From: Candidatus Obscuribacter phosphatis
Lineage (GTDB): Bacteria; Cyanobacteriota; Vampirovibrionia; Obscuribacterales; Obscuribacteraceae
Reading direction: 5' to 3'
Assembly: GCA_001899315.1 (NCBI GenBank)
Contig: MOYA01000002.1
Location: forward strand, 351,070 to 415,069
Length of the DNA stretch: 64,000 nucleotides
In this document: one piece after another, positions 1 to 64,000 of the stretch
Position numbering within the stretch: the stretch's first letter is position 1
Layout: each line of letters starts with the position of its first letter
Notes under the pieces: generated by a model
Told to the model about the DNA's origin: nothing
The model's database searches: none
The model's input: only the letters and a program-made list of their open reading frames with translations
Made by a program: the position numbers and the translations under genes

Positions 1-1334
1 CAGTCTTTCAACCCCAATGGGGAGCGGACGGCACGCTCTATTTTGTGGCCGACCAGAGTGGTTATTGGCAGCTTTATGCCCTTAAAGATTTCTACGAGCT
101 TGAACCGGTGCCGGTTTTGGGGCCTGAAGCCAGTGCCGAGGGCGTCGCACTCGATTTGTTGAGACGAAGCGAATGCGGTTTGCCGATGTGGGTCTTCGGG
201 CAGTCTACCTATGCCGTTCTTGAAGACTGCCTGGTGGTCGCTTACAACCATCATGGCATCTGGCGTTTGGTGCGTATCGAGCCGGCTTTCGAAGGCGAAG
301 ACATGCTTGGTTATGTAAGCAAGTCGCGAGTGTTTGCCATTGAGGCTCCGTACACCGAGTTTGCCTATCTGACAGGCGGCGACAAGCGGGTTTGTATGCT
401 GGCCGGCTCGGCACAGATTGCCAACAGCGTGGTGGAGTACGACCTAGAGCGGGCTGTCTTTCAGACCATAAAGTCCGGAGCGGCCGGTCTGCCGCCAAGC
501 GGCTATCTTTCCAGTCCAGAGGTGATTGAGTTTCCCACCGAGGCAGGCAAAACCGCCTTTGCTTTCTACTATCCTCCGGTCAATCAAGACTTTGATGCAC
601 CTACAGGCAGCCTGCCGCCTCTGATTGTCAAATGTCACGGTGGGCCGACCGGTTGTGCCTCTAGTTTGTTTTCGCTGGCGGTGCAATACTGGACCTCGAG
701 AGGTTTCGCCTTTGTTGACGTCAACTATGGCGGCAGCACCGGCTTTGGGCGCGAATATAGAAAACGACTCAATCAAAATTGGGGCGTAGTCGATGTGCAA
801 GATGCCTGTAATGCCGTGAAATATCTCACTGCCGCCGGCAAGGCCGACCGGCAAGCTGTGGCCATATCGGGGGGCAGTGCCGGCGGTTTCACTGTGCTTG
901 CTGCTCTTACTTTCACCGATGTATTCAAAGCTGGTGCCAGTCATTACGGTATAGGCGATCTTGAAGCCTTACTGCGTGATACCCACAAATTTGAGAGTCG
1001 CTATTTGGATAATTTGGTGGGAGCTTATCCATTTAGCAAAGCGGTTTATCAATCTCGCTCGCCCATCAATCACATTGATAAGCTTGCTTGTCCGGTCATT
1101 TTCTTTCAGGGGCTGGAAGATAAAGTCGTACCGCCCAACCAAGCCGAAGCCATGGTCAAAGCGCTAAAGGCAAAAGGTATCCCTACTGTATATATTGCTT
1201 ATGAAGGCGAGCAGCATGGCTTTCGAAAAGCCGAAAACATAATCTATACGCTTGAATCAGAACTTGGTTTCTTTCTTAAGGTATTCAAGATAGAGCATCA
1301 ACATAAAATTGCTGAACTGCCTGCCTTTGCCTGA
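1..1334 (+). CDS. S9 family prolyl oligopeptidase (5' end outside window)
   Basis: This is the C-terminal part of a dipeptidyl aminopeptidase/acylaminoacyl peptidase of family S9. The reading frame is open from base 3, and the first codons read QPQWGADGTLYFVADQSG, a typical S9 beta-propeller blade, so the true start lies upstream of the window. The alpha/beta-hydrolase domain follows. Numbering from the ATG at 45, the catalytic Ser is about residue 278 (GGSAGG), the Asp is in GLEDKVVPP near 359, and the His is in EQHGF near 391. All three are intact, so the enzyme should be active. It would cleave short peptides in the cytoplasm. No signal peptide can be judged because the N-terminus is missing. 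Confidence 0.93.
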   Translation, partial: VFQPQWGADGTLYFVADQSGYWQLYALKDFYELEPVPVLGPEASAEGVALDLLRRSECGLPMWVFGQSTYAVLEDCLVVAYNHHGIWRLVRIEPAFEGEDMLGYVSKSRVFAIEAPYTEFAYLTGGDKRVCMLAGSAQIANSVVEYDLERAVFQTIKSGAAGLPPSGYLSSPEVIEFPTEAGKTAFAFYYPPVNQDFDAPTGSLPPLIVKCHGGPTGCASSLFSLAVQYWTSRGFAFVDVNYGGSTGFGREYRKRLNQNWGVVDVQDACNAVKYLTAAGKADRQAVAISGGSAGGFTVLAALTFTDVFKAGASHYGIGDLEALLRDTHKFESRYLDNLVGAYPFSKAVYQSRSPINHIDKLACPVIFFQGLEDKVVPPNQAEAMVKALKAKGIPTVYIAYEGEQHGFRKAENIIYTLESELGFFLKVFKIEHQHKIAELPAFA

Positions 1335-1380
1335 TTTGGGCTCTTTACAGATAATTTAATTGTCAATAGAGAAGATTCAC

Positions 1381-1408
1381 TTGCCATTCTCTCAAGTGTG
1401 GCTAGAAT
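1381..1408 (+). promoter_or_regulatory. sigma70-type promoter for the 2Fe-2S gene
   Basis: A -35 box TTGCCA at 1381-1386 and a -10 box TAGAAT at 1403-1408 are separated by 16 bases, predicting transcription from about 1415. A GTG at 1398 would lie inside this promoter, so the next in-frame GTG at 1443 is the more likely start of the downstream gene. Confidence 0.55.
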
Positions 1409-1442
1409 AACGCCATGCGGTCGTACTTTAGGAATCACAGCG

Positions 1443-1802
1443 GTGCCTCATTCTAGTTTCAGCAAAAACCATAAGCCCGGCGGTAAATGCAAAAAGAAAG
1501 AGCGCACCCGGCTCTTGGTCTGCACCGAGGGAAAGCACTGCTCAAGGCTAGATTCTGAAGATGTGCTGAAAGTCTTGCGCAAGACCATTGAAAAATGTGA
1601 GCTCGATAATATATTGAAAGTGAAGAAGTCGGACTGTCTGGGGCTCTGCAAGCATGGTCCGGTGGTTTCGGTGGAGAGCCATGGCGTTTGCTATGGCGGT
1701 GTTACAGAGGCTGACTGCAAAGATATTATCGAAAGACATGTGGAAAAATCTAAGCCAATCAAGCGTCTGCACATACATAAGAAAGGCAAGAAAAGGAAGT
1801 AA
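1443..1802 (+). CDS. (2Fe-2S) thioredoxin-like ferredoxin domain protein
   Basis: A small cytoplasmic electron carrier or NuoE-like fold protein of about 119 residues. After a lysine-rich N-terminus it reads LLVCTEGKHC, then DCLGLCKHGP. This gives the Cys-x5-Cys plus Cys-x3-Cys arrangement of thioredoxin-like 2Fe-2S ferredoxins, and GVCYGGV resembles the family's conserved loop. The frame stays open up to 1398, but a promoter lies there. The GTG at 1443 follows an AGGA-like ribosome site and is preferred. The C-terminus is strongly basic (KKGKKRK). The partner is not visible; the neighbouring genes give no pathway. Confidence 0.8.
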   Translation: MPHSSFSKNHKPGGKCKKKERTRLLVCTEGKHCSRLDSEDVLKVLRKTIEKCELDNILKVKKSDCLGLCKHGPVVSVESHGVCYGGVTEADCKDIIERHVEKSKPIKRLHIHKKGKKRK

Positions 1803-1870
1803 GCTGTCGCGTTTGCTCTGAAAGTGCGGTAAATTAGTCTCTGGTTGGTATTTGAATAGCGGGAGGCTAT

Positions 1871-2572
1871 ATGGCTAACGAGCCCGGTGCTGAAGTCAAA
1901 CCTGTTGAACCCTTGTTTACTCGGGTGATATCTGATTTGCGCAAAAGCAGACCGCAGTTGGCTGAGGCTTTGCAGGCTAATTCGGCTGTTCTGGAAAGAG
2001 TACGCGACTATGAAAAGCAGACTGCTCTGGTTATTCAGCAGGTCTCTTTGGCGGCGGCGCGCGGTGAAGACATCGAAAAGCTCGCCCTCCTAGACCCGGT
2101 TACCGAACTATACAACCACCGCGCCTTTATCAAAGAACTGAAGGCTGAATTAGCTAGAGCCAAGCGCTATAAGCATCCAGCTTCGCTGATTATGGTTTCG
2201 ATTGATTCTTTCGACGATCTCTTCAGGCAATATGGTCAGCTTACTTGCGATGCTCTGCTCAAGATCGTTTCAAACGCTTTGCGCGGTGCTCTGCGCGAGG
2301 TCGATGTCGCTTGCAAGTACAGCGAAGCCAATTATGCCGTCATCTTGCCCCAGACCAATTCAGCCGGGGCTGCTCTTGTGGGTGAAAGAGTGCGGCAGCG
2401 CATTGGCAATCAGGCCATAGTGCATAACTGGCACAATTTTTCGGTGACAGCATCGGTTGGTGTGGCAACTTTCCCCGAGCATGCAAGCGAATACGATCTT
2501 CTGATAGCATGTGCTATTGAAGCCCTTGATACTGCTTTAGTAAGAGGCGGAGACCGGGTAGTTTCGGTTTAA
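1871..2572 (+). CDS. degenerate GGDEF-domain protein
   Basis: A 233-residue soluble protein with a helical N-terminus (about 1-70) and a GGDEF fold (about 72-233), recognised by DPVTELYNHRAF and by SVGVATFPEH near the end. The active-site signature is lost: where diguanylate cyclases have R-[YF]-GG[DE]EF, this protein has KYSEANY (149-155). The usual N-D-x-x-G-H after the metal Asp is also replaced. It should therefore not make c-di-GMP. It may bind nucleotide or protein, or be a structural relic. A GGGAGG ribosome site sits 7 bases before the ATG. The lipoprotein gene begins 8 bases after its stop, so the two probably form an operon. Confidence 0.85.
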   Translation: MANEPGAEVKPVEPLFTRVISDLRKSRPQLAEALQANSAVLERVRDYEKQTALVIQQVSLAAARGEDIEKLALLDPVTELYNHRAFIKELKAELARAKRYKHPASLIMVSIDSFDDLFRQYGQLTCDALLKIVSNALRGALREVDVACKYSEANYAVILPQTNSAGAALVGERVRQRIGNQAIVHNWHNFSVTASVGVATFPEHASEYDLLIACAIEALDTALVRGGDRVVSV

Positions 2573-2579
2573 AGCAAAT

Positions 2580-3542
2580 ATGATGTCTAGAAACAGTCGG
2601 AACTGGTGCAAATTACTGGTAATTTCGCTGTGCAGCCTCAGTCTGTCCGGTTGCAGTCTTTTTCTGAAACAAGTGCTCAATCCAGACGTTAAAGAGACGC
2701 CGGTTGAAGTTTCGAAAGATTTGCAAGCGCGCGTCTTGCGCGAAGAGCGAGCAGGTTGGGTGCGCTTCAAAGATAATCAGAATGACGCTTTTGAGGCTAG
2801 ATTGCTTAGCGCATTTTCGCTCAATGGCAAAGACTATGTCGTGGCTACTACTACAGAGGGCGTGGTGCCTAATCAGATTTTGGTATTGGCTGTGAAAGAG
2901 CCTTACAAGAACGGTACCAGCTTTGAGATTATCTATAACAAAAAAGAATTCAAAGAAGTGACCGAATTTTTGAGCAAGCACAAGAGCTTGATTAAAGGCA
3001 ATCTCAAGCATGATGATAAAGCCACTCGTTTGAAAGAGGCATCAGAGCTTAAGATCAAAAGTATCAAGCTAGATGGCTCTTATTATGAAGTGCAGGCGGT
3101 GGGCGAAAGATACGGCACCCCGTTTGAGCTGAAAGTTTATATCTTGAAAGGCATGGAACCGGCTCTCTTGCCCAACGGCACTCAGAATCCCAAGCGTTTG
3201 CTCTATCGTAAAGCTGTCAAAATTGTTTCACTAGGAAGCATTTCAAATCCATTTATAGACCAGTTGACCAGCGACTTTCAGATAATCGACGGCACTGACA
3301 AAATGAACGAGTCAACCACATTTGAGTGTTGGCCATGGACCAAGAAGAGTTTCGATATCATGAAAGATGAAGTAGACTTGCGTCTTTTTATGATGGATAA
3401 AGGACGCAGCACTGAGTACACCGATTGGCATCTTATCGTCAACGTGCCGGCTAAATCGTTGAAACTAAAGGCAGATAGAGAGCTTTTCCGCCGTGGGCTA
3501 GTGCGCAGTTTGTCTGTGCCGCCGCCAGCGGAGGAGAAATAG
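2580..3542 (+). CDS. predicted lipoprotein of unknown function
   Basis: A 320-residue protein with a lipoprotein signal: basic start, hydrophobic stretch LLVISLCSLSL, then lipobox LSGC with the lipidated Cys near residue 24. The mature part is highly charged, mixed alpha/beta in appearance, and matches no family I recognise. Two adjacent ATGs at 2580 and 2583 could start it. The gap to the upstream GGDEF-like gene is 8 bases, which suggests co-expression and perhaps a membrane-linked function. Function unknown. Confidence 0.75.
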   Translation: MMSRNSRNWCKLLVISLCSLSLSGCSLFLKQVLNPDVKETPVEVSKDLQARVLREERAGWVRFKDNQNDAFEARLLSAFSLNGKDYVVATTTEGVVPNQILVLAVKEPYKNGTSFEIIYNKKEFKEVTEFLSKHKSLIKGNLKHDDKATRLKEASELKIKSIKLDGSYYEVQAVGERYGTPFELKVYILKGMEPALLPNGTQNPKRLLYRKAVKIVSLGSISNPFIDQLTSDFQIIDGTDKMNESTTFECWPWTKKSFDIMKDEVDLRLFMMDKGRSTEYTDWHLIVNVPAKSLKLKADRELFRRGLVRSLSVPPPAEEK

Positions 3543-3685
3543 AAAGTATCCCATCAGATCGATATTAGGCTCTAATCTAGCCCTGCTCGTTTGGTTTGGC
3601 TGTGTTTTTGGGTTTGATAGACGGCGACTTGTCCAAGGCTCGTGTATTATACTTATTAGTTGCTTAGAGTTCCTTGGTGCTGCCG

Positions 3686-4747
3686 ATGAAAAAGAATTTG
3701 GTTTGGGGATTTGCAATCGGACTCTATTTAGGGATGCTAGTTTGTGTCGATAGAGCTGCCTGTGAAGGACAGATAAAACAGATTAATCCGCCAGAAGTAG
3801 GATTCTTTGAAAAGCAAATCGATTGTTATGGCATTCCAATAAAGTCAGCCAAGGTGGTCTCTGATGCTGCTTTGTATAAAGCGAAGCAGCTTCTTGGCTG
3901 TATGCTTCAAAGTGTTCCCGATGTTGTAGCAAATTTAAATGAGTCGGGTTCTGAACTGCACGTTATAGGCAAGAACCAAGCAACTTCAGATCTTCCTGAA
4001 CATAGATCAAAGAAGGGAAAACCCTTTGATGGTGATCAAGATATTGATGCACGCACGCGCGGGGTTGGTGGTCTCTTCGCATCTTGCGGTGAGGAGAATC
4101 TGCTTGGACTTCCTGAAGATCGATATTTCGCAAGACGCAGTCCCGGAAGTATTTGCGTGCACGAATTTGCTCATACGATCTTGGCGTACGGATTGGATGA
4201 CAACATTAGGCGGCTATGGCAGGACCAGTATAAACGCTCGATGGGAAGGGGTCTTTGGAAGGGTGCCTACGCCACTACCAACTATGATGAGTATTTTGCT
4301 GAACTTTCAATGTGGTACTTTGGCGGTCTTGGTGATGTAGGCAAGATTTCCCCCGTACCTCAAAAGGGTAAGGAATGGCTTCGAAGCTATGATCCAGAGG
4401 CATTTCAATTAATGGAGAAGATCTATGCTGGCAGTCTCCGCCCGGTGCGTATGAAGCCCTATGCCGAGATCAGATCTCTGCCTCTTAGTGAGGAGTTAAA
4501 TTTACGCTCTCAGTTATCAGATGTTCCTACAAAGCTGAAGTTTGTTAATAGAACAAGCAAGCCAATCGACGTTTTTTGGCTTGATTTTAATGGTCACAGA
4601 AAGTCCTACGGCAGTATAGAGCCAGGAGATATTTTGGTGCAGCAAACTTTCGCTACTCATCCTTGGGTATTAGCTGACAGGAAAGGAGCAGATTTAGCCG
4701 TTTTTGTAGCAACTTCTCAGCCTTCATTGTGTGTCTTGAAGCCGTAG
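3686..4747 (+). CDS. secreted HExxH metallopeptidase with C-terminal VHL-beta-like domain
   Basis: About 353 residues. The ATG at 3686 opens a signal peptide (MKKNLVWGFAIGLYLGMLVC). The middle carries VHEFAH, an HExxH zinc site with the first His near residue 159, and NYDEYFAELSMWYF about 40 residues later supplies a Glu as third ligand, as in gluzincins (lethal-factor-like). The last 70 residues contain FVNRTSKPIDVFWLDFNG, then YGSIEPGD and THPWVLAD. This order matches the beta domain of the von Hippel-Lindau protein (NRS, WLNFDG, Y-x-x-L-x-PG, H-x-W-L-x-x-D). It should be exported and cleave or bind protein outside the cytoplasm. The substrate is unknown. Frame-compatible TTG (3674) and GTG (3677) codons are less likely starts. 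Confidence 0.78.
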   Translation: MKKNLVWGFAIGLYLGMLVCVDRAACEGQIKQINPPEVGFFEKQIDCYGIPIKSAKVVSDAALYKAKQLLGCMLQSVPDVVANLNESGSELHVIGKNQATSDLPEHRSKKGKPFDGDQDIDARTRGVGGLFASCGEENLLGLPEDRYFARRSPGSICVHEFAHTILAYGLDDNIRRLWQDQYKRSMGRGLWKGAYATTNYDEYFAELSMWYFGGLGDVGKISPVPQKGKEWLRSYDPEAFQLMEKIYAGSLRPVRMKPYAEIRSLPLSEELNLRSQLSDVPTKLKFVNRTSKPIDVFWLDFNGHRKSYGSIEPGDILVQQTFATHPWVLADRKGADLAVFVATSQPSLCVLKP

Positions 4748-4788
4748 CCGCAGAGTTGCAGAGCTTTAGTTGAGTTGTTGTCTTTTGA

Positions 4789-6501
4789 CTATTTCTGTAC
4801 CACTGGCCGAACTATTTCAATCTGAGCCTGATCGAGCTTTTGTGGTGATGTCGCCAAGTTGCTGGCGGTTATCTTTATTTTCGATTGGCCGGAAGCGCTC
4901 ACTGCGCTTCTGGCTTGGCATGATTGCAATAAGATTTGAGACTGTTCAAAAGAGACAATAGGGCATTGCAATTGACAATTTGTCAGCTTTACTCTGGATG
5001 AATGATGGGCGCCGATATAACCGCCGCTGCCATCACAGGTAGAGTCAGTAATGTTTGCCTCGCCGTCGCCGAAGGCGATTAGTTCTCCGAATAAGCATTT
5101 ACTCAAACTAAGATGGGTTCTTGAACTTGGATAGAAATTCCATGACTGCACCGACGAGCCGCTGAGCTCGACGTGCCGGTCCACCAGGCTAGCCGGAAAG
5201 GCTGCCGTTGAGTTGTTTCGAATTCCTGTAACTGCATAGTTGCCAGGTTTGGTAAACAGCATACCGACAGCCCGCAAATTGGTTTTGTTGAGATGCACTT
5301 TTGCGCCGGAATCGACCACAAGACCCCACATTATGTTTGAGCTTTGTCTGATGTGTATGTCCAATTTTGCAGAGGTCGGAGCTAACCAATCTTTGACACT
5401 GGGCTCTTGTGGAAGCTCAATTTTAGTTGGATTTTCTTTGTTGAAAATGAGCCAGAATAGCAGTCCTTTGCTATCGTAAGCGTTGACTCGGGCACCGGGT
5501 GAAATGACAAATTCACCAAGATTTTCTACCTTTTTTAGTTCGACTTTGTTTCCGGGCTTAAGCTCGACGGTCAAGCCTGAGCCAGAGAATCTGACATTGT
5601 TGAACTCAGCTGAACTAGCGTTTTCGAGATTGAGAGAGGTCATTTGCGAAGAAAGCCAAACGGCATTGGTCATTATGATTTGCCCGCCGTTTTTGACATT
5701 TATTGATAGATCGTGAGGCATGCGCCCTTCGGCGCTTAGTCGAGCTTCATTTATCACAAGCGTGCCTCCGTCGACAGTAACGGGCGCGCGCAGTGTCAGC
5801 TGCTTGGCTGTTATAGTGAGCTTGCCGCCCGGGTTTATATCGAGGGGCTTGTCTATTGCCAGATTAGCGTTTATTGTCACTGGCTTTGTGATTACGCTTG
5901 GTGCCGATACCGCTTTTGCTGGATTACCTCTGACCAAATGCAAATTATCTAGGCGCAGAACATTGGCATCTTTTGCCTTCAATGCACCGCCTAGTTCTAT
6001 AAAGCTCAAGATGTTTCCCAGTTGTTCCGGTTGAACTGCAGTTTTCTTCACCGGCGAATCGTCGTTTATTTTGAAGTCGCGGGGCGAAAGCGTGACGTGC
6101 TTCCACTTACCGCCTTGCAGAACAACCGGTGCATGAAATCTTGCCTTGTCTTGATCTTCGATCTGGACGGCAACTAATGTATCGTTTTTCGACCAGATGT
6201 CGAAGTCGATCGATTTCAAATCGGTAATTGCAACAGCTTTGGCAAGCGCCATAGCTTTCAGTCCCCGCGAGACTCGCCACTCAAGAAGCTTCCCGCCCTT
6301 GTCTTGATTGAGACTATCTGAGATCGTCTCTGGATAGTGCTTGCCGTCGCTGCCTACAACTAGCCAGCCAGTGGTGCTCTTGGTGTCTATGGTTTGCGCA
6401 TTGACTGTAGTAAGTGCCAGGTATGCGCAGGCAAGAGCGAGTAGAGGGCTCAGGCTTAACGCCCTGACTTTTCTGATAGATGAAAAGCGAATCTTTGCCA
6501 T
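4789..6501 (-). CDS. secreted protein with N-terminal carbohydrate-binding-like domain and beta-helix repeats
   Basis: A 570-residue exported protein. It has a cleavable signal (LALACAYLALTTVNAQ). Residues about 40-190 look like a jelly-roll domain of the CIA30/galactose-binding type (SIDFDIWSKND, GGKWKHVTLSPRDF, RLDNLHLVRG). The remaining 370 residues show a repeated pattern of alternating hydrophobic and small residues with many N, G and S turns, typical of a right-handed parallel beta-helix. No catalytic motif was found. It may bind surface glycans or act as an adhesin, but this is inference. It is convergent with the VHL-domain peptidase gene and diverges from the short membrane ORF. Confidence 0.7.
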   Translation of the reverse strand: MAKIRFSSIRKVRALSLSPLLALACAYLALTTVNAQTIDTKSTTGWLVVGSDGKHYPETISDSLNQDKGGKLLEWRVSRGLKAMALAKAVAITDLKSIDFDIWSKNDTLVAVQIEDQDKARFHAPVVLQGGKWKHVTLSPRDFKINDDSPVKKTAVQPEQLGNILSFIELGGALKAKDANVLRLDNLHLVRGNPAKAVSAPSVITKPVTINANLAIDKPLDINPGGKLTITAKQLTLRAPVTVDGGTLVINEARLSAEGRMPHDLSINVKNGGQIIMTNAVWLSSQMTSLNLENASSAEFNNVRFSGSGLTVELKPGNKVELKKVENLGEFVISPGARVNAYDSKGLLFWLIFNKENPTKIELPQEPSVKDWLAPTSAKLDIHIRQSSNIMWGLVVDSGAKVHLNKTNLRAVGMLFTKPGNYAVTGIRNNSTAAFPASLVDRHVELSGSSVQSWNFYPSSRTHLSLSKCLFGELIAFGDGEANITDSTCDGSGGYIGAHHSSRVKLTNCQLQCPIVSFEQSQILLQSCQARSAVSASGQSKIKITASNLATSPQKLDQAQIEIVRPVVQK

Positions 6502-6618
6502 GTCTGGAAGGTTGCGGTGATTAGTCTGTTAATTATGGCACGCTCTGGATAAGTAGTAAGATAGGGATTGTTGGTTTGCTTCGCGTGGGCTTTTGTAATT
6601 GTAAGGAGAGCTAGGTGG

Positions 6619-6795
6619 ATGGCCTCACTTAGAAGTTTAACGCCAACGGAGCAAGTGGCAGTAGTTAGCCGGCTTGGCTTTTCTAGAATGCAGGCTTGCT
6701 TGGTTTCATCTTTGCTTTTGTTGCCAATTGTGATTTACTCAACAGTTATAACTCTGGAAATACCTGGTACAAAGCTGGTTAAGGGGATAGTTTAG
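6619..6795 (+). CDS. small membrane protein, 58 residues
   Basis: A short frame starting at ATG 6619 with AAGGAG ten bases upstream. It begins MASLRSLTPTEQVAVVSRLG and has one clear membrane segment (ACLVSSLLLLPIVIYSTVI). It ends 49 bases before the NADAR gene on the same strand, so the two may be co-transcribed. A longer start at TTG 6568 is possible but lacks a ribosome site. No family recognised. The ribosome site and the hydrophobic segment are the evidence; similarity to anything known is untested. Confidence 0.45.
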   Translation: MASLRSLTPTEQVAVVSRLGFSRMQACLVSSLLLLPIVIYSTVITLEIPGTKLVKGIV

Positions 6796-6844
6796 AAGTG
6801 GCGATTTCCGTAGGTATTGAGGCACTTTTGGGGGTTTTGGCGTA

Positions 6845-7306
6845 GTGAATAAGGAAGTAATCAATTTCTACAGCACCAAGGATGCCTACGGCTGCTTTTC
6901 GAACTTTGCCAGGTATCCCTTCGAGCTTGACGGTAAGAAATGGTTGACCACAGAGCACTACTTTCAAGCTCAGAAGTTTCCTGACAATCGAGACTATCAA
7001 GAGAGAATAAGATCTGAGAAGTCACCGATGGTAGCTGCGAGAATGGGTCGCAGTCGCTTGCATGTTCTTAGAAGAGATTGGGAAGAAGTGAAGGATGAGT
7101 TGATGAAGAAGGCTGTTCTAGCCAAGTTTAGCCAGCACGACGAATTGAGAAAGATTTTGTTGTCGACAGGCGATGCCCTTTTGGTTGAGCATACATCAAA
7201 AGATAGTTACTGGGGCGACGGTGGTGATGGCAGTGGCAAGAACAAGCTCGGGCAGATCTTGATGGAAGTTCGTGAAATTTTTGCTAAGCAACTCTCAGAG
7301 GTCTAG
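6845..7306 (+). CDS. NADAR-family N-glycosidase (YbiA-like)
   Basis: A 153-residue NADAR protein: INFYSTKDAYGCFSNFARYP, then TTEHYFQAQKF, then a C-terminal SYWGDGGDGSGKNKLGQILM, the three hallmark segments of the family. Known members either hydrolyse the N-glycosidic bond of early riboflavin intermediates (YbiA, RibX) or remove ADP-ribose from guanine bases in DNA as DarT1 antitoxins. No DarT-like toxin is adjacent, so the housekeeping role is more likely, although the small membrane protein upstream is unexplained. The start is the GTG at 6845. Confidence 0.9.
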   Translation: MNKEVINFYSTKDAYGCFSNFARYPFELDGKKWLTTEHYFQAQKFPDNRDYQERIRSEKSPMVAARMGRSRLHVLRRDWEEVKDELMKKAVLAKFSQHDELRKILLSTGDALLVEHTSKDSYWGDGGDGSGKNKLGQILMEVREIFAKQLSEV

Positions 7307-7310
7307 ATAG

Positions 7311-8330
7311 TTGATTCCAGGTGTTTCAAAATGTTGTAGGGTCATCGTTCTAGCTTCTTTGCTGTTTTTGAGTCTACCGGTCATGGCTCAGAGTGAACAG
7401 TCGCTGAAAGACGGTCTCGCCGCCTACGGACGTCGCGATTATCGCACTGCCGTGCAACACCTTAGCATCGTCACTGCCAAAGGTGCAGCTCAGCCAGCTG
7501 TCTATTTGTATTTGGCTTATGCGTTTACAGGATGCGGTGACCAGCGTCGTGCTCTTGATACATACTGTCAGCTCATGAGTAAGTACCCAACCAGTCCTGA
7601 ATCGCAGACTGCTTTTCACCAGGCGGTGCGAATTGATCCGCTGGTTGCCAGCAGATATTCATCAGTTTTGCCGGCAGCAAAGAAGGTGGTTTCTGCTCCA
7701 GGGCAGGAGGCTTTTATAGATCGCGTGTTTATCACTCCTCCTCAGTATGGTCATTCGCCTGTGAGTGCGCGCACTGTCGAACTAGTAAAACGGGCGATTC
7801 GCAAAGTTAGAGCGCCTTACTACAAGATGCTGAGCGAGAGTGGCGCTACATTTACAGTAGCGCCCAATAGTATGGATAGATGGCCGGGTCACAAAGATAT
7901 AGAAGCGAAGGCTGATGGGACAGAAAGTGTGATCGGTGAGATGGGTGGGCAAACCTATCATAGAGACAACGGGGGACCAGATATCGGACTCTTTGAGAGA
8001 CCGATGATTAGAGGCACAACCAAGCTGCAAGAGCCATTTACTGATGAGTCCATCTATCATTGTGCCATTCATGAAATGGGACACGGTATAGATGATCTCA
8101 TGCGTCTTTCGCTTAATGCTGAGTTCTTGTTGAAGCACAAAGACGATATCGCCGCCATGAATGAAGAAGCTCGGTCTGAGAATACATATTATCTGAAACC
8201 TATGGAAGCCTGTTCCGAGATTACTGGAGCCCTCATCGGTGATAACGTGAATGATTCTCAAAGTAAAGCAGTTATGCAGGCGTTCCCGCGTTCTACTCAG
8301 TGGCTAAGAGCCAAGCTTGGTATTTGGTGA
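7311..8330 (+). CDS. secreted TPR protein with HExxH peptidase-like domain
   Basis: A 339-residue protein probably starting at TTG 7311, with an AGAGG site 9 bases before it. It starts four bases after the NADAR stop, so they may share a transcript. A signal peptide (VIVLASLLFLSLPVMAQ) is followed by about two TPR units (DGLAAYGRRDYRTAVQHL, YLYLAYAFTGCGDQRRAL). The C-terminal half carries CAIHEMGHGID, an HExxH zinc motif, and EACSEITG about 45 residues later could give the third ligand. It resembles lethal-factor-type gluzincins. It is likely an exported peptidase with a TPR scaffold. It is distinct from the VHL-domain peptidase at 3.7 kb, sharing only the zinc-site logic. Confidence 0.7.
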   Translation: MIPGVSKCCRVIVLASLLFLSLPVMAQSEQSLKDGLAAYGRRDYRTAVQHLSIVTAKGAAQPAVYLYLAYAFTGCGDQRRALDTYCQLMSKYPTSPESQTAFHQAVRIDPLVASRYSSVLPAAKKVVSAPGQEAFIDRVFITPPQYGHSPVSARTVELVKRAIRKVRAPYYKMLSESGATFTVAPNSMDRWPGHKDIEAKADGTESVIGEMGGQTYHRDNGGPDIGLFERPMIRGTTKLQEPFTDESIYHCAIHEMGHGIDDLMRLSLNAEFLLKHKDDIAAMNEEARSENTYYLKPMEACSEITGALIGDNVNDSQSKAVMQAFPRSTQWLRAKLGIW

Positions 8331-8704
8331 AGTGCTTGAATTGTTTTTGCATGTACTGATTTACAGCGTCTCAATCACAGCCTAATCAATTTTTGTCTTT
8401 AGGATTTCTGCCTCGATCCGCCTTGGGAGTTTGGAGATGGTTCATGGGTTGAAGTTAAGACAACCGAGGGATTCGTCACCGCTCGCGGCGTTGACCTTTA
8501 CCGACTCCCGGTGAATCGCCTATCCAGCTTTGGAAATGGGTTTAGGAGGCTCCCTAAAGTATCGAAGAGTGCAGCCATTTGTGATTGTTGGTGAGTAATG
8601 CAATATGCTCCATCAGCTTTCCGTTGCCCATGCAACTGTTCCGAGTAGCATACCGATGGGTACAATGAGTTAGAGGTATTTTGATACTTCGGAGGGCGGA
8701 TACG
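8331..8704. other. gene-free gap with a possible coding remnant
   Basis: No complete gene is seen here. Bases 8403-8594 on the plus strand are open for 64 codons and read like protein (DPPWEFGDGSWVEVKTTEGF and on), but no ATG, GTG or TTG precedes the plausible part and a stop lies just upstream. It may be the tail of a decayed gene. The rest shows no RNA fold, repeat or strong promoter. Confidence 0.35.
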
Positions 8705-9933
8705 TCCCGCCTTTTATCTCCTAAAGGGGTAAGAATGGTAACTCAAAAGCTAAAGAAATCTTGTCAGCGAATGTTGGAAGAAGAGCTGACATCGGAAGGC
8801 TGGAGCAAAGAAGGTTGTGTGTTCTACAGGCAGCCTAGTAAAGAGTTTCTCTTAGCCGCAACCTTCGTTTCCACCTCGGGTAACCGCTGGGTAGGCGGGT
8901 TAGATTCGATCTATTACCTGCCCGCCCTAGTATTCATCGATATTGGGATCGAGCGAGAGTACAAGCGCTTTCAGAAGGCTATTAAGCCATGGTGTCCACT
9001 TTCAACCGGGACTATTGTTATTACAGCTCCTTATTTTAGAGTGGGCTGCCCTCGGCTGTTCCTAACTCCTTTTCCAGAGCCAGCGCTGGGCTATCCGCAA
9101 GATGTGCCATGGCCGTCGATCGATACGAGTAATTGGGAGGCCTTTTGTGCCACTAATTCAGCGCCTTGCATTGTCAAAGGAGAGGACTGGATTGCAGAAT
9201 TAAAGGAGGCTTTTCAGTTTCACCCAGGTCTGGCTAGTTTAGCCAAGGCTTGTGAGATGAATTCTGAGAAGTTGGATGCTACTCAAGTTAGAGCACAAAT
9301 TCGCTGTATGACAGAGGAGGTTGAACAGATAGGACACTGGCTGATTAAACAGACTCCAAATAGATCGGCTCTTATCGACCTGGTCGTTAGAGCCGCCTAT
9401 GATTTCAATCTATGCATACTCTTCGGTCCTGACTTTAATTTTCGAATACCCTTTATTCTTCTCTCGGAAGGACGATTTGAAGAAGCTAAATATCTCAAGG
9501 AAATGTTTGACACTATGCGACTATCTGACATGCTCGGTCTGCACGCCAGTGTCGTTGATGAAAAGTATGCAGCTATGGAGGCGTGGATAAAAAAGGAGAC
9601 GCCAGCGAGGAAGTATAATTCGCTAACTGAAGAGACAGCGCGCTTGGAGCAAGACTGCGTAGAGATTGTCAGGACTATTCCACCACTGGTTACTTATCCC
9701 TATTTCAAGTTTGAGGGCTCTCCAGGAGATCTTCCTAGTCGAGCGATCCCATTCTTCAATGCACTTCCTGGTTCAGTTTGTTGTAATGAGCCTGAACTGA
9801 TTGCGCGAAAGCGATTTGGCTGATAGATCATGAGGGTGGCTTTACATTTTTTTTGCTAGGCAATGTTGAAGTTCGACATTCTGCTACTCTTGACTTGTCC
9901 TGGCCAATTCTTGGGCGGCTCTGTCTCGGTGAA
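8705..9933 (+). repeat. tandem duplication, unit 1
   Basis: First copy of a 1229-base unit holding one unknown gene and its 3' flank. Bases 8705-8836 match 9934-10065 with a single mismatch at 8812, covering the ribosome site and the first 34 codons. The remainder has diverged at roughly a third of positions. The 3' flank (TAGGCAATGTTGAAGTTCGA, then a shared GGCTCTGTCTCGGTGAA) recurs after the second copy. Confidence 0.85.
8735..9823 (+). CDS. unknown protein, tandem paralogue 1
   Basis: A 362-residue soluble protein from ATG 8735, preceded by AAAGGGG at 6-base spacing. No signal peptide or membrane segment. It begins MVTQKLKKSCQRMLEEELTS and contains conserved stretches shared with its tandem copy: YYLPALV, DIGIEREYKRFQK, WCPLSTGT, VGCPR, RAAYDFNLCILFGPD, RIPFILLSEGRFEEA and LPGSVCCNE. 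The regular spacing of conserved aromatics and cysteines suggests a folded enzyme or binding domain, but I recognise no family. The frame is open to 8681, though that stretch lies before the ribosome site. Confidence 0.8.
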   Translation: MVTQKLKKSCQRMLEEELTSEGWSKEGCVFYRQPSKEFLLAATFVSTSGNRWVGGLDSIYYLPALVFIDIGIEREYKRFQKAIKPWCPLSTGTIVITAPYFRVGCPRLFLTPFPEPALGYPQDVPWPSIDTSNWEAFCATNSAPCIVKGEDWIAELKEAFQFHPGLASLAKACEMNSEKLDATQVRAQIRCMTEEVEQIGHWLIKQTPNRSALIDLVVRAAYDFNLCILFGPDFNFRIPFILLSEGRFEEAKYLKEMFDTMRLSDMLGLHASVVDEKYAAMEAWIKKETPARKYNSLTEETARLEQDCVEIVRTIPPLVTYPYFKFEGSPGDLPSRAIPFFNALPGSVCCNEPELIARKRFG

Positions 9934-11163
9934 TCCCGCCTTTTATCTCCTAAAGGGGTAAGAATGGTAACTCAAAAGCTAAAGAAATCTTGTCAGCGAA
10001 TGTTGGAAGAAGAGCTGACATCGGAAGGCTGGAGCAAAGAGGGTTGTGTGTTCTACAGGCAGCCTGGCACGGATTTTCTCCTAGTAACAACCTTAGTTTC
10101 CGCTTCTGGTAATAGCTACGTAAACGGTTTAGACTCGATGTATTATCTGCCTGCTTTGGTTTATATCGATATCGGAATAGAGCGAGAATACAAGCGATTT
10201 CAAAAGGAAATTTTGCCGTGGTGCCCACTTTCAACCGGAACTTTGATTATTACAACTCCTTTCTTTAAAGTGGGCTGCCCTCGTTTCTTTCTGAATCCCG
10301 TTCCGTTGGTGAAAACAGAGTTTAAGGTTCGAATTGCTCCGGAGTCAGTGGATGAAAAAGATTGGGAAGCTTATGCTCGGACTCTGCTAAACCCATTTAT
10401 TGTCAAAGGAGAAAACTGGAATAGAGAATTGCAGGAGTTGTTACGGTTGCACCCAGAGTTTGCTCGGTTACCCAAGGCTAGTGAGAAGACTACTGAGAAG
10501 TTAGATCCCTCTGAGGTGAGAGGCCAGGTTCGCTCTTTGGTTAAGGAGATACAAAAGGCAGGAAACTGGTTGATTAATCAGGCTCCGAATAGACCGGCTC
10601 TTATTGACCTGGCTGCCAGGGCGGCCTATGACTTTAATTTGTGTATTCTCTTTGGGCCAGACTATAGTTTTCGAATACCCTTTATTCTTCTTTCGGAAGG
10701 AAGATTTGAAGAAGCTAGGCATGCCAAGCAAATGTTCGATTCTATGCGTCTTTCTGATCTGCTCGGACTTCATGCTGATGTCGTTGATGAAAAGTACGCA
10801 GAGATGGAGGCATGGATAAAAAGAGAGACGCCAGCGAGCAAGTATAAAGATGCAACTGAAGAGAGCGCGCACTTGGAGCAAGAAAGCACAGAGATTGTTA
10901 GGTCTATTCAACCGCTTGTTACATATCCCTATTTTAAATCCCAGGGTGCTCCAAGAGACCTTGATACTCAAGTAGTGCCATTCTTTTTCGCACTTCCTGG
11001 TTCGGTTTGTTGCAATGAGTCTGAACTGATTGCGCGAAAGTAAATTGGCTATAGAATTACAAGGTTGGCTCTTCATTCTTTGGTAGCTAGGCAATGTTGA
11101 AGTTCGACATTATCATACTTTTGATTTGTCCTAACTAGTATCTGGACGGCTCTGTCTCGGTGA
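9934..11163 (+). repeat. tandem duplication, unit 2
   Basis: Second copy of the unit starting at 8705, offset 1229 bases. Its first 132 bases are almost identical to unit 1 and its 3' flank ends with the same GGCTCTGTCTCGGTGAA block. The gene bodies differ much more than the ends, which points to local homogenisation after duplication. Confidence 0.85.
9964..11043 (+). CDS. unknown protein, tandem paralogue 2
   Basis: A 359-residue protein from ATG 9964 with the same AAAGGGG ribosome site as its neighbour. The first 34 residues are identical to paralogue 1. The rest aligns over the full length at roughly two thirds identity by eye, with changes concentrated around residues 100-145 and in the helical centre. 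Conserved blocks include WCPLSTGT, VGCPRFFL, AAYDFNLCILFGPDY, FILLSEGRFEEA and LPGSVCCNE. Loss of the upstream in-frame stop lets the frame run back to 9853, but that extension is untranslated leader in paralogue 1. Function unknown. Confidence 0.8.
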   Translation: MVTQKLKKSCQRMLEEELTSEGWSKEGCVFYRQPGTDFLLVTTLVSASGNSYVNGLDSMYYLPALVYIDIGIEREYKRFQKEILPWCPLSTGTLIITTPFFKVGCPRFFLNPVPLVKTEFKVRIAPESVDEKDWEAYARTLLNPFIVKGENWNRELQELLRLHPEFARLPKASEKTTEKLDPSEVRGQVRSLVKEIQKAGNWLINQAPNRPALIDLAARAAYDFNLCILFGPDYSFRIPFILLSEGRFEEARHAKQMFDSMRLSDLLGLHADVVDEKYAEMEAWIKRETPASKYKDATEESAHLEQESTEIVRSIQPLVTYPYFKSQGAPRDLDTQVVPFFFALPGSVCCNESELIARK

Positions 11164-11233
11164 ACAGTTTTTTGCAGGAGAGCCATCAAGGTATTATTGA
11201 CGTTGGTTGCGACCTTAAGTAAGGAGTTTTAGT

Positions 11234-11824
11234 ATGCAGATAGTCTATGTTTGCTTGCTTTCAGCTTTAGTTGGCGCTGCAATAGGTGCTGGAACTTTCT
11301 GGTCGATGCTTAGTCTAAGTCCAACTTTTTCCAATCTTAGTTGTCGTTCTTTAAGCGTTGTTGACTCCAAAGGTGCATCAAGAATATCGATGTCTCTTGA
11401 CCAGGGTGAACCGAGAATTCTTCTGTCTTCATCAGACAACAAACTTAAACTGTTGATGAGAGTTTCTCAACAGTCGGCACCCGCAAAGGAAAGGAGGATT
11501 GAGATCAATTTACTGGATAAGGATGAGAGTGCGTGTTACTTAGCGCATATTGATTCCGGTATCAGTTCTCTGAGCCTGGGTCGTTCCGGCGAAGACAGCT
11601 CATTAAACATGGCGTCGACTAGTCTCGGCAACGGAATGAGATTTTCCTATATTACGCTTGGAGATGAGCGGCGGATTACCCTGGGTGCTTCGCCCAAGAA
11701 TACTTACGCAGAGTTCTTTGGACCTCAACTGACTTGCAAGCTCAATCATGACGGCTCTGTGCTTAGTAGAATCATCAAACGCGAAGGCGCAGAGATTGTT
11801 GAGAATCAAACTATTGCGAAGTAG
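11234..11824 (+). CDS. membrane-anchored protein of unknown function
   Basis: 196 residues from ATG 11234, with TAAGGAG about 8 bases upstream. Residues 1-30 form a signal anchor (IVYVCLLSALVGAAIGAGTF). The exported part is rich in short beta-strand patterns, with a repeated theme of a Gly-Xaa-Arg/Ser turn following hydrophobic pairs (SRISMSLDQGEPRILLSS, SSLSLGRSGEDSSLNM, RRITLGASPKNTYAEFFG). This resembles a small beta-sandwich or short beta-helix. No known family. It lies just past the tandem duplication on the same strand. Confidence 0.65.
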   Translation: MQIVYVCLLSALVGAAIGAGTFWSMLSLSPTFSNLSCRSLSVVDSKGASRISMSLDQGEPRILLSSSDNKLKLLMRVSQQSAPAKERRIEINLLDKDESACYLAHIDSGISSLSLGRSGEDSSLNMASTSLGNGMRFSYITLGDERRITLGASPKNTYAEFFGPQLTCKLNHDGSVLSRIIKREGAEIVENQTIAK

Positions 11825-11970
11825 TTAGATTGACCTTAACCGGTAAGGCTAAAGCCGCAGATAAATCGGATCTTTAGAATTCGATTTTGTTAGTATGAAT
11901 TAGATCGTAAATCTCTCTGCCATCTTGAGGCTCTTCTGCCCTGTCATTCTCACATATTTGACTTCAAGCA

Positions 11971-13806
11971 CTACTGTCCTCTTCCGCTTTCTCTCTTCCC
12001 CCTCGGCCCGAGCCGGTCCAGCTCTTTCAGGGCTACGAAGTACTCGTCCATATGTTGATCGCCCATGCGTTTAACTTTCCATAGATAACCAGATGCCGCC
12101 TCTAGTTTTCCTTCTTCGGCAAGCACTAAACCAACTAGAGTGCCTTTAGACGATAGTGCGCGAGCGTCTTTGCTCGTGTCCATCAATTTTTCAGCGCTTA
12201 TTTCTTTACGCAAAAACAAAAGCTCTGGGCTCTTACTTAGGGCGGGCTCAGTTTCTTTTATGTAGCTCAGCAAGCTTTTAGCGGCTGCCTCTTGCTTTAG
12301 TTTTTGATGGCAAAATACCGCCCAGGTTGCAGCAGAGAGTGCGTTTTTACCCTGGCATTTGTTTCCCTTCAAATACTGTTCGAAGTCACTTGCGGCATTT
12401 TTCAGTTCACCGGCAACGAAATAGACCATGCCACGATCAAAGTAAGTTTCGTTTCCGGCAAGCTTTGATGAGATCATGCGGTTGTATAGATTGAGCAGAC
12501 GGTTGTACTCTTTCGGATTTGCCTTCATGCTTGTGGAAAACGGCATCACCGCCGAAAGGTCGTCGGCTGCTTGTTCGAAATAGCCTTGTTTGGCTGCTAT
12601 CTGTGCTCGGGCTTTGTAAGATTCGGCATCATGAAAGGCAGCTGTGAAGCGCTCGAAATCATTCAAGGCTTTTTCGTCTTCGCCAATTGCTTGATAGCAG
12701 AGTCCGCGCAATTTTATGGCGCTGCTCGTTGTTTCATCATGCTCTATAGCTTTAGTGCAATTGGCAATAGCGTCTTTGTAGTCGCCTTTAAAATACTGTG
12801 CATGGGCGAGATTGTAATAGGCTTGAGTGTAGTCTTTTTTGAGTTGCAGTGATTTTTTAGCATCGCTAATGGCTGCATCATAGTTTTTCAGGTCTACATA
12901 AAGGCTTGCTCTTGCAGAATAGTCTTCGCCGCAAGCTTCTTGGCGCAGCTGAATAACCTTGTTCATATCGGCCAAAGCTTCTTTCAACTTACCGTTGTGA
13001 TGGTTGATGATTGCTCTTTTTTGAATGAGATAGGGATTGCGAGGTTCAATATTTAGGGCGAGATTGATTTTTTCCATGGCTTCTTTGCTGCGTCCGCTGT
13101 AGAGGAGAGCCATCGATACATTATTGAGCAACATTGTTGAGGTCTTATTCAGGGCAAGAGCCTTCTCAAAGGCTTTCGTCGCCTTTTCAAATTCGTCCAT
13201 TTCTAAGTAGGAAAGCCCGATACTATTCCAGCTGTTCTCGCTTTTGGGGTCATACTTGACCGCCAGTTCAGCATAAGAAATCGCCAGTTTGTAGTGTCCC
13301 GCTCGGTATTCATAACTGGCTTTAAGAGAATAACCGGGAGCGTAGCGCGGATTGCATTGTATGCACTTGTTTATAGCTACGCGCGCCTCATAAAGTTTAT
13401 TCTGGTGACAGAATATGTCGCTGCGCCAAAAATAGGCAATATGATCATTAGCATCTTGCTTAAGGCAAATATCGATTTCTTTCAGCGCTGCATCATATTT
13501 TTCTTGGTCATGCAAGATCTCAATTTTTTCGTGTCTGTAGCGATTTTCCTTTGGATTTTCGCTTATTAGCTTGTCTGCCAGCTGTTCTGCTGCTTTTCTT
13601 TTGCCTGCTTTATTTAGAGCTGCAATTTGTTTGCAGTTTTGCTCAACCTGGGTTTCTACCGTTTTGGGGGCATCAGCCAAAACTGCGCTCTCGGTAGATA
13701 AAGAGATCGTTACCGCTGCAGCAAGCAATAACGACAAAACCTTGCCGATGCGCTGCTTCAAGAGTGACACTGATTTAGGGGAAACTTCTTGCGATTTCAT
13801 TGCCAT
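11971..13806 (-). CDS. secreted TPR-repeat protein, 611 residues
   Basis: After a signal peptide (VLSLLLAAAVTISLSTESAVLA) the protein is almost entirely tetratricopeptide repeats. Examples are AAEQLADKLISENPKENRYR, AYFWRSDIFCHQNKLYEAR, SWNSIGLSYLEMDEFEKAT, ALADMNKVIQLRQEA, AYYNLAHAQYFKGDYKDA and KLRGLCYQAIGEDEKALND. About a dozen units are visible. It should act as a periplasmic protein-protein scaffold. A shorter paralogue lies immediately upstream on the same strand (13858-15084) and shares its last third, so the two arose by duplication. No enzyme domain seen. Confidence 0.85.
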   Translation of the reverse strand: MAMKSQEVSPKSVSLLKQRIGKVLSLLLAAAVTISLSTESAVLADAPKTVETQVEQNCKQIAALNKAGKRKAAEQLADKLISENPKENRYRHEKIEILHDQEKYDAALKEIDICLKQDANDHIAYFWRSDIFCHQNKLYEARVAINKCIQCNPRYAPGYSLKASYEYRAGHYKLAISYAELAVKYDPKSENSWNSIGLSYLEMDEFEKATKAFEKALALNKTSTMLLNNVSMALLYSGRSKEAMEKINLALNIEPRNPYLIQKRAIINHHNGKLKEALADMNKVIQLRQEACGEDYSARASLYVDLKNYDAAISDAKKSLQLKKDYTQAYYNLAHAQYFKGDYKDAIANCTKAIEHDETTSSAIKLRGLCYQAIGEDEKALNDFERFTAAFHDAESYKARAQIAAKQGYFEQAADDLSAVMPFSTSMKANPKEYNRLLNLYNRMISSKLAGNETYFDRGMVYFVAGELKNAASDFEQYLKGNKCQGKNALSAATWAVFCHQKLKQEAAAKSLLSYIKETEPALSKSPELLFLRKEISAEKLMDTSKDARALSSKGTLVGLVLAEEGKLEAASGYLWKVKRMGDQHMDEYFVALKELDRLGPRGKRESGRGQ

Positions 13807-13857
13807 ATGGTAGCAGGCATAACTTTATAGATAGAGGTCCTCGGCGCAAGTTTTTCT

Positions 13858-15084
13858 TTATTTCTTGATGCGCTCTAGCTCTTTCTTTGCGACGAAATAT
13901 TCGGCTGAGGTATCTGGGGCAGTTTCAATCACTTTCTGCAGATATTTTGCTGCTTCTTCTAGATTTCCTTTTTGAGCTAGAACCATACCGGCGATAGTGC
14001 CTCTCGCTATTTGGTCCTTTTCATCAGTACTCACTGCTACAAGTTCTTCTGCGGTGAAGTTTTTATCTTGCAGAAAGAGCAATTCCGGTTTGGTTGCAAA
14101 ATATCTTAGCCTGTATCTATAGTTGAGCAGTTCTTTCAGTTTCGCCTCTCGCTTCAGTGCTTTATTGCAGAAAATTGACCATGATAGGGCATCCAGTCTG
14201 TGATAGAAACCACCGTATAAAAAATAACGCTCAAAATCGCAGGCTGCGCTATTTAGGTCACCTTTACCGAGATAAAGCATAGCACGCTCGAAGGAAGCCT
14301 CCTCGTGAAAGTCATTTAGCTCAATCATTTTGCTGTATAACTTTTCAAGTCGCAGCTGGTTTTGTAGAACCGACTTGAACTTGTAAGATAGCTGCAATTT
14401 CAATGGTAGATCGTCTATGGGCTGCTCTGCTACTGAGGACTTTGTTGCTGACTGCTTTGTCGCTTCAGTAGAACGGCTAAGAGCGGATAGATCGACATAG
14501 TGCTCAAAATCTGTCATCGCTTTTTCTTCTTCGCCGATTGCTAAGTAACAAAGCCCTCGCAGCTTGAGAGCCACGCGAGACCGTCTAAATGTTTTTGGAT
14601 TTTTTGAAGTTTTTGGCGTCTCTAGCTCCTTGTTGCAATATTCGATAGCTTGTTTGTAGGCGTTCTTATCATAAAATTCTTTAGCAAGTTTATAGTTATT
14701 GCTATCGATTTCAGTTTCACGTCGTTTCGTTTCTATTGGTGTCGCGTTTGGCTTTTCGCATTGTTTCAATATGTAGGCTCTGGTTTGCCATGGGTCGCTG
14801 TTATATGGATCTAGTGAGAAGGCTAAGTCGATTTTTTCAAGAGCTTCGCTTGTTCGTCCACACTTAAGTAGTGCCAAACCTAGCTTTTTAAGAATGTAAG
14901 CTCTGCTTACGCTCACATCCTTAGTCTTTTCTTCATTGGGGGCTGTCTTTGGTACTGTCTCTGGTTCGCCGTTTGCTGGCGAAGGCACAGCTAAGGCAAC
15001 GAGCAGCACAAAAATGAATGCTGGTGCTTTTATTGATGCAGCAAACAGAGATGAAAGAGCTGGAAGCTTCTTGAGATTCGTCAT
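13858..15084 (-). CDS. secreted TPR-repeat protein, 408 residues
   Basis: Paralogue of the neighbour at 11971-13806. A signal peptide (APAFIFVLLVALAVPSPANG) is followed by TPR units (ILKKLGLALLKCGRTSEALE, LKLRGLCYLAIGEEEKAMTD, SFERAMLYLGKGDLNSAACD, AGMVLAQKGNLEEAAKYLQK). A low-complexity stretch (STEATKQSATKSSVAEQP) breaks the repeats. Compared with the longer paralogue it lacks several central repeats. The spacing of 51 bases suggests transcription together. Probably an exported scaffold; no catalytic motif. Confidence 0.82.
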   Translation of the reverse strand: MTNLKKLPALSSLFAASIKAPAFIFVLLVALAVPSPANGEPETVPKTAPNEEKTKDVSVSRAYILKKLGLALLKCGRTSEALEKIDLAFSLDPYNSDPWQTRAYILKQCEKPNATPIETKRRETEIDSNNYKLAKEFYDKNAYKQAIEYCNKELETPKTSKNPKTFRRSRVALKLRGLCYLAIGEEEKAMTDFEHYVDLSALSRSTEATKQSATKSSVAEQPIDDLPLKLQLSYKFKSVLQNQLRLEKLYSKMIELNDFHEEASFERAMLYLGKGDLNSAACDFERYFLYGGFYHRLDALSWSIFCNKALKREAKLKELLNYRYRLRYFATKPELLFLQDKNFTAEELVAVSTDEKDQIARGTIAGMVLAQKGNLEEAAKYLQKVIETAPDTSAEYFVAKKELERIKK

Positions 15085-15156
15085 ATTTTCATAGTAACAG
15101 ACGCAACTATTTTAAGCGCTGACAAATTTTGCAGATTGACGCGCTAAAATTGGCGC

Positions 15157-16470
15157 ATGAGTAAGTCGGTCGAATCTGAGAGAAACAAAAAGGAAGGCGC
15201 CGTTGCTGCGCCCATCGAAGCGACAAGCAGTAAAGCCAAAACCGTAGCTGTGATCGGAGGCGGTCCAGCAGGACTTATTGCCGCAGAAGAGCTAAGTAAA
15301 GCCGGTTTATCTGTTGATGTATACGAAGCCATGCCCACCTTGGGGCGAAAGTTTTTGCGGGCCGGGCTGGGCGGCTTGAATATCACCCATAGCGAGCCCT
15401 TTGAGAAGTTTTGCAGTCGTTATTTTGATAGGCAAGATTGCTTGCAGCCTTTTCTTGATTGTTTCAAGCCCGAGGCTTTGCGCAATTGGGTGCACGAACT
15501 TGGTATCACCACCTTTGTTGGCTCCTCTGGTCGTGTCTTTCCTGCCGAAATGAAGTCGGCGCCTCTCTTGAGGGCTTGGGTGCATCGTTTGCGCAGTGCC
15601 GGCGTGCGTTTGCATGTTGGGCACCGCTTTCTCGGTTTTGCAGAAACTGTGCCTCATCTCAGGATTGCCGGTCCCCAAGGTGAGTTTTTGGTGGCAGCCG
15701 ATGCCGTAGTTTTGGCCTTGGGTGGCGCTAGTTGGCCGCAGCTTGGCTCTGATGGTGCCTGGGTGAGTTGGCTTGTCGATAAGGGCGTGCAAGTTATGCC
15801 TTGGCAAAGTGCCAATTGTGGGTTCGAGCTTTCTTGGAGTGAGCATCTGCTCAAGAAACATTCGGGCGCACCGCTTAAGTCGGTTTCTATGACCTTTACC
15901 GGTCTTGACGGCTCCGTTGAGTGCAAACGCGGTGAACTGCTTATCGCTGATTATGGCGTCGAAGGCAGCCTTGTTTATGCCTTCTCTCGTAAGATTCGTG
16001 AATGTCTCAGTGAGCGCGGTGCAGCCACCATCTATCTTGATTTGTATCCTGACCGCAGTTATGAGCGTCTCTGGGGCGATCTTTCCAAACCGCGCGGCAC
16101 TCGCTCTCTTTCGCGACATCTAAAGGCTTGCCTTGGCAAAGACGAACTGAAGCGCGCCCTCTTGTTTGAATTTTGTCGGCGCCAAGATATGGAAAATCCT
16201 AAGATTTTAGCCGGCTTGGCTAAGGCTTTACCTTTACATATTGCAGCGCCGCGACCTCTGGCTGAGGCAATTAGCACCGCCGGTGGTGTGAGTTTTGATT
16301 CGGTCGATTCTAACCTTATGTTAAAAGATTTGCCCGGTGTTTTTGTTGCCGGTGAGATGCTCGATTGGGAAGCACCAACCGGCGGCTATCTTTTGACCGC
16401 TTGCTTTGCCACTGGGCTTTGGGCTGGGCGCGCGGCGGCGAGTTGGGCAAAAGGCGAGAGTTTGCTATAA
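15157..16470 (+). CDS. TIGR03862/HI0933-type FAD flavoprotein
   Basis: A 437-residue two-dinucleotide-binding-domain flavoprotein. Near residue 30 is the Rossmann motif VAVIGGGPAGL, followed by VYEAMPTLGRKFLRAGLGGLN, characteristic of the HI0933/YhiN group. The FAD-closing motif VFVAGEMLDWEAPTGGY is near the C-terminus. Family members are NAD(P)/FAD oxidoreductases whose physiological substrate is generally unknown. There is no clear ribosome site, but TAAAAT at 15145-15150 stands only 6 bases before the ATG, so a very short or absent leader is possible. It lies directly upstream of the guanidine riboswitch, but that element controls the next gene. Confidence 0.85.
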   Translation: MSKSVESERNKKEGAVAAPIEATSSKAKTVAVIGGGPAGLIAAEELSKAGLSVDVYEAMPTLGRKFLRAGLGGLNITHSEPFEKFCSRYFDRQDCLQPFLDCFKPEALRNWVHELGITTFVGSSGRVFPAEMKSAPLLRAWVHRLRSAGVRLHVGHRFLGFAETVPHLRIAGPQGEFLVAADAVVLALGGASWPQLGSDGAWVSWLVDKGVQVMPWQSANCGFELSWSEHLLKKHSGAPLKSVSMTFTGLDGSVECKRGELLIADYGVEGSLVYAFSRKIRECLSERGAATIYLDLYPDRSYERLWGDLSKPRGTRSLSRHLKACLGKDELKRALLFEFCRRQDMENPKILAGLAKALPLHIAAPRPLAEAISTAGGVSFDSVDSNLMLKDLPGVFVAGEMLDWEAPTGGYLLTACFATGLWAGRAAASWAKGESLL

Positions 16471-16477
16471 TTTTGGC

Positions 16478-16514
16478 GGGGACGACCCCACAGTGCATCA
16501 TTCGGGACGGCCCG
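16478..16514 (+). promoter_or_regulatory. guanidine-II (mini-ykkC) riboswitch
   Basis: Two short hairpins with ACGR tetraloops sit between the flavoprotein stop and the exporter start. Hairpin P1 is GGGG-ACGA-CCCC at 16478-16489 and P2 is CGGG-ACGG-CCCG at 16503-16514, with a 13-base linker. This is exactly the guanidine-II architecture, in which the two loops dock when guanidine binds. The GAGGTG ribosome site follows P2 by about nine bases, fitting translational control. The downstream gene is a guanidinium exporter, the class's commonest target. Confidence 0.9.
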
Positions 16515-16535
16515 CCAGTCTCTGAGGTGCTAGTA

Positions 16536-16856
16536 ATGTCTTGGCTTTATTTGTTTTTTGCTGGTTTGTTTGAGATCGGCTGGGCTGTGGGCTTCAAACT
16601 CGGGGCTTCTCCTGCCAAACCAGGCTGGCTTGCTCTTACGATTGTTTCTCTTGTTTTGAGCATGGTCTTGCTTGCCCTGGCTATGAAAGAGCTGCCCTTT
16701 GGTACAGCCTATGCTGTTTGGACCGGTATCGGCGTGGCAGGCACATTTGTTATTGGCCTTTCTTGCTTTGGCGATCCGGTTAATCCGCTTAGAATTGCTA
16801 GTTTTGTCTTTTTGCTTTTGGGCCTGATTGGGCTCAAGCTGTCGTCTTCGAGTTGA
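16536..16856 (+). CDS. gdx: Gdx/SugE small multidrug resistance guanidinium exporter
   Basis: A 106-residue four-helix SMR protein that swaps protons for guanidinium as an antiparallel dimer in the inner membrane. It starts at ATG 16536 behind GAGGTG. Residues that mark the Gdx subtype are present: Glu13 in FAGLFEIGW, Trp16, Ser42, Tyr59 and Trp62 in TAYAVWTGIG, and the C-terminal GLIGLKLS typical of SugE. A guanidine-II riboswitch lies 22 bases upstream, so expression should rise with guanidine. Its last 23 bases overlap the convergent oxoprolinase gene. Confidence 0.94.
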   Translation: MSWLYLFFAGLFEIGWAVGFKLGASPAKPGWLALTIVSLVLSMVLLALAMKELPFGTAYAVWTGIGVAGTFVIGLSCFGDPVNPLRIASFVFLLLGLIGLKLSSSS

Positions 16857-19800
16857 TGTCGCCATAGCCGCCGCCGCCTGGTGTCTCTATTTGAATAGAT
16901 TCGCCCGGTTCCAGCAAGACACTGTCGCAACTCTTTAGTTCAATCGCCGAACCGTCGCCTTTGATATGCAGGGTGCGACCGCTTTTGGCGGCGCCACCGC
17001 CTGCGATGCCTTGCGGGGCGGTTAGTCTTCTGCCCGAAAGTATATTTGCTTCCATTGTCTCTAGAAAGCGGAGGCGTCTTATGCAGCCGTCGCCGCCTTT
17101 GTTTAAGCCTTGCCCGCCGCTGCCTTTTCTAATTGAAAATTCTTCCAACAAAACCGGAAAGCGATTTTCTAAAATCTCTGGGTCGGTCAATCTAGAGTTG
17201 GTCATATGAGTTTGCACTGCATCTTGCCCGTTAAAGCTGTGGTCGCCATTGTGTCCGGCGCCGGCACCGCCGCAAACTGTTTCATAGTACTGATAGCGGG
17301 CATTGCCAAAGGTGAAATTGTTCATGGTGCCCTGACTATTTGCCAGTCTGCCTAGGGCTTGATAGAGAGCATCGACAATTATTTGCGAGGTTTCGACATT
17401 GCCTGCCACCACGGCTCTTGGGTAAGTGGGGGCAAGCAAGCTGCCGTCGGGAATGACTAGTTCAATTGGTTCTATGCAGCCTTCGTTGAGAGGTATGTCT
17501 TCTTTGGTCAGGGTGCGGAAGACATAGAGAACGGCGGCTCGCACTACCGCCTTGGGGGCGTTGAAATTTGAGGCAAGGGCGCCTGAAGTGCCGCTGAAGT
17601 CTACTGTGACCGTCTCTCTTTCTTTGTTTATCTTGATGGCGACTTTTATGCAACTGCCATCGTCGGTGCGGCATTCGGCTGTGCCGTCTTCTAATTCATG
17701 CAAAATGCGCCTGATCGCCCCGGCCGCGTTTTGGCGCACATGGGTCATATAGGCGAGCACCTGACCTTCGCCCCGCTCTCGGCAAAGGGTTCTCAGGGCT
17801 TCAATGCCTTTGTTATTGGCTGCCACTTGGGCTTTTAGGTCACTCAAGGTTTGATTGATATTGCGGGCCGGGTGCTCACCTTTCAAAAAGAGAGAGCGAA
17901 TTTCGTCTTCTAAAAGTAAACTATCTCTGACTATCAAAACATTGTCCAGCATGGCCCCTTCTTCTTCGATAGAGGTGCTGGTGGGCGGCATCGAGCCTGG
18001 TGTTATGCCGCCGATATCGGCGTGATGTCCGCGCGAAGCAACGAAAAATCTAATTTTGCCCCCGAGATAAACCGGGCTTATGGCGGTGATATCGGGCAGG
18101 TGGGTGCCGCCGTTATAAGGATTATTAGATAGATAGACATCGCCTTCTCTAAGCTCTTTAGCCGAGTCTATAAGGCTTTCTACAGCTTTGCCCATCGAGC
18201 CTAAATGTACCGGCATATGCGGGGCGTTGGCAATCAAGCGCCCTTGGCTATCAAAGACCGCGCAAGAGAAATCCAGCCGTTCTTTGATGTTTACCGAATG
18301 GCTCACCTGCTGCAGAGTTGTGCCCATCTCTTCGGCGATTGCCATAAAAATATTGTTGTATAACTCAAGCAGAACCGGGTCGCAGATAGTTTCTTCATGA
18401 CTGTCTGCTGACTCTAGCTTTGCGCCTGTCTCTATCGCTTTATTTGCCGGCACAAACTCAGCCTCAAGCAGCTGTGTGTTTTTGTTTTTAGCAATGCTGC
18501 TCGCTCTGACAATCTCAAGAGAACCGTCGCTTTCTACTTTGGCTTGCCAGCCTGGTTCTATAATGGTGGTGGCAACAGCGTCGGCAATCAGGGCTGGCCC
18601 TTGCACTATTTCATTTTTTCTAAGTTCATGCAAAAGTAAGGGTTTGATTTCGTGATAGCAACCTTGGGCATAGAGCCTGTGAATACCAGTCGCTGGCTTG
18701 GGTTGATGAAAATAGCTTATCGGCAGAGTTTGGTCGTTTGCAGCTAATTGCTTATTTGAATTTTCGCCATCTGTGCTTGTTTCTATCTGGCCAATTGCTT
18801 TGATGCTTTCTTTTAGTTCTACGGCTATTTCTTCAATAATCAGCTCGGCATTTTCAAGATTGAAGCCAAAGAGCTTTTGGTGATGCCTTCTGAACTCGTC
18901 TTTGAGACGAGTCTGAACCTCAGTTTGTTCAAGGCGCAAGCCTTTACCGAGAGCAATTTCAATCGCCGAATCAGAACCTTGATAGCGCAGAAAGACCAGT
19001 CTCTTTTCTGTGAAGTCTGAGATTTGGGGATTTTCTTGCCAATTTTCGGGTGAATTATCTTGTGAATTATTTCTTGAACTATCTTGTGAATTTTCCTGTG
19101 ACTTTGCCATTACTAGTTTGACCGATTCGAGCAAGAGGGCAAAGTCGTGTGAAAGCGAGGCGGCATCGGCAAGCGGCTTTCTTACTGTTCGTCTTTCCAT
19201 GGCGCTGAGCGCCGTTCTGCCGATGCCATAGGCCGAGAGCACGCCGGCTAGGGGGCTTGCGATTATGCGTTCTATACCAAGTCTCTCTGCAATCAAACAG
19301 GCATGTTGCCCGCCTGCGCCGCCGAAAGATATGAGGGTTGCTTTCTTTAGGTCATGTCCTTTTTCGGTGGAGACACGGGCGATAGCTCGGCTCATTTTTT
19401 CGACAGCTACTTTGAGAAAGCCAAGGGCGAGTTCTTCGGGCTTTTGGTAGCGCTTTAGACCTGTCTTCGCTACTACTTTTGCGCTCATTTCTTGCATGAG
19501 TTTTTGGGCGGCATCAAGACTTAGGGGCGCATCACCATTTGGTCCAAATGTTTTGGGAAAAAGGTCGGGAGAGATGCGTCCTAGAAGCAAGTTGGCATCT
19601 GTAACGGTTAGCGGCCCGCCCTTGCCGTAGCAGGCTGGTCCTGGGTAAGCGCCGGCGCTATCTGGTCCGGCAAGCAGTCTTTCACCATCAAACTTTAGTA
19701 TCGAGCCGCCGCCGGCGGCCACTGTGTGTACGGCTACAATTGGTGTTCGCACCCGCACTCCGGCGATAATAGTTTCGTATAGTCTTTCTGGTTCTTTTTC

Positions 19801-20709
19801 AAAATAAGAAACATCGGTGGAGGTGCCGCCCATGTCGAAAGCTACGGCTGGTCCTCCGCCACGGCTGAGGTTGAACATATGAGCGCCGACCACACCGCCC
19901 GCGGGTCCAGATAAAAGAGCATCTTTGCCGCTAAACTGTGAGGGGCTGGCCAGTCCGCCGTCCGACTTCATAAATGATACCGGTATTGGTGCTAATTCTT
20001 TCACCAGGTTTTGAGTATAGGCTTTGAGCGGTGGTGTGAGATAGGCATCGGCGCAAGTGGTGTCGCCGCGCCCGACATATTTGATCACTCGGTTTACTTG
20101 AGAAGACAACGAAATTTGTTCAAACCCGGCTTGGCAGGCTAGCTCACCCAATTGCTTTTCGTGGGTGTCGTTGAGATAGCTGTGCATCAAGAGTATGGCA
20201 ATAGCCGGTGGTTCTTTATACTGACGACGCAGTTCTTTCAGTGCAGCCAGTGCCTCGGCTGCGTCGATATCTTTGATTATGCTGCCGTCGGCTTGCATAC
20301 GGCAGTCTATTTCGAGCACTCGCTCGTAGAGAGGGGCGGCTCTTTGTATGTCTAGGGCGAAGATGTCGGAGCGTGCCTGGTAGCCGATCAAGAGGGCGTC
20401 GGCTAGTCCTTTGTTGGTGATAAGAATTAGGGGCGCGCCTTTTCTTGTCAAAAGAGCATTGGTGGCCACTGTGGTACCAGCGCGCACTTCGGCTATCGTC
20501 ATATCGACTTCTTGGCATTTTTCTTTGACAAAAGCAAAGAGTTCTTCGATGCCTTTTCTGGTGGCGGCACTGGCTGCAGCAGCCTCACCGGCATTGTTTG
20601 TGCTCAAAATTTTGTGCACATAAAGGCGACCGTCGGGGGCAAAAGCAACCAGGTCGGTGAAAGTGCCGCCGCGATCGACACAGATAGTCAAGCCATGTTT
20701 GTTTTTCAT
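16834..20709 (-). CDS. fused 5-oxoprolinase / hydantoinase A-B protein
   Basis: A 1291-residue ATP-dependent amidohydrolase in which the HyuA and HyuB halves are one chain, as in 5-oxoprolinase, which opens 5-oxo-L-proline to glutamate. The N-terminal half begins TICVDRGGTFTDLVAF (actin-like ATPase phosphate loop) and carries AFDMGGTSTDVSYFE and ISFGGAGGQHACLIAERLGI. The B half starts near LLELYNNIFMAIAEEMG and has IKERLDFSCAVFD, YNGGTHLPDIT and ETPGGGGYGD at the C-terminus. A low-complexity insert (ENSQDSSRNNSQDNSPEN) interrupts the A half. N-methylhydantoinase activity cannot be excluded. The 3' end overlaps the exporter gene by 23 bases. Confidence 0.9.
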   Translation of the reverse strand: MKNKHGLTICVDRGGTFTDLVAFAPDGRLYVHKILSTNNAGEAAAASAATRKGIEELFAFVKEKCQEVDMTIAEVRAGTTVATNALLTRKGAPLILITNKGLADALLIGYQARSDIFALDIQRAAPLYERVLEIDCRMQADGSIIKDIDAAEALAALKELRRQYKEPPAIAILLMHSYLNDTHEKQLGELACQAGFEQISLSSQVNRVIKYVGRGDTTCADAYLTPPLKAYTQNLVKELAPIPVSFMKSDGGLASPSQFSGKDALLSGPAGGVVGAHMFNLSRGGGPAVAFDMGGTSTDVSYFEKEPERLYETIIAGVRVRTPIVAVHTVAAGGGSILKFDGERLLAGPDSAGAYPGPACYGKGGPLTVTDANLLLGRISPDLFPKTFGPNGDAPLSLDAAQKLMQEMSAKVVAKTGLKRYQKPEELALGFLKVAVEKMSRAIARVSTEKGHDLKKATLISFGGAGGQHACLIAERLGIERIIASPLAGVLSAYGIGRTALSAMERRTVRKPLADAASLSHDFALLLESVKLVMAKSQENSQDSSRNNSQDNSPENWQENPQISDFTEKRLVFLRYQGSDSAIEIALGKGLRLEQTEVQTRLKDEFRRHHQKLFGFNLENAELIIEEIAVELKESIKAIGQIETSTDGENSNKQLAANDQTLPISYFHQPKPATGIHRLYAQGCYHEIKPLLLHELRKNEIVQGPALIADAVATTIIEPGWQAKVESDGSLEIVRASSIAKNKNTQLLEAEFVPANKAIETGAKLESADSHEETICDPVLLELYNNIFMAIAEEMGTTLQQVSHSVNIKERLDFSCAVFDSQGRLIANAPHMPVHLGSMGKAVESLIDSAKELREGDVYLSNNPYNGGTHLPDITAISPVYLGGKIRFFVASRGHHADIGGITPGSMPPTSTSIEEEGAMLDNVLIVRDSLLLEDEIRSLFLKGEHPARNINQTLSDLKAQVAANNKGIEALRTLCRERGEGQVLAYMTHVRQNAAGAIRRILHELEDGTAECRTDDGSCIKVAIKINKERETVTVDFSGTSGALASNFNAPKAVVRAAVLYVFRTLTKEDIPLNEGCIEPIELVIPDGSLLAPTYPRAVVAGNVETSQIIVDALYQALGRLANSQGTMNNFTFGNARYQYYETVCGGAGAGHNGDHSFNGQDAVQTHMTNSRLTDPEILENRFPVLLEEFSIRKGSGGQGLNKGGDGCIRRLRFLETMEANILSGRRLTAPQGIAGGGAAKSGRTLHIKGDGSAIELKSCDSVLLEPGESIQIETPGGGGYGDINSKTTA

Positions 20710-20764
20710 GGCACAATTTTATGACAGAAACGCTATTCAAAAGGAGCTTTTCAAGAAGAGCTTT

Positions 20765-20998
20765 TCAAGAAGCGTTTGTTGCCGCCGAAGAGAGACCATC
20801 CAATTGTCTGGCAGTGGTGTGGAAAGCTTCGGAGACAGCAGGACCTATCTTGCCCGATGTAAATGAAAATGCCAGCGCGCAAAGTATGCTGACAAAGGCA
20901 ATAAGGGTCGCGTATTCGGTGAGAGCCTGGGCGCGACTGCGTTTCTTCCTTGCAGATAGTTGTTTAGTCTGCCATAAGCAGACTTTCAAGTTGTTCAT
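20765..20998 (-). CDS. Flp-type IVb pilin-like protein
   Basis: A 77-residue protein with the layout of Flp/Fap pilins: a short basic leader (SARKKRSRAQ), then ALTEYATLIAFVSILCALAF, where the Glu-Tyr pair heads the hydrophobic helix used for filament packing. The residue before the expected cleavage site is not the usual Gly, so processing by a TadV-type peptidase is uncertain. No other tad genes are nearby. It lies 55 bases upstream of the oxoprolinase gene on the same strand. Confidence 0.68.
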   Translation of the reverse strand: MNNLKVCLWQTKQLSARKKRSRAQALTEYATLIAFVSILCALAFSFTSGKIGPAVSEAFHTTARQLDGLSSAATNAS

Positions 20999-21192
20999 GG
21001 AGACGTGGTAAGCCCTAAAGAAAAGAGATGAAAGGAAAAAAGATAAAAGGTAAGAGGGGAGAACTAGTTGCTTGGGGAGGCTTCCTGACTCATATCATTA
21101 GTAAATGGGAAGTAAGTGAGAACACTTTTGAGAAAGATATGAGCCTTTTTCCATCATAGCAGAAGTAAAGAAGTGGATGAATGGCCTATCAC

Positions 21193-21984
21193 TCAAGGGT
21201 TTGCCCTTAAGCCTCTGGCAATGAGCAGGGCTTTTGTCGCTTTCAATTGTCTTTCATAGCTTTCGTCTGCAAAGTAGTCTTTGTACTCGCTCAGTAACTC
21301 AGGCTTTGTATTGACTTCGGGCCAGTGCATGCGGTCCATCCAAAACTTGTTCATGCCGGTCAAGAAAGGACTCAGCTTTTCTAGCAGTCTTTCTGGATTG
21401 TGCGGCAGGAGCGGTGCCAGTGAAATGAAAGTATTGATTCCTGCTTGTTGCAACTCATGCAGAAGTTCCAGCCTTCTAGCTAAGGCAGGCGCTTTAGGCT
21501 CAAATTTTCTGATGATGTTTTCGTCGTCTGACGTGATACTGACGCCCACTGAAAGTGCTGGTCCAAAGCTCTTCAGCAAGTCTAGATCTTTCAAAATCAA
21601 GTGAGAGCGAGTATGCATGGTTATTTTAGCCGGCTTATAGAGAAGCAGTTCCTGCAGGCAGGCTTGACTGAGCCTATATTTGAGCTCCAAGTATTGATAT
21701 GGATCTGTGGCCGAACTGAAAAAAATACGCGAACCGAAAACCAAGGCTCTTTCTTTTCTAATTAGTTGGGGTGCATTCATCTTTACTTGCACCCAACTAC
21801 CCCAAGTAACTTCGTTGCGGCTGGCTGGAAACTTAGGTACATAGCAATAGGAGCAAGCAAACTGACAACCTGCATAAGGATTCAGCGAAAAATCGTAAGC
21901 CTCTGCCAGCGAGCCGAACTTTTGTGGTGTAAGGATGGATTTTGCAATTACTTCTGTAACTTGAACCATATCATCAATATACAT
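21193..21984 (-). CDS. SPL-like radical SAM protein
   Basis: A 263-residue radical S-adenosylmethionine enzyme of the spore-photoproduct-lyase-like/Rv2578c group. CQFACSYCYVP gives the Cys-x3-Cys-x2-Cys that binds the 4Fe-4S cluster, and SSATDPYQYLELKYRLS plus KITMHTRSHLILKDLDLL are typical of this group. The family's reaction in non-sporulating bacteria is unknown; DNA lesion repair is a guess. The start may be the first ATG (21984) or the internal ATG that begins MVQVTEV. It diverges from the TPR gene at 22071. Confidence 0.83.
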   Translation of the reverse strand: MYIDDMVQVTEVIAKSILTPQKFGSLAEAYDFSLNPYAGCQFACSYCYVPKFPASRNEVTWGSWVQVKMNAPQLIRKERALVFGSRIFFSSATDPYQYLELKYRLSQACLQELLLYKPAKITMHTRSHLILKDLDLLKSFGPALSVGVSITSDDENIIRKFEPKAPALARRLELLHELQQAGINTFISLAPLLPHNPERLLEKLSPFLTGMNKFWMDRMHWPEVNTKPELLSEYKDYFADESYERQLKATKALLIARGLRANP

Positions 21985-22070
21985 ACAAAAGTATGTATTG
22001 GCAATGGCCTCAACCTAAAATGCTAAAGTAATTGGCGGTGAGCCAGCCCTGCATACGGAAATTTCAATTT

Positions 22071-22682
22071 ATGATGGAAACTGATAAAGCCCCTCAAACT
22101 AAGCCGAGCCGAGAAGAATTATTGGCCACCTGGCAGAAATACAGTGAGGAAGGACATAAGGCTCATCAAGATAGGCGCTATGCTTTCGCCGAACTCAAAT
22201 TTATCAATGCCCTGAAAGCGGCTGAGGCTCTTGCCGACGGTCTTAAATCGTCCGAAGTGACCGGCGCTGCCAAGGAAAAATTGACGCCTGCAGAGCAGGC
22301 TGGACAATTGGAAGATCTGGAAAGATTGACTCGCGGTCTAAATAATTTGGCTGCACTCTATCAGTTGCAAGGCAAATATCAGATGGCGGAAGAGATGTAT
22401 GAACGCTGTTTAGATATAAAGCTTGATTTATTTGGTGAATTGCACTTAGACACAGCGGTTAATTTGCACAATCTGGCTACTTTGCACTGTGCTAAGAGAC
22501 GATTTGAAAAAGCGGAGATACTCTTTAAGCGCGCTCTAGAGATTAGAGAAAAGCTTCTGCCTGCAAATAGCCCCGAGATTATTTCCTTGCTTAAAAACTA
22601 TGCCGTCATGCTCAGCAAAGTGCATAGAGAAGACGAAGCCAAAGAAATGGAAGAGCGCATCAAGACATTGGAAAATCAGTAG
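22071..22682 (+). CDS. cytoplasmic TPR protein (kinesin-light-chain type repeats)
   Basis: About 203 residues from the ATG pair at 22071/22074, no signal peptide. Three TPR_12-type repeats of 42 residues are visible: LNNLAALYQLQGKYQMAEEM, then NLHNLATLHCAKRRFEKAEI, then SLLKNYAVMLSKVHREDEAK. Such repeats usually bind partner proteins. The frame extends upstream to a TTG at 22032, which lacks a ribosome site. It is convergent with another TPR gene whose end lies 45 bases away. Partner unknown. Confidence 0.8.
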   Translation: MMETDKAPQTKPSREELLATWQKYSEEGHKAHQDRRYAFAELKFINALKAAEALADGLKSSEVTGAAKEKLTPAEQAGQLEDLERLTRGLNNLAALYQLQGKYQMAEEMYERCLDIKLDLFGELHLDTAVNLHNLATLHCAKRRFEKAEILFKRALEIREKLLPANSPEIISLLKNYAVMLSKVHREDEAKEMEERIKTLENQ

Positions 22683-22727
22683 GGGCACCGTCTTTGACTG
22701 GTTGGCAGTGATCTAATCCTGCTTACT

Positions 22728-23564
22728 TTAGTAATCTAGACCCGACTTATTCATTTGTTCTTGGTTCCTTTTTAAGCTGGAAGCAATAGCGCGGTATTGA
22801 GCCGCCTGGCTTTTCTCGCCAGACTTTTCTAACTGGTCGGCTAGTTTATTCAAGAGAGCGGCCTGGCTAAAAAAGGCATGGGCGTTGACGTTCAACTGAG
22901 AGGCCTCTTTTAATAGACTGACCGCTTCGCTGTCTTTCTGCTGGGCCAAGAGACATTCAGCCAGCTCGAGCGTGGCTTGGGGTGTATGTATTGCCCGCAG
23001 ACCGCGTTCTTCTTTTTTGACACCATCAAAGTATTCTCTAAAATAACCTTCTGCTGTTTTGAAGTCGCCTTTCTTCATTGCCACATGGCCAAGTCCGGTT
23101 AGTTGTCTGGCCAGGTCTCGAGTTTGATAGTTGGGCACAGGCTTGCCCCAGACATGCGAAACTTCTTTGTTTATCTTGAGCGACTCTTGGTAAAGCGCTT
23201 CGGCTTCATCTAGCTTGCCGAGGGCAAGCAGTGTATCGGCTAGTTCATCGAGGGCAAAGGCGAGATTGCCGTCATTGTATAGACGGCGAAAGAGGCTGAG
23301 GCGCTGTCTGGCTAAGGGCTCAAGTGCTTTATTGTTCTTCTCTTGTTTGAGTGAGCGGGCGCGCTTTTCTAGATCTGCTAGTTGAGAGTCAAGGTTTTGT
23401 TTGTTCATGTCATCAGAGTGAGCAGGGGCACAGGCTATGAGACTACAGACCAAGCCGCCTGGCAAGGTTGTCGCCAACTCTGTCGCCAGGCTGACAATTA
23501 GGCTGAGGCTGGCGATACTTCTTAGCTTTCTCTGCTTTAGTTTTGATCTCTGCTCTTCTTTCAT
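22728..23564 (-). CDS. secreted TPR protein, 278 residues
   Basis: The N-terminus has a basic start and a hydrophobic stretch (SIASLSLIVSLATELATTLP) consistent with export. TPR-like units follow: AFALDELADTLLALGKLDEA, LARQLTGLGHVAMKKGDFKTA and LELAECLLAQQKDSEAVSLL. The C-terminal QLEKSGEKSQAAQYRAIASS is a further repeat. It is probably a periplasmic scaffold. No catalytic residues. Convergent with the cytoplasmic TPR gene at 22071-22682. Confidence 0.78.
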   Translation of the reverse strand: MKEEQRSKLKQRKLRSIASLSLIVSLATELATTLPGGLVCSLIACAPAHSDDMNKQNLDSQLADLEKRARSLKQEKNNKALEPLARQRLSLFRRLYNDGNLAFALDELADTLLALGKLDEAEALYQESLKINKEVSHVWGKPVPNYQTRDLARQLTGLGHVAMKKGDFKTAEGYFREYFDGVKKEERGLRAIHTPQATLELAECLLAQQKDSEAVSLLKEASQLNVNAHAFFSQAALLNKLADQLEKSGEKSQAAQYRAIASSLKRNQEQMNKSGLDY

Positions 23565-23838
23565 GCTTTTGTGCTTCCGTATTTCTCTTTCTCGCCAGGG
23601 TAAAGCTAACTACTGATGATCTTTGGGCATTAGGAAGACTTTTCTCTTAGGGAATAGCAGTTTTCTACAGCTTGTATATTGAGTGTATATGCGGCTTGCG
23701 CAAGGCTTATGCCACTAATGGTTCAAGCTTATGACATTGTTCTATATGGCTAAGATTGTCTCTTGATGGGGTGTTTGCTAGCTGAAAAATATTTGATTAG
23801 ACCTTTTCCGGGGTACTTCCGCATGGCTGAAGTTGCGC
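23565..23838. other. gene-free gap upstream of the orphan RNA
   Basis: This stretch separates the TPR gene start (minus strand) from the structured RNA. It should hold the promoter of the TPR gene. I see no coding frame, repeat or stable fold, and no clear -35 element for the RNA. Confidence 0.4.
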
Positions 23839-23854
23839 TATTATAAATACATAA

Positions 23855-24053
23855 GCGGTGAGCGACGGCGATTGTCCGAAGCTTCGAGCCGAGGGACCAA
23901 GTGGAAACGTCAGGTCTGCGCAGACCAGAGACTGTAGCTTGCGAGTCCGCCTATTGCGAATTCTGACTAATCGCAAGGGAGATATCGAGTCCACGCAAGG
24001 GACTGTCAGACGATAGCAAAGAGCCACTGTGGGTTAAACCAAGTGGCTTTTTT
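23855..24053 (+). ncRNA. candidate structured non-coding RNA, about 200 nt
   Basis: An AT-rich -10-like element (TATTAT/TATAAA, 23839-23847) precedes a GC-rich segment with many helices and ends in an intrinsic terminator. Helices I can draw: closing stem 23868-23876 with 24009-24017; palindromic hairpin GGTCTGCGCAGACC at 23913-23926; CTTGCGA/TCGCAAG (23938-23944 with 23971-23977); AGTCC/GGACT (23988-23992 with 24000-24004). No gene follows on this strand, since the next is convergent, so it is not a leader riboswitch. Size and layout would allow a 6S-like RNA, but I cannot match a family. Confidence 0.6.
24022..24053 (+). terminator. intrinsic terminator of the orphan RNA
   Basis: Stem AGCCACT/AGTGGCT (24022-24028 with 24042-24048), extended by TGG/CCA inside, followed directly by six T. 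The T-run is on the plus strand only, which sets the direction of transcription. Confidence 0.85.
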
Positions 24054-24073
24054 GTTGTCTATAGCAAGTTTGT

Positions 24074-24796
24074 TTAGAAACCGAATGGTCGAGCGCCCAT
24101 GTTCATATATGGATTGACCGGCATGCCCATGGGGACGCTGTTATACATGCCGTAATTGTTTCCGTAATTGTTGTTGTAACCGCTTCGGTTGGCGGCTCTA
24201 GTCATTAAGACCATCGATGTTACTGGAATGGCAACCGCTGCGGTGGTGCCTAGTATTCTGCCGGCTGCTCCCAAAGCGCTCTTCAGTTTGCTTGCTTTGC
24301 CGCCACAGCCGGAATACTGTGATGGATTAGTGCTGGTGTCGGTGTAGGCGGCGCTGTTTCTATAGGGATCATCTTGTCTCTGATGAGCGCTATGGGAATT
24401 CTCTGATTCTTGCGGCGCCCCATAGAGAGCTTTGGAATTTTGAATGGCTTGTTCCTGTATCTCGTAAGGTGTCGGCTCCTTCGGCTTGTAGTTTTTTCTG
24501 ACCTGCCCTTGATACTGCTGTGCGGCATATTCTGGCTGCTGGCTTTGATAGGGTTGCTGCTGACTTTGACCGGCTGCCTGCGGGTTTTGATTGGCGGCTT
24601 GCTGAGCGTAATTATCTGGCCCGCCATAGTTGGCGCTGTAGTTCATGTTCATATATTGGTTTTGGTACTGGTTCTGTTGTCCGTCGGGCAGGTACTGCTG
24701 ATATTGGCTAAAAGCCGGTTGAATCGATGAGGCAGCACCGACAATGGTCAAAAGGGAAAGCAAAGCTGCACCCTGGCAAGAGCGGTTTAGAAGCAT
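24074..24796 (-). CDS. secreted Q/N/Y-rich low-complexity protein
   Basis: 240 residues. After a signal peptide (GAALLSLLTIVGAASSIQPA) residues 30-125 are dominated by Gln, Asn and Tyr (QYQQYLPDGQQNQYQNQY and similar), a prion-like composition. A single conserved-looking linker (NYKPKEPTPYEIQEQAIQNS) precedes a hydrophobic segment (ILGTTAAVAIPVTSMVLM) and a second Asn/Tyr/Gly/Met-rich tail. Such proteins often form surface fibres or gels. Function not known. It is convergent with the orphan RNA, whose terminator ends 20 bases away. Confidence 0.7.
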   Translation of the reverse strand: MLLNRSCQGAALLSLLTIVGAASSIQPAFSQYQQYLPDGQQNQYQNQYMNMNYSANYGGPDNYAQQAANQNPQAAGQSQQQPYQSQQPEYAAQQYQGQVRKNYKPKEPTPYEIQEQAIQNSKALYGAPQESENSHSAHQRQDDPYRNSAAYTDTSTNPSQYSGCGGKASKLKSALGAAGRILGTTAAVAIPVTSMVLMTRAANRSGYNNNYGNNYGMYNSVPMGMPVNPYMNMGARPFGF

Positions 24797-24920
24797 GTTA
24801 AGCCTCTCCTGATAGTAAGTATGCTGGTGACTAAGAAGAAGGGAGCTAGAAGGGCAAAACTTTTGTTCGTCTTGGTTTTGTTTGTCTTGACATCATATGA
24901 GCGAATTGTGTCGATAGTAT

Positions 24921-24965
24921 GGCGAAATAGATTAAATCTAGAGCCAATCTATTTTCTATTTCGCC
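24921..24965. repeat. 11-base perfect inverted repeat
   Basis: GGCGAAATAGA at 24921-24931 and its exact complement at 24955-24965 enclose 23 bases that contain a second inverted pair. It lies just past the kinase-like gene stop, on the minus-strand reading. No T-run follows on either strand, so it is more likely an mRNA 3'-end stabiliser or a protein site than a classic terminator. Confidence 0.55.
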
Positions 24966-24975
24966 AAATCTAGAT

Positions 24976-27366
24976 TTAGCCGGCTGGTAAGGTGAAGTAA
25001 GTGACTGTGCCTCTACCTGCTTCCGATTCTGCCCAGATGCGACCGCCCATACGCTCCACATTGGTGCGGGCCAGTTGCATCGAAAGTCTTGAGCCATAAG
25101 TTTCGATGGCATGTTTGCCTTCGATAAAGCCGGCAAACATGTCTTGCAGTTCCGATTCGGGCAGAGCCGGTCCAGAGCTTGAGACGCCGATGCGCATTTC
25201 GTTGCCGCGCATCTGGCTTTCAATACGCACCCTGCCACCAGCAGCGGTGATGACAATCATGCGCTCCAAGACTTGGCGCAAGATACCCATAATCGCTTCA
25301 CGGTTGCCGTTGATGGGCGGCAGTCCGGTTACCGTTTTATAGTCGAGAGTAAGCTGTCTTTCTCTGGCTAAAGGTGTTACTTCGTCTAGGGCGTCTGCCA
25401 CCAAGCGCGGTATCGCCACTTGCTCTTTGGGTGCTACCGGCGGCGGCACATAGCCGCCGTACATCATAAGCAGACTGTCTACTAAAGCAATCATCTGCTC
25501 ATAATTGAGGTGCAGTTCACTGAGAGATCGGCTTACAGAGGGGTGCAAGGCATTGGCATTATTGCTCATGATCGCTTGCCAGCCCATTTCGGCAGAGGCA
25601 AGCGGCGCTCTGATATTGTCCTGCAGCATTGTCACTATTTCTTGCCGCAAAAGCTGGTTTTCGCTGCGCAAAGACTTGTCGCGCAAGACCATAATATAGC
25701 CTTGAATATTGCCGTCATCGCCCGAAAGGGGCTGCAGGTGCGCCAGCACTTCGATTTTCTTCTTTCCGTCTTTAGAGTGCAGCACGCCTTCAGGATAAAA
25801 CTGTTCAATCAAGGCATTAGGATTGCCGCCATGTTGGGCGAAGGCTTGTCCAATGCTATCCATATGAGAGGGCTCGCCCGGCTTTCTCACTATGTCAAAG
25901 CAAAGTCTGCCTGCTATCTCGCCTTCGCTGGTGCCCAGCCAGTTGAGAACAATAGGGTTGCCGTGCAAAATATTGCCAAACTGGTCAAGCAAGAAATAGC
26001 CTTCGGTGCTCGCTTGCAATACAGCATCAAGCTGTTGCTGGACCAAAATGGCTTGACGATTGGCTTGGTTGATTTGTCTTCCCAACTCGGCAATTTGCTT
26101 GGCTTGAGTAGTGATCTGATTGTTCAGCACATCTACTTGCTGGTTTGATTGTTCGGCTATTTGATTGCGTTCTTCGACTTCTCTAATCTGTTTGGTCAGC
26201 TGAGTTTTTAGGTTTTGGGTGGTCGAACGCATAGAAAGTACGGCCGTGTCTATGAGTTCGCCCAGGTCGTACCATTCGCCGGTCAGACCCTCTAGAGGTG
26301 GAATCACTTGTTTGTTATTGGCAATGGCTCTGGTTCTCTTCAATAGAAAACGCATAGGCTCGTTCACAGAGGCGGCAATGCGGGTAGCCAGAAAAACACC
26401 AATCAAAATGCCCAGCATACCGACAAGGCCGCCTAAAATAGCAGTTTCTAGAGCTTTATTGAGCAAGCTCGGTACTGGTTTAGCTAAAAGTATGATTGAG
26501 TCCATACTGGCACGGGCGCCTGTCTGTTGGTTGACATTGACATTAGGCAGATCTAGCCACCAACCGTCGCTGCGTTCAAAACCGGGGGCAGGCACCAGCA
26601 GTTGATCTAATAGAGCAATGCCGGTGATGGCGGCAAATTTTGTTTCAGGATAACCCTTGGGCAAACCGCCTTTATTGAGCTCGGCTAGAAAGCGATAACA
26701 TCTTTGCTGGGGGAAATCTTGCGACCAGGCCACCACCTGACTTTGTCTGGCTGAGTAGACAGCTAATTGCACCCCTTGGGCTCTTGGGTTTTCAATGCCT
26801 ATGCGAGTTGCTGTTGCCGATAGAAATTCTTGGTTAATTGGTTGATTTACAACTACAAAACCCTTGGGCAAAACTTTGACCGAGCTAAAAGAAATGATGC
26901 CGGTCTTGTTGTTAGAGAGTGTGCCTCTATAGGGATGCTTGTTGTTGACGCAATCTGAGAGAATCTCACAGTCTTGCTTAAGTGGATAGCCCGACTGTTG
27001 CGGTGTATCGGTGCTGAAGACAACGGCACCCTTTTCGTCGATAAACCAGATTGAACCGGCGAAAATGGCTCTCTCTGAATACTCTCTGGCTAGGTTGCCC
27101 AAGCCGTTTCTATCTTTGGCTTCAAGCAGTCCGCGGGTGCGTGTGTCGTTGGCCAGCTTGCCGGCAATCAAGTCGACATATTCGATGGTGTTCTTGCCGG
27201 TCAGTTTGACCTTGAGCAAGGCTCCATCGTTGTTGTCGCAAAGAGCCTGGGCGGCTTCACCTCTTGTATTCCTGAAGTCAATAAAAACACTGTAGCCGAC
27301 ATGACCAATGACAACACTTGTCACAACTATGACTAATGCGAAAATAAGTCGGCTGGAGAGATTCAA
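24976..27366 (-). CDS. membrane pseudo-histidine kinase (CACHE-like sensor, PAS, degenerate kinase core)
   Basis: 796 residues. TM1 is about 6-27, a 275-residue extracytoplasmic sensor follows, TM2 is 308-330, then a HAMP-like linker, a Gln-rich coiled coil (383-445), a PAS domain (446-565) and a histidine-kinase-like core (570-796). The phospho-acceptor box reads LQDNIRAPLA where kinases have SHELRTPL, so His is replaced by Asp583. The N-box (VLERMIVIT) lacks its Asn, and the G1 box reads VSSSGPALP instead of D-x-GxG. Only the tail (RMGGRIWAESEAGRGTVTYF) stays kinase-like. It probably signals through partner binding, not phosphotransfer. No response regulator is adjacent. Confidence 0.82.
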   Translation of the reverse strand: MNLSSRLIFALVIVVTSVVIGHVGYSVFIDFRNTRGEAAQALCDNNDGALLKVKLTGKNTIEYVDLIAGKLANDTRTRGLLEAKDRNGLGNLAREYSERAIFAGSIWFIDEKGAVVFSTDTPQQSGYPLKQDCEILSDCVNNKHPYRGTLSNNKTGIISFSSVKVLPKGFVVVNQPINQEFLSATATRIGIENPRAQGVQLAVYSARQSQVVAWSQDFPQQRCYRFLAELNKGGLPKGYPETKFAAITGIALLDQLLVPAPGFERSDGWWLDLPNVNVNQQTGARASMDSIILLAKPVPSLLNKALETAILGGLVGMLGILIGVFLATRIAASVNEPMRFLLKRTRAIANNKQVIPPLEGLTGEWYDLGELIDTAVLSMRSTTQNLKTQLTKQIREVEERNQIAEQSNQQVDVLNNQITTQAKQIAELGRQINQANRQAILVQQQLDAVLQASTEGYFLLDQFGNILHGNPIVLNWLGTSEGEIAGRLCFDIVRKPGEPSHMDSIGQAFAQHGGNPNALIEQFYPEGVLHSKDGKKKIEVLAHLQPLSGDDGNIQGYIMVLRDKSLRSENQLLRQEIVTMLQDNIRAPLASAEMGWQAIMSNNANALHPSVSRSLSELHLNYEQMIALVDSLLMMYGGYVPPPVAPKEQVAIPRLVADALDEVTPLARERQLTLDYKTVTGLPPINGNREAIMGILRQVLERMIVITAAGGRVRIESQMRGNEMRIGVSSSGPALPESELQDMFAGFIEGKHAIETYGSRLSMQLARTNVERMGGRIWAESEAGRGTVTYFTLPAG

Positions 27367-27460
27367 AGAGCTGGTACCGGTTTATATTCAAATGTGCAGA
27401 GCCAATAAATTAGAAGTTTAACCCGTTTAAGGGCTGCTCTGCCAAATAGATAGCCTAAAA

Positions 27461-27730
27461 CTACTGAGTGTTTTGGGCTTTGCGATATTTAGCTTGAATC
27501 TGAATAGCTCTAATTAGCTGGTTCGGTCCGCAATAGCCCATCTCTAGAAGAATCTGACCAAGGGGCTTGGCTTCTCTTCCGGCTTCTTTGTCTTCAGATT
27601 GAATGCGCAGAGCTTCCTCTAGCTGGTAGATAGTTATGCATTCCAGTTCGACAAGAATTTGACCCAAAAGAACTCGATTGAGATCTGGTTCGCTATTCTG
27701 GTTTTCGGGGCTCTTTGGCGATTTTGACAT
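27461..27730 (-). CDS. small protein with two MshEN-like motifs
   Basis: An 89-residue protein built of two related units: LLGQILVELECITIYQLEEA and PLGQILLEMGYCGPNQLIRA, each ending in an I-Q-x-Q/I-Q type helix. This is close to the LGxxL...GxI...QLxxALxxQ pattern of the N-terminal MshEN/GspE domain, which in some ATPases binds c-di-GMP. The usual leading Arg is replaced by Leu and Pro, so ligand binding is uncertain. It lies 94 bases upstream of the pseudo-kinase on the same strand and may belong to the same transcript. Confidence 0.6.
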   Translation of the reverse strand: MSKSPKSPENQNSEPDLNRVLLGQILVELECITIYQLEEALRIQSEDKEAGREAKPLGQILLEMGYCGPNQLIRAIQIQAKYRKAQNTQ

Positions 27731-27761
27731 CTTAAATCTGCAGGATGGTTTCGATATTAAT

Positions 27762-27858
27762 AAAACAGACCGCTGGACGCACCCGGAAGTTCAACTTATG
27801 GCTGCTGGGTTTCCCCCCTGACCAGGTTCGTCGGCTTCCGCCACGCCCAACGATCTGT
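27762..27858 (-). ncRNA. ffs: signal recognition particle RNA (4.5S type)
   Basis: Read on the minus strand, the segment contains CCTGGTCAGGGGGGAAACCC followed by AGCAGCCA, the conserved SRP domain IV with symmetric loop, asymmetric loop and GAAA tetraloop that Ffh binds. The two ends pair over about 16 bases (CAGATCGTTGGGCG with GCGTCCAGCGGTCTG), and TTTTA follows as terminator. Length is about 97 bases, usual for the short bacterial form. A TATAAT box stands 7 bases upstream of the 5' end. It targets nascent membrane proteins to the translocon with Ffh. Confidence 0.93.
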
Positions 27859-27865
27859 GAGGATC

Positions 27866-27871
27866 ATTATA
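27866..27871 (-). promoter_or_regulatory. -10 box of the SRP RNA promoter
   Basis: A consensus TATAAT on the minus strand, placed so that initiation 7 bases downstream gives the paired 5' end of the SRP RNA. The -35 region is poor; TTGGCA is present but only 11 bases away. Confidence 0.65.
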
Positions 27872-27960
27872 GAGCAAGAGATTGCCAAGGCGCGTCGATG
27901 TTAATAGAAGATAGACAAACTACCCGAAAATTCACCTTTTGCTTCCGTTCCTTATAAAAT

Positions 27961-29025
27961 ATGGCGTTAATCATGATGCCACCCGAGACAATTACATCAA
28001 TTTTGCATGGCAGCTGGGCCATTCAGGTCCTCAAGAGTGCAGTAGAGCTTGGGCTTTTCGATGGCTTAAGTGAGGGAGCTTTGACCGCTGCGGCTTTAGC
28101 CGAGAAACTCGGCTATCCCGTCAAAGGGGTCTCTTTAATGCTGGATTCTCTGGTCGGCATGGGTCTTCTGGAGCGACCTGATTTGGCCAGTCATCAGTTT
28201 GGTAAGCCCAAAGAACGTCTTGATAGCCCGGCTCTTTATGCCCTTAGTGATTGTGCCGCTGCTTATCTTGTCAAAGAGAGCCCGCTTTTTATGGGCATGT
28301 ATCTCAAGCAGCATGACGAGCTTGATAAGATGTGGCGTTATTTAAAAGATACGGTCAAGTCCGGCGAACCGGTTATGCATGTCAATAACGATGACAAGGC
28401 GTCCGAGATTTTCCCCCATCTGGCCGAATCGATTATTCCTCTTAACTATGCCATCGCCGAAGACGCCTGCCGTTTCGTCTATGAAACAGTGCTTTGTGGC
28501 GAATCTAAACCACTCAATGTGCTTGATGTTGCCGCCGGCAGCGCGGTTTGGAGCATACCTTTTGCCCGTGCCCATCCTGGTACCACTATTAGTGCTCTAG
28601 ATTTTCCTGCCGTGCTGAAAGTAACCGAGCGCATTGCCGAAAAGTTTGAGGTGAGGGACCGCCTTAATTTGTTGCCGGGCAATTGGCGCGACGTTGAGAT
28701 TGAGCCTCAAAGTTACGACTTGGCCATTCTTGGTCATATTTTGCATTCAGAAGGCTACGATCTTTCTGAGAAGCTGCTTGCTTATTGTTTTGACTTGCTT
28801 AAACCCGGCGGTACTTTGATTATTGCTGAGTTTTTTGCCAACCGTAATCGTACAGCCCCCTTGCACCCTTTGATGTTTGGTTTGAATATGTATCTTGCCA
28901 CTAGCGATGGTTGCATATTCAGCATCGAAGAGCTTTCGGAGATGGCTCTGCGCACGGGCTTTCATCGGGTGATTCGCCATAACAGTGTCGACTATGTGTC
29001 GCCGCTTCTCTTTGCCGTCAAATAA
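27961..29025 (+). CDS. O-methyltransferase-like SAM-dependent methyltransferase
   Basis: 354 residues. The N-terminal helical region (ILHGSWAIQVLKSAVELGLF, then AEKLGYPVKGVSLMLDSL) is the winged-helix dimerisation domain of plant/bacterial O-methyltransferases. The class I fold follows, with the SAM loop NVLDVAAGSAVWSI, the acidic strand SALDFP and LAILGHILHSEG. A TATAAA box at 27953-27958 lies so close that the transcript may begin near 27965, which would make ATG 27973 or 27976 the start. The substrate is unknown; polyketide, carotenoid or small phenolic targets are common in the family. Confidence 0.85.
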   Translation: MALIMMPPETITSILHGSWAIQVLKSAVELGLFDGLSEGALTAAALAEKLGYPVKGVSLMLDSLVGMGLLERPDLASHQFGKPKERLDSPALYALSDCAAAYLVKESPLFMGMYLKQHDELDKMWRYLKDTVKSGEPVMHVNNDDKASEIFPHLAESIIPLNYAIAEDACRFVYETVLCGESKPLNVLDVAAGSAVWSIPFARAHPGTTISALDFPAVLKVTERIAEKFEVRDRLNLLPGNWRDVEIEPQSYDLAILGHILHSEGYDLSEKLLAYCFDLLKPGGTLIIAEFFANRNRTAPLHPLMFGLNMYLATSDGCIFSIEELSEMALRTGFHRVIRHNSVDYVSPLLFAVK

Positions 29026-29038
29026 GCCGGTTATTGAG

Positions 29039-30256
29039 ATGGAAAATATTGTCTTTTATGTCAAATACAAAGTCGAAGAAGTAAACCAGGGTTATTGGGA
29101 AGTTTATCGTCGGTTGGCTTTGCCGCGGCAGTTGGTCGCGGTTTATTTTTTTGCTTTTGCAGTCTCTTTCGGCTTTGTCATTTTGCGCTCGGGGCTGCTC
29201 AATTTAGAAACCGGTGCCATAGTTGATGAAGGGCGTTTGGTTTTATCTCTCTTTCTGGCTTGTCTTGGTATACCAAGCTTGGCTGCTGGTTTAGTGGGCA
29301 TGGCTCTTTATTCGGTGGTGATGAATAGCTTTAGCGATCGTCCCAACTTTCATTTTCCGGTGGTCTATATTCTTTCAGAACAAGGTGTTTCTATTTCTTT
29401 TGCCAGCGGCCAAGGCACTATGGAATGGAACAACCTGATTGCTTGTGTTGAGACTGGGCGCTATTTCTGTTTGGCTGCTTCGGCCACTGACGTTTTTGTT
29501 TTACCCAAGCGCTGTTTGACCAGCGACGCCGATGTTGAGAAAGTAAGACATTTCTTGGTCTCGAAAGTGCGCACATACTTGCGTCATTCCGGCATCGACC
29601 CGGTTATAAACTATGAAAGCGCCCGCATTTTAGCGGTGGAAATAGACGGCATTGTTCATGACGGGGCCGCTGCGTCTAACGATCAAGTCGAGGCTGAGAC
29701 AGATAAAGAAGCAGTTGGCTTGGCTGTGCAAGTGATCTATCAAGCCGGTGAAGTGAAGGAAGCCGAGCGGCTCTTCTTCTTTCGCAAACGCATGCCTGTT
29801 CTGGCTCTCTTTTATCTTTCGGCAATCGGTATTTTCTTTCCGATGGCTTTTGTATTGAGTCAAATATGGGGTGTCGAACATCTCGCCTACGAAATTTTCG
29901 AAAATTATGGCTGGCTATTTCTCGCCATGCTGCCTGTTTTCTTTATGCATGCTCTGTGGCTTTATGCTGGTACCCAAGCTAGAGCGGCCGAATGTGAAGT
30001 AAACCAAGAGCCTTTTGTTTTTGAACTGAGTGAACAGGGCTGCGGGGTGAGAGCGCAAGAGCATTTTGCCATGTTGGCTTGGTGGCATTTTGAGGAAGGT
30101 TGGGAGACAAAAGAGGCTTTGATGCTTCTTTTCGGACGTCTGGGAAGAGCTATGTATGTCATTCCTAAGCGGGCTTTTCCCGATAGAAGAGGGCTGGCTT
30201 TTGCCCAAGATTTGGTTAGTCGCAAACTAAAGAAATTCAAGAAGCTGGAAGAGTAG
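29039..30256 (+). CDS. membrane protein with two YcxB-like halves
   Basis: About 405 residues from ATG 29039, 14 bases after the methyltransferase stop. Each half has a pair of membrane segments followed by a YcxB-like cytosolic strand block. The first half has VAVYFFAFAVSFGFVIL and, later, FPVVYILSEQGVSISFA with VFVLPKRCL. The second has FLAMLPVFFMHALWLYAG and VFELSEQGCGVRA with MYVIPKRAF. The repeated S-E-Q-G and P-K-R motifs show an internal duplication. Function unknown. The frame is open upstream to 28985, but that would overlap the methyltransferase. Confidence 0.72.
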   Translation: MENIVFYVKYKVEEVNQGYWEVYRRLALPRQLVAVYFFAFAVSFGFVILRSGLLNLETGAIVDEGRLVLSLFLACLGIPSLAAGLVGMALYSVVMNSFSDRPNFHFPVVYILSEQGVSISFASGQGTMEWNNLIACVETGRYFCLAASATDVFVLPKRCLTSDADVEKVRHFLVSKVRTYLRHSGIDPVINYESARILAVEIDGIVHDGAAASNDQVEAETDKEAVGLAVQVIYQAGEVKEAERLFFFRKRMPVLALFYLSAIGIFFPMAFVLSQIWGVEHLAYEIFENYGWLFLAMLPVFFMHALWLYAGTQARAAECEVNQEPFVFELSEQGCGVRAQEHFAMLAWWHFEEGWETKEALMLLFGRLGRAMYVIPKRAFPDRRGLAFAQDLVSRKLKKFKKLEE

Positions 30257-30275
30257 ATCTGGAAAGAGCTGAAAA

Positions 30276-30311
30276 GGGCGACACCCGACTTGGCTTAGTC
30301 TGGTGTCGCCC
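30276..30311. terminator. bidirectional hairpin terminator
   Basis: GGGCGACACC at 30276-30285 pairs perfectly with 30302-30311. Four T follow on the minus strand. It lies between two convergent genes and can serve both, but best serves the Asn-rich protein gene. Confidence 0.7.
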
Positions 30312-30346
30312 CTGGTGCTTTGTCGCTAACTAACTAATTCAAGAAA

Positions 30347-30619
30347 TTAGCGAAAAATGCGGTTGAGACCGCCGTAACCGATGTTTCTAAAGCGCTTGAA
30401 GCGCTTGCCTCGTTTGAAGTGACCGTAAGCGTTGCCGTTACCGTTACCTATGCCGAAACCATTGCCGCGTCTGCAGTTGTTCCAATTATTGTTCTGCCAA
30501 TTATTCTGGTTCCAGTTATTGTTTCGCCAGTAATTGCGATCGTTATCGTGACTCCAAGCTTCCGGTGCCGAAAGACCGGCTGCACCGACCAGGGCTAGCG
30601 CCAATGCCAACCTTTTCAT
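30347..30619 (-). CDS. small secreted Asn/Trp-rich protein
   Basis: About 90 residues starting at the ATG at 30619, seven bases after AGAGG. A signal peptide (RLALALALVGAAGLSAPEAW) is followed by repeats of the W-x-N-N-N type (YWRNNNWNQNNWQNNNWNN), a single Cys, a G-N-G-N stretch and a very basic tail (HFKRGKRFKRFRNIGYGGL). It resembles small cell-envelope or extracellular polyelectrolyte-binding proteins; no family recognised. A hairpin terminator lies 36 bases past the stop. Confidence 0.65.
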   Translation of the reverse strand: MKRLALALALVGAAGLSAPEAWSHDNDRNYWRNNNWNQNNWQNNNWNNCRRGNGFGIGNGNGNAYGHFKRGKRFKRFRNIGYGGLNRIFR

Positions 30620-30671
30620 ATGCATACCTCTGTGAAAGAAATAACAAATTTAGTGAATACGAAAGAAGAGA

Positions 30672-30696
30672 CGGCATCACTCTATAAATGTTGCCG
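30672..30696 (-). terminator. possible terminator after the haem operon
   Basis: On the minus strand CGGCA (30692-30696 complement) pairs with TGCCG (30672-30676 complement) across a 15-base loop, and a pyrimidine-rich TCTCTTCTTTC follows. It is short and weak, but in the right place after the last gene of the haem cluster. Confidence 0.3.
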
Positions 30697-30727
30697 CCAT
30701 TCTAGATAAATTAAAGCGTTTTAAAAA

Positions 30728-31207
30728 TTAGGCTGTGCCTGTGTCGGGTGTGCCGTCTTCGTCGTCCAGTTCAGGGTTGGAGGTGTTGAGGCGCAAAAGT
30801 TCGCGCCGCCACTCGAGGTCTGCCTGGGCTTCTTTGATGAGATTGGAAAGACCGAGGAAATCGGCAAAAGAAAGGTCAATAGCCATGCCGATTTCAAAGG
30901 TCAATTTCACTCTTTCGAAATTGTAGGCGCAGGAAAGGCAGACGATATGGTCTGGTCCGCAGACTTCAATAAGTTCGTTCTCTTCGCATTGCAGAGGGTC
31001 TTTCTGCCAGTTGAGATACTCTACGAACTGTTCGTCTTCCAAACTTTGTTGCAAGAGCAGTACCAAGGCTTGGTACTGAGTATTGGTCATATAGATGGTT
31101 ACTTCTTGCCGTCTGAAGTCGAGGGCGAATTCTCCTGCTTCTTTATCTAGATAGAGGTCGGCGAAGGCATTGGCGAAACTAATAGTTGTCTGAGTGCTGG
31201 TCTTCAT
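30728..31207 (-). CDS. unknown acidic protein at end of haem operon
   Basis: About 159 residues from ATG 31207, eleven bases after the hemB stop, with a GAGAAAG-like ribosome site. It reads ISFANAFADLYLDKEAGEFA, then VTIYMTNTQYQALVLLLQQS and, near the end, GMAIDLSFADFLGLSNLIKE. There is no signal peptide or membrane segment. The C-terminus is acidic. Two nearby Cys (VCGPDHIVCLSC) could bind a metal or be incidental. Position suggests co-transcription with hemACDB. A role in haem or tetrapyrrole handling is possible but unsupported by any motif. Confidence 0.7.
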   Translation of the reverse strand: MKTSTQTTISFANAFADLYLDKEAGEFALDFRRQEVTIYMTNTQYQALVLLLQQSLEDEQFVEYLNWQKDPLQCEENELIEVCGPDHIVCLSCAYNFERVKLTFEIGMAIDLSFADFLGLSNLIKEAQADLEWRRELLRLNTSNPELDDEDGTPDTGTA

Positions 31208-31218
31208 TTCTTTCTCGA

Positions 31219-32250
31219 TTATTTGAGCCAATTGGCAACGTCTTTGGCGTGGTAGGTGATAATCAAATCAGCACCCGCTCTCACTATGCCCGTCAATAGT
31301 TCCATTACCACCCTTTTCTCGTCTATCCATCCGTTGGCGGCAGCGGCTTTGACCATGGAGTATTCCCCAGATACATTATAGGCTGCAATCGGCAATTTGG
31401 TCATATACCTGGCTTCTGCAATCAGGTCCAGATAAGGCATTGCCGGTTTGACCATGACCATGTCGGCACCTTCGGCAATATCCAGTTCGATTTCGCGCAT
31501 GGCTTCGCGGGCATTAGCCGGGTCCATCTGATAACTGGTGCGGTCGCCAAACTGCGGTGCTGATTCGGCGGCTTCGCGGAAGGGACCATAAAGGGCTGAG
31601 GCAAACTTGGCGCTGTAAGCCATTATCGGAATGTTTTCGAAGCCGTTGGCGTCTAGAGCGGCTCTTATAGCGGCCACTCTGCCGTCCATCATATCGGAAG
31701 GGGCGATGATATCGGCGCCGGCTTCAGCTTGCGAAACAGCGGCGCGAGCCAGAATCTCTAGGCTGGGATCGTTCAAGACCTTGCCTTCGTGCACAATGCC
31801 GCAATGGCCGTGGTCCATATATTCGCAAAGGCAGGTGTCGGCAATGACAAGTAAATCGGGAAAGTTGGCTTTGAGAGCGCGTGTGGCCCTCTGAACGATG
31901 CCTTGCGAATGCCAGGCCCCTGTGGCCTGCGAGTCTTTCTCTTTGGGAATGCCAAATAAGAGCACCGACTTGATGCCTAGAGCCACAACTTCAGCTGCTT
32001 CTTTCAGCATCAGGTCTATGCTTTGCTGATTGATGCCGGGCATCGATGAAATGGGGTTTCTCACCCCTTCGCCTTCGACGATAAAGAAGGGATAAATGAG
32101 CTGTTCGACACGCAGATGAGTTTCTCTAACCATGGCTCTCAGAGGAGCTTTAGCCCTAAGACGGCGCATGCGCACATCGGGGGTGACTCGGGGCAAGACA
32201 TAGGTGAGCGATTTGTCTTCTGACTTTGTGCCGGTTTGCGACTCTTTCAT
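31219..32250 (-). CDS. hemB: porphobilinogen synthase (ALA dehydratase)
   Basis: 343 residues, full length. It condenses two 5-aminolevulinate molecules to porphobilinogen. The Schiff-base lysines are Lys215 in AYSAKFAS and Lys268 in [26 protein letters not shown] (138-151) supplies the three cysteines of the zinc-dependent type. It is the fourth gene of a minus-strand order hemA-hemC-hemD-hemB, with 90 bases after hemD, and is followed closely by a small unknown gene. Confidence 0.97.
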
Positions 32251-32340
32251 TGCATCCTCAATTTTGCTTTTAATCTTTCTTGTCTCAAAAGATAGACAAT
32301 AAATATATCGCCTGGCGGCGCTTTTGCGGCTCTAATTGGC

Positions 32341-33162
32341 TCAAGTTAAATTGTTTGGATATTTTAATGATGCCAAGAGTGTCTTGATTAGACCGTCCAA
32401 GCTGAATTCTTGCGATACCAAGTCGACTTTACCGAGGCAGTCGCGGCAGGTTTGCGCCGTCACCGGTCCAATTGCAGCAATGCGGGTATTTTGCCAAAGC
32501 TCGGTCTTGTCATGGTCTTTGAATAGCTGAGCGAGATTGCGTGCCGATTGTGAAGAGGCGATGGTAACAACATCGACTTGACCTGTCTTGAGCTTGTCTG
32601 CCAGCTCTGCGATGCTTTGCCGGTCATAATGGGGCGCCTGGGTCTTGTAGATTACGGTGCTGGCGAGCTTTGCCCCCTGCCCTTGCAATTCTTTGCTGAT
32701 TACATCTCTACCGATATCGGTTCGCGGCCAAAAAATCGAAAGCTCTTGTAAAGTGACGCCCGGCGCTAGGGCCTGGGGAAATTCTTGCACCAGGCTTTCG
32801 GCTACAAACTGGCTGGGGCAAAAGGCAACTTTCAAGCCACTTGCTTCAATCAGGCTCTTGGTGGCCGAGCCTATCGCTGCTATAGAGGCTTGCTCTAGTA
32901 GTTTTTCGCTGCCGGTTTGCTTGAGGCGGCGCCAGGTGCGCTCAAAAGCATTGGCCGAGGCAAAGATAATCCAGTCATAACTGCAATTGATTGTCAGTCG
33001 GTCAAATTCGGCAAAATCAGGATCAACAAATTCGATGGCTGGAAATTCCAGGGTTTGGGCGCCTAGGGCTTGCAGGCGACTGCTGAAACTTTTCGCTTGT
33101 TCCGCTTCTCTGGTGATCAGGATGGTCAAGCCATCCAGCCTTTCTTGGCTTAAGTCGGTCAT
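32341..33162 (-). CDS. hemD: uroporphyrinogen-III synthase
   Basis: About 273 residues from ATG 33162, with AAGGGG upstream; the frame extends to 33195 inside hemC, but that start has no ribosome site. It closes and inverts ring D of hydroxymethylbilane. The family is poorly conserved, but the expected pieces are present: LTILITREAEQAKSFSSRL at the N-terminus, DWIIFASANAFERTW, TVIYKTQAPH, and VDVVTIASSQSARNLAQLF with IAAIGPVTAQTCRD near the end. Position directly after hemC supports the call. Confidence 0.92.
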   Translation of the reverse strand: MTDLSQERLDGLTILITREAEQAKSFSSRLQALGAQTLEFPAIEFVDPDFAEFDRLTINCSYDWIIFASANAFERTWRRLKQTGSEKLLEQASIAAIGSATKSLIEASGLKVAFCPSQFVAESLVQEFPQALAPGVTLQELSIFWPRTDIGRDVISKELQGQGAKLASTVIYKTQAPHYDRQSIAELADKLKTGQVDVVTIASSQSARNLAQLFKDHDKTELWQNTRIAAIGPVTAQTCRDCLGKVDLVSQEFSLDGLIKTLLASLKYPNNLT

Positions 33163-33175
33163 GGCTGTCCCCTTT

Positions 33176-34135
33176 TTAGGGAGGTGATACCACATTTGGT
33201 ATAGAGGCGCGCAGCTCGTTCAAGATGCGGTCAGCGCCCAGCTTTTCTAAGGCTTTTGCCAGGGCGAGTCCTAAGGCCGCTGCTTCTTGCCCAGGGCCCT
33301 GCACACTATCTTTGAAGATCTGGCTGCCGTCTAAAGATGCCACACAGCCGGTTACATGCAAGATTTCTTCTTTAAAGGCGGCATAGACACCAGCCGGTAC
33401 CGAGCAGCCACCGCCTAAATGATCTAAGCAGGCTCTTTCTGCATCTACTGCCTGCCTGGTGCGACGGTCTTCGATGCCCTTGAGAAAGTCGACTATATCT
33501 AGATCGCTGCTGCGGCATTCTACAGCCAAAACACCCTGTCCGGCTGCCGGGACGATTTTGTCGCTATCAAGAAACTCTTTGATCTTGTCGCCCAATTCCA
33601 GTCTGACAAGCCCTGCTGCCGCCAAGATCATGGCGTCGCACTGCCCTTCTTCCAGTTTGCGTACCCGGGTTGGAATATTGCCGCGCATGTCGACGAAGTT
33701 TAGATCGTTTCTGAGGGCTTTCAACTGCGCCACCCGTCTGCGACTGCTGGTGGCTACCGTGCTGCCTTTGGGCAGGTCCATGAAAGATTTGGCTTTCTGA
33801 CTGAGAAAAACATCGCGGGCATCGACGCGGTTTAGAACTGCCGCCAGCATCAAACCGGTCGGCAGATCTGTCGGCAGATCTTTTAGACTGTGCACGACCA
33901 AATCGACGCGACCATCGAGTAGAGCTTCTTCTAACTCTTTGACAAAAACGCCGCGGCCTCCTAGGGCAGAGATCGGACGGTCGAGCACTTTGTCACCACC
34001 GGTGGTGATATGCACTATCTCTATTTCTAGATTGGGGGCCAGTTGCTGAATTTTTTCAACTATCTGATCGGTCTGCAAGAGAGCGAGCTTGCTCTCTCTT
34101 GTGCCGATAGCCAGCTTCGTTCTTTGCAGGGTCAC
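33176..34135 (-). CDS. hemC: hydroxymethylbilane synthase (porphobilinogen deaminase)
   Basis: 319 residues. It polymerises four porphobilinogens. GTRESKLALLQTDQI opens the fold, DLVVHSLKDLPTD is the substrate-binding loop, SSRRRVAQLK follows, and Cys244 in LGGGCSVPAG is the attachment site for the dipyrromethane cofactor. It starts on GTG at 34135, sharing bases with the hemA stop (TAGTG), so translation is coupled. Confidence 0.97.
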   Translation of the reverse strand: MTLQRTKLAIGTRESKLALLQTDQIVEKIQQLAPNLEIEIVHITTGGDKVLDRPISALGGRGVFVKELEEALLDGRVDLVVHSLKDLPTDLPTGLMLAAVLNRVDARDVFLSQKAKSFMDLPKGSTVATSSRRRVAQLKALRNDLNFVDMRGNIPTRVRKLEEGQCDAMILAAAGLVRLELGDKIKEFLDSDKIVPAAGQGVLAVECRSSDLDIVDFLKGIEDRRTRQAVDAERACLDHLGGGCSVPAGVYAAFKEEILHVTGCVASLDGSQIFKDSVQGPGQEAAALGLALAKALEKLGADRILNELRASIPNVVSPP

Positions 34136-35469
34136 TATGCTTCCAGCCCGCGTCTAGCCTTTTCCAGGCGTCTGCGCCCTTCTTCCGGGTCTAGATGAAA
34201 GAGAGTGCGCAGGGCTTCGGCTTGTTGCTTCAGTATTTCGTAGTCTTTGGTCGCTTTCAGTTGCACAGTCGGATGATGCAAAATCTGATTGACGATGGCG
34301 CGGCTTATCGATTCCATTTCAAACCGGCAGCCTTCGGCACTTTTCTCGCCTTGGTCTTTAGTTTTGGCTATTTGTTCCAAACGAATTGCTTCGATTTTTT
34401 CGCGCAGCTCGGCTATGGTGGGCACCACCAGCTGCGAGCGCAACCAGTTGTGATAGTCTTCAAAGTTGGCATAGACAATTTCTTCTGCTTCCGAAATGAT
34501 TGCCTCGCGCTCTGCTTTGTTGCGGCTGACAATCTGTGACAGGTCATCGGCATGCGCCAGTTCTACCCCGGCTAGTTGCGCCAGGGCCGCATCGGTATTG
34601 CGGGGTACCGAGATATCGACTATCAACTGCGAAGGCGAACCTTGATGGCGATAACGAGCCAGTTCGTTGGCTTTTAGTACTGTGTCGTCGGCGCCTGTGG
34701 CGACAATAACCAAGTCGGCTTGGGCTGCCAGTTCGTGCCTTTCGGCAAAGTCAAAACCAAATTTGATTTTTTCTTTGTTGCTCAGTTTATTTTTGAGAAA
34801 GTTTTCGATTCTTTCTTTGTTGCGATTGACCAAGACAACCGGCCCCGAACCGCCTTCGGACAAGAGATGCTTGACGCAAATCTGTCCCATTTTGCCGGCA
34901 CCGATGACCACGGTCGACTTTTCTTTCAGCGAACCAAGCTTTAGATGTGCTAATTCGAGGGCTGCCGAACTAACCGAAACAGCTCTTTTGCCCATCGATG
35001 TTTCGGTTCTCACTCTTTTGCCGCAATTGAGCGCCAGCTTAAAGATAAAGTCGAGCATCGGCCCGCAACTTTGTCTTTCGAGGGCATTTTGATGGGCGGC
35101 TTTTACTTGCGACATTATTTGGGCTTCGCCCAAAATCATGCTATCTAAGCCAGAGGCGACGCGCAAAAGATGCAAGACCACGTCATCGCGCAAGAGTTTG
35201 AAGTTAGGTTTGAGGGCGCCGTGATCGGTGACATGCTGCACCGAGGCAAAGAAGGCTTCGATGTCTGCCATGCCGCCTCTAACGTCGTCTACAACGGCAT
35301 AGACTTCGGTACGGTTGCAGGTGGAAAGTATGGCTGATTCTTTGATATGGGGAAAGCGTTTGAGAGCTTCCAGAGCATGACCGACGCAAGAGTCGGGAAT
35401 ACAAAATCTCTCCCGAATAGAGACCGGGCTGAAATGGTAATTGATGCCGCTGACGATTAGGTGATTCAT
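34135..35469 (-). CDS. hemA: glutamyl-tRNA reductase
   Basis: 444 residues. It reduces Glu-tRNA to glutamate-1-semialdehyde, so the cell uses the C5 pathway like cyanobacteria and plants. The nucleophile is Cys51 in ILSTCNRTEVYA. The NADPH domain has TVVIGAGKMGQICVKHL, and the C-terminal helical dimerisation domain ends AEALRTLFHLDPEEGRRRLE. It is first in the haem operon. No hemL (aminomutase) is in the window. Confidence 0.97.
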   Translation of the reverse strand: MNHLIVSGINYHFSPVSIRERFCIPDSCVGHALEALKRFPHIKESAILSTCNRTEVYAVVDDVRGGMADIEAFFASVQHVTDHGALKPNFKLLRDDVVLHLLRVASGLDSMILGEAQIMSQVKAAHQNALERQSCGPMLDFIFKLALNCGKRVRTETSMGKRAVSVSSAALELAHLKLGSLKEKSTVVIGAGKMGQICVKHLLSEGGSGPVVLVNRNKERIENFLKNKLSNKEKIKFGFDFAERHELAAQADLVIVATGADDTVLKANELARYRHQGSPSQLIVDISVPRNTDAALAQLAGVELAHADDLSQIVSRNKAEREAIISEAEEIVYANFEDYHNWLRSQLVVPTIAELREKIEAIRLEQIAKTKDQGEKSAEGCRFEMESISRAIVNQILHHPTVQLKATKDYEILKQQAEALRTLFHLDPEEGRRRLEKARRGLEA

Positions 35470-35828
35470 GCTTCCGCTGCTTTCTGGATATCTAGTCGGG
35501 CGACTGCTTTGCCGAACTGTCGTATATCCTGTGCTTCCTCTGAATTATAGTCACGGCTTGGCTCGATAAGCCTGAGTATGAGATCAGGGTAAAGAAAAAG
35601 TATTGATAACCTCGGGCGATTTTATTACTCCTTGACAATGCCGGCTTTTGCCTGCTTTTCTCAAACCTGTTCAATTTTTGAAGGCAAGGGCTGTAAAGGG
35701 GCGCCCGGTAAAAATTGGCTGCCGGTTGCTTTAGGCTGCAAAACTTGCAGAAAATCTCACATAAAGAAAGCTAAATAATCGGGGTTCAGGTCAAAGCAAC
35801 GCAAAATCTTTCGGACTCTGCGTATTAC
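35470..35828. other. gene-free gap with the haem operon promoter region
   Basis: This 359-base stretch separates hemA from the end of the metzincin gene. On the minus strand a TATAAT (35544-35549) would start a leader of about 68 bases. The rest is AT-rich with no coding frame of note, no tRNA and no stable fold I can draw. Confidence 0.45.
35544..35549 (-). promoter_or_regulatory. putative -10 box for the haem operon
   Basis: Consensus TATAAT on the minus strand about 75 bases upstream of hemA. The matching -35 region is weak, so an activator may be needed, or the match may be chance. Confidence 0.4.
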
Positions 35829-37310
35829 TTAGGGCTTGCGATAGAGATTGCGGATGCGGCTGATATCGCCCGGCGCCAGGCAATTTGAAGGCGTCGAAGA
35901 AGAGTTGGAAAAATACATGATGTCTCGGGGATTTGTGCTGTGTGAAAGCCCCAGTGCATGACCTATTTCGTGCAAGGCGGTGGTGTAAAACTCTTCTTCT
36001 TGCTCGGAAAGGTTCTGGCGGTCGCTTTTCGGGCTGACCAAGATATAGACTATTTCTTTTCTCTGCCCGTTGGCGCCGGTTTCGCTATGGGTCTCGCCGG
36101 CGGCAAAGCTGTGTTGCAGTTTGGCTTTGTCGTCGGTCCACTGACATTCGATGTCGGCATTGTCGCCCGAGCCGACAAAGGTAAAAGTTATTGCCCGCTG
36201 ACTTGCTTCCGACCAATCGCTAAAGGCTTTCTCGACTAACTTTGTGTGGTCGATGCCGCTGTTTTTCACCTGCGCCTTACCGGCGCTGTTTGCGGTCCAA
36301 ACCACTTTGCTTTTCCAGATGCTTGGCACGAACACCTTTAGGGGCATCTGGGCGCGCGAAAAGACTTCATAACCTTGATTGAAGTCTTCGGTGGCTTGTC
36401 CGCTGCGTTCTCTTGCCCTGGCGTTCTTGAAGTCTCTTTCGTAGTAGGCTAATTCGTCTTTTATTTTTTTGCTGTCCGGATCATCGGGAAAGCGCTCGAT
36501 AAACAGTCTTCTAGTGGCTTGCAGTCCCTCTAGATTGCCGCGGTCAATTTGGCATCGCATCAGGTTGTTGTAAAAGCGCTTTTCTTTGGGAAATTTAGCC
36601 ACGGCTTCCAAAAGGGCTGGTTCTAATTCATCAAAGCGGCGGGCTTTATAAAGACAGTACGTTAGCTCGTCGTAGGCGTCGTACTGACCTTTGGCTATAT
36701 CGCGGCGAGCTGCCTGGGCTCTTGCCAGATAGCCGTCGGTGGCGCTCTCGTCTTTCTTTTGATTCTCGCTTTTGGGGCTCTTTAGACTGGCAGCCAGATC
36801 GCTTACGCGGCTTAAAAGCTCGGGCTTGTCTTTGAAGCGTTGACGTATTTCGTCGAGCAAAAGACCGGCATGATAGTCGTCTTGGCATTTGTGATAAACA
36901 TAGGCCAGCCGCAAAGTCAGCTCGCCGTCATTGGGCTCCAGTCGATGGGCTCTTTCAAAATACTGCCAGGCCTCTCTATATCTTTCAAGATGCATAAAGC
37001 AGGTGCCGAGAATGTCTTGCAAGTTGCCGTCGTTGAGTTTGATTTGCCCAGCCGGCAAAAGATAGCGGGCGGCGTTGGCATAGTCATTCTTATCATAATA
37101 ACTGTAGCCTATGTTGATAAAGCTTCTGATTTGCTCTTCTGTATAGGCGGGCGACTTTGGCGCTGCTTTAGCTTGGCTTGTCTGTTTGTTTGCTTTAGCC
37201 GCTTGCTGCGTCGAGCCCGGCAAGCCAGAGAGTGTCAAGCCGACCAGACAAGCCAGCGTCAAGCCAGTCATTTTTAGCTTTATCTTTTGGCTAGGGGCCG
37301 GCATCTTCAT
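35829..37310 (-). CDS. secreted TPR protein with metzincin (matrixin-like) peptidase domain
   Basis: 493 residues. Signal peptide (LTLACLVGLTLSGLPGSTQ), then TPR units (FINIGYSYYDKNDYANAARY, LQDILGTCFMHLERYREAW, LRLAYVYHKCQDDYHAGLLL). The C-terminal 150 residues are a zinc peptidase: HEIGHALGLSH at 447-457 is the full HExxHxxGxxH site, and DIMYF about eight residues on gives the Met-turn. The sequence around RAITFTFVGSGDNADIECQW resembles matrixins. Its start overlaps the stop of the BtuF-like gene. It likely cuts proteins outside the inner membrane. Confidence 0.88.
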   Translation of the reverse strand: MKMPAPSQKIKLKMTGLTLACLVGLTLSGLPGSTQQAAKANKQTSQAKAAPKSPAYTEEQIRSFINIGYSYYDKNDYANAARYLLPAGQIKLNDGNLQDILGTCFMHLERYREAWQYFERAHRLEPNDGELTLRLAYVYHKCQDDYHAGLLLDEIRQRFKDKPELLSRVSDLAASLKSPKSENQKKDESATDGYLARAQAARRDIAKGQYDAYDELTYCLYKARRFDELEPALLEAVAKFPKEKRFYNNLMRCQIDRGNLEGLQATRRLFIERFPDDPDSKKIKDELAYYERDFKNARARERSGQATEDFNQGYEVFSRAQMPLKVFVPSIWKSKVVWTANSAGKAQVKNSGIDHTKLVEKAFSDWSEASQRAITFTFVGSGDNADIECQWTDDKAKLQHSFAAGETHSETGANGQRKEIVYILVSPKSDRQNLSEQEEEFYTTALHEIGHALGLSHSTNPRDIMYFSNSSSTPSNCLAPGDISRIRNLYRKP

Positions 37311-38257
37311 TATTTTCTTGCTGCGGCAATGCTCTCTTGGGGGTGCAATCTCTCGGCCAGCCAGTTTAAGCCTTCCATGATGCGATAGGTCGGGCGGGCC
37401 AGCATGTCATTGCGTGGTTCAGGTTGAAAAAAGACTCGACCTTCCTTAACCGCCTTCAGGTCTTTCCAAGGCGCCTGCTTGAGAAAAGATTGGCCTTTGG
37501 CTTCGTGGGGCAAAATTACTACTTCGGGGTTTTGCATGACCAACTTTTCTAGGCTATAAGTCGGATAAGCGTTTTTGATCTGACCGGCTATGTTTTTGCC
37601 ACCGCAGGCGGTGATGACTTCGTCTAAAAAACTGCCGCTGCCCACAGTCATCAGGGGCTTGGGCCAAACACAGTAAAAGACGCTGGTTTGGCTCTTCTTG
37701 CCGTTTTCCATTCTAAAGGCGGCCAGTTCTTTGTCGAGTTTTGTCTTCAGGTTTGTTGCTTCTTCTTCTTTGCCAAGCAAGCGACCCAATTGCAGTATGT
37801 TCTTGCCTATGTCTTCCAGTTTTTTGTTTTCCAGCATTATGGTCTGAAAATGATTGCGATCAAGGGTGGCGGCGAGAGCCTCTTGCCCTGAGACCAAGAG
37901 CACATAGTCTGGGTGCAGCGACTTGAGCTTTTCTAGATTTGCCGATACGAAAGTGCCGGCCTTGGTCACCTGGCTGACACTGGCCGGAAAGTCGCAATAA
38001 GTGCAAACGCCGACCAAACTATCTTGAGCGTTGAGGGCGGCAAGCAGCTCGGTATTTGAAGGGGCCAGTGAAACCAGTCTGAGCCTCTGGTGCCGGGCTG
38101 GTCCGCCTGATTTTTTCTCGTTTTTGCCTTGGGGCGATTGAGCCTGGGCAGGTAACTGCAGTGAATTGAAGGCGGAAGCACCGGTCAGCCCGAAAGCCGT
38201 GACCCAAACCAGGGTCTCGCCCGCCTTCCTTCTCACCTCATTGGTTTTCTTTTCCAA
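37310..38257 (-). CDS. BtuF-like periplasmic cobalamin/haem/siderophore-binding protein
   Basis: 315 residues of the PF01497 helical-backbone type. After an export signal (WVTAFGLTGASAFNSLQLPA) it has RLVSLAPSNTELLAALNAQD, VCTYCDFP, HPDYVLLVSGQ and VVILPHEAKGQ, close to BtuF and related proteins. No permease or ATPase gene is adjacent, so it may work with a transporter encoded elsewhere or act as a stand-alone sensor. The TTG at 38257 has AGGA before it; a GTG at 38236 is an alternative. It overlaps the NadR-like gene by 20 bases. Confidence 0.85.
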   Translation of the reverse strand: MEKKTNEVRRKAGETLVWVTAFGLTGASAFNSLQLPAQAQSPQGKNEKKSGGPARHQRLRLVSLAPSNTELLAALNAQDSLVGVCTYCDFPASVSQVTKAGTFVSANLEKLKSLHPDYVLLVSGQEALAATLDRNHFQTIMLENKKLEDIGKNILQLGRLLGKEEEATNLKTKLDKELAAFRMENGKKSQTSVFYCVWPKPLMTVGSGSFLDEVITACGGKNIAGQIKNAYPTYSLEKLVMQNPEVVILPHEAKGQSFLKQAPWKDLKAVKEGRVFFQPEPRNDMLARPTYRIMEGLNWLAERLHPQESIAAARK

Positions 38258-38789
38258 GCCAGTTCCTCACTTCCTCCAGGCGCTCTTGCATAGGCGCATA
38301 TTTAACAGTATAGGTTTTGTGGAGGAGTCCAAAATCATACAGCGTCATGCGGGTGAGGCGATCAATTTGTTTCTGGTAATCAAGATCGGTCCAGCGAAAG
38401 CCGTCGTCGACCGGCTCAAACATCGGCGGTATGTAAATTATGTGAGTATAGGTCTGGGCTTGCGCCTTGGCTAGGGTGTAAAACTTTTCGCTGTCATAGG
38501 TCATAGCCTTGCAAATGTTCCAACGTTGCCATAAGACCCAGGCATCTATAGCAGAGCGGTCGCTCAAATAGCTTGTTTCGCCGTTTTCTTGAGCAATTTG
38601 CTTCTCTAGAACGGCAAACTTAAATTCTTCTTGTTTCTCTAACGGTATTTCGCCCGGATAGGCGGCTCCCCACTGGCGGCAGAGTTCTCTTGCCGTTTCG
38701 GGAATGACCGGTAAAGAAAGAAGCGGAGCCAGCGCTTCCACCAGGGTGGTTTTGCCGACTCCGCTTGCTCCAGTGACTATGATCTTCAC
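38238..38789 (-). CDS. NadR/AAA_28-like P-loop ATPase
   Basis: A 183-residue cytoplasmic nucleotide kinase-like protein. It begins MKIIVTGASGVGKTTLVEAL, a Walker A, and has PVIPETARELCRQWG, SYLSDRSAIDAWVLWQRWN and HIIYIPPMFEPVDDGFRW. This order (PETAR...DRS.iD...) is that of the ATPase/kinase half of NadR and of AAA_28 proteins. The family phosphorylates nicotinamide riboside in NadR, but substrates of the stand-alone members are unknown. It starts on the base where flotillin ends and overlaps the binding-protein gene by 20 bases, so the genes are translationally coupled. Confidence 0.83.
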   Translation of the reverse strand: MKIIVTGASGVGKTTLVEALAPLLSLPVIPETARELCRQWGAAYPGEIPLEKQEEFKFAVLEKQIAQENGETSYLSDRSAIDAWVLWQRWNICKAMTYDSEKFYTLAKAQAQTYTHIIYIPPMFEPVDDGFRWTDLDYQKQIDRLTRMTLYDFGLLHKTYTVKYAPMQERLEEVRNWLGKENQ

Positions 38790-40354
38790 TAACTCGTCTT
38801 TTCGGTTTGATTCTGGGTTTTGCCGTTATCGCCGCCCTGAATCTTCATCTTCAGAGCTTCGGTCAAGTCTACACCGGTTAGTCCTTTGACCATGGTTAGA
38901 CTTTGGGCAGCTACTCCCATTACATCAGCCGATATTTTGCTTATTCCGGTTGAGTCTCCACCGTTTGAAAGCAGGGTGATATTGCCCACTTTCGCCAGGG
39001 GAGCAGCAGCGGCTTGCACCAGCTCAGGCAGCTTCTCTACAATCATGTTGGCGACGGCTGCGTCGTTGTACTGTTTGTAGGCTTCTGCTTTCTTAGCCAT
39101 GGCGTCGGCTTCGGCTTGACCTTTGGCGGCTGTTACCTGGGCTTCGGCTAGACCTTTGGCTCTTTCTGCCTCTGCTTCAGCCATACCGACAGCGCGGCGG
39201 GCTTCGGCTTCAGCTATAGCCTTTAGTTTCATCGCTTCAGCTTCAGATGAAGACTTAAGCTTGAGAGCTTCGGCTTGACCTTGGGCTTGCAGCTTCATGG
39301 CCATGGCATCGGCTTCGGCGAGCATTTTGCGCTTTTCCTGTTCGGCTTGCGTCATCAGTCTTATACGCATCTGTTCTGCTTCGGCCGGCTTGGTGATCTC
39401 GGTTTCCAAAGATACTTGGCGCTTCGCCACTTCCACCTGTTGCAGTTCAACTTCTTTTTGAGCTTCGATGATCTTGATCTTCTGAGTCTCTTCAATTAGT
39501 TTTTGCTGCGACTGCGCCTTGATGATGTCGTACATCATGTCGGAAGCAGCCTTGGTGCGCGAAACTTCAGCTTGATACTGGGCTTGCGACACTTGGAAGT
39601 TTTTGGATGATTCAGCGACACGGGTGTCGGCGGCGAGCTTAGCCTTGGCACCTTCCTCGGCGGCTTGCGCTTGCGCTATCTGAGCATCTCTAGAAGCATT
39701 GGCGCGAGCAATCTCGGTTTCTTTTGTCGCTTCAGCTTCACCGATGGCGGCGTTTCTTTTGGCTTCGGCAGTTTGTTTCTTCCCGAGAGCTTCCAGATAG
39801 CCGACTGTATCTCTAATTTCTTTGATGGTGAAGGAATCTACAGTCAGACCCATCTTAGCCAAGTCAGCTACAGACACTTCTTGCACTTTGCAGGCAAAAG
39901 AGTCAAAGCTCTGAATTAGCTCTTCTACGGTCATCGTACCGAGAATGGCTCTTAGATGACCGACAAGGGTTTCGTGAGCAACTGTGGCAATCTCGTTCTG
40001 GCTCTTATTGAGGAAGCGTTCTGCCGCTGTTGCAATGGCTTCTTCGTCACCTCTTACTTTCACCTGCGCGACACCGTCAACATAAATTGGGATACCGTTT
40101 TTTGTGATCATCGGTGCTTGTGAGTGCACCTCGATTGTCATGACTTCAAGCGAAAGAATATTCTTTTGATGAATGAGAGGCATGACAATTTTGCCTCCGC
40201 CTCTAACGATTTGCGGTCCACCAGGCGTGAAACCAGTTATTAGCATAGCTTCGTTGGGTCCGCATTTTTGATATAGATTGGCGAAGAAGTAACAGACGAA
40301 GATTAGGGCTACGAAGCCCAATCCAAAGCCACCCCAGAGCAGCATGGTGTCCAT
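38789..40354 (-). CDS. flotillin (SPFH/band 7 protein)
   Basis: 521 residues. One N-terminal membrane hairpin (LLWGGFGLGFVALIFVCYFF), an SPFH domain (CGPNEAMLITGFTPGGPQIV through FTIKEIRDTVGYLEALGKK) and a long coiled coil rich in EAEA and AEAE repeats (residues 200-430), then a C-terminal region (NMIVEKLPELVQAAAAPLAK). This is the FloT/YuaG layout. Flotillins organise membrane microdomains. The gene before it on the strand is an NfeD/YuaF-type protein, the usual partner. A GGAGGATC ribosome site precedes the ATG. Confidence 0.95.
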   Translation of the reverse strand: MDTMLLWGGFGLGFVALIFVCYFFANLYQKCGPNEAMLITGFTPGGPQIVRGGGKIVMPLIHQKNILSLEVMTIEVHSQAPMITKNGIPIYVDGVAQVKVRGDEEAIATAAERFLNKSQNEIATVAHETLVGHLRAILGTMTVEELIQSFDSFACKVQEVSVADLAKMGLTVDSFTIKEIRDTVGYLEALGKKQTAEAKRNAAIGEAEATKETEIARANASRDAQIAQAQAAEEGAKAKLAADTRVAESSKNFQVSQAQYQAEVSRTKAASDMMYDIIKAQSQQKLIEETQKIKIIEAQKEVELQQVEVAKRQVSLETEITKPAEAEQMRIRLMTQAEQEKRKMLAEADAMAMKLQAQGQAEALKLKSSSEAEAMKLKAIAEAEARRAVGMAEAEAERAKGLAEAQVTAAKGQAEADAMAKKAEAYKQYNDAAVANMIVEKLPELVQAAAAPLAKVGNITLLSNGGDSTGISKISADVMGVAAQSLTMVKGLTGVDLTEALKMKIQGGDNGKTQNQTEKTS

Positions 40355-40551
40355 TTGAAGATCCTCCTGTCGGAGTTTTGCCGACTTTTATTCTCTTTTG
40401 CCATATTCCCTTCTTGCTGAGGAATTAAGGCGAGTGTCCGATATTTGTTTCCTGGTTCAATTGCCACTATGCTAAACCAGATATGGTGGCGCAGACGGCT
40501 TTAGAGCAAAAACCTTTATAATCTTGACAACCGGCTGAAAGGCGCACCAGT

Positions 40552-41301
40552 TCAGCTTTCTTCGTTGTATGGTTCGACCATGACAAGGTGTCCTTCTCTC
40601 TCTACAATCAAGACTTTCGAACCCTTTTTAATAGTCTCGTTGCCGTTTATAGCTTTAGCGGCAGCATTAAATCTGTTCTGACCAATGACATAGGTCACCT
40701 CACCGGTGCCGCCTTCGGCAATGGGGGCACTTACCTCAGCCACGTGCCCGATTGCATCACTTGATTTGACAGTATTTGAAACGTTCAATTTGGCTGTCAC
40801 CAAGGCAAATAGATTGCGCATCAAAGATACCGAGACAATCCCCACAAGAATTGCCGGGATGAGGCTGAAAATACCGAGAAAGGGCAGAAACGTTTTGAGG
40901 GTGAGACCGGACAGTCCGACAAAGCCGGTAAAGACAGATATAGAGGTGGGGTTGAAGATGCTCAGCACTTGCATCAGAAAAGACGGTCGCGTCGATGTGA
41001 CAATGCTTGTTTTGGCGGAGTCGTTGCTTGGGGTTGAGTTGTCGTGACCGTCGCCTGACTGGCTATCACCCGTCTGACCATCACTATGAGTGTGACCGGC
41101 ATGTGCCACCGCATGACCTTGGGTTTGTCCAAGGGTGTGCTCGGGCAAGCCATGCCCGTGGCTATGACCGTCTAAATGCAGGTGATTGCATTCACCGTCG
41201 CCGTTTTCACCAAAACCGCCCATGAAAAATGAGACGATGATGAAGCCCCAGCCAAAGACTGTGCAAGCTAGATAAAGTTGGGTGAGTGTATCGGCGAACA
41301 T
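40552..41301 (-). CDS. NfeD/YuaF-like membrane protein with His-rich loop
   Basis: 249 residues with an N-terminal membrane segment (YLACTVFGWGFIIVSFFMGG), a 60-residue loop very rich in His, Gly and Asp (HLHLDGHSHGHGLPEH, then HAGHTHSDGQTGDSQSGDGH), two further membrane segments (TFLPFLGIFSLIPAILVGIV) and a C-terminal OB-fold-like NfeD domain (SDAIGHVAEVSAPIAEG, KKGSKVLIVEREGHLVMV). It matches YuaF, the partner of the flotillin YuaG, which follows after 197 bases. The His loop is unusual for the family and could bind Zn, Ni or Cu. Confidence 0.85.
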   Translation of the reverse strand: MFADTLTQLYLACTVFGWGFIIVSFFMGGFGENGDGECNHLHLDGHSHGHGLPEHTLGQTQGHAVAHAGHTHSDGQTGDSQSGDGHDNSTPSNDSAKTSIVTSTRPSFLMQVLSIFNPTSISVFTGFVGLSGLTLKTFLPFLGIFSLIPAILVGIVSVSLMRNLFALVTAKLNVSNTVKSSDAIGHVAEVSAPIAEGGTGEVTYVIGQNRFNAAAKAINGNETIKKGSKVLIVEREGHLVMVEPYNEES

Positions 41302-41400
41302 GGTCGCACCTCGATTTAAATATTCAATTAGATACCCTTTGGCGCCGGCTTCAAAACCGCAAAAGCCCAGGCAAAGCTAAAGAAAAGACTAAATCGGCTT

Positions 41401-44115
41401 ATGTTTTGCCCGGGTACAATAGAGGCACATCGGAGCAAAACTGAATTGGAACTAGCCCTTTGTCATAGCAATATGGATTTTGACTGCCTTTCGGCGCAGT
41501 TTGCTTTGACGCGTCTCTATAAAGGTTGTCGCATGGTTCTCAGTGCGCAGTTGACCGGCAATGTGCGCAATTTCATTGCTTTGCACCGCGATAAGTTGCC
41601 TATACAAGACATTCGTTATGTCGATATGAGCAAAATAGAGAGAGTTTTTCTTGTCGATTGTCAGAGTTTTGATAGGCTCGATGAACTATCGCGCAATCTG
41701 CTTGAGAAAGGGATGCGGCCACATCTAGCTGGTGTGGTCGTGTTCGATCATCATAATCATAAGTCTGCTTCTAATGACGAGGCACCTAGTTATATTGCCC
41801 CCGGCTCGCAAATAGAAGCGGTAGGCGCTTGCACGACCTTGGTGGTGGAAAGGCTTATGAAAGAAGGCGTCAAGCTCAGCCCTTTTGAAGCAACTGTTAT
41901 TGCCATAGGCATCTATGAAGATACCGGTGCCTTGACTTTCTCTGGTGCCACCGCCCGTGATGCGGCGGCGGTAGCCTATCTGCTTGGGCAAGGTGCCGAT
42001 GTCGGCATGATTAGAGATTGTATGAAAGTACGCTTTGAAAGCGAGCAGCAGGAACTTTTTGAGACTCTCTTGAAGGCTGCCTTACGCTTGGAAGTGGATG
42101 GACATAGATATGTCATCGCCTCGCACAAGGTACCAGAGTATATTGACGGTCTGGCGGTGATGACCAGGCAACTTTTAGAATTGGAATCTTGTGAGGCCGC
42201 TTTTGCGGCGGTGCAAATGCGCGACCGGGTACATTTGGTTGGTCGCAGCGACAGCCTCGCCGTCAATGTACAAGATATTGTGCGCGAATTTGGTGGGGAC
42301 GGACACCGCGGTGCTGGGTCGGCTGTTTTGAAGGGCGCCAACCCTGAGCATGTTAAAGCACGCTTGGTTGATATTCTTAAGGCGCATTCCAAGCCGCTGC
42401 CCAATGCCGAGGCTCTTATGCGTAGCCCGGTGCGTACCATCAAATCTGATACCACGATGGAAGAAGCCGGACGTTTGATGCTGCGCTATAACATTGATGG
42501 TTTGGTGGTCATGGATGGCGACTCTATGGTGGGAATAGTCTCTAGGAGAGACATAGACCAGAGTCGTCACCATAAACTAAGTCATGCCAGAGTCTCTGGG
42601 TTTATGAGTCATCCGGTCATCAGCGTTGATAAGCATGCCACCCTTGATGAGATGCAAAAGCTGATGGTCAGCCAAGATATTGGACGTTTGCCTGTGGTTG
42701 ACGATAATGGACATCTGACCGGTCTAGTCAATAGACAAGATATTCTCGATGCTTTGTCGGCTGATTCTGGGCGCACACACATATATGAAAAGTTTAGCCA
42801 GTCAGGCTGGGCCACAGTGCACCGCAGCGGGCAAGATGTCAGTCTCGCCCAAGAGTTGCAGCAGCTGCCCACTGTTTTGCATGAAACCATCGAAGCCGTG
42901 GGCAAGGTCGGTGATCAGCTGGGCTTGCGGGTTTATACCGTAGGCGGTTTTGTACGCGATCTGCTTTTGCACTTGCCAAACTTTGATTTAGACTTTGTGG
43001 TTGAGGGACCGGCCATCAATTTAGCCGAAAAGCTGGTCGAACAAGACAAGCGCTTTAGTCTGGTTGCCAGTCATGAACGCTTTGGCACCGCCACTTTACG
43101 CTTTGGCGATGAAATGTTGGTTGACCTCTCTACGGCTCGCACCGAGTTTTATGAGTACCCGGCTGCCTTGCCCCAGGTTGAACCGTCTAATTTGTCGCAA
43201 GACCTTTTGCGCCGTGACTTCACTATCAATGCTCTGGCAGTTTCTATAAACAAGCAACAGTTCGGACGTTTAGTCGATCTCTTTGGTGGTCTTGCAGATC
43301 TTGAAGCTAAAGTGATTCGCATTTTGCATCCCTTTAGTTTTATCGAAGATCCCACTCGTATAGTGCGCGCCGCTCGCTTTGCCGGCAGATTGGGTTTTCA
43401 TCTAGATGCAAAAACCAAAGAGCAGGCTAGGCGCGCTGTGGGTATGGGTATCTTTGATGATTTGGGCGGGGTGCGCATCAAAGAAGAATTGAAGCTTATA
43501 TTGGAAGGACCGGAACGTATCAAGACGCTATCTCTTTTAAATGAGCTTGGCGGGCTGGGTTATCTAGATCGGCTGCTGCATTTTTCGACTTCGGTTAAGG
43601 CTTCGATGCGGCGAACTGAACGGTTGCTCACCCGCATATCAGATCTTGAAATAGGTGATGCTTGGGTTGTCTATTTGGGGGTTCTGCTTTCTGAGTTGCC
43701 GCCGGATCGCGCCGAAGCCGTTTTGTCCCGCTTGCAATTGACCAACAAGCAAAAGGAAACAGTGCTGGACGGGCTTGACTTACATCGTCATATGCCGGTT
43801 GAGATGCGGCAGTTGAAGCGTTCTGAGCTTTTTCATTTGATGAAGGAAAGACCCTTGGGTGCTTTAGCCATTGCTGCTGCAGTAGCCCAAGTCGGCACAG
43901 ATTTGCGCCGCTGTCTAAAGCTCTACATAGACGAGCTAGCCCAAGTAAAACTGGAAATCGGCGGCAAAGATTTGTTGGCTTTAGGCTTTGCCAGTGGACC
44001 TCGTTTGGGTTTAGCCCTAAGCGAAATCTTAGACGCTAAAATAGACCGCAAAGCTGTTGGTCGCGAAGCCGAACTGAAATTGGCAGCTGAGATTTTGGCT
44101 GGTAGTTTGAGGTAG
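41401..44115 (+). CDS. DHH-CBS-CBS tRNA nucleotidyltransferase fusion
   Basis: 904 residues in four parts. Residues 1-320 are a DHH/DHHA1 phosphoesterase (LCHSNMDFDCLSAQF, VVVFDHHNHKS, FGGDGHRGAGSAVL). Two CBS domains follow (MRSPVRTIKSDTTMEEAGRL, MSHPVISVDKHATLDEMQKL). The last 450 residues are a class II tRNA nucleotidyltransferase (YTVGGFVRDLLL, NFDLDFVVEGP, RRDFTINALAV). Known relatives add C, CC or A to tRNA 3' ends, and the DHH part may be a nano-RNase. ATG 41401 lacks a ribosome site; TTG 41446, ten bases after CGGAG, is an alternative start. The tRNA gene downstream has no encoded CCA, so such an activity is required. Confidence 0.92.
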   Translation: MFCPGTIEAHRSKTELELALCHSNMDFDCLSAQFALTRLYKGCRMVLSAQLTGNVRNFIALHRDKLPIQDIRYVDMSKIERVFLVDCQSFDRLDELSRNLLEKGMRPHLAGVVVFDHHNHKSASNDEAPSYIAPGSQIEAVGACTTLVVERLMKEGVKLSPFEATVIAIGIYEDTGALTFSGATARDAAAVAYLLGQGADVGMIRDCMKVRFESEQQELFETLLKAALRLEVDGHRYVIASHKVPEYIDGLAVMTRQLLELESCEAAFAAVQMRDRVHLVGRSDSLAVNVQDIVREFGGDGHRGAGSAVLKGANPEHVKARLVDILKAHSKPLPNAEALMRSPVRTIKSDTTMEEAGRLMLRYNIDGLVVMDGDSMVGIVSRRDIDQSRHHKLSHARVSGFMSHPVISVDKHATLDEMQKLMVSQDIGRLPVVDDNGHLTGLVNRQDILDALSADSGRTHIYEKFSQSGWATVHRSGQDVSLAQELQQLPTVLHETIEAVGKVGDQLGLRVYTVGGFVRDLLLHLPNFDLDFVVEGPAINLAEKLVEQDKRFSLVASHERFGTATLRFGDEMLVDLSTARTEFYEYPAALPQVEPSNLSQDLLRRDFTINALAVSINKQQFGRLVDLFGGLADLEAKVIRILHPFSFIEDPTRIVRAARFAGRLGFHLDAKTKEQARRAVGMGIFDDLGGVRIKEELKLILEGPERIKTLSLLNELGGLGYLDRLLHFSTSVKASMRRTERLLTRISDLEIGDAWVVYLGVLLSELPPDRAEAVLSRLQLTNKQKETVLDGLDLHRHMPVEMRQLKRSELFHLMKERPLGALAIAAAVAQVGTDLRRCLKLYIDELAQVKLEIGGKDLLALGFASGPRLGLALSEILDAKIDRKAVGREAELKLAAEILAGSLR

Positions 44116-44172
44116 GCGAGATGGCTCGGGTAAGACGTTCTAGATGAGATGGCGCTATGGCACGAAGTCTGT

Positions 44173-44502
44173 CTATTCCGTCAAAATATTGAATCCCACT
44201 TTATCTGAGATAAGCCCCAGATTGAGAAGTACGGTTAGGGCGGCATTTGATACTTCGAATTCAAAGGGTCTTAGCTCGTCATTTTCAAATTTAAATTGAG
44301 AAACTTCAGCTATTCTTTCTTCTTCAAATCCTAGTCCTCTCAAGCAAACTTCGGCTTGCCCGGTGGTCATTGTACTGACAGTCCCTCTGGGCAAGTTTTT
44401 GACAGGCTCCGAGAGCTTGGGCGAGAATGAAACAGACCACTCATCTGGTCCTAAAGGTGCTAGCTGTATGTTGCCACTAATTTGTCCAATCAAAACTTTC
44501 AC
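44173..44502 (-). CDS. unknown small protein, 109 residues
   Basis: No signal peptide or membrane segment. It begins MKVLIGQISGNIQLAPLGPD and contains KNLPRGTVSTMTTGQAEVCL and a mixed, well-spaced hydrophobic pattern consistent with a small alpha/beta domain. Lacks any recognised motif. It lies between the nucleotidyltransferase and the lipid kinase-like gene; the gap to the latter is 57 bases and both are on the minus strand. Confidence 0.55.
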   Translation of the reverse strand: MKVLIGQISGNIQLAPLGPDEWSVSFSPKLSEPVKNLPRGTVSTMTTGQAEVCLRGLGFEEERIAEVSQFKFENDELRPFEFEVSNAALTVLLNLGLISDKVGFNILTE

Positions 44503-44559
44503 CTCAAACTAACGCTTCTATTCAAGAATTCGACTTTCACCAAGTTGAATTCTTGAACT

Positions 44560-45576
44560 TCATATCGAAAGCACACTCACCGCCTGTGGTGCTACTTCGA
44601 TTTGCATTGGCGTCGTGCCAAATTCATCACCGTCGATCATCGCTGGTATGGCGCCGCTGCGCTTGTCTTTCTTGGCACCGCCTTCGCTATGCCCGGTTAG
44701 TCTGTTGCGCAATTCGTTTATGCCGCTTTCGATAAAGCCGAAGGGTCTGAGCCGCCGCACGGCCTCTATTTTTACCGACTTGACTTTGCGCACATAATAG
44801 GGCGGTTCGCCGCTGCTCAGATTGAGATTGCTGTCTTTCGTCGCAGCAAAATGAAAGCCATATTTCAGATAGTCGCTGAATTCTTTTGGCGAAAGAATGC
44901 AAAGATCAAGCAATCCGTCGTGCATCGAGGCTGTGTCTGATAAACGCCCGACCCCTAGGTCAGATATATTAGTCACGAAAATTCCTGTGGCAGAAATCTT
45001 AAATTCTTCGCCGTCGGCATTAATTCTGAATAGAACCGGCGCTTTACTCAAGGTTTGCACCATAGAACCAGCATAGGCCAATATCTTCCAGGTTTCTTTG
45101 TCTTTTTTATCGGGGGCGATGATGGCGTCGCTCAGTGGTCCAACCCCGGCGGCTGCGGCAAAATAATGCCCGTTCATAAGACCCAAATCTATTGTCAAGG
45201 GTTTGCCGTGCAAAATGATGCCAATGGCTTTGTCTAGGGGATCCAGCAGCAAGTTGTCTTCGTATATATTGAGGTTGCGCGCCAGCAGATTGCCTGTACC
45301 CAGCGGCACAATGCCCACTGGTGTAGTGAGCTTTTTTCTGGCGACTGCATCGATGACCATGCGCACTGTGCCGTCGCCTCCGGCGGCGACAATTAAATCG
45401 TGGGGCTCAGTTATGTCTTGCAGTATATTATCGGCAGTGGTATCGACCGTGGTGCTACTGACATCAACCCTGTAGCCGGCTTTGGTGAGGCGATAAACGA
45501 TCGTGCCGAGCCATAGCTCGGGGGTTGAGGCCGAACCAGATTTAGGGTTGTAAATCAGACTTGCTTTCTTTTTCAG
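44560..45576 (-). CDS. YegS/diacylglycerol-kinase-like lipid kinase with non-AUG start
   Basis: Coding homology runs well upstream of the first ATG/GTG/TTG (GTG at 45366). In frame are KKKASLIYNPKSGSAS, the standard N-terminus, and LIVAAGGDGTV, the catalytic loop, joined to IVPLGTGNLLARNL downstream. No ATG, GTG or TTG exists between the in-frame stop at 45643-45645 and 45366. The best start is CTG at 45576-45574, after AAAGGT, giving 338 residues. The family phosphorylates diacylglycerol or related lipids at the inner membrane. Sequencing error is an alternative, but no frame shift is needed. Confidence 0.82.
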   Translation of the reverse strand: MKKKASLIYNPKSGSASTPELWLGTIVYRLTKAGYRVDVSSTTVDTTADNILQDITEPHDLIVAAGGDGTVRMVIDAVARKKLTTPVGIVPLGTGNLLARNLNIYEDNLLLDPLDKAIGIILHGKPLTIDLGLMNGHYFAAAAGVGPLSDAIIAPDKKDKETWKILAYAGSMVQTLSKAPVLFRINADGEEFKISATGIFVTNISDLGVGRLSDTASMHDGLLDLCILSPKEFSDYLKYGFHFAATKDSNLNLSSGEPPYYVRKVKSVKIEAVRRLRPFGFIESGINELRNRLTGHSEGGAKKDKRSGAIPAMIDGDEFGTTPMQIEVAPQAVSVLSI

Positions 45577-45808
45577 TTTTCTGACCTTTGTTTTTGCAAC
45601 ATCTAATTTTCTCTGGAAGGCTAATCTGGCGCGGGAATTAAGTCAAGATGAGAAGGTTGTCATGCGTCCCTGGCTTCACCTTTTGATATTTAGCTTGCTT
45701 GCGGTAGTCAGGAGCCTATAAAATCCCTATGTCCTACTGCTGGCTTTTATATGCACCCGGCGGTCTTTTTTACTTAGACTCTGTGTGATACCGTTTAGGG
45801 TGGCAAAG

Positions 45809-45836
45809 TTGACAATTAACCAGATTTCAGTATTGT
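45809..45836 (+). promoter_or_regulatory. sigma70-type promoter for the SRPBCC gene
   Basis: Consensus -35 TTGACA at 45809-45814, 16-base spacer, then TATTGT at 45831-45836. Initiation is expected near 45843, so the open frame that reaches back to 45785 cannot all be translated. Confidence 0.65.
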
Positions 45837-45895
45837 ATTCCACACGGCGTAGCAATCTACTTCGCAGACCACTGCGACAGAAAGGCAGGAATCTA

Positions 45896-46504
45896 GTGTT
45901 TACCATCAAGAGAGCGAGGGCTGCAATAACGCTGGCAGCTTCCGTACTTACAATCGCGGCATTGCAAGCTCCTCAGCCTGTTTCCGCTCGCTCAGCAAAT
46001 GAGTGCTCTGAAGAATTGATGCATGGTAAGACCTACACAGTAAGCAAAGCAACGGTTAAAGCTCCGCCTGAAAAGGTCTGGCAGATTCTGACCGATTATG
46101 ACAATGCATCACGTGTGTTTCCGCAAATGAAAAAGTGCAAGCTTATGCAAGATCACGGTCATACAAAGATCGTTAAGCACGTGATCTCGCCCTCCGGCTT
46201 GCCCGGCAGCTATGAATACACAGTCGAAGTGAAAGAGACCGCTCCCACTGCCATGGAATGGCATAGAGTTTCGGGCGCTTTCAAGCAGGTTGATGGCTAT
46301 TGGAAGCTTGAACCCTTGGATGGTGGTCGCACCACCTTGGTTACCTATGCTTCTCATGTGGACGGCGGCATGTTTATACCGCAAGCCCTCATTAGACGTC
46401 AGTGCAAGATCGACATGCCAGGCGTGCTCAGCACACTTAAGGCTCAATCAGAGAGCCAGACCAATGTGCAGATCGCCGGTCGTCCTCAACACCACAATCA
46501 ATAA
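45896..46504 (+). CDS. secreted SRPBCC/START-like (Coq10-type) protein
   Basis: About 202 residues from GTG 45896, four bases after AGGAA-like site and downstream of a strong promoter. A signal peptide (AAITLAASVLTIAALQAPQP) precedes a helix-grip lipid-binding domain: VKAPPEKVWQILTDYDNASR, QMKKCKLMQDHG, EWHRVSGAFKQVDGYWKLEP and a long C-terminal helix (RRQCKIDMPGVLSTL). Exported SRPBCC proteins are uncommon but known in cyanobacteria. The ligand is not predictable. Confidence 0.8.
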   Translation: MFTIKRARAAITLAASVLTIAALQAPQPVSARSANECSEELMHGKTYTVSKATVKAPPEKVWQILTDYDNASRVFPQMKKCKLMQDHGHTKIVKHVISPSGLPGSYEYTVEVKETAPTAMEWHRVSGAFKQVDGYWKLEPLDGGRTTLVTYASHVDGGMFIPQALIRRQCKIDMPGVLSTLKAQSESQTNVQIAGRPQHHNQ

Positions 46505-46505
46505 T

Positions 46506-47273
46506 TTAGCCAATAGACCAATGGTCCAAGTGCTTTAGTAAGGCTGCATAGCCTTGCAGAGTGTCGGCTTGGCGGTTTTGACCTGATAAAAGGTCGGGAA
46601 AAACAGCCAAATGTTCGGCAGCAAGGCTATAGCAGTCTTCTTGGTTGCATGGTTTCTCAAGGGCAAACAATAGTCTTTCCGGCTCTATGGCAATTAGGCG
46701 GGCTTGATGTCGCTTGCGCCAGCGCCGCAGATATGCGGTCATCAATGCCGGGCTTGGAAACTGCCCGCCGCCCCAGTGCAGGGCGGCGCAGAGATCTTCT
46801 GCCTGGGCTTGCACTAGACCTATGTAACCGGGATAACCGGCTTCCAACTCTAAAGACTGCTTTGGTCTTGGGGCGTCCGCGTCCGTCTGCTCTCCCTCTA
46901 TAAAGACTGTTTCTTCCAGTCTGCTAGCCTGCCAGTTCTTCAAATAGGTGTCGTCGAAGTTGTCGCCTTCCTCTAGATAGCTTGCCGGGTTGAGACCTTC
47001 TTCTTGCGCCAGGGCTAGTGTTTCCATGTGTATGGCCAGGCTGTCGTCATTACCAAGAAATACCGGGGTCATTCTGCCGTCTGCAAAGACCTCAGCAGGC
47101 GCTTGTCTTATCTTGTTCAAGACTTCAAGAGGCTTTTCTTCGCTAAGGAAGGTAAACATTGACATGCCCGTCCCTGCTTGGCTGTCATCGCCACTTAGGC
47201 TGACTTCGACCAAGGCCGAATACCTGATGGAGAGCGAGTCGAGAAAGGCTCTAGTCTTTTGATTACTATTCAC
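46506..47273 (-). CDS. DUF4253-like protein
   Basis: 255 residues, cytoplasmic. The C-terminal 100 residues fit DUF4253: a Trp-Gly-Gly segment (HWGGGQFPSPALMTAYLRRW), a strand pair (RLIAIEPERLLFALEKP) and the SLAAEHLAVFPDLL ... TLQGYAALL ending that corresponds to the family's AAEH-x-FCPD and LA-x-x-L blocks. The final W-x-FWWD is shortened to HWSIG. The N-terminal part is not recognised. DUF4253 proteins are often linked to immunity or peptide-binding contexts, but no partner is seen here. Confidence 0.6.
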   Translation of the reverse strand: MNSNQKTRAFLDSLSIRYSALVEVSLSGDDSQAGTGMSMFTFLSEEKPLEVLNKIRQAPAEVFADGRMTPVFLGNDDSLAIHMETLALAQEEGLNPASYLEEGDNFDDTYLKNWQASRLEETVFIEGEQTDADAPRPKQSLELEAGYPGYIGLVQAQAEDLCAALHWGGGQFPSPALMTAYLRRWRKRHQARLIAIEPERLLFALEKPCNQEDCYSLAAEHLAVFPDLLSGQNRQADTLQGYAALLKHLDHWSIG

Positions 47274-47384
47274 TGAGGTGAGTTCTCCTTGTTCTGTGTA
47301 GAGGTCTTATCTGCGCTTAAGCGGCCCCGACTCATTTGTCTCATAAAAGCTGCTAAAATAAAACGCCAATAGAAAAGCTGATGA

Positions 47385-47468
47385 GGAGAGGTACCGAAGC
47401 GGTCATAACGGCGCCGCCTCGAAAGCGGATGGGCGCAAGCCACGTGGGTTCGAATCCCACCCTCTCCG
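47385..47468 (+). tRNA. tRNA-Ser (anticodon CGA)
   Basis: Acceptor GGAGAGG (47385-47391) pairs with CCTCTCC (47461-47467), discriminator G at 47468. The anticodon loop is CTCGAAA between CCGC and GCGG, anticodon CGA, so it reads UCG serine codons. A long variable arm (ATGGGCGCAAGCCAC) and the TTCGAATCC loop confirm the serine class. CCA is not encoded. A TAAAAT box is present about 30 bases upstream. Confidence 0.96.
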
Positions 47469-47531
47469 ATCTTTCACTTTGTCAGTCTGTCAGTCGAGTA
47501 ACACTCAGAACCTGACTGCAAGCAGAATTAT

Positions 47532-47566
47532 AAGCGTCCTCCTTGAAAGGGGGCGCTTTTCTGTTT
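47532..47566 (+). terminator. intrinsic terminator after tRNA-Ser
   Basis: A stem AAGCGTCCTCC with GGGGGCGCTT closes a short TTGAAA loop and is followed by TTCTGTTTG. It stands 64 bases past the tRNA on the same strand. Confidence 0.7.
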
Positions 47567-47568
47567 GT

Positions 47569-47779
47569 GCAATTAGGCTTTTGAAGATGGTATCGCGGGC
47601 AGTATTATGGTTGGCTTGCTCGCAATGGAGATTGTTTGCCTGGTTCTACATGAATTGTTTGAGCATGCAATACTTGATGAATCAAATTGTTTGACCATAG
47701 GGCAGTTTTGCAAGATTATTTATGCCTGATTATTTTTCATGAGAGTCTGCTAGATAGGTGGAAAACACTGACTGAGCCA
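47569..47779. other. gene-free gap
   Basis: About 210 bases between the tRNA terminator and the small membrane protein. AT-rich, containing two AATTGTTTGA repeats about 30 bases apart. Nothing else supported. Confidence 0.35.
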
Positions 47780-48052
47780 ATGAAAATACAAACTTATAAA
47801 AGGCAAATTGCAGCGGCGTTGATTGCCTTTGCGGTGCCGGCTGTATTGGTTGGATCTGCTTTTGGTCAGAGGTGGTTTGATATAGGATTGAGAGATTCAG
47901 AGCGTTGGTCTCATTTGAGTGGAGAAATAAGCGCCGGAGAGACCGCTGACCTTCGCGCATCAGCACTTCTTTTGGGTTCTATTGTGGGTATGGCTGCAGG
48001 TGGAGCAAGCTCTATACTTGTGTTTCTACTGACTCGCCGCCGATCTTCCTAA
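47780..48052 (+). CDS. small two-TM membrane protein
   Basis: About 90 residues from ATG 47780. Two hydrophobic helices (AALIAFAVPAVLVGSAFG and LLLGSIVGMAAGGASSILVF) flank a polar loop containing RWFDIGLRDSERWSHLSGE. The C-terminus is basic (TRRRSS), consistent with cytosolic ends. No family recognised. The ribosome site is weak (TGAG). The frame is open upstream to 47687, with no better start. Confidence 0.5.
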   Translation: MKIQTYKRQIAAALIAFAVPAVLVGSAFGQRWFDIGLRDSERWSHLSGEISAGETADLRASALLLGSIVGMAAGGASSILVFLLTRRRSS

Positions 48053-48220
48053 ACCAGTGCAAAGAACTTCTACGTGCTCAAAACATATAACGACCAGTCT
48101 AGAGTAAGTCAGGATTAGGCAACTTCACGGTCCACTACCTGCCATCTATCCTGACGATATTAGGGACTAGCCCATATAAGATGTCATTTGAATTGCCAAG
48201 TCAAACTTAGACCGCAAGAC

Positions 48221-49525
48221 TTAAGTACTTGAGCCAACCAGTTCTTTAATCTCTGCTTCGCTAAGCGCCCCTTCGGTGTAAAAGCGCGGCGGGTAGTCTG
48301 CCGTAGGCACTAATCGAGAACCGGCTATCTGTGCCACTTTTATAAAGGGGGCAAAGCCTTCGATCTTTTGTGCTTCGCCTTCGCCAGTTACTAAAGCTAT
48401 TTGTTCTGTCAGGGGCAGCAGGGTCTTGACCGACTGCGACCAGGTTGTAACACTGCTGACCGCGTAGTCGCCCTCTGTTTTCTCAAGAGCTTGATAGAGC
48501 GCGACAAAAGGTGCATCGGGCATGCCCTGTGTGCTTTCATCAAGCAATTTCTTTTGTTCGGCATAAATTGTGTTGTAATACACAACCGCCATGCGCTTAA
48601 AGAAATTGTGGTGGGGCGAGGTTTCAGGCGGCAGAAAGTCTTGCAGTTGTCCGTCTCTGACCACCATGGCGATGGGTGGCAATGGATGCGGCATCGCTTG
48701 CGCTTTCTCGAAAGCTTCGACCATTAGGGTAAGCCCGTCTTCTTCTTCCGAACCGGTAATCAGTAGTATGTCGTTATTTGGCACAGCCAAGACCATCTCA
48801 CCCTTGACCGGCAACTCTTGGAAAATCTGCGGGAAAATCAGTCGCGCCCCTTCATAGCTGTCGTTTAATACCGACTGATAAAGACAACAGGGTCCGCCTT
48901 CTTCTCGCGACAAACCATTGAAACCACCGGTAGTGGTAAGTGCGGCCAGATTTTCCACTGCCTTTTCAAATATTGTGTTGATCTGTACGCCCCATTTTTT
49001 GACGGTGTCGCGATCGACATAGAGTTTGCCTTGGGGCTTGTCAACAACAAAAATCAAGCCTAGATGATTGGTCAGCACCGAGCAGGGCAGAAAGGGCAGC
49101 TCTTCTTGTGTGTCGGCATTTAGGGTGCCTCTTTGGCTGCTCATATATTGCATCTGCAAGCCCACCAGTACCACATTAAACAATGGCATCGCCGAGACAA
49201 GAAGATGTGGTGCCGCCTCTTCGAAAGTTTCGGGCATTTCCACCGGTTCGGTGAGCTGCACTGCTTTGTCTACAAAGGTAGCCTTTTCGCTTTCGGCGGC
49301 GTTTGAATATTCCTGATAAAGACCTTCCAAAAATAACAGCTGGGGCATGGTTTCTTGGGGCTCTTGCGGTTCGACAAGTTTGAGAGCAAAAGACTCTTCG
49401 TCGAACTCCCATTTATGGGTCGGACGGGCTTCTGTTAACCGCTTGATGACTTTCTTGGCAAATTTCTCTTCCGGGCTGCCCGGCCTGAATCTGTCCCTGA
49501 AACTACCCGGGTTTGACTTTGCCAT
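48221..49525 (-). CDS. DUF1444-like protein
   Basis: 434 residues, no signal peptide. It has FAKKVIKRLTEARPTHKWEF and FEEAAPHLLVSAMP, and then CSVLTNHLGLIFVVDKPQGK with KGEMVLAVPNNDILLITGSEE, the pattern of the DUF1444/YtpQ family, in an enlarged form. Members are cytosolic proteins of unknown role. A long tail past residue 300 is not covered by that family. The gene is alone on its strand here; the preceding 168 bases are unremarkable. Confidence 0.65.
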   Translation of the reverse strand: MAKSNPGSFRDRFRPGSPEEKFAKKVIKRLTEARPTHKWEFDEESFALKLVEPQEPQETMPQLLFLEGLYQEYSNAAESEKATFVDKAVQLTEPVEMPETFEEAAPHLLVSAMPLFNVVLVGLQMQYMSSQRGTLNADTQEELPFLPCSVLTNHLGLIFVVDKPQGKLYVDRDTVKKWGVQINTIFEKAVENLAALTTTGGFNGLSREEGGPCCLYQSVLNDSYEGARLIFPQIFQELPVKGEMVLAVPNNDILLITGSEEEDGLTLMVEAFEKAQAMPHPLPPIAMVVRDGQLQDFLPPETSPHHNFFKRMAVVYYNTIYAEQKKLLDESTQGMPDAPFVALYQALEKTEGDYAVSSVTTWSQSVKTLLPLTEQIALVTGEGEAQKIEGFAPFIKVAQIAGSRLVPTADYPPRFYTEGALSEAEIKELVGSST

Positions 49526-49634
49526 TAGTGCTCCTGACCTTTAGGCCTGACTAGTTTTATTGAATGCTTTGACGCTCAATTTTACTAGAGCATGATATAA
49601 GAAGACTATAGTCAACGAACCCGGGAGATTGTCA

Positions 49635-50099
49635 ATGAAACTTAAGTCTTTGTGGCTTGCTCTACTGTTGCCGGTTGTGGTCACTTGCGGCGGCTGCAAG
49701 AAAGCTGAAGATGTTAAGGGCAATTCCTCCGGTGCTGCTGAAGTGCAAGCTGATATTCCCGCACCCCAGAGTCCTCACCAAGTGCATGTTTGGGTGGTTG
49801 GTAATGCCAATATGAACCGCACCCAGCTCAAATATACTGAGAACATGGCTAACAAGATCTTGACTGCTTGGCGCCCTGTGCCCGCTAACAGGAAATATTT
49901 AGTCTCTTGTGAATTGCTGGTGACAAGACCGGGCTATTGTTCCAATGTGCACCCGGTTGGTGCCTCTGCCAACCAAAAGTCAATCGAAAAAGCACTCGAT
50001 ACTGTTCGTATGCAGGCACCCTTTGGTCCGCTACCGGCTGATTTTAAAGATGCGCCGGTAGAGTTCAAAGTTGACTTGATTTATAACCCCAGCAAGTAG
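49635..50099 (+). CDS. predicted lipoprotein, 154 residues
   Basis: ATG 49635 with GGGAG 8 bases upstream. The N-terminus MKLKSLWLALLLPVVVTCGG followed by Cys resembles a lipoprotein signal with an atypical box (TCGGC). The mature part contains HQVHVWVVGNANMNRTQLKY, a helix and VEFKVDLIYNPSK at the end, a small alpha/beta module that recalls TonB-C-like or energy-transducing folds, without a firm match. It is 10 bases upstream of the first of two polytopic proteins, so probably in their operon. Confidence 0.65.
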   Translation: MKLKSLWLALLLPVVVTCGGCKKAEDVKGNSSGAAEVQADIPAPQSPHQVHVWVVGNANMNRTQLKYTENMANKILTAWRPVPANRKYLVSCELLVTRPGYCSNVHPVGASANQKSIEKALDTVRMQAPFGPLPADFKDAPVEFKVDLIYNPSK

Positions 50100-50109
50100 T
50101 GAAGACTTA

Positions 50110-51795
50110 GTGAGGTTCAGAAGCGGTTATTTCTATGTTGCCGCCTGGCTGGGTCTGACTTTCTTATCTCTCGCCGCTCTTTACCGAGATTGGGGGCATC
50201 CCCTCACCGGTCAGTCAGATCAATGCATGTATCTGAGCATGGCCGAATTGCTCTTGCAGGGGCGCATTCCCTATGTCCAGTGTTTCGACAATAATCCACC
50301 CCTGATTATCTATTTAAATGTAATACCAGTGGTGGTGGCAAAGTATTTTGCCTTGCCTCTCACGCTCGCTTTTAATTTGTCGGTGACCATACTGGCTATT
50401 TTTTCGTCGACGCTCTCGCTTGCCGCTCTGTGGCTCTCTCGTCGCCAAGTCGTCATCTTTGTCTCGCTTTCTTTATCTGTCTTACTGTTTGCCTCTTTCA
50501 ATTTGTCTCTCGCCCTAGATTATGGTCAAAGAGAGCATTTGTTCTTGCTTTTCTACTTTCCCTTTTTTGTTTGGCGTTTGCAAAGGGCTATGGAAGCCTC
50601 TGCCAAAGAAAGTCTGTTTAGCAAGATTTTTGCTGCCTTGCTTGGCTTTGGTGCTGCCCTTGGCTTGGCTCTTAAGCCTTACTTTGTCTTGATGGCTGCT
50701 TTTGTGGAAATGATTTTATTGGCAGTCTCGTTTTTCAACCGCGATGGCGATTTTAAGGGACGGATGGCGTCTTTGCTAAAGCCCGAATGTCTAGCACTTT
50801 ATTTTGGGCTCGGTCTTTATGCTCTGCATTTTTTGTTTTTGCCTGCGGCCGTGAGAAATGGTCTCTTTCAGTTTGTTTTGCCTATCTATCAAGCTGGCTA
50901 CGATTACTACACAAACTCTTTCCTCTTCAATCTCACTTCATTTTGGCGTACTGACTTTCTTTTTCTAGCCTTTGCCAGTTTATTGACCCTTTATATTTTG
51001 CCCCGAGCAAGAGTGGCTACGGCTATTGTCAGCATTGCCTTTGCTGCTCTTGCTTGGATAGCTACAGCTGTCTATTTTTACGCCGGACAATCTTGGCAGT
51101 ATCATCTACTGCCAATCAGATTGGCTTCTATGCTTCTCTTTTCTAGCGGTCTTGTCTCTCTCTTTTCTCTATGGCTGGCAAAGACAAAAAATGAAACTAA
51201 ATGGGAAGGATTGTTTCTCGCTTTGGCGGCTGTCTTTGCCCTTGCTTTTCCGGCTGCCAGGGCTTGTCAGGTGTACCTGCAAGGGCAGGAAGAAGAAGCA
51301 ACTTTAGAGAAGTTTGATCTGGCATTTATTGGCTTGAAAGGGCTTTGTTTTGAACATGAGATAAGCCCGGCTGTGAAAACGATAACCGAGCATGCCACTG
51401 CTAGCGATACCGTACTCTTTCTTTCTACCGCCATGGCGCCTGGTTATCCGGCTATGGTGCAGAGCGGGCGCAAGCCGGGCTCGCGCTTCATTCATGCCAT
51501 GCCCCTCGTGGTGGCAGATTATGTTGTCGAAGTTAAGAAACCACAAGATCTGAAGTGCTTTCAAGATATGCGTGCGCAGATTATTGACTGGTATCGCCAA
51601 GATATCGACAAGTACAAACCTGTTTTGATTTTTGTGCAAAAGCAAACTATGTCTGAGCTTGTCGACCGCCTCGGACTGCAGTCATTTATTTTGCAAGATT
51701 ATGTCGCCTTGCCCGAAGTTGGCGATGCCTACGGCATGACCGTCTATAAAAGAAACCCCGCAAAAGATAGTGCCAAAGGGGTAAAGTCGCCTTGA
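50110..51795 (+). CDS. polytopic membrane protein, glycosyltransferase-39-like
   Basis: 561 residues with about 10-12 membrane helices. It has an early acidic loop after TM1 (LTGQSDQCMYLSMAELLLQG), then YVQCFDNNPPLIIYLNVIPV, where D-x-x-P-P-L-I-x-Y recalls the GT-C family (PMT/ArnT, RgtA-like) that transfers sugars from lipid carriers. A soluble C-terminal domain follows (DLAFIGLKGLCFEHEISPAV on). It starts on GTG 50110 and its stop overlaps the next gene's TTG by TTGA, so expression is coupled. Role in envelope glycosylation is inferred. Confidence 0.7.
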   Translation: MRFRSGYFYVAAWLGLTFLSLAALYRDWGHPLTGQSDQCMYLSMAELLLQGRIPYVQCFDNNPPLIIYLNVIPVVVAKYFALPLTLAFNLSVTILAIFSSTLSLAALWLSRRQVVIFVSLSLSVLLFASFNLSLALDYGQREHLFLLFYFPFFVWRLQRAMEASAKESLFSKIFAALLGFGAALGLALKPYFVLMAAFVEMILLAVSFFNRDGDFKGRMASLLKPECLALYFGLGLYALHFLFLPAAVRNGLFQFVLPIYQAGYDYYTNSFLFNLTSFWRTDFLFLAFASLLTLYILPRARVATAIVSIAFAALAWIATAVYFYAGQSWQYHLLPIRLASMLLFSSGLVSLFSLWLAKTKNETKWEGLFLALAAVFALAFPAARACQVYLQGQEEEATLEKFDLAFIGLKGLCFEHEISPAVKTITEHATASDTVLFLSTAMAPGYPAMVQSGRKPGSRFIHAMPLVVADYVVEVKKPQDLKCFQDMRAQIIDWYRQDIDKYKPVLIFVQKQTMSELVDRLGLQSFILQDYVALPEVGDAYGMTVYKRNPAKDSAKGVKSP

Positions 51796-53495
51796 GTACT
51801 TCTAAAGACACTTCAAAAAATACTTTTAAAGATGCTTCTATAGGCACTCCTCTAAATATTTTGAGACTTTCTCTGGCGGCTTTGTTTTTCTGGCAAATAC
51901 TCTTTGTCGTTTTTATAGATGCGCCAATCTCAGCCACAGTAGATTTGGCTATGCAAGCCTGCAAGCGCCTTTTGGCAGGTGCAGTCATTTATCGTGATTT
52001 TTATTTTGATGACTTACCGGTGCTTGCCTGTTTGAGAATGCCGGCTATGTTTTTGCCGGTCAAGGCTTCGCTGGCTAATTTGTTTCTGGTCTTGCTCTAT
52101 CAAGGTCTTCTTTCGTTTGTCTTATTGAAAATTTTAAGGGGCGCCGCTCCCAATGTCAGTTCTACCGGTATTTATGCTGTTAGAACTGCAGGTATCTATA
52201 AAAATTTTATGGCGCCCGCCATTTATGCCGGGTTGCTGGTCTTTGCTCTAACAGCATTTCTTTTTCAGTCAGGCACTTATCAATCTTTGCTTTTTTTCGC
52301 CTTTATTCCTCTTTTGCTTGCCGATCTTTTGCAGCAGCGGGGCTGGTCTAAATTTGCTTTAGGGCTTGCCTCGGCTCTTTGTGCCTGCCAGATAAACTTT
52401 CTGCCTTTGCCATTTTTATACTTGATGTTGCTAGATTTAGATCTTTTGCCCAAGGAAAAGTTAGAGCGCTTTGGCTTGGTGGTGTTGCCTGTCTTGTTCG
52501 TTCTTCTCCTTTCTTATGCTCTATGCGGCTTCGATGGCAGGCTCTTTTTTGACCAGGTGCTCACTTGTCGGCGCGGTTTTCTTAGTCTCGATAATTTTAT
52601 GCTTTTTGGCGTCGGCACTGGGCCTGATCGGCGCGATTTGGTTTATTTGCTGGTCTTGTCTTTGTCGCTGGCATTGCCTCTTTTGCTTAGACCAGTTTTG
52701 CTTAGACCAAATTTGCTTCAATCTGATCTGGCTAAATTTAAGATGCTCGCCCCTTTAACGCTATTTGCCATCTACGGCTTTGGTGTTTATACAATCAGCA
52801 TGCCGGCTCTCACCGATAACTTTGTCTTTGCTGGTGCCAGCATTTTTGCCCTATTGGCGCTCCTCCTATTCTGCTATTTTGAACAGGCCGGGCGGCTTTT
52901 CCCTCGTCTTTTCCCCGGTCTGAAAGGGAAGAACTTAATTCTCGCCCTTTTGCTTTTCTTTGCTTTTTTGCCTGTGTTTGAGCTTGAGAGGGTCTATCGT
53001 TTTAGACATTTTATCTCTCAACCCAGAGCTGTCGCACCTTTAGACTTAGCTCTGGCTTTGCGGCGATATAGCCGCCACGATGACTTTGTTTTGTTTTTGA
53101 ATGGGCGTACCGCGCCTGCTTGCCCTCTGTTATCTGATTGTGAGCGGCGCAGCGGCTATTTTATTAGCGGCGATGAACTTGGTCTGGTTTCTTGGCTTGA
53201 AGCTCGTCGTAAGAGCTGGGGCATAGATGGTCTTTATTTGGGGCGGCATAAAGAGTATTTAGCCGAGATGAAAGCTCGTATTTTGCAAAAGCTAGATCAG
53301 GAATTAGAGAGGGCGCCGGCACTGGTCTTGATTGAAGGTGGTGAGATCGGTGACTTTCTTAAGGAGAATGGCTTTAAGGCTAAGCTGGAGAAGCATTATG
53401 AGATAGTTTGCACGGCTCGTTACTATTCGGAGAATTTGCCGCCGCGCGAATATTGCGATTGGAACTATAACTATCTGGTTTATAAGAGACGCTAG
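51792..53495 (+). CDS. polytopic membrane protein, paralogue-like to preceding gene
   Basis: 567 residues starting on TTG 51792 inside the upstream stop codon. It shares the topology and an early Y-R-D-F-Y-F-D-D-L-P-V motif, corresponding to the GT-C acidic loop of its neighbour (YVQCFDNNPPLI), and ends with a soluble C-terminal domain (VLIEGGEIGDFLKENGFKAK). Its N-terminus has an S/K/D/T repeat (STSKDTSKNTFKDAS). A short duplicated run (LLRPVLLRPNLL) comes from a tandem 15-base repeat near 52682-52720. Probably a GT-C-type sugar transferase or flippase. Confidence 0.68.
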   Translation: MSTSKDTSKNTFKDASIGTPLNILRLSLAALFFWQILFVVFIDAPISATVDLAMQACKRLLAGAVIYRDFYFDDLPVLACLRMPAMFLPVKASLANLFLVLLYQGLLSFVLLKILRGAAPNVSSTGIYAVRTAGIYKNFMAPAIYAGLLVFALTAFLFQSGTYQSLLFFAFIPLLLADLLQQRGWSKFALGLASALCACQINFLPLPFLYLMLLDLDLLPKEKLERFGLVVLPVLFVLLLSYALCGFDGRLFFDQVLTCRRGFLSLDNFMLFGVGTGPDRRDLVYLLVLSLSLALPLLLRPVLLRPNLLQSDLAKFKMLAPLTLFAIYGFGVYTISMPALTDNFVFAGASIFALLALLLFCYFEQAGRLFPRLFPGLKGKNLILALLLFFAFLPVFELERVYRFRHFISQPRAVAPLDLALALRRYSRHDDFVLFLNGRTAPACPLLSDCERRSGYFISGDELGLVSWLEARRKSWGIDGLYLGRHKEYLAEMKARILQKLDQELERAPALVLIEGGEIGDFLKENGFKAKLEKHYEIVCTARYYSENLPPREYCDWNYNYLVYKRR

Positions 53496-53596
53496 AGAGC
53501 CGGCTTGGCTTTTGGGTGTCGAAAAAAAGCCTTATGGGTATATATGTTCTTGTTGTTTCTGGCTGGTGTATTGGGAAACTGGGAGCTTGATGGTTT

Positions 53597-54649
53597 ATGG
53601 GCGGTACCGATAGGAGAAATGAGGTAGCCGGGGGCAAGACCGATAGGGAAGTGCCCCAGGAGATTAAGCCGTTTGATCAGATGACCCCTGGAGACAGACA
53701 AGCTTTTGAGCGCTTTGTGCAGCAGATGACTGCGCCCAACAGTCAAGATAACGGCATTGTCTGCAAAGATATCTATAAAAGTAAGAAAGACGCCACCCAA
53801 GTGACTTCGCTTGAGTTTGATACTTGCTATTTTAGTCAGACCTTAGATAACGGTCGTTCGCGACAGATCGAGGCGCCGGTTATGCAGCCCGGGGCAGATG
53901 GCACGCCGCGACCGGTGAAAGAGAAGATTACCACCGAAGGTGTGACCATGGACAGCCGCAGGCTTTACGCCTTTGTGCATGCTCTGCCTTCGGTGCGCCC
54001 TGTGTCTTTTGATACTGCCGAAGGCAAGAAAGCCGGTACGGCATTTTTTGTATCATCCGACGGCTTGATGGCTACTAATGCCCATGTTGAGGAAGGCTCG
54101 CAGGGGCGGCTGAAAGTGAAGCTGTTGCGCCCCGACGGCAGCGAAGAAGAACGCGATGCCTTTGTGGTCAAGCGCAGTCCTGGGCAAGACTTATCTCTTT
54201 TGCAGGTGGTGGCTAGGCCAGGAGAAACCTTTCAAGCCCTGAAGCTTAGTAAAGTGACCGACTGGCGGCAGCAAGAACCCTTGGTGCAAATCGGCAATGC
54301 CAACGGTGAAGGCAAGATCAGTATGGCTAAGGCTCGTTTCTCGGGGCTAATTAATCAAAATGAGATTCCCTTTGACCAACAGCCTAAAGATGTCTACCAA
54401 GGACGCACCCTCTTCAAGGTAGAGGCGCCCATTCCGCGAGGCTATTCCGGTGGCGTTATTCTTTCGATTCCGGGCTCGGAGAAGGACGTCATGACTGGTC
54501 GTGTCACAATGAACGGCGAGTCGGCTGTGCGCGGAGTCACTGTCTATAGCGACACAAATAAAACTGCCTATGTCATTCCGGCAGCGAGGGTGCAGTTTTT
54601 GCTAGATGAATATCGCAAAGAGAAAGAGCCGCCCGCCAAAAAGCCGTAA
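53597..54649 (+). CDS. trypsin-like serine protease without export signal
   Basis: 350 residues. The catalytic residues are intact: His163 in GLMATNAHVEEG, Asp198 in GQDLSLLQV, and Ser284 in PRGYSGGVIL. The oxyanion segment is GYSGG instead of GNSGG. The first 130 residues form a unique N-terminal region; there is no PDZ domain and no signal peptide, so unlike HtrA/DegP it should remain inside unless exported another way. It follows the two membrane proteins by about 100 bases and ends 4 bases from cysS, convergent. Confidence 0.82.
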   Translation: MGGTDRRNEVAGGKTDREVPQEIKPFDQMTPGDRQAFERFVQQMTAPNSQDNGIVCKDIYKSKKDATQVTSLEFDTCYFSQTLDNGRSRQIEAPVMQPGADGTPRPVKEKITTEGVTMDSRRLYAFVHALPSVRPVSFDTAEGKKAGTAFFVSSDGLMATNAHVEEGSQGRLKVKLLRPDGSEEERDAFVVKRSPGQDLSLLQVVARPGETFQALKLSKVTDWRQQEPLVQIGNANGEGKISMAKARFSGLINQNEIPFDQQPKDVYQGRTLFKVEAPIPRGYSGGVILSIPGSEKDVMTGRVTMNGESAVRGVTVYSDTNKTAYVIPAARVQFLLDEYRKEKEPPAKKP

Positions 54650-54653
54650 GCTT

Positions 54654-56081
54654 TTAGATGGTCTCCCAGGTGGCGCCCTGGGGGGTATCCATTACAGCTA
54701 TACCGATATCGGTTAATTGTTTTCTGATCGCGTCGGCTCGTTCAAAGTCTTTGTCAGCCTTGGCTTTCTGTCTCATCTCAAGCAAGATGCCGACTAGCTT
54801 TTCTTTTTGCTCGTCTTTGAGATTTTTGCGATTGTCCAGCAAGGTCAAGCCCAAGACCGCCGCATGTTCAAGCAAGACATCGATAAGTACTTGTCTGGCG
54901 GCGCTTTCTTTGTCTTTTAGGGCTGAAATCTGATCGGCTATTTGATAGAGGTGCGAAATAGCGATAGCTGTATTGAAGTCATTATTCATCGCTTGTCTAA
55001 ACTCAGCTTTGAATTTTTCTGCCGCCGCCAAAATATCTTTGCCGGCAGCGCCTTTCAGTTCCAGTCCATCATTTAAGTGGGCTGCCCTGACCAGTCTTTG
55101 CAGTCCGCTTTTCACCGCCGCTAAGCTTTCGGGGCTGAAATCAATGGGATTGCGATAATGGGTTTGCAAGACAAAAAGCCTGATCGCATCAGGTTCATAC
55201 TCGCGCAAGAGGTCTTTGATTGTTTTGAAATTACCAAGCGACTTAGCCATTTTTTCTTGGCTGACTTGAATAAAGCCGTTATGCAACCAATAGCGAGCCA
55301 GTGGGTGCTTGTGCAAGGCTTCAGACTGGGCGATTTCGTTTTCGTGGTGCGGAAAGACCAGGTCTTCGCCGCCCGAGTGAATATCTATGGTTTCACCGAG
55401 AATGTGTTTGACCATGGTCGAGCACTCCAGGTGCCAACCGGGTCTGCCGTAGCCCCAGGGGCTTTGCCAGCCTAACTCATCTTTGTCGGCACTTTTCCAG
55501 AGGGCAAAGTCGACTGCATTTTTTTTGAGCTTTTGCAGTTCTTCTTGCGCCACCACTTGTTCACGGGCGCCGACCATAAGCTCGTCTAGATTTTTCTTGC
55601 CTAGTTTGCCATAGTCGTTAAAGCTGCCCACATCAAAATAGACATCACCACCGGCTTGATAGGCGTGTCCGGCTTTGATCAGCCCCTCAACAAAGCTAAT
55701 CATCTGCGCGATAAATTCGGTGGCACGCGGCTCAAAGTCGGGCGCTTGCACATTGAGAGCGTGCATGTCTTCCCAGAAAGCAAAGGTGTATTCGCGAGCC
55801 AGCTTGTCTGGCCCGATGCCGCGTTCGCGAGCGCGATTGATTATTTTGTCGTCGACATCGGTGATGTTGCGCACATAGACAACGTCATAACCGACAAAGC
55901 GCAAATAGCGCTGTACGGTGTCCCAGACTATTTCTTTGCGGGCATGACCAAGGTGACTGGAGTCATAGACTGTGGGGCCGCAGGCATAAATTTTCACAGT
56001 CTTACCCGAGACAGGCACAAAGTCTTCTTTCTTGCCTGTGAGGGTATTGAATACTTGAATTTTTTCGACTTCTGAATTCAC
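54654..56081 (-). CDS. cysS: cysteinyl-tRNA synthetase
   Basis: 475 residues, class I. HIGH-type motif SHLGHARKEI preceded by the Zn ligand in CGPTVYD. Zn-site WHLECSTMVKH, the HHENEIAQSEA segment, and the KMSKS loop as KMAKSLGNF. DALR-type C-terminal domain ends with a KADKDFERADAIRKQL. It follows gltX by 18 bases; a gltX-cysS pairing is common in bacteria. Confidence 0.97.
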   Translation of the reverse strand: MNSEVEKIQVFNTLTGKKEDFVPVSGKTVKIYACGPTVYDSSHLGHARKEIVWDTVQRYLRFVGYDVVYVRNITDVDDKIINRARERGIGPDKLAREYTFAFWEDMHALNVQAPDFEPRATEFIAQMISFVEGLIKAGHAYQAGGDVYFDVGSFNDYGKLGKKNLDELMVGAREQVVAQEELQKLKKNAVDFALWKSADKDELGWQSPWGYGRPGWHLECSTMVKHILGETIDIHSGGEDLVFPHHENEIAQSEALHKHPLARYWLHNGFIQVSQEKMAKSLGNFKTIKDLLREYEPDAIRLFVLQTHYRNPIDFSPESLAAVKSGLQRLVRAAHLNDGLELKGAAGKDILAAAEKFKAEFRQAMNNDFNTAIAISHLYQIADQISALKDKESAARQVLIDVLLEHAAVLGLTLLDNRKNLKDEQKEKLVGILLEMRQKAKADKDFERADAIRKQLTDIGIAVMDTPQGATWETI

Positions 56082-56099
56082 TTTACTTTGCTAAGCAAC

Positions 56100-57590
56100 T
56101 TATTTTGATAAGCAACAATGTTCTAGGGCTGCCTCTAGGCGAGTGCGTACTCGCTTTTCTCCAAGAATAGAGAGAGTGGCTCCGAGGTCTGGACCATGGG
56201 TGGTGCCCGAGAGAGCGGCTCTGATTGGCCAGTAGAGATCTTTACCTTTCATGCCGATTTCCTTACCCAAGGCGTCTACTGTCTTTTTACATGAAGCCGG
56301 GTCGGCAAAATCAAAGCTTGTCAGCTTGTCTAAGAGAGTTTTGAGTACTACAGGAGCTTTATCACCCTTTAGAACGGTCTCTTTTACTTCTTCTTCGATG
56401 GTTGGTTTGGCATCAAAGAAGAAACGAGCCGCCTCTGTGATTTCACTGAGAGTGGTGAGGTTGTTGCGCACGGCTGCGACAATGTGCTCAAGCTCTTTTT
56501 GGCTGTACTGGCTGAGATCGAAATCTGGCAAGAAAGGCAGAGCCCGCTCGGTGATTAGTTCTATCGGTAGTTGTCTGATGTAATGACCGTTGAACCAGTT
56601 GAGGCGGTCTACGTCAAAGACTGCCGGGCTCTTGCTTACTTTGTCTAGATCAAAGACGGCAGCAGCTTCTTCTAGTGTATAAATTTCTTTCTCTTGCGGA
56701 TGAGTCCAGCTCATCTGGGTGAGATAGTTGACTATCGCTTCAGGCATATAGCCTTTCTTGCGATAGTAATCGATGTGCACAGATTCGCCGTGTTTGCGCT
56801 TCGATAGTTTCTGTCTTTCAAGATCGAAGATGAGGGGGGCATGGGCGAACACCGGTGGATTGGTTTCAAGCGCTTCGTAGATAAGCAGTTGCTTGGCGGT
56901 GTTGTGAATGTGGTCTTCACCTCTAATCACATGGGTGATCTTCATGTCGATGTCGTCTATGACTACGGCAAAATTATAGATGGCTACGCCCGACGACTTG
57001 ATGATCACCATGTCGCCGCCCAAGTCTGATGTATCAATGGCGATTTCGCCCTTGATGCTGTCATGCCATGCCACCATGCGTGGTTCTTCCACGATGAAGC
57101 GCACCGAGGGGATGCGACCTTCGGCTTCGTATTTGGTGCGAGCGGCATCGGTGAGGTCACGCCCTCTATTGTCATAGCGGGGTGCCTGACCGGTCTCTTT
57201 CTGCTCTTCTTTGAGAGCGGTCAATTCTTCGGTGGTGGCATAGCATAAATAAGCAGTTTTGTTTTTGATCAGCTTATCGGCGAAATGCTCGTAATGGTCG
57301 ATTTTGTCGGTCTGTTTGTAAGGCGGGTAAGGTCCACCTATGTCTGGACCTTCGTCCCAGGTCAGACCGAGCCACTTAAGACCGTCGATTATGTCTTTTG
57401 TGTATTCGTCTTTGCTGCGTACTTCGTCTGTGTCTTCTAGGCGCAATACGAAAGTGCCGCCATGACGCTTGGCAAACAAATAGTTGTAAAGAGCGGTGCG
57501 GGCTGTGCCAACGTGCAAATGACCGGTGGGGCTGGGTGCAATTCTCACCCTCACCTTGTCTTTTACTTGTTGGTTAGCATGGTCGCTCAT
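56100..57590 (-). CDS. gltX: glutamyl-tRNA synthetase
   Basis: 496 residues, class I discriminating or non-discriminating type. HIGH motif PSPTGHLHVGTARTALYNY, RGEDHIHNTAKQLLIYEAL, and KMSKS loop KLSKRKHGESVH. The C-terminal anticodon domain is complete (KGKDLYWPIRAALSGT). Besides protein synthesis it supplies the Glu-tRNA used by the HemA encoded at 34.1 kb. First gene of the pair with cysS. Confidence 0.97.
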   Translation of the reverse strand: MSDHANQQVKDKVRVRIAPSPTGHLHVGTARTALYNYLFAKRHGGTFVLRLEDTDEVRSKDEYTKDIIDGLKWLGLTWDEGPDIGGPYPPYKQTDKIDHYEHFADKLIKNKTAYLCYATTEELTALKEEQKETGQAPRYDNRGRDLTDAARTKYEAEGRIPSVRFIVEEPRMVAWHDSIKGEIAIDTSDLGGDMVIIKSSGVAIYNFAVVIDDIDMKITHVIRGEDHIHNTAKQLLIYEALETNPPVFAHAPLIFDLERQKLSKRKHGESVHIDYYRKKGYMPEAIVNYLTQMSWTHPQEKEIYTLEEAAAVFDLDKVSKSPAVFDVDRLNWFNGHYIRQLPIELITERALPFLPDFDLSQYSQKELEHIVAAVRNNLTTLSEITEAARFFFDAKPTIEEEVKETVLKGDKAPVVLKTLLDKLTSFDFADPASCKKTVDALGKEIGMKGKDLYWPIRAALSGTTHGPDLGATLSILGEKRVRTRLEAALEHCCLSK

Positions 57591-57685
57591 CGCTTTTGCC
57601 TTTTGCTATTTGAGCGCCCATTCTAACAAAGAGTGCGCCGCATAGCATTGCGTCGCACTTCTTTAACTTCATGTTTAGTTGCGCT

Positions 57686-58528
57686 TTATTTGACCTTATC
57701 TTGCAAGACCATGCAGTCAACCATGGCTACGCCCGATGAGATCATATTGAGTTTGTTTGCGGCGCCTCTGGAAAGGTCAATGATGCGGTCTCCCGAGAAA
57801 GGTCCGCGGTCGTTAACTTCCACCACGCATGAATCACCGGTGCGGCGGTTCATAACCAAGAGTTTGGTGCCGAAAGGCAAGGTACGATGGGCGGCGGTAA
57901 AGCCGTCCTGGTCGAAGACATCACCATTAGAGGTGCGTCTGCCGTGGAACTTGCCGCCGTACCAAGAAGCTTGCCCAGAAAAGTCGGCTTCAAAGTTGGT
58001 TGGGGCGACGCTGCCCACTCTAGACAGGGCGACATAAGCCTGGTCGGCACCTTGGCTTTCAGCCATCTTGAGGAAGTTTTGAGGAATGGGCTGTACGCCG
58101 AGGATGCCTCTGATATTGTTGACCAGTTTGAAGCTGGCTTCCAGAGGGCTTTCGCCTTTGCCTGAAGCATCCGGCACTGCAAAAGTAACTACGGCTTTGC
58201 CGTCCACATGAATGGCAGCCATTTCGCCTTCTTGGGCGGGTACCAATCTTGTTGGGTCTAATTTGTCATCTTTGAGAAGCCCTTGCAGCTTGTCTGCCAG
58301 GTTTTCAGCGCGATCTTCCAGTGATTCATCAGAAGAGCTGTAATCGCCTTCTTTGAATGAAATCAGTTCTTTACCGTTCAGGGTGACTGAGGCCAGTTCG
58401 CGGTCGTTCTCTTCCCATACAGAAGCTTCTACTTCTGGATCTATCGAGGAAGCAGCCAGTACCTGAGAGGCAGAACAAACAGTGCTGCACAGGCTGATTA
58501 TGGCGGCTAATAACAACTTGCTTTTCAT
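57686..58528 (-). CDS. RlpA-like septal ring protein (DPBB domain)
   Basis: 280 residues. Signal peptide (LAAIISLCSTVCSASQVLA). The C-terminal 100 residues are a double-psi beta-barrel: GQASWYGGKFHGRRTSNGD, TAAHRTLPFGTKLLVMNRR, VEVNDRGPFSGDRIIDLSRG. The Asp in VNDRGPF and the His in TAAHRTLPFG are those of active RlpA lytic transglycosylases that cleave naked glycan strands. The middle domain (40-170) looks like the region found in cyanobacterial RlpA-like proteins. Secreted or periplasmic, wall metabolism. Confidence 0.9.
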   Translation of the reverse strand: MKSKLLLAAIISLCSTVCSASQVLAASSIDPEVEASVWEENDRELASVTLNGKELISFKEGDYSSSDESLEDRAENLADKLQGLLKDDKLDPTRLVPAQEGEMAAIHVDGKAVVTFAVPDASGKGESPLEASFKLVNNIRGILGVQPIPQNFLKMAESQGADQAYVALSRVGSVAPTNFEADFSGQASWYGGKFHGRRTSNGDVFDQDGFTAAHRTLPFGTKLLVMNRRTGDSCVVEVNDRGPFSGDRIIDLSRGAANKLNMISSGVAMVDCMVLQDKVK

Positions 58529-59073
58529 CGGTCTGTAAACTCTCTTATGGGCTAGCGCGGCAACCGGTCTGTGTTTTGCGGCTCCGTGCGGCTTTCTATT
58601 CGAGTCTTTCTCCTTCTAGTCAAGGTTCGGTCCGAAGCAGGCGAAAAGGTATCAGAGTGCCGATGCTCAAGTCAAAAATCTGCTGACAACCCTGGTGGGC
58701 TCTCAGTATTGCAGTGATAGCTGCTTTCTTTGAGAAAGTTAAGGGTTGGGTAGATTGACAGGCTGATAAAAATTAAACGCCGTATGACAACCCGGCGTAT
58801 ATATCGGCTCTGTTTTTGTTCCCGTTTGTGAGTGGTATTTAATGTGGTGCCAAGGGGATTGTAGTCAAGTGGCGATCGTAACAGACTGTAAAAGCTTGGT
58901 TAAACGTCGCCTATTTTTCTCATTAGATCCGTAATACCAAGTCGCATTTTTCTGCCATTAGGCAATCTATGAGCAATAGAAGCCGCCTGGCTATATCATG
59001 ACAAGGCGGCTTCTTTGTTTACTTTTCTTTATCAAAAGTTGTGCGATTTAATCTATTTTGCATGCATGGCAAT
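58529..59073. other. 545-base gene-free gap with orphan terminator
   Basis: No convincing coding frame. It holds the rlpA upstream region (minus strand), a hairpin ACGCC/GGCGT near 58777-58798, a tRNA-like fragment near 58854-58893 (rejected) and an intrinsic terminator at 58978-59020 pointing away from both neighbouring genes. The size and the terminator would allow a small RNA on the plus strand. Confidence 0.5.
58978..59020 (+). terminator. orphan intrinsic terminator
   Basis: An 11-base perfect stem AGAAGCCGCCT (58978-58988) with its complement (59004-59014) and a T-rich tail TTGTTTACTTTTC on the plus strand. No plus-strand gene precedes it. It could also stop yebC transcripts coming from the other side, but the minus-strand tail is poorer in T. 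Confidence 0.75.
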
Positions 59074-59829
59074 TCAATTTAGATATTCCGACATCCAGTC
59101 TTGATCCATCTCGAAATTAGCAAAAACATTCTGCACATCGTCGTGATTCTCAAGGTTGTCCAGCAGTTTCAAGAGCAGCTTGGCCGTGTCTTTGCTGGTG
59201 ATTTCCACAGTCGAGAGCGGCACCAAATTGCTCTGAGCCGAGCTTACTTTCTTGCCGTTTTTGGCAAGGGCGTTCTGTACTGCTTCTAGAGTTTCGCTCT
59301 TGGTGATCACCAAAATCTCGTCATCACTGATTTCTACGTCTTCGGCGCCGGCTTCCAGGGCTTCCAAAAGAAAGCTGTCTTCATCGAACTTAGCCGGCTT
59401 CTCAACCTGTATTTCACCGCGTTCTTTGAACATCCAATTGACGCAACCGCTTTCGCCGAGGTTCCCGCCAAACTTTGAGAAATAGGAGCGTACATCGCCG
59501 GCGGTGCGATTACGATTGTCGGTAGTGCATTTGACAAGCACGGCTACACCACCGGGTCCGTAACCTTCGTATACAAGTTCTTCAAAGTTATCTGAACTGC
59601 CTGCGCCGCTGCCCTTCTCGATCGCTCTTTGAATGTTGTCGTTGGGCACGCCTTCGGCTTTGGCTCTATCAATAGCTTGTCTCAAGCGAAAGTTGGCGTT
59701 TGGATCGCCGCCGCCCAGCTTGGCAGCCACAATAATTTCGCGTGACATCTTGGCGTAAATCACGGCTTTTTTGGCATCTACTACGGCTTTGGCCCTTTTT
59801 ATATTGGCCCACTTGGAATGCCCGGACAC
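59074..59829 (-). CDS. YebC/PmpR family regulator (TACO1-like)
   Basis: 251 residues from GTG 59829, with GGAGTG about seven bases upstream. The first residues, SGHSKWANIKRAK, mark the family's usual N-terminus, so the frame open up to 59958 is not translated. Other hallmarks: NDNIQRAIEKGSG, YEGYGPGGVAVLVKCTTDNRNRTAGDVR, and a C-terminal LLDNLENHDDVQNVFANFEM. The protein is a transcription or translation factor; recent work links it to ribosome stalling at proline stretches. Confidence 0.95.
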   Translation of the reverse strand: MSGHSKWANIKRAKAVVDAKKAVIYAKMSREIIVAAKLGGGDPNANFRLRQAIDRAKAEGVPNDNIQRAIEKGSGAGSSDNFEELVYEGYGPGGVAVLVKCTTDNRNRTAGDVRSYFSKFGGNLGESGCVNWMFKERGEIQVEKPAKFDEDSFLLEALEAGAEDVEISDDEILVITKSETLEAVQNALAKNGKKVSSAQSNLVPLSTVEITSKDTAKLLLKLLDNLENHDDVQNVFANFEMDQDWMSEYLN

Positions 59830-60041
59830 GAATTTCACTCCATATATAAGGAACTCTTGGCCAGACCGGGTCGTCTTAACCCGATCATGGCTTCTACTTT
59901 TATAAGTATACGTTGCTACAATTTGCCCAGCGCATTTTATGAGCCTGCCGCTTTTCAAGTGTTGGCGGCGTCATTCCTTTATATGTCTATATGTCGAATA
60001 AAAAGTTGAATTATTTGTTGAATGGAGAAACGGAGAAAAAT

Positions 60042-61913
60042 ATGACAAGCAGAAATCTGAAGATGGTGAAGACCGTCAAGGTGGCATGTGCATTCAGTTT
60101 AGTACTGACCGGTGCAATTACCTTCGCTTCCGCCGCCCATGCAGCTAAACCATTTCAGGTTCGTATCACCCGCGAAGTGGTGCGCGCCGATCAACTCATG
60201 CTGCAAGGCAAGTATGACGAAGCAGCAGATCTATATAAGGGTGAAATGAGCCGTTCGCCCAAGAGCGTCGCCGCCACAGTCGGTTATGGAATGGCGCTGG
60301 CTAAGCAGTTCAAGCTTGACGCTGCCGAAGAACATTTCAATAAAGTTCTTTCCATGGAGCCTACCAATGCCATGGCCCATGCCGGCAAAGCAATGATTAT
60401 TCTCAATCGTCTTACTTCTTCTTCCGGTACTGTGATCAAAAATCGCGACGCCATGTTGCGCAATGCCGAAGCCGAAGTAAAGCAAGCTTTGAATATCGAT
60501 CCTTCCATGCCGGAAGGGCATGTCACCTTGGGCAATATCTATAAAGAACAAGGTCGCATGGACGAAGCAATCAGCGAGTACAAGCAGGCTATCAATCTAG
60601 ATCCTAAGTATTCTGAAGGTTATTCGCAGTTGGGCTTGGCTCAATTGACCAAAGAGCAGTATGCCGATGCCGTATCTTCTTTCAAGAGCGCCATCAGCTA
60701 TAACAGCGGCAATTCTCAAGCTCACTATGGCCTGGGACGCGCTTATTTCAAACAAGGTCTCTATGACGAGGCTCTCAAAGAGTTGAATACTTCGCTTTAT
60801 CAATTCCGCAATTCCGCCCCTGTGCACCAGACTCTCGGCGATGTCTATGCTGCCCAGGGTAATACCGTTGCCGGTATCAAGGAATACCAGGAGTCCATTC
60901 GCATCAAACCTGAGAATCCGGATTGCTATCTGCGCATCGCTGATATTCGCGAAGGTCGCGGCGACCTCGAGATGTCTATTGCCGAACTACGTTCCGGTTT
61001 GGAGATGATGCCCAACAACCCCGATCTGCACCTGAGAGTTGCCGATCAGAGTTTGAAACTTGAAAAACTAGATGACGCCATCAAAGAATACAAAACAGTT
61101 CTCGATGCCAATCCGCAAAACTCACCGGCTGCTAAAGGCTTGACCCGCGCCTATTACCTCAAGGCCAACAAAGAAGCTACCGGTGCTTTCTTTGTATCGA
61201 ACGAATTTGAATCGGCTCAGCGCATGATCGATCAAGCCGTTAAGATGAACCCCAACGATATGGAACTTAGATTAGCCCAGGCTAAACTTCGCTCTATGGC
61301 TGGAGTTCCGGTCGACCTCGCTTCCATTGGTACTCCTACTAATGATGGTGAGCGTATAGCCTATGCCGAAGCTCTTCTTGCTCAAAATAACTTCAAAGAC
61401 GAAGATGCCCAGATGAACATGGTCATCTCAAATGCCGCCGATGCTAAGCAAACTTTTGCCGTAGCCGACCTGGCTTTGATGATCAAAGACCTGAAAAACG
61501 CTGAAGCTGCCTACAAGAAAGCTTCTTCTTATCCTGGTGCCGAAGAAAGAGCCAAGCGCGGTCTCAATCTAGTCATGAAAGCTAAGGATTCAGCCCGTCA
61601 GGATATGACCCTGGCCGACGACTTGGCTCGTAAAAATCAGTTACCTAGTGCTATCGATAAATATCATGCTTCGATATACGGTAACCCCAAGGTTGCTGAT
61701 ACCAGATTGGGCATCGGCAAAGCTCTCGAACGCTCCCGCCCTGAAACCTCGAAAGACTTGAAGGAAGCGGTTGTTCAGTACAAAGCCTTCATGGCTCTTT
61801 CTCCCGATATGCCTCCCAAGGAAGTGGAGAAAATGAACAAGAAAATTGAGAGTCTTTCCAACAAAGCTTACAAGTTGGAAATGAAAGAAAAGGAGAGAGC
61901 AAGAGGTATTTAA
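60042..61913 (+). CDS. large secreted TPR protein
   Basis: About 623 residues from ATG 60042, following GGAG seven bases before; a start at 59991 is possible. A signal peptide (VACAFSLVLTGAITFASAAH) is followed by about 14 TPR units: VTLGNIYKEQGRMDEAISEY, YSQLGLAQLTKEQYADAVSS, HYGLGRAYFKQGLYDEALKE, HQTLGDVYAAQGNTVAGIKE and onward. It resembles O-antigen or PilF-like scaffolds. It precedes murD by 38 bases on the same strand, so expression may be linked to wall synthesis. Confidence 0.85.
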   Translation: MTSRNLKMVKTVKVACAFSLVLTGAITFASAAHAAKPFQVRITREVVRADQLMLQGKYDEAADLYKGEMSRSPKSVAATVGYGMALAKQFKLDAAEEHFNKVLSMEPTNAMAHAGKAMIILNRLTSSSGTVIKNRDAMLRNAEAEVKQALNIDPSMPEGHVTLGNIYKEQGRMDEAISEYKQAINLDPKYSEGYSQLGLAQLTKEQYADAVSSFKSAISYNSGNSQAHYGLGRAYFKQGLYDEALKELNTSLYQFRNSAPVHQTLGDVYAAQGNTVAGIKEYQESIRIKPENPDCYLRIADIREGRGDLEMSIAELRSGLEMMPNNPDLHLRVADQSLKLEKLDDAIKEYKTVLDANPQNSPAAKGLTRAYYLKANKEATGAFFVSNEFESAQRMIDQAVKMNPNDMELRLAQAKLRSMAGVPVDLASIGTPTNDGERIAYAEALLAQNNFKDEDAQMNMVISNAADAKQTFAVADLALMIKDLKNAEAAYKKASSYPGAEERAKRGLNLVMKAKDSARQDMTLADDLARKNQLPSAIDKYHASIYGNPKVADTRLGIGKALERSRPETSKDLKEAVVQYKAFMALSPDMPPKEVEKMNKKIESLSNKAYKLEMKEKERARGI

Positions 61914-61951
61914 CTACCGCCTCTTAGAAGCCTCCTGTTACAATTTGCCTT

Positions 61952-63331
61952 GTGGCAGATTGGAAAAATAAACGAGTAAGTATTTTGGGTTTGGGTCGCA
62001 GCGGATTGGCTGCGGCCTCTTACCTGCATGAAAGGGGCGCCCAGGTGCTCCTTTCTGAGTCTCAGCCGCGCGAAAAGGTTAAGCCCGACTTACTTTCTAA
62101 ATTGTCGACTCTCAATATTGAGGTCGAATTTGGCGGCCATACCGAGCGCACAGTGAGCTGGCCTGAATTAATTATCACCAGCCCGGGTATTCCGCCGCGG
62201 GCGGAAGTGATTAGCAGAGCGCGAGCTCTGAAAAAAGAAGTTATCTCTGATATAGAACTTGCATATCGCGAGACTCGCGGCGAAGGGGTCAAGCCACTGC
62301 CCTTTATTGCTGTCACCGGCACAAACGGAAAGTCTACGACCACTGCTCTCATTTCTTATATTTTGGAATTTGCCGGGCGCAATGCCCCTGCTTGCGGCAA
62401 TATCGGCGTGCCGATCATGAGCCTTTTGGACGGCCGTCCGCTCGACTTTTTGGTGGTGGAAGTAAGTTCGTATCAGCTTGAATATTCGCCTACTTTTGCA
62501 CCCTTTGTCGGGGTCTGGCTTAATCTAACCCCAGATCATGTGGACTGGCACGGTAGTCTTGATGCTTATATCGACGCCAAAAGAAGTATGTTCAAGAATC
62601 AGAGCCTGAGCGATTATGCCGTGCTCAATATGGATGACTCGGTGGTGGCGTCTACCATATATGCAGGTGAATACTTCCCCTTCTCGGTGGATGGTGAATG
62701 TGCCACTGCCATTCAGGGCGCCTATCTGCAAGATGAGTTTTTCTGCGCCAACTATGGCAGCCGCAGTCGTGTCGTTTGTCACCAGAGCGAAGTGCGCATC
62801 ATCGGCAAACATAACCAAGAAAACTGTCTAGCTGCCATATCAGCTGGTTTGCTCGCCGGTTTGAACGAGAAAGAGATTAAGGCCGGCTTGACCACATTTA
62901 CAGCTCTGGAACATCGCCTAGAATATGTTGCCACTATAGATGGTGTAGCCTACTACAATGATTCCAAGGCTACCAATACCGACTCCACCATCAAAGCTCT
63001 CGAGTCTTTCCCTAACAACAGGGTGGTTTTGATTGCCGGCGGCAAAGACAAAGGAACTTCCTTAAACGAGCTGGTTCAGGTCGTCAAAAAGTATGCCAGC
63101 AGTGTAATCTTGATTGGCGAGGCAAAAGAGCGTTTTGAAAGAGCCTTGCGTAATGGTGGTTATAGTGAAGTATATCCAGTCGATAGTCTTGAGGAGGCTG
63201 TAACACTGGGCGGTAAGCTCAACAAAGGTCCGGTACTTCTTTCTCCGGCCTGCGCCAGTTTCGATATGTTCAAAGATTTCGAGGATAGAGGGCGTGTCTT
63301 CAAGGAACTTGTCCATGCCAGGACCAAATGA
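61952..63331 (+). CDS. murD: UDP-N-acetylmuramoylalanine--D-glutamate ligase
   Basis: 459 residues starting on GTG 61952. It adds D-glutamate to UDP-MurNAc-L-Ala in the cytoplasm. GLGRSGLAAASYL is the N-terminal nucleotide-fold turn, AVTGTNGKSTTTALI the ATP loop, NLTPDHVDWHGSLDAYIDAK the Mur ligase centre, and YYNDSKATNTDSTIKAL the C-terminal signature. FtsW overlaps its 3' end, an arrangement shared with the dcw cluster. Confidence 0.97.
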   Translation: MADWKNKRVSILGLGRSGLAAASYLHERGAQVLLSESQPREKVKPDLLSKLSTLNIEVEFGGHTERTVSWPELIITSPGIPPRAEVISRARALKKEVISDIELAYRETRGEGVKPLPFIAVTGTNGKSTTTALISYILEFAGRNAPACGNIGVPIMSLLDGRPLDFLVVEVSSYQLEYSPTFAPFVGVWLNLTPDHVDWHGSLDAYIDAKRSMFKNQSLSDYAVLNMDDSVVASTIYAGEYFPFSVDGECATAIQGAYLQDEFFCANYGSRSRVVCHQSEVRIIGKHNQENCLAAISAGLLAGLNEKEIKAGLTTFTALEHRLEYVATIDGVAYYNDSKATNTDSTIKALESFPNNRVVLIAGGKDKGTSLNELVQVVKKYASSVILIGEAKERFERALRNGGYSEVYPVDSLEEAVTLGGKLNKGPVLLSPACASFDMFKDFEDRGRVFKELVHARTK

Positions 63332-64000
63332 TCTGAGTATGCGTCGCCGTCGCCGTTCGGGGCGGGGCAGCCAGCCGGAACAACCGGAGGCTAAAGAGTT
63401 TCGCGGGGGTATAGATCGCACCCTGGCGGGAATCACTTTGAGTCTCTGCGGCTTTGGTTTGATGGCGGTTTATTCGGCATCGGCACCGGAAGCACAGCAT
63501 TTTTATCAAGACTCAACCGAACTTTTGCGCAAGCAGACGATTGCTTTCGTAATCGGCTTGTTCGCTATGTTTACAGTGAGTCGCTATGACTATCGCCGGC
63601 TGAAAAAGTTTGCCTGGCCCATCGCCATTTTGTCTCTGGCTATGCTGGGCTTGACCCTCATTCCCAGTCTATCAATCACCACCATGGGTTCGAGCCGCTG
63701 GCTCAAAATAGGACCTTTGCAGTTTCAGCCTTCCGAGATGTGCAAGATAGCAACAATCATCTTGCTCTCTTCCGGCTTGTCTAAGTATTTCTGGTGGCAT
63801 CGTCAGGTTTTTTGCCGCATCGCCGTGGTGCTCATTATGGCGGCGATAGTGGTTAAGCAGCCCGACCTCGGCACAGCCAGTATGATTATGGCCAGCTTGC
63901 TTGCCCTCATTTATGCAAGCGGCGTCAACTCATTCCTTATATTTGCTTCTTTGGCCGGCGGCGGCACTTTCATCTGGCATCATATTCAAAAAACTCCCTA
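63315..64000 (+). CDS. ftsW: FtsW peptidoglycan polymerase (3' end outside window)
   Basis: The frame starts at ATG 63315, behind AAGGA at 7-base spacing, and overlaps murD by 17 bases; a second in-frame ATG is at 63339. It is open to the window end (at least 228 codons). An Arg-rich tail (MRRRRRSGRG) precedes the first helix (AGITLSLCGFGLMAVYSASA). SEDS-family landmarks are present: GSSRWLKIGPLQFQPSE and VVKQPDLGTASM. FtsW polymerises lipid II at the septum. Its position after murD supports FtsW over RodA. Confidence 0.93.
   Translation, partial: MPGPNDLSMRRRRRSGRGSQPEQPEAKEFRGGIDRTLAGITLSLCGFGLMAVYSASAPEAQHFYQDSTELLRKQTIAFVIGLFAMFTVSRYDYRRLKKFAWPIAILSLAMLGLTLIPSLSITTMGSSRWLKIGPLQFQPSEMCKIATIILLSSGLSKYFWWHRQVFCRIAVVLIMAAIVVKQPDLGTASMIMASLLALIYASGVNSFLIFASLAGGGTFIWHHIQKTP

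What the first reader, a model, noticed from the sequence alone, without database searches (positions are those of the whole stretch)
3686..4747. Secreted zinc peptidase carrying a VHL-beta-like domain
The C-terminal 70 residues carry FVNRTSKPIDVFWLDFNG, YGSIEPGD and THPWVLAD in the same order and spacing as the human VHL beta domain. The rest of the protein is an exported HExxH peptidase. A VHL-like fold fused to a secreted bacterial peptidase is uncommon. In animals the beta domain recognises hydroxyproline peptides, so the bacterial domain could be a peptide reader that guides cleavage. The family match is by eye; the functional idea is inference.
Basis: partly seen in the sequence, partly recalled or inferred. 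Interest (0 to 1): 0.65.

Follow-up and report, generated by a model that had tools for sequence, protein, structure and literature searches.

The report
Bacterial peptidase with hydroxyproline-reading VHL domain
A secreted bacterial protein-cutting enzyme carries the same domain with which the human tumour suppressor VHL recognises hydroxyproline, its binding pocket is preserved, and its close relatives are physically tied to enzymes that strip sugars from hydroxyproline, which suggests a machine for breaking down hydroxyproline-rich proteins such as those of plant or algal walls.

Summary
Residues 273-336 hit Pfam VHL (36.3 bits; cut-off 21), and a bacteria-only profile finds human VHL at E=3.5e-15. 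The AlphaFold model (pLDDT 96.6) matches VHL crystal structures at 1.2-1.9 Å over about 88 residues.

Two results go beyond the finding. (1) In 65 bacterial VHL domains, all five hydroxyproline-pocket residues (W88, Y98, S/T111, H115, W117) are among the seven most conserved of 62 columns. Most positions that read the rest of the HIF peptide vary. The two residues that bond the hydroxyl group are kept in 43 of 43 domains fused to the two main peptidase types. (2) The peptidase half is a PPEP-like (Pro-Pro endopeptidase, ATLF clade) gluzincin. Its close relatives are fused to, or lie beside, L-arabinofuranosidases (GH127/GH51), enzymes of the type that deglycosylate hydroxyproline in extensins: 14 of 25 loci carry GH127 against 0.46 expected. 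One is in an apparent operon GH127 / peptidase / DPP-IV.

Best reading: a secreted endopeptidase for Pro/Hyp-rich proteins whose VHL domain docks on hydroxyproline. Binding and cleavage are inferred. The fusion is not rare: it recurs in at least four phyla, and VHL is also built into many DPP-IV peptidases. This genome has no GH127, so the exact substrate is open.

The parts
3686..4747 (+). CDS, 353 aa, exported ATLF/PPEP-like metallopeptidase with C-terminal VHL beta domain
3686..3763 (+). probable N-terminal signal peptide (residues 1-26; cleavage point not determined)
   Evidence: K-K then hydrophobic stretch, mean hydropathy up to 2.25; pLDDT about 50; inference
3770..4435 (+). peptidase domain, residues about 29-250
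   Evidence: PDB profile hits lethal factor C-terminal domain E 2e-4, PPEP-3 5e-4, PPEP-1 6e-3; Foldseek PPEP-3 E 6e-7; Pfam ATLF 17.1 bits, below cut-off
4160..4174 (+). HEFAH zinc/catalytic motif, residues 159-163
   Evidence: H159, E160, H163 invariant in 41 rows
4268..4270 (+). Y195, predicted oxyanion-hole tyrosine, 7 residues before the third zinc ligand as in PPEP-3 (Y190/E197)
   Evidence: 39 of 41 rows; PPEP-3 layout from PMC12828418
4289..4291 (+). E202, predicted third zinc ligand
   Evidence: 41 of 41 rows
4502..4744 (+). VHL beta domain, residues 273-353 (Pfam match 273-336)
4577..4579 (+). W298 = human W88, Hyp pocket
   Evidence: 63 of 65 domains
4607..4609 (+). Y308 = human Y98, Hyp pocket
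   Evidence: 57 of 65
4646..4648 (+). T321 = human S111, bonds the Hyp hydroxyl in human VHL
   Evidence: T 59, S 6 of 65
4658..4660 (+). H325 = human H115, bonds the Hyp hydroxyl in human VHL
   Evidence: 58 of 65
4664..4666 (+). W327 = human W117, Hyp pocket
   Evidence: 63 of 65

Best explanation
An exported zinc endopeptidase of the ATLF/PPEP type that attacks proline/hydroxyproline-rich proteins from outside the cell (plant or algal extensin-like glycoproteins, or collagen-like proteins). Its C-terminal VHL beta domain is a hydroxyproline-binding module: it holds an exposed 4-hydroxyproline in the W88/Y98/S111/H115/W117-type pocket and so brings the catalytic domain to Hyp-rich stretches, much as a carbohydrate-binding module aims a glycosidase. 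Shown here by computation: both folds, intact catalytic and pocket residues, and linkage of close relatives to L-arabinofuranosidases. Inferred: Hyp binding, Hyp/Pro-rich cleavage, and a nutritional role.
For: VHL fold. Pocket: five of five Hyp-pocket columns rank in the top seven of 62 (n=65; chance about 3e-6); most flanking HIF-contact positions vary; S/T111+H115 in 43 of 43 peptidase-fused domains against 15 of 22 others. Pocket residues as listed in PMC9528729. Peptidase is PPEP/lethal-factor type by profile and fold, with the PPEP-3 spacing Y(-7)E. Close relatives fused to GH127 or GH51 or beside them: GH127 at 14 of 25 loci, expected 0.46, P 4e-19. L025 combines GH127 with a peptidase-VHL gene. 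Apparent operon GH127 / peptidase / DPP-IV in L031. Enzymes of that type strip Hyp-arabinosides of extensin (PMC6085000). Precedent: Svx peptidase cleaves extensin and its second domain reads the arabinan (PMC13164431). No prolyl hydroxylase of PF13640 above cut-off in this genome, so Hyp is probably foreign.
Against: No binding or cleavage experiment exists. The window's genome has no GH127 and no PF05544 hydroxyproline epimerase/proline racemase, so neither deglycosylation nor Hyp catabolism is evident there. VHL fusion and GH association mostly fall in different branches; only L025 has both. VHL-DPP-IV and group II VHL loci are not near GH127/GH51, with one GH51 exception. Human-VHL contact positions H110, N67 and R69 are not kept, so affinity and context will differ. 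VHL also sits in sulfatases, an esterase, prepilins and lipoproteins, some without H115. The gene is absent from both searched congeners. Pocket tryptophans could be partly structural.
Confidence: 0.62

Rival explanations
1. The VHL domain is a hydroxyproline-type pocket re-purposed for another ligand (a hydroxylated sugar, a glycopeptide, unmodified proline, or a cell-surface component), so it is a targeting module but not a Hyp reader.
For: Domain occurs in sulfatases, a sialate esterase, prepilins and lipoproteins; S111 is usually T, and most flanking HIF-contact positions differ.
Against: The two hydroxyl-bonding residues are kept in all domains of the two main peptidase fusion types, and H115 is lost in the sulfatase type.
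Confidence: 0.22
2. The VHL domain is only a structural or oligomerisation add-on of the peptidase, and pocket conservation reflects folding.
For: W88, W117 and N78 could be structural; many relatives work without the domain.
Against: Core hydrophobic positions of the sandwich vary more than the polar pocket positions 111 and 115; the domain is mobile between unrelated enzymes and stands alone in cyanobacteria.
Confidence: 0.1
3. The protein processes a bacterial self protein (adhesin, pilin or matrix) as PPEPs do, and the VHL domain reads a proline-rich motif of that protein.
For: PPEP fold; PPEP-1 cleaves adhesion proteins to release cells (PMC11460543); VHL-bearing prepilin L009 and lipoproteins exist.
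Against: Relatives travel with plant-glycan enzymes, not adhesins; no prolyl hydroxylase of PF13640 above cut-off in this genome.
Confidence: 0.12

Closest known systems
Human pVHL beta domain (PF01847)
   Same: Fold, ungapped alignment over 62 residues, all five Hyp-pocket positions (S111 as T)
   Different: Extracellular, fused to a peptidase, no alpha domain for elongin C, most HIF-contact positions not kept
Pro-Pro endopeptidases PPEP-1/-3 and the ATLF clade (PF07737, MEROPS M34)
   Same: HExxH, Tyr-7-Glu layout, fold (Foldseek E 6e-7 to PPEP-3), secreted
   Different: About 18% identity, below the Pfam cut-off; specificity untested; carries VHL or GH partners
Svx extensin peptidase of Pectobacterium (PMC13164431)
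   Same: Secreted gluzincin with an accessory domain that recognises a feature of Hyp-rich glycoproteins
   Different: Accessory domain is acyltransferase-like and reads arabinan, not VHL; kinship to this peptidase not tested
HypBA1/HypBA2/HypAA Hyp-arabinoside systems of Bifidobacterium and Xanthomonas (PMC6085000)
   Same: GH127 and alpha-L-arabinofuranosidase at the loci; a prolyl oligopeptidase gene adjacent in Xanthomonas
   Different: No ATLF-like peptidase or VHL domain described there; alpha-enzyme is GH43 there, GH51 here
VHL-domain hypothetical protein of Litorilituus sediminis (PMC9002001)
   Same: Bacterial, predicted extracellular, PF01847
   Different: Interpreted there as a tumour suppressor; no Hyp-pocket, peptidase or genomic analysis noted in its abstract

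Membership tests
VHL beta domain (PF01847) | Profile match above curated cut-off | tested here: met
   36.3 bits against 21
VHL beta domain (PF01847) | VHL beta-sandwich fold | tested here: met
   pLDDT 96.6 model, top Foldseek rows all VHL
VHL beta domain (PF01847) | Hyp pocket W88, Y98, S111, H115, W117 | tested here: met
   W298, Y308, T321 (conservative), H325, W327
VHL beta domain (PF01847) | Actual 4-hydroxyproline binding | not testable with these tools
   needs a binding assay
pVHL E3-ligase subunit | C-terminal alpha domain binding elongin C | tested here: not met
   Protein ends about 17 residues after the Pfam match; no helical domain follows in the model
ATLF / M34 peptidases (PF07737) | Pfam cut-off 27.4 bits | tested here: not met
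   17.1 bits here, best relative 20.5
ATLF / M34 peptidases (PF07737) | HExxH with third ligand Glu and Tyr 7 residues before it | tested here: met
   H159, E160, H163, Y195, E202, compared with PPEP-3
ATLF / M34 peptidases (PF07737) | Same fold as PPEP or lethal-factor catalytic domain | tested here: met
   PPEP-3 E 6e-7, TM 0.60 on the target length, rmsd 4.6 Å; best non-VHL match among the rows shown
Pro-Pro endopeptidase (PPEP) | Cleaves Pro-Pro bonds | not testable with these tools
   needs peptide-library assay
Hyp-arabinoside degradation loci | GH127 with the peptidase | tested here: not met
   Met in relatives (14 of 25 loci) but no GH127 in the window's own genome

The most novel reading that the evidence does not exclude
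Hydroxyproline reading by VHL-type beta domains is an old bacterial invention for attacking Hyp-rich extracellular proteins, used in at least three peptidase classes (two ATLF-like groups and DPP-IV), and the oxygen-sensing VHL of animals is a re-use of that module. Evolutionary direction was not tested here.
Probability: 0.35. Interest if true: 0.9.

Novelty: new variant of a known kind. Interest (0 to 1): 0.74.

Why it matters
If the domain binds hydroxyproline, bacteria have a dedicated Hyp-reading module on secreted peptidases, a protein analogue of carbohydrate-binding modules. That would give a function to a widely annotated but unexplained bacterial domain, a candidate endopeptidase step for extensin or collagen turnover alongside Hyp-arabinan enzymes, ready-made Hyp-peptide affinity reagents, and a concrete test of where the animal oxygen-sensor domain came from. 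The test is cheap: existing VHL ligands and Hyp peptides can be tried on the purified domain at once.

Tried and rejected
Hypothesis that this genome also carries the arabinan enzymes: rejected for GH127. Hypothesis of a self-made Hyp substrate: the only PF13640 hit is below cut-off, on the C-terminal part of a 620-aa protein that looks like an NAD synthetase. Hyp catabolism by PF05544: none found. Expectation that VHL-DPP-IV genes sit beside GH127: not so. NCBIfam gave nothing for the protein. Placing it in PF07737 by Pfam alone: rejected, below cut-off. Literature searches for bacterial VHL as a Hyp reader or in peptidases found none; the library is partial. A conserved operon around the window gene itself was not found; neighbours have no clear link.

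Full report
What is there. The window encodes a 353-residue exported protein at 3686-4747 (+). It has an N-terminal signal-like stretch (by inspection, hydropathy), a metallopeptidase domain (about 29-250) and a VHL beta domain (273-353). The Pfam VHL match is 36.3 bits against a cut-off of 21, and the same search over the whole genome gives one match, this one. The alignment to human VHL 63-124 has no gaps and 18 of 62 identities. A profile made from 53 bacterial domains only finds human VHL at E 3.5e-15. AlphaFold gives the domain at pLDDT 96.6 and the whole protein at 92.1, pTM 0.86. The 50 Foldseek rows shown for the domain are all VHL structures, the best of them at 1.2-1.9 Å over about 88 residues.

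The pocket. Human VHL holds hydroxyproline with W88, Y98, S111, H115 and W117; S111 and H115 bond the hydroxyl (PMC9528729). These align to W298, Y308, T321, H325 and W327. Across 53 and then 65 bacterial domains all five columns fall in the seven most conserved of 62, together with N78 and G93; a random draw would do this with probability about 3e-6. This null ignores that columns differ in structural importance. Positions that in human VHL contact the rest of HIF (67, 69, 91, 99, 107, 110) are variable; 109 and 112 are moderately conserved with other residues. So the Hyp site is kept while the context readers have changed. S/T111 plus H115 are present in 43 of 43 domains fused to ATLF-like peptidases or inserted in DPP-IV, but in only 15 of 22 others (P 2.4e-4). 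The losses are planctomycete sulfatases (L095, L096, L113), a sialate-esterase-like protein (L090), a leucine-rich-repeat protein (L088), a prepilin (L009) and L093, which carries a sulfatase-type VHL at the C-terminus of an S9 peptidase. L093 was counted with 'others'; counted as a peptidase fusion the figure is 43 of 44.

The peptidase. By sequence profile, the significant solved relatives of this half are the lethal-factor catalytic domain (E 2e-4), PPEP-3 (5e-4) and PPEP-1 (6e-3). By fold, the best non-VHL match among the rows shown is PPEP-3 (E 6e-7). H159, E160, H163 and E202 are invariant and Y195 nearly so, with the same 7-residue Tyr-Glu spacing as PPEP-3 Y190/E197 (PMC12828418). Pfam ATLF itself is only 17.1 bits, below its cut-off, so the claim is 'ATLF/PPEP-like', not a PPEP. 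Cleavage of Pro-Pro is not shown.

Kin and company. A scan of GTDB genomes gave 42 relatives. Group I (L024-L048, 39-56% identity in the best segments) is fused to GH127 beta-L-arabinofuranosidase in L029, L030, L032, L034, L045 and L046, and to GH51 alpha-L-arabinofuranosidase in L035 and L042. Others have GH127 or GH51 within about 6 kb (L025, L031, L033, L036, L039, L044, L048). With 4-19 GH127 genes per genome in most group I genomes and none in two, 0.46 loci with GH127 would be expected by chance; 14 of 25 are seen (P 4e-19; 8 of 19 among those not fused to GH127, P 3e-10). L029 and L030 are near copies; without L029 the result holds (P 2e-17). Group II (L049-L065, about 30% identity) has none. 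In L031 the order is GH127, peptidase, DPP-IV on one strand with a 4-base gap and a 4-base overlap. In L025 a GH127 gene directly precedes a peptidase-VHL gene. GH127 and alpha-L-arabinofuranosidases are the kinds of enzyme that dismantle Hyp-linked arabinosides of extensin (PMC6085000), and that paper also notes a prolyl oligopeptidase gene beside them.

VHL elsewhere. 11 of 386 Cyanobacteriota and 33 of 246 Planctomycetota genomes have the domain, as do 16 of 25 genomes with group I peptidases. In Planctomycetota, and in the group I genomes that lack the direct fusion, it mostly sits in the N-terminal part of DPP-IV, a proline-related dipeptidase. It is also at the C-terminus of group II ATLF-like peptidases (L071, L072, L079, L086, L087, L089), free-standing (L002, L004, L005), and with a CAP domain (L003). 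In the tree of peptidase domains the VHL carriers need one change of label, with group I GH-associated members as a separate branch. This fits an old fusion, lost in the GH branch, but the root is not known. In the window's own family the fusion is sporadic (9 of 50 genomes with VHL; absent in two congeners).

How it most likely works. Exported, the enzyme meets Hyp-rich protein. The VHL domain binds exposed 4-Hyp; the PPEP-like domain cuts nearby, plausibly in Pro/Hyp-rich backbone. In relatives, arabinofuranosidases strip the sugars and DPP-IV (often with its own VHL domain) trims the products. The Svx peptidase is a working precedent for an extensin-cutting gluzincin that needs a second domain to recognise the substrate (PMC13164431). 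In the present genome there is no GH127, so the substrate may be non-arabinosylated (for example collagen-like) or pre-processed by others. The lack of a clear PF13640 prolyl hydroxylase points to foreign Hyp; other hydroxylase families were not searched.

Limits. All functional statements are inference from sequence, fold and genome context. The library of papers is partial, so novelty of the idea is 'not found', not 'proved new'. A bacterial VHL-domain protein has been described before, with a different interpretation (PMC9002001).

Noticed in passing
window 7311-8330 (+): Second secreted-looking HExxH protein (IHEMGH) with a repeat-rich N-terminus and no Pfam or PDB sequence match.
   Followed up: partly
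window 45-1334 (+): S9 prolyl-oligopeptidase-family gene (PF00326, 171.6 bits) about 2.3 kb upstream of the finding; no evidence that the two are linked.
   Followed up: partly
L031:3444-8768: Apparent operon GH127 / ATLF-like peptidase / DPP-IV, a candidate complete Hyp-glycoprotein degradation unit.
   Followed up: partly
L041:3169-6801: Group I peptidase gene beside a divergently oriented DPP-IV gene that carries a VHL insert.
   Followed up: partly
L095, L096, L113, L090: Planctomycete sulfatases and a sialate-esterase-like protein carry VHL domains in which the Hyp histidine (H115) is alanine, suggesting another ligand.
   Followed up: partly
L009, L006, L007, L008, L011: Cyanobacterial prepilin and lipoproteins with VHL domains; function open.
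   Followed up: no
L018:1158-1764: Two VHL domains in tandem in one short protein of the window's family.
   Followed up: no
L066:1252-3114 (-): Protein resembling an NAD synthetase with a sub-threshold 2OG-Fe(II) oxygenase match in its C-terminal part in the window's genome.
   Followed up: no
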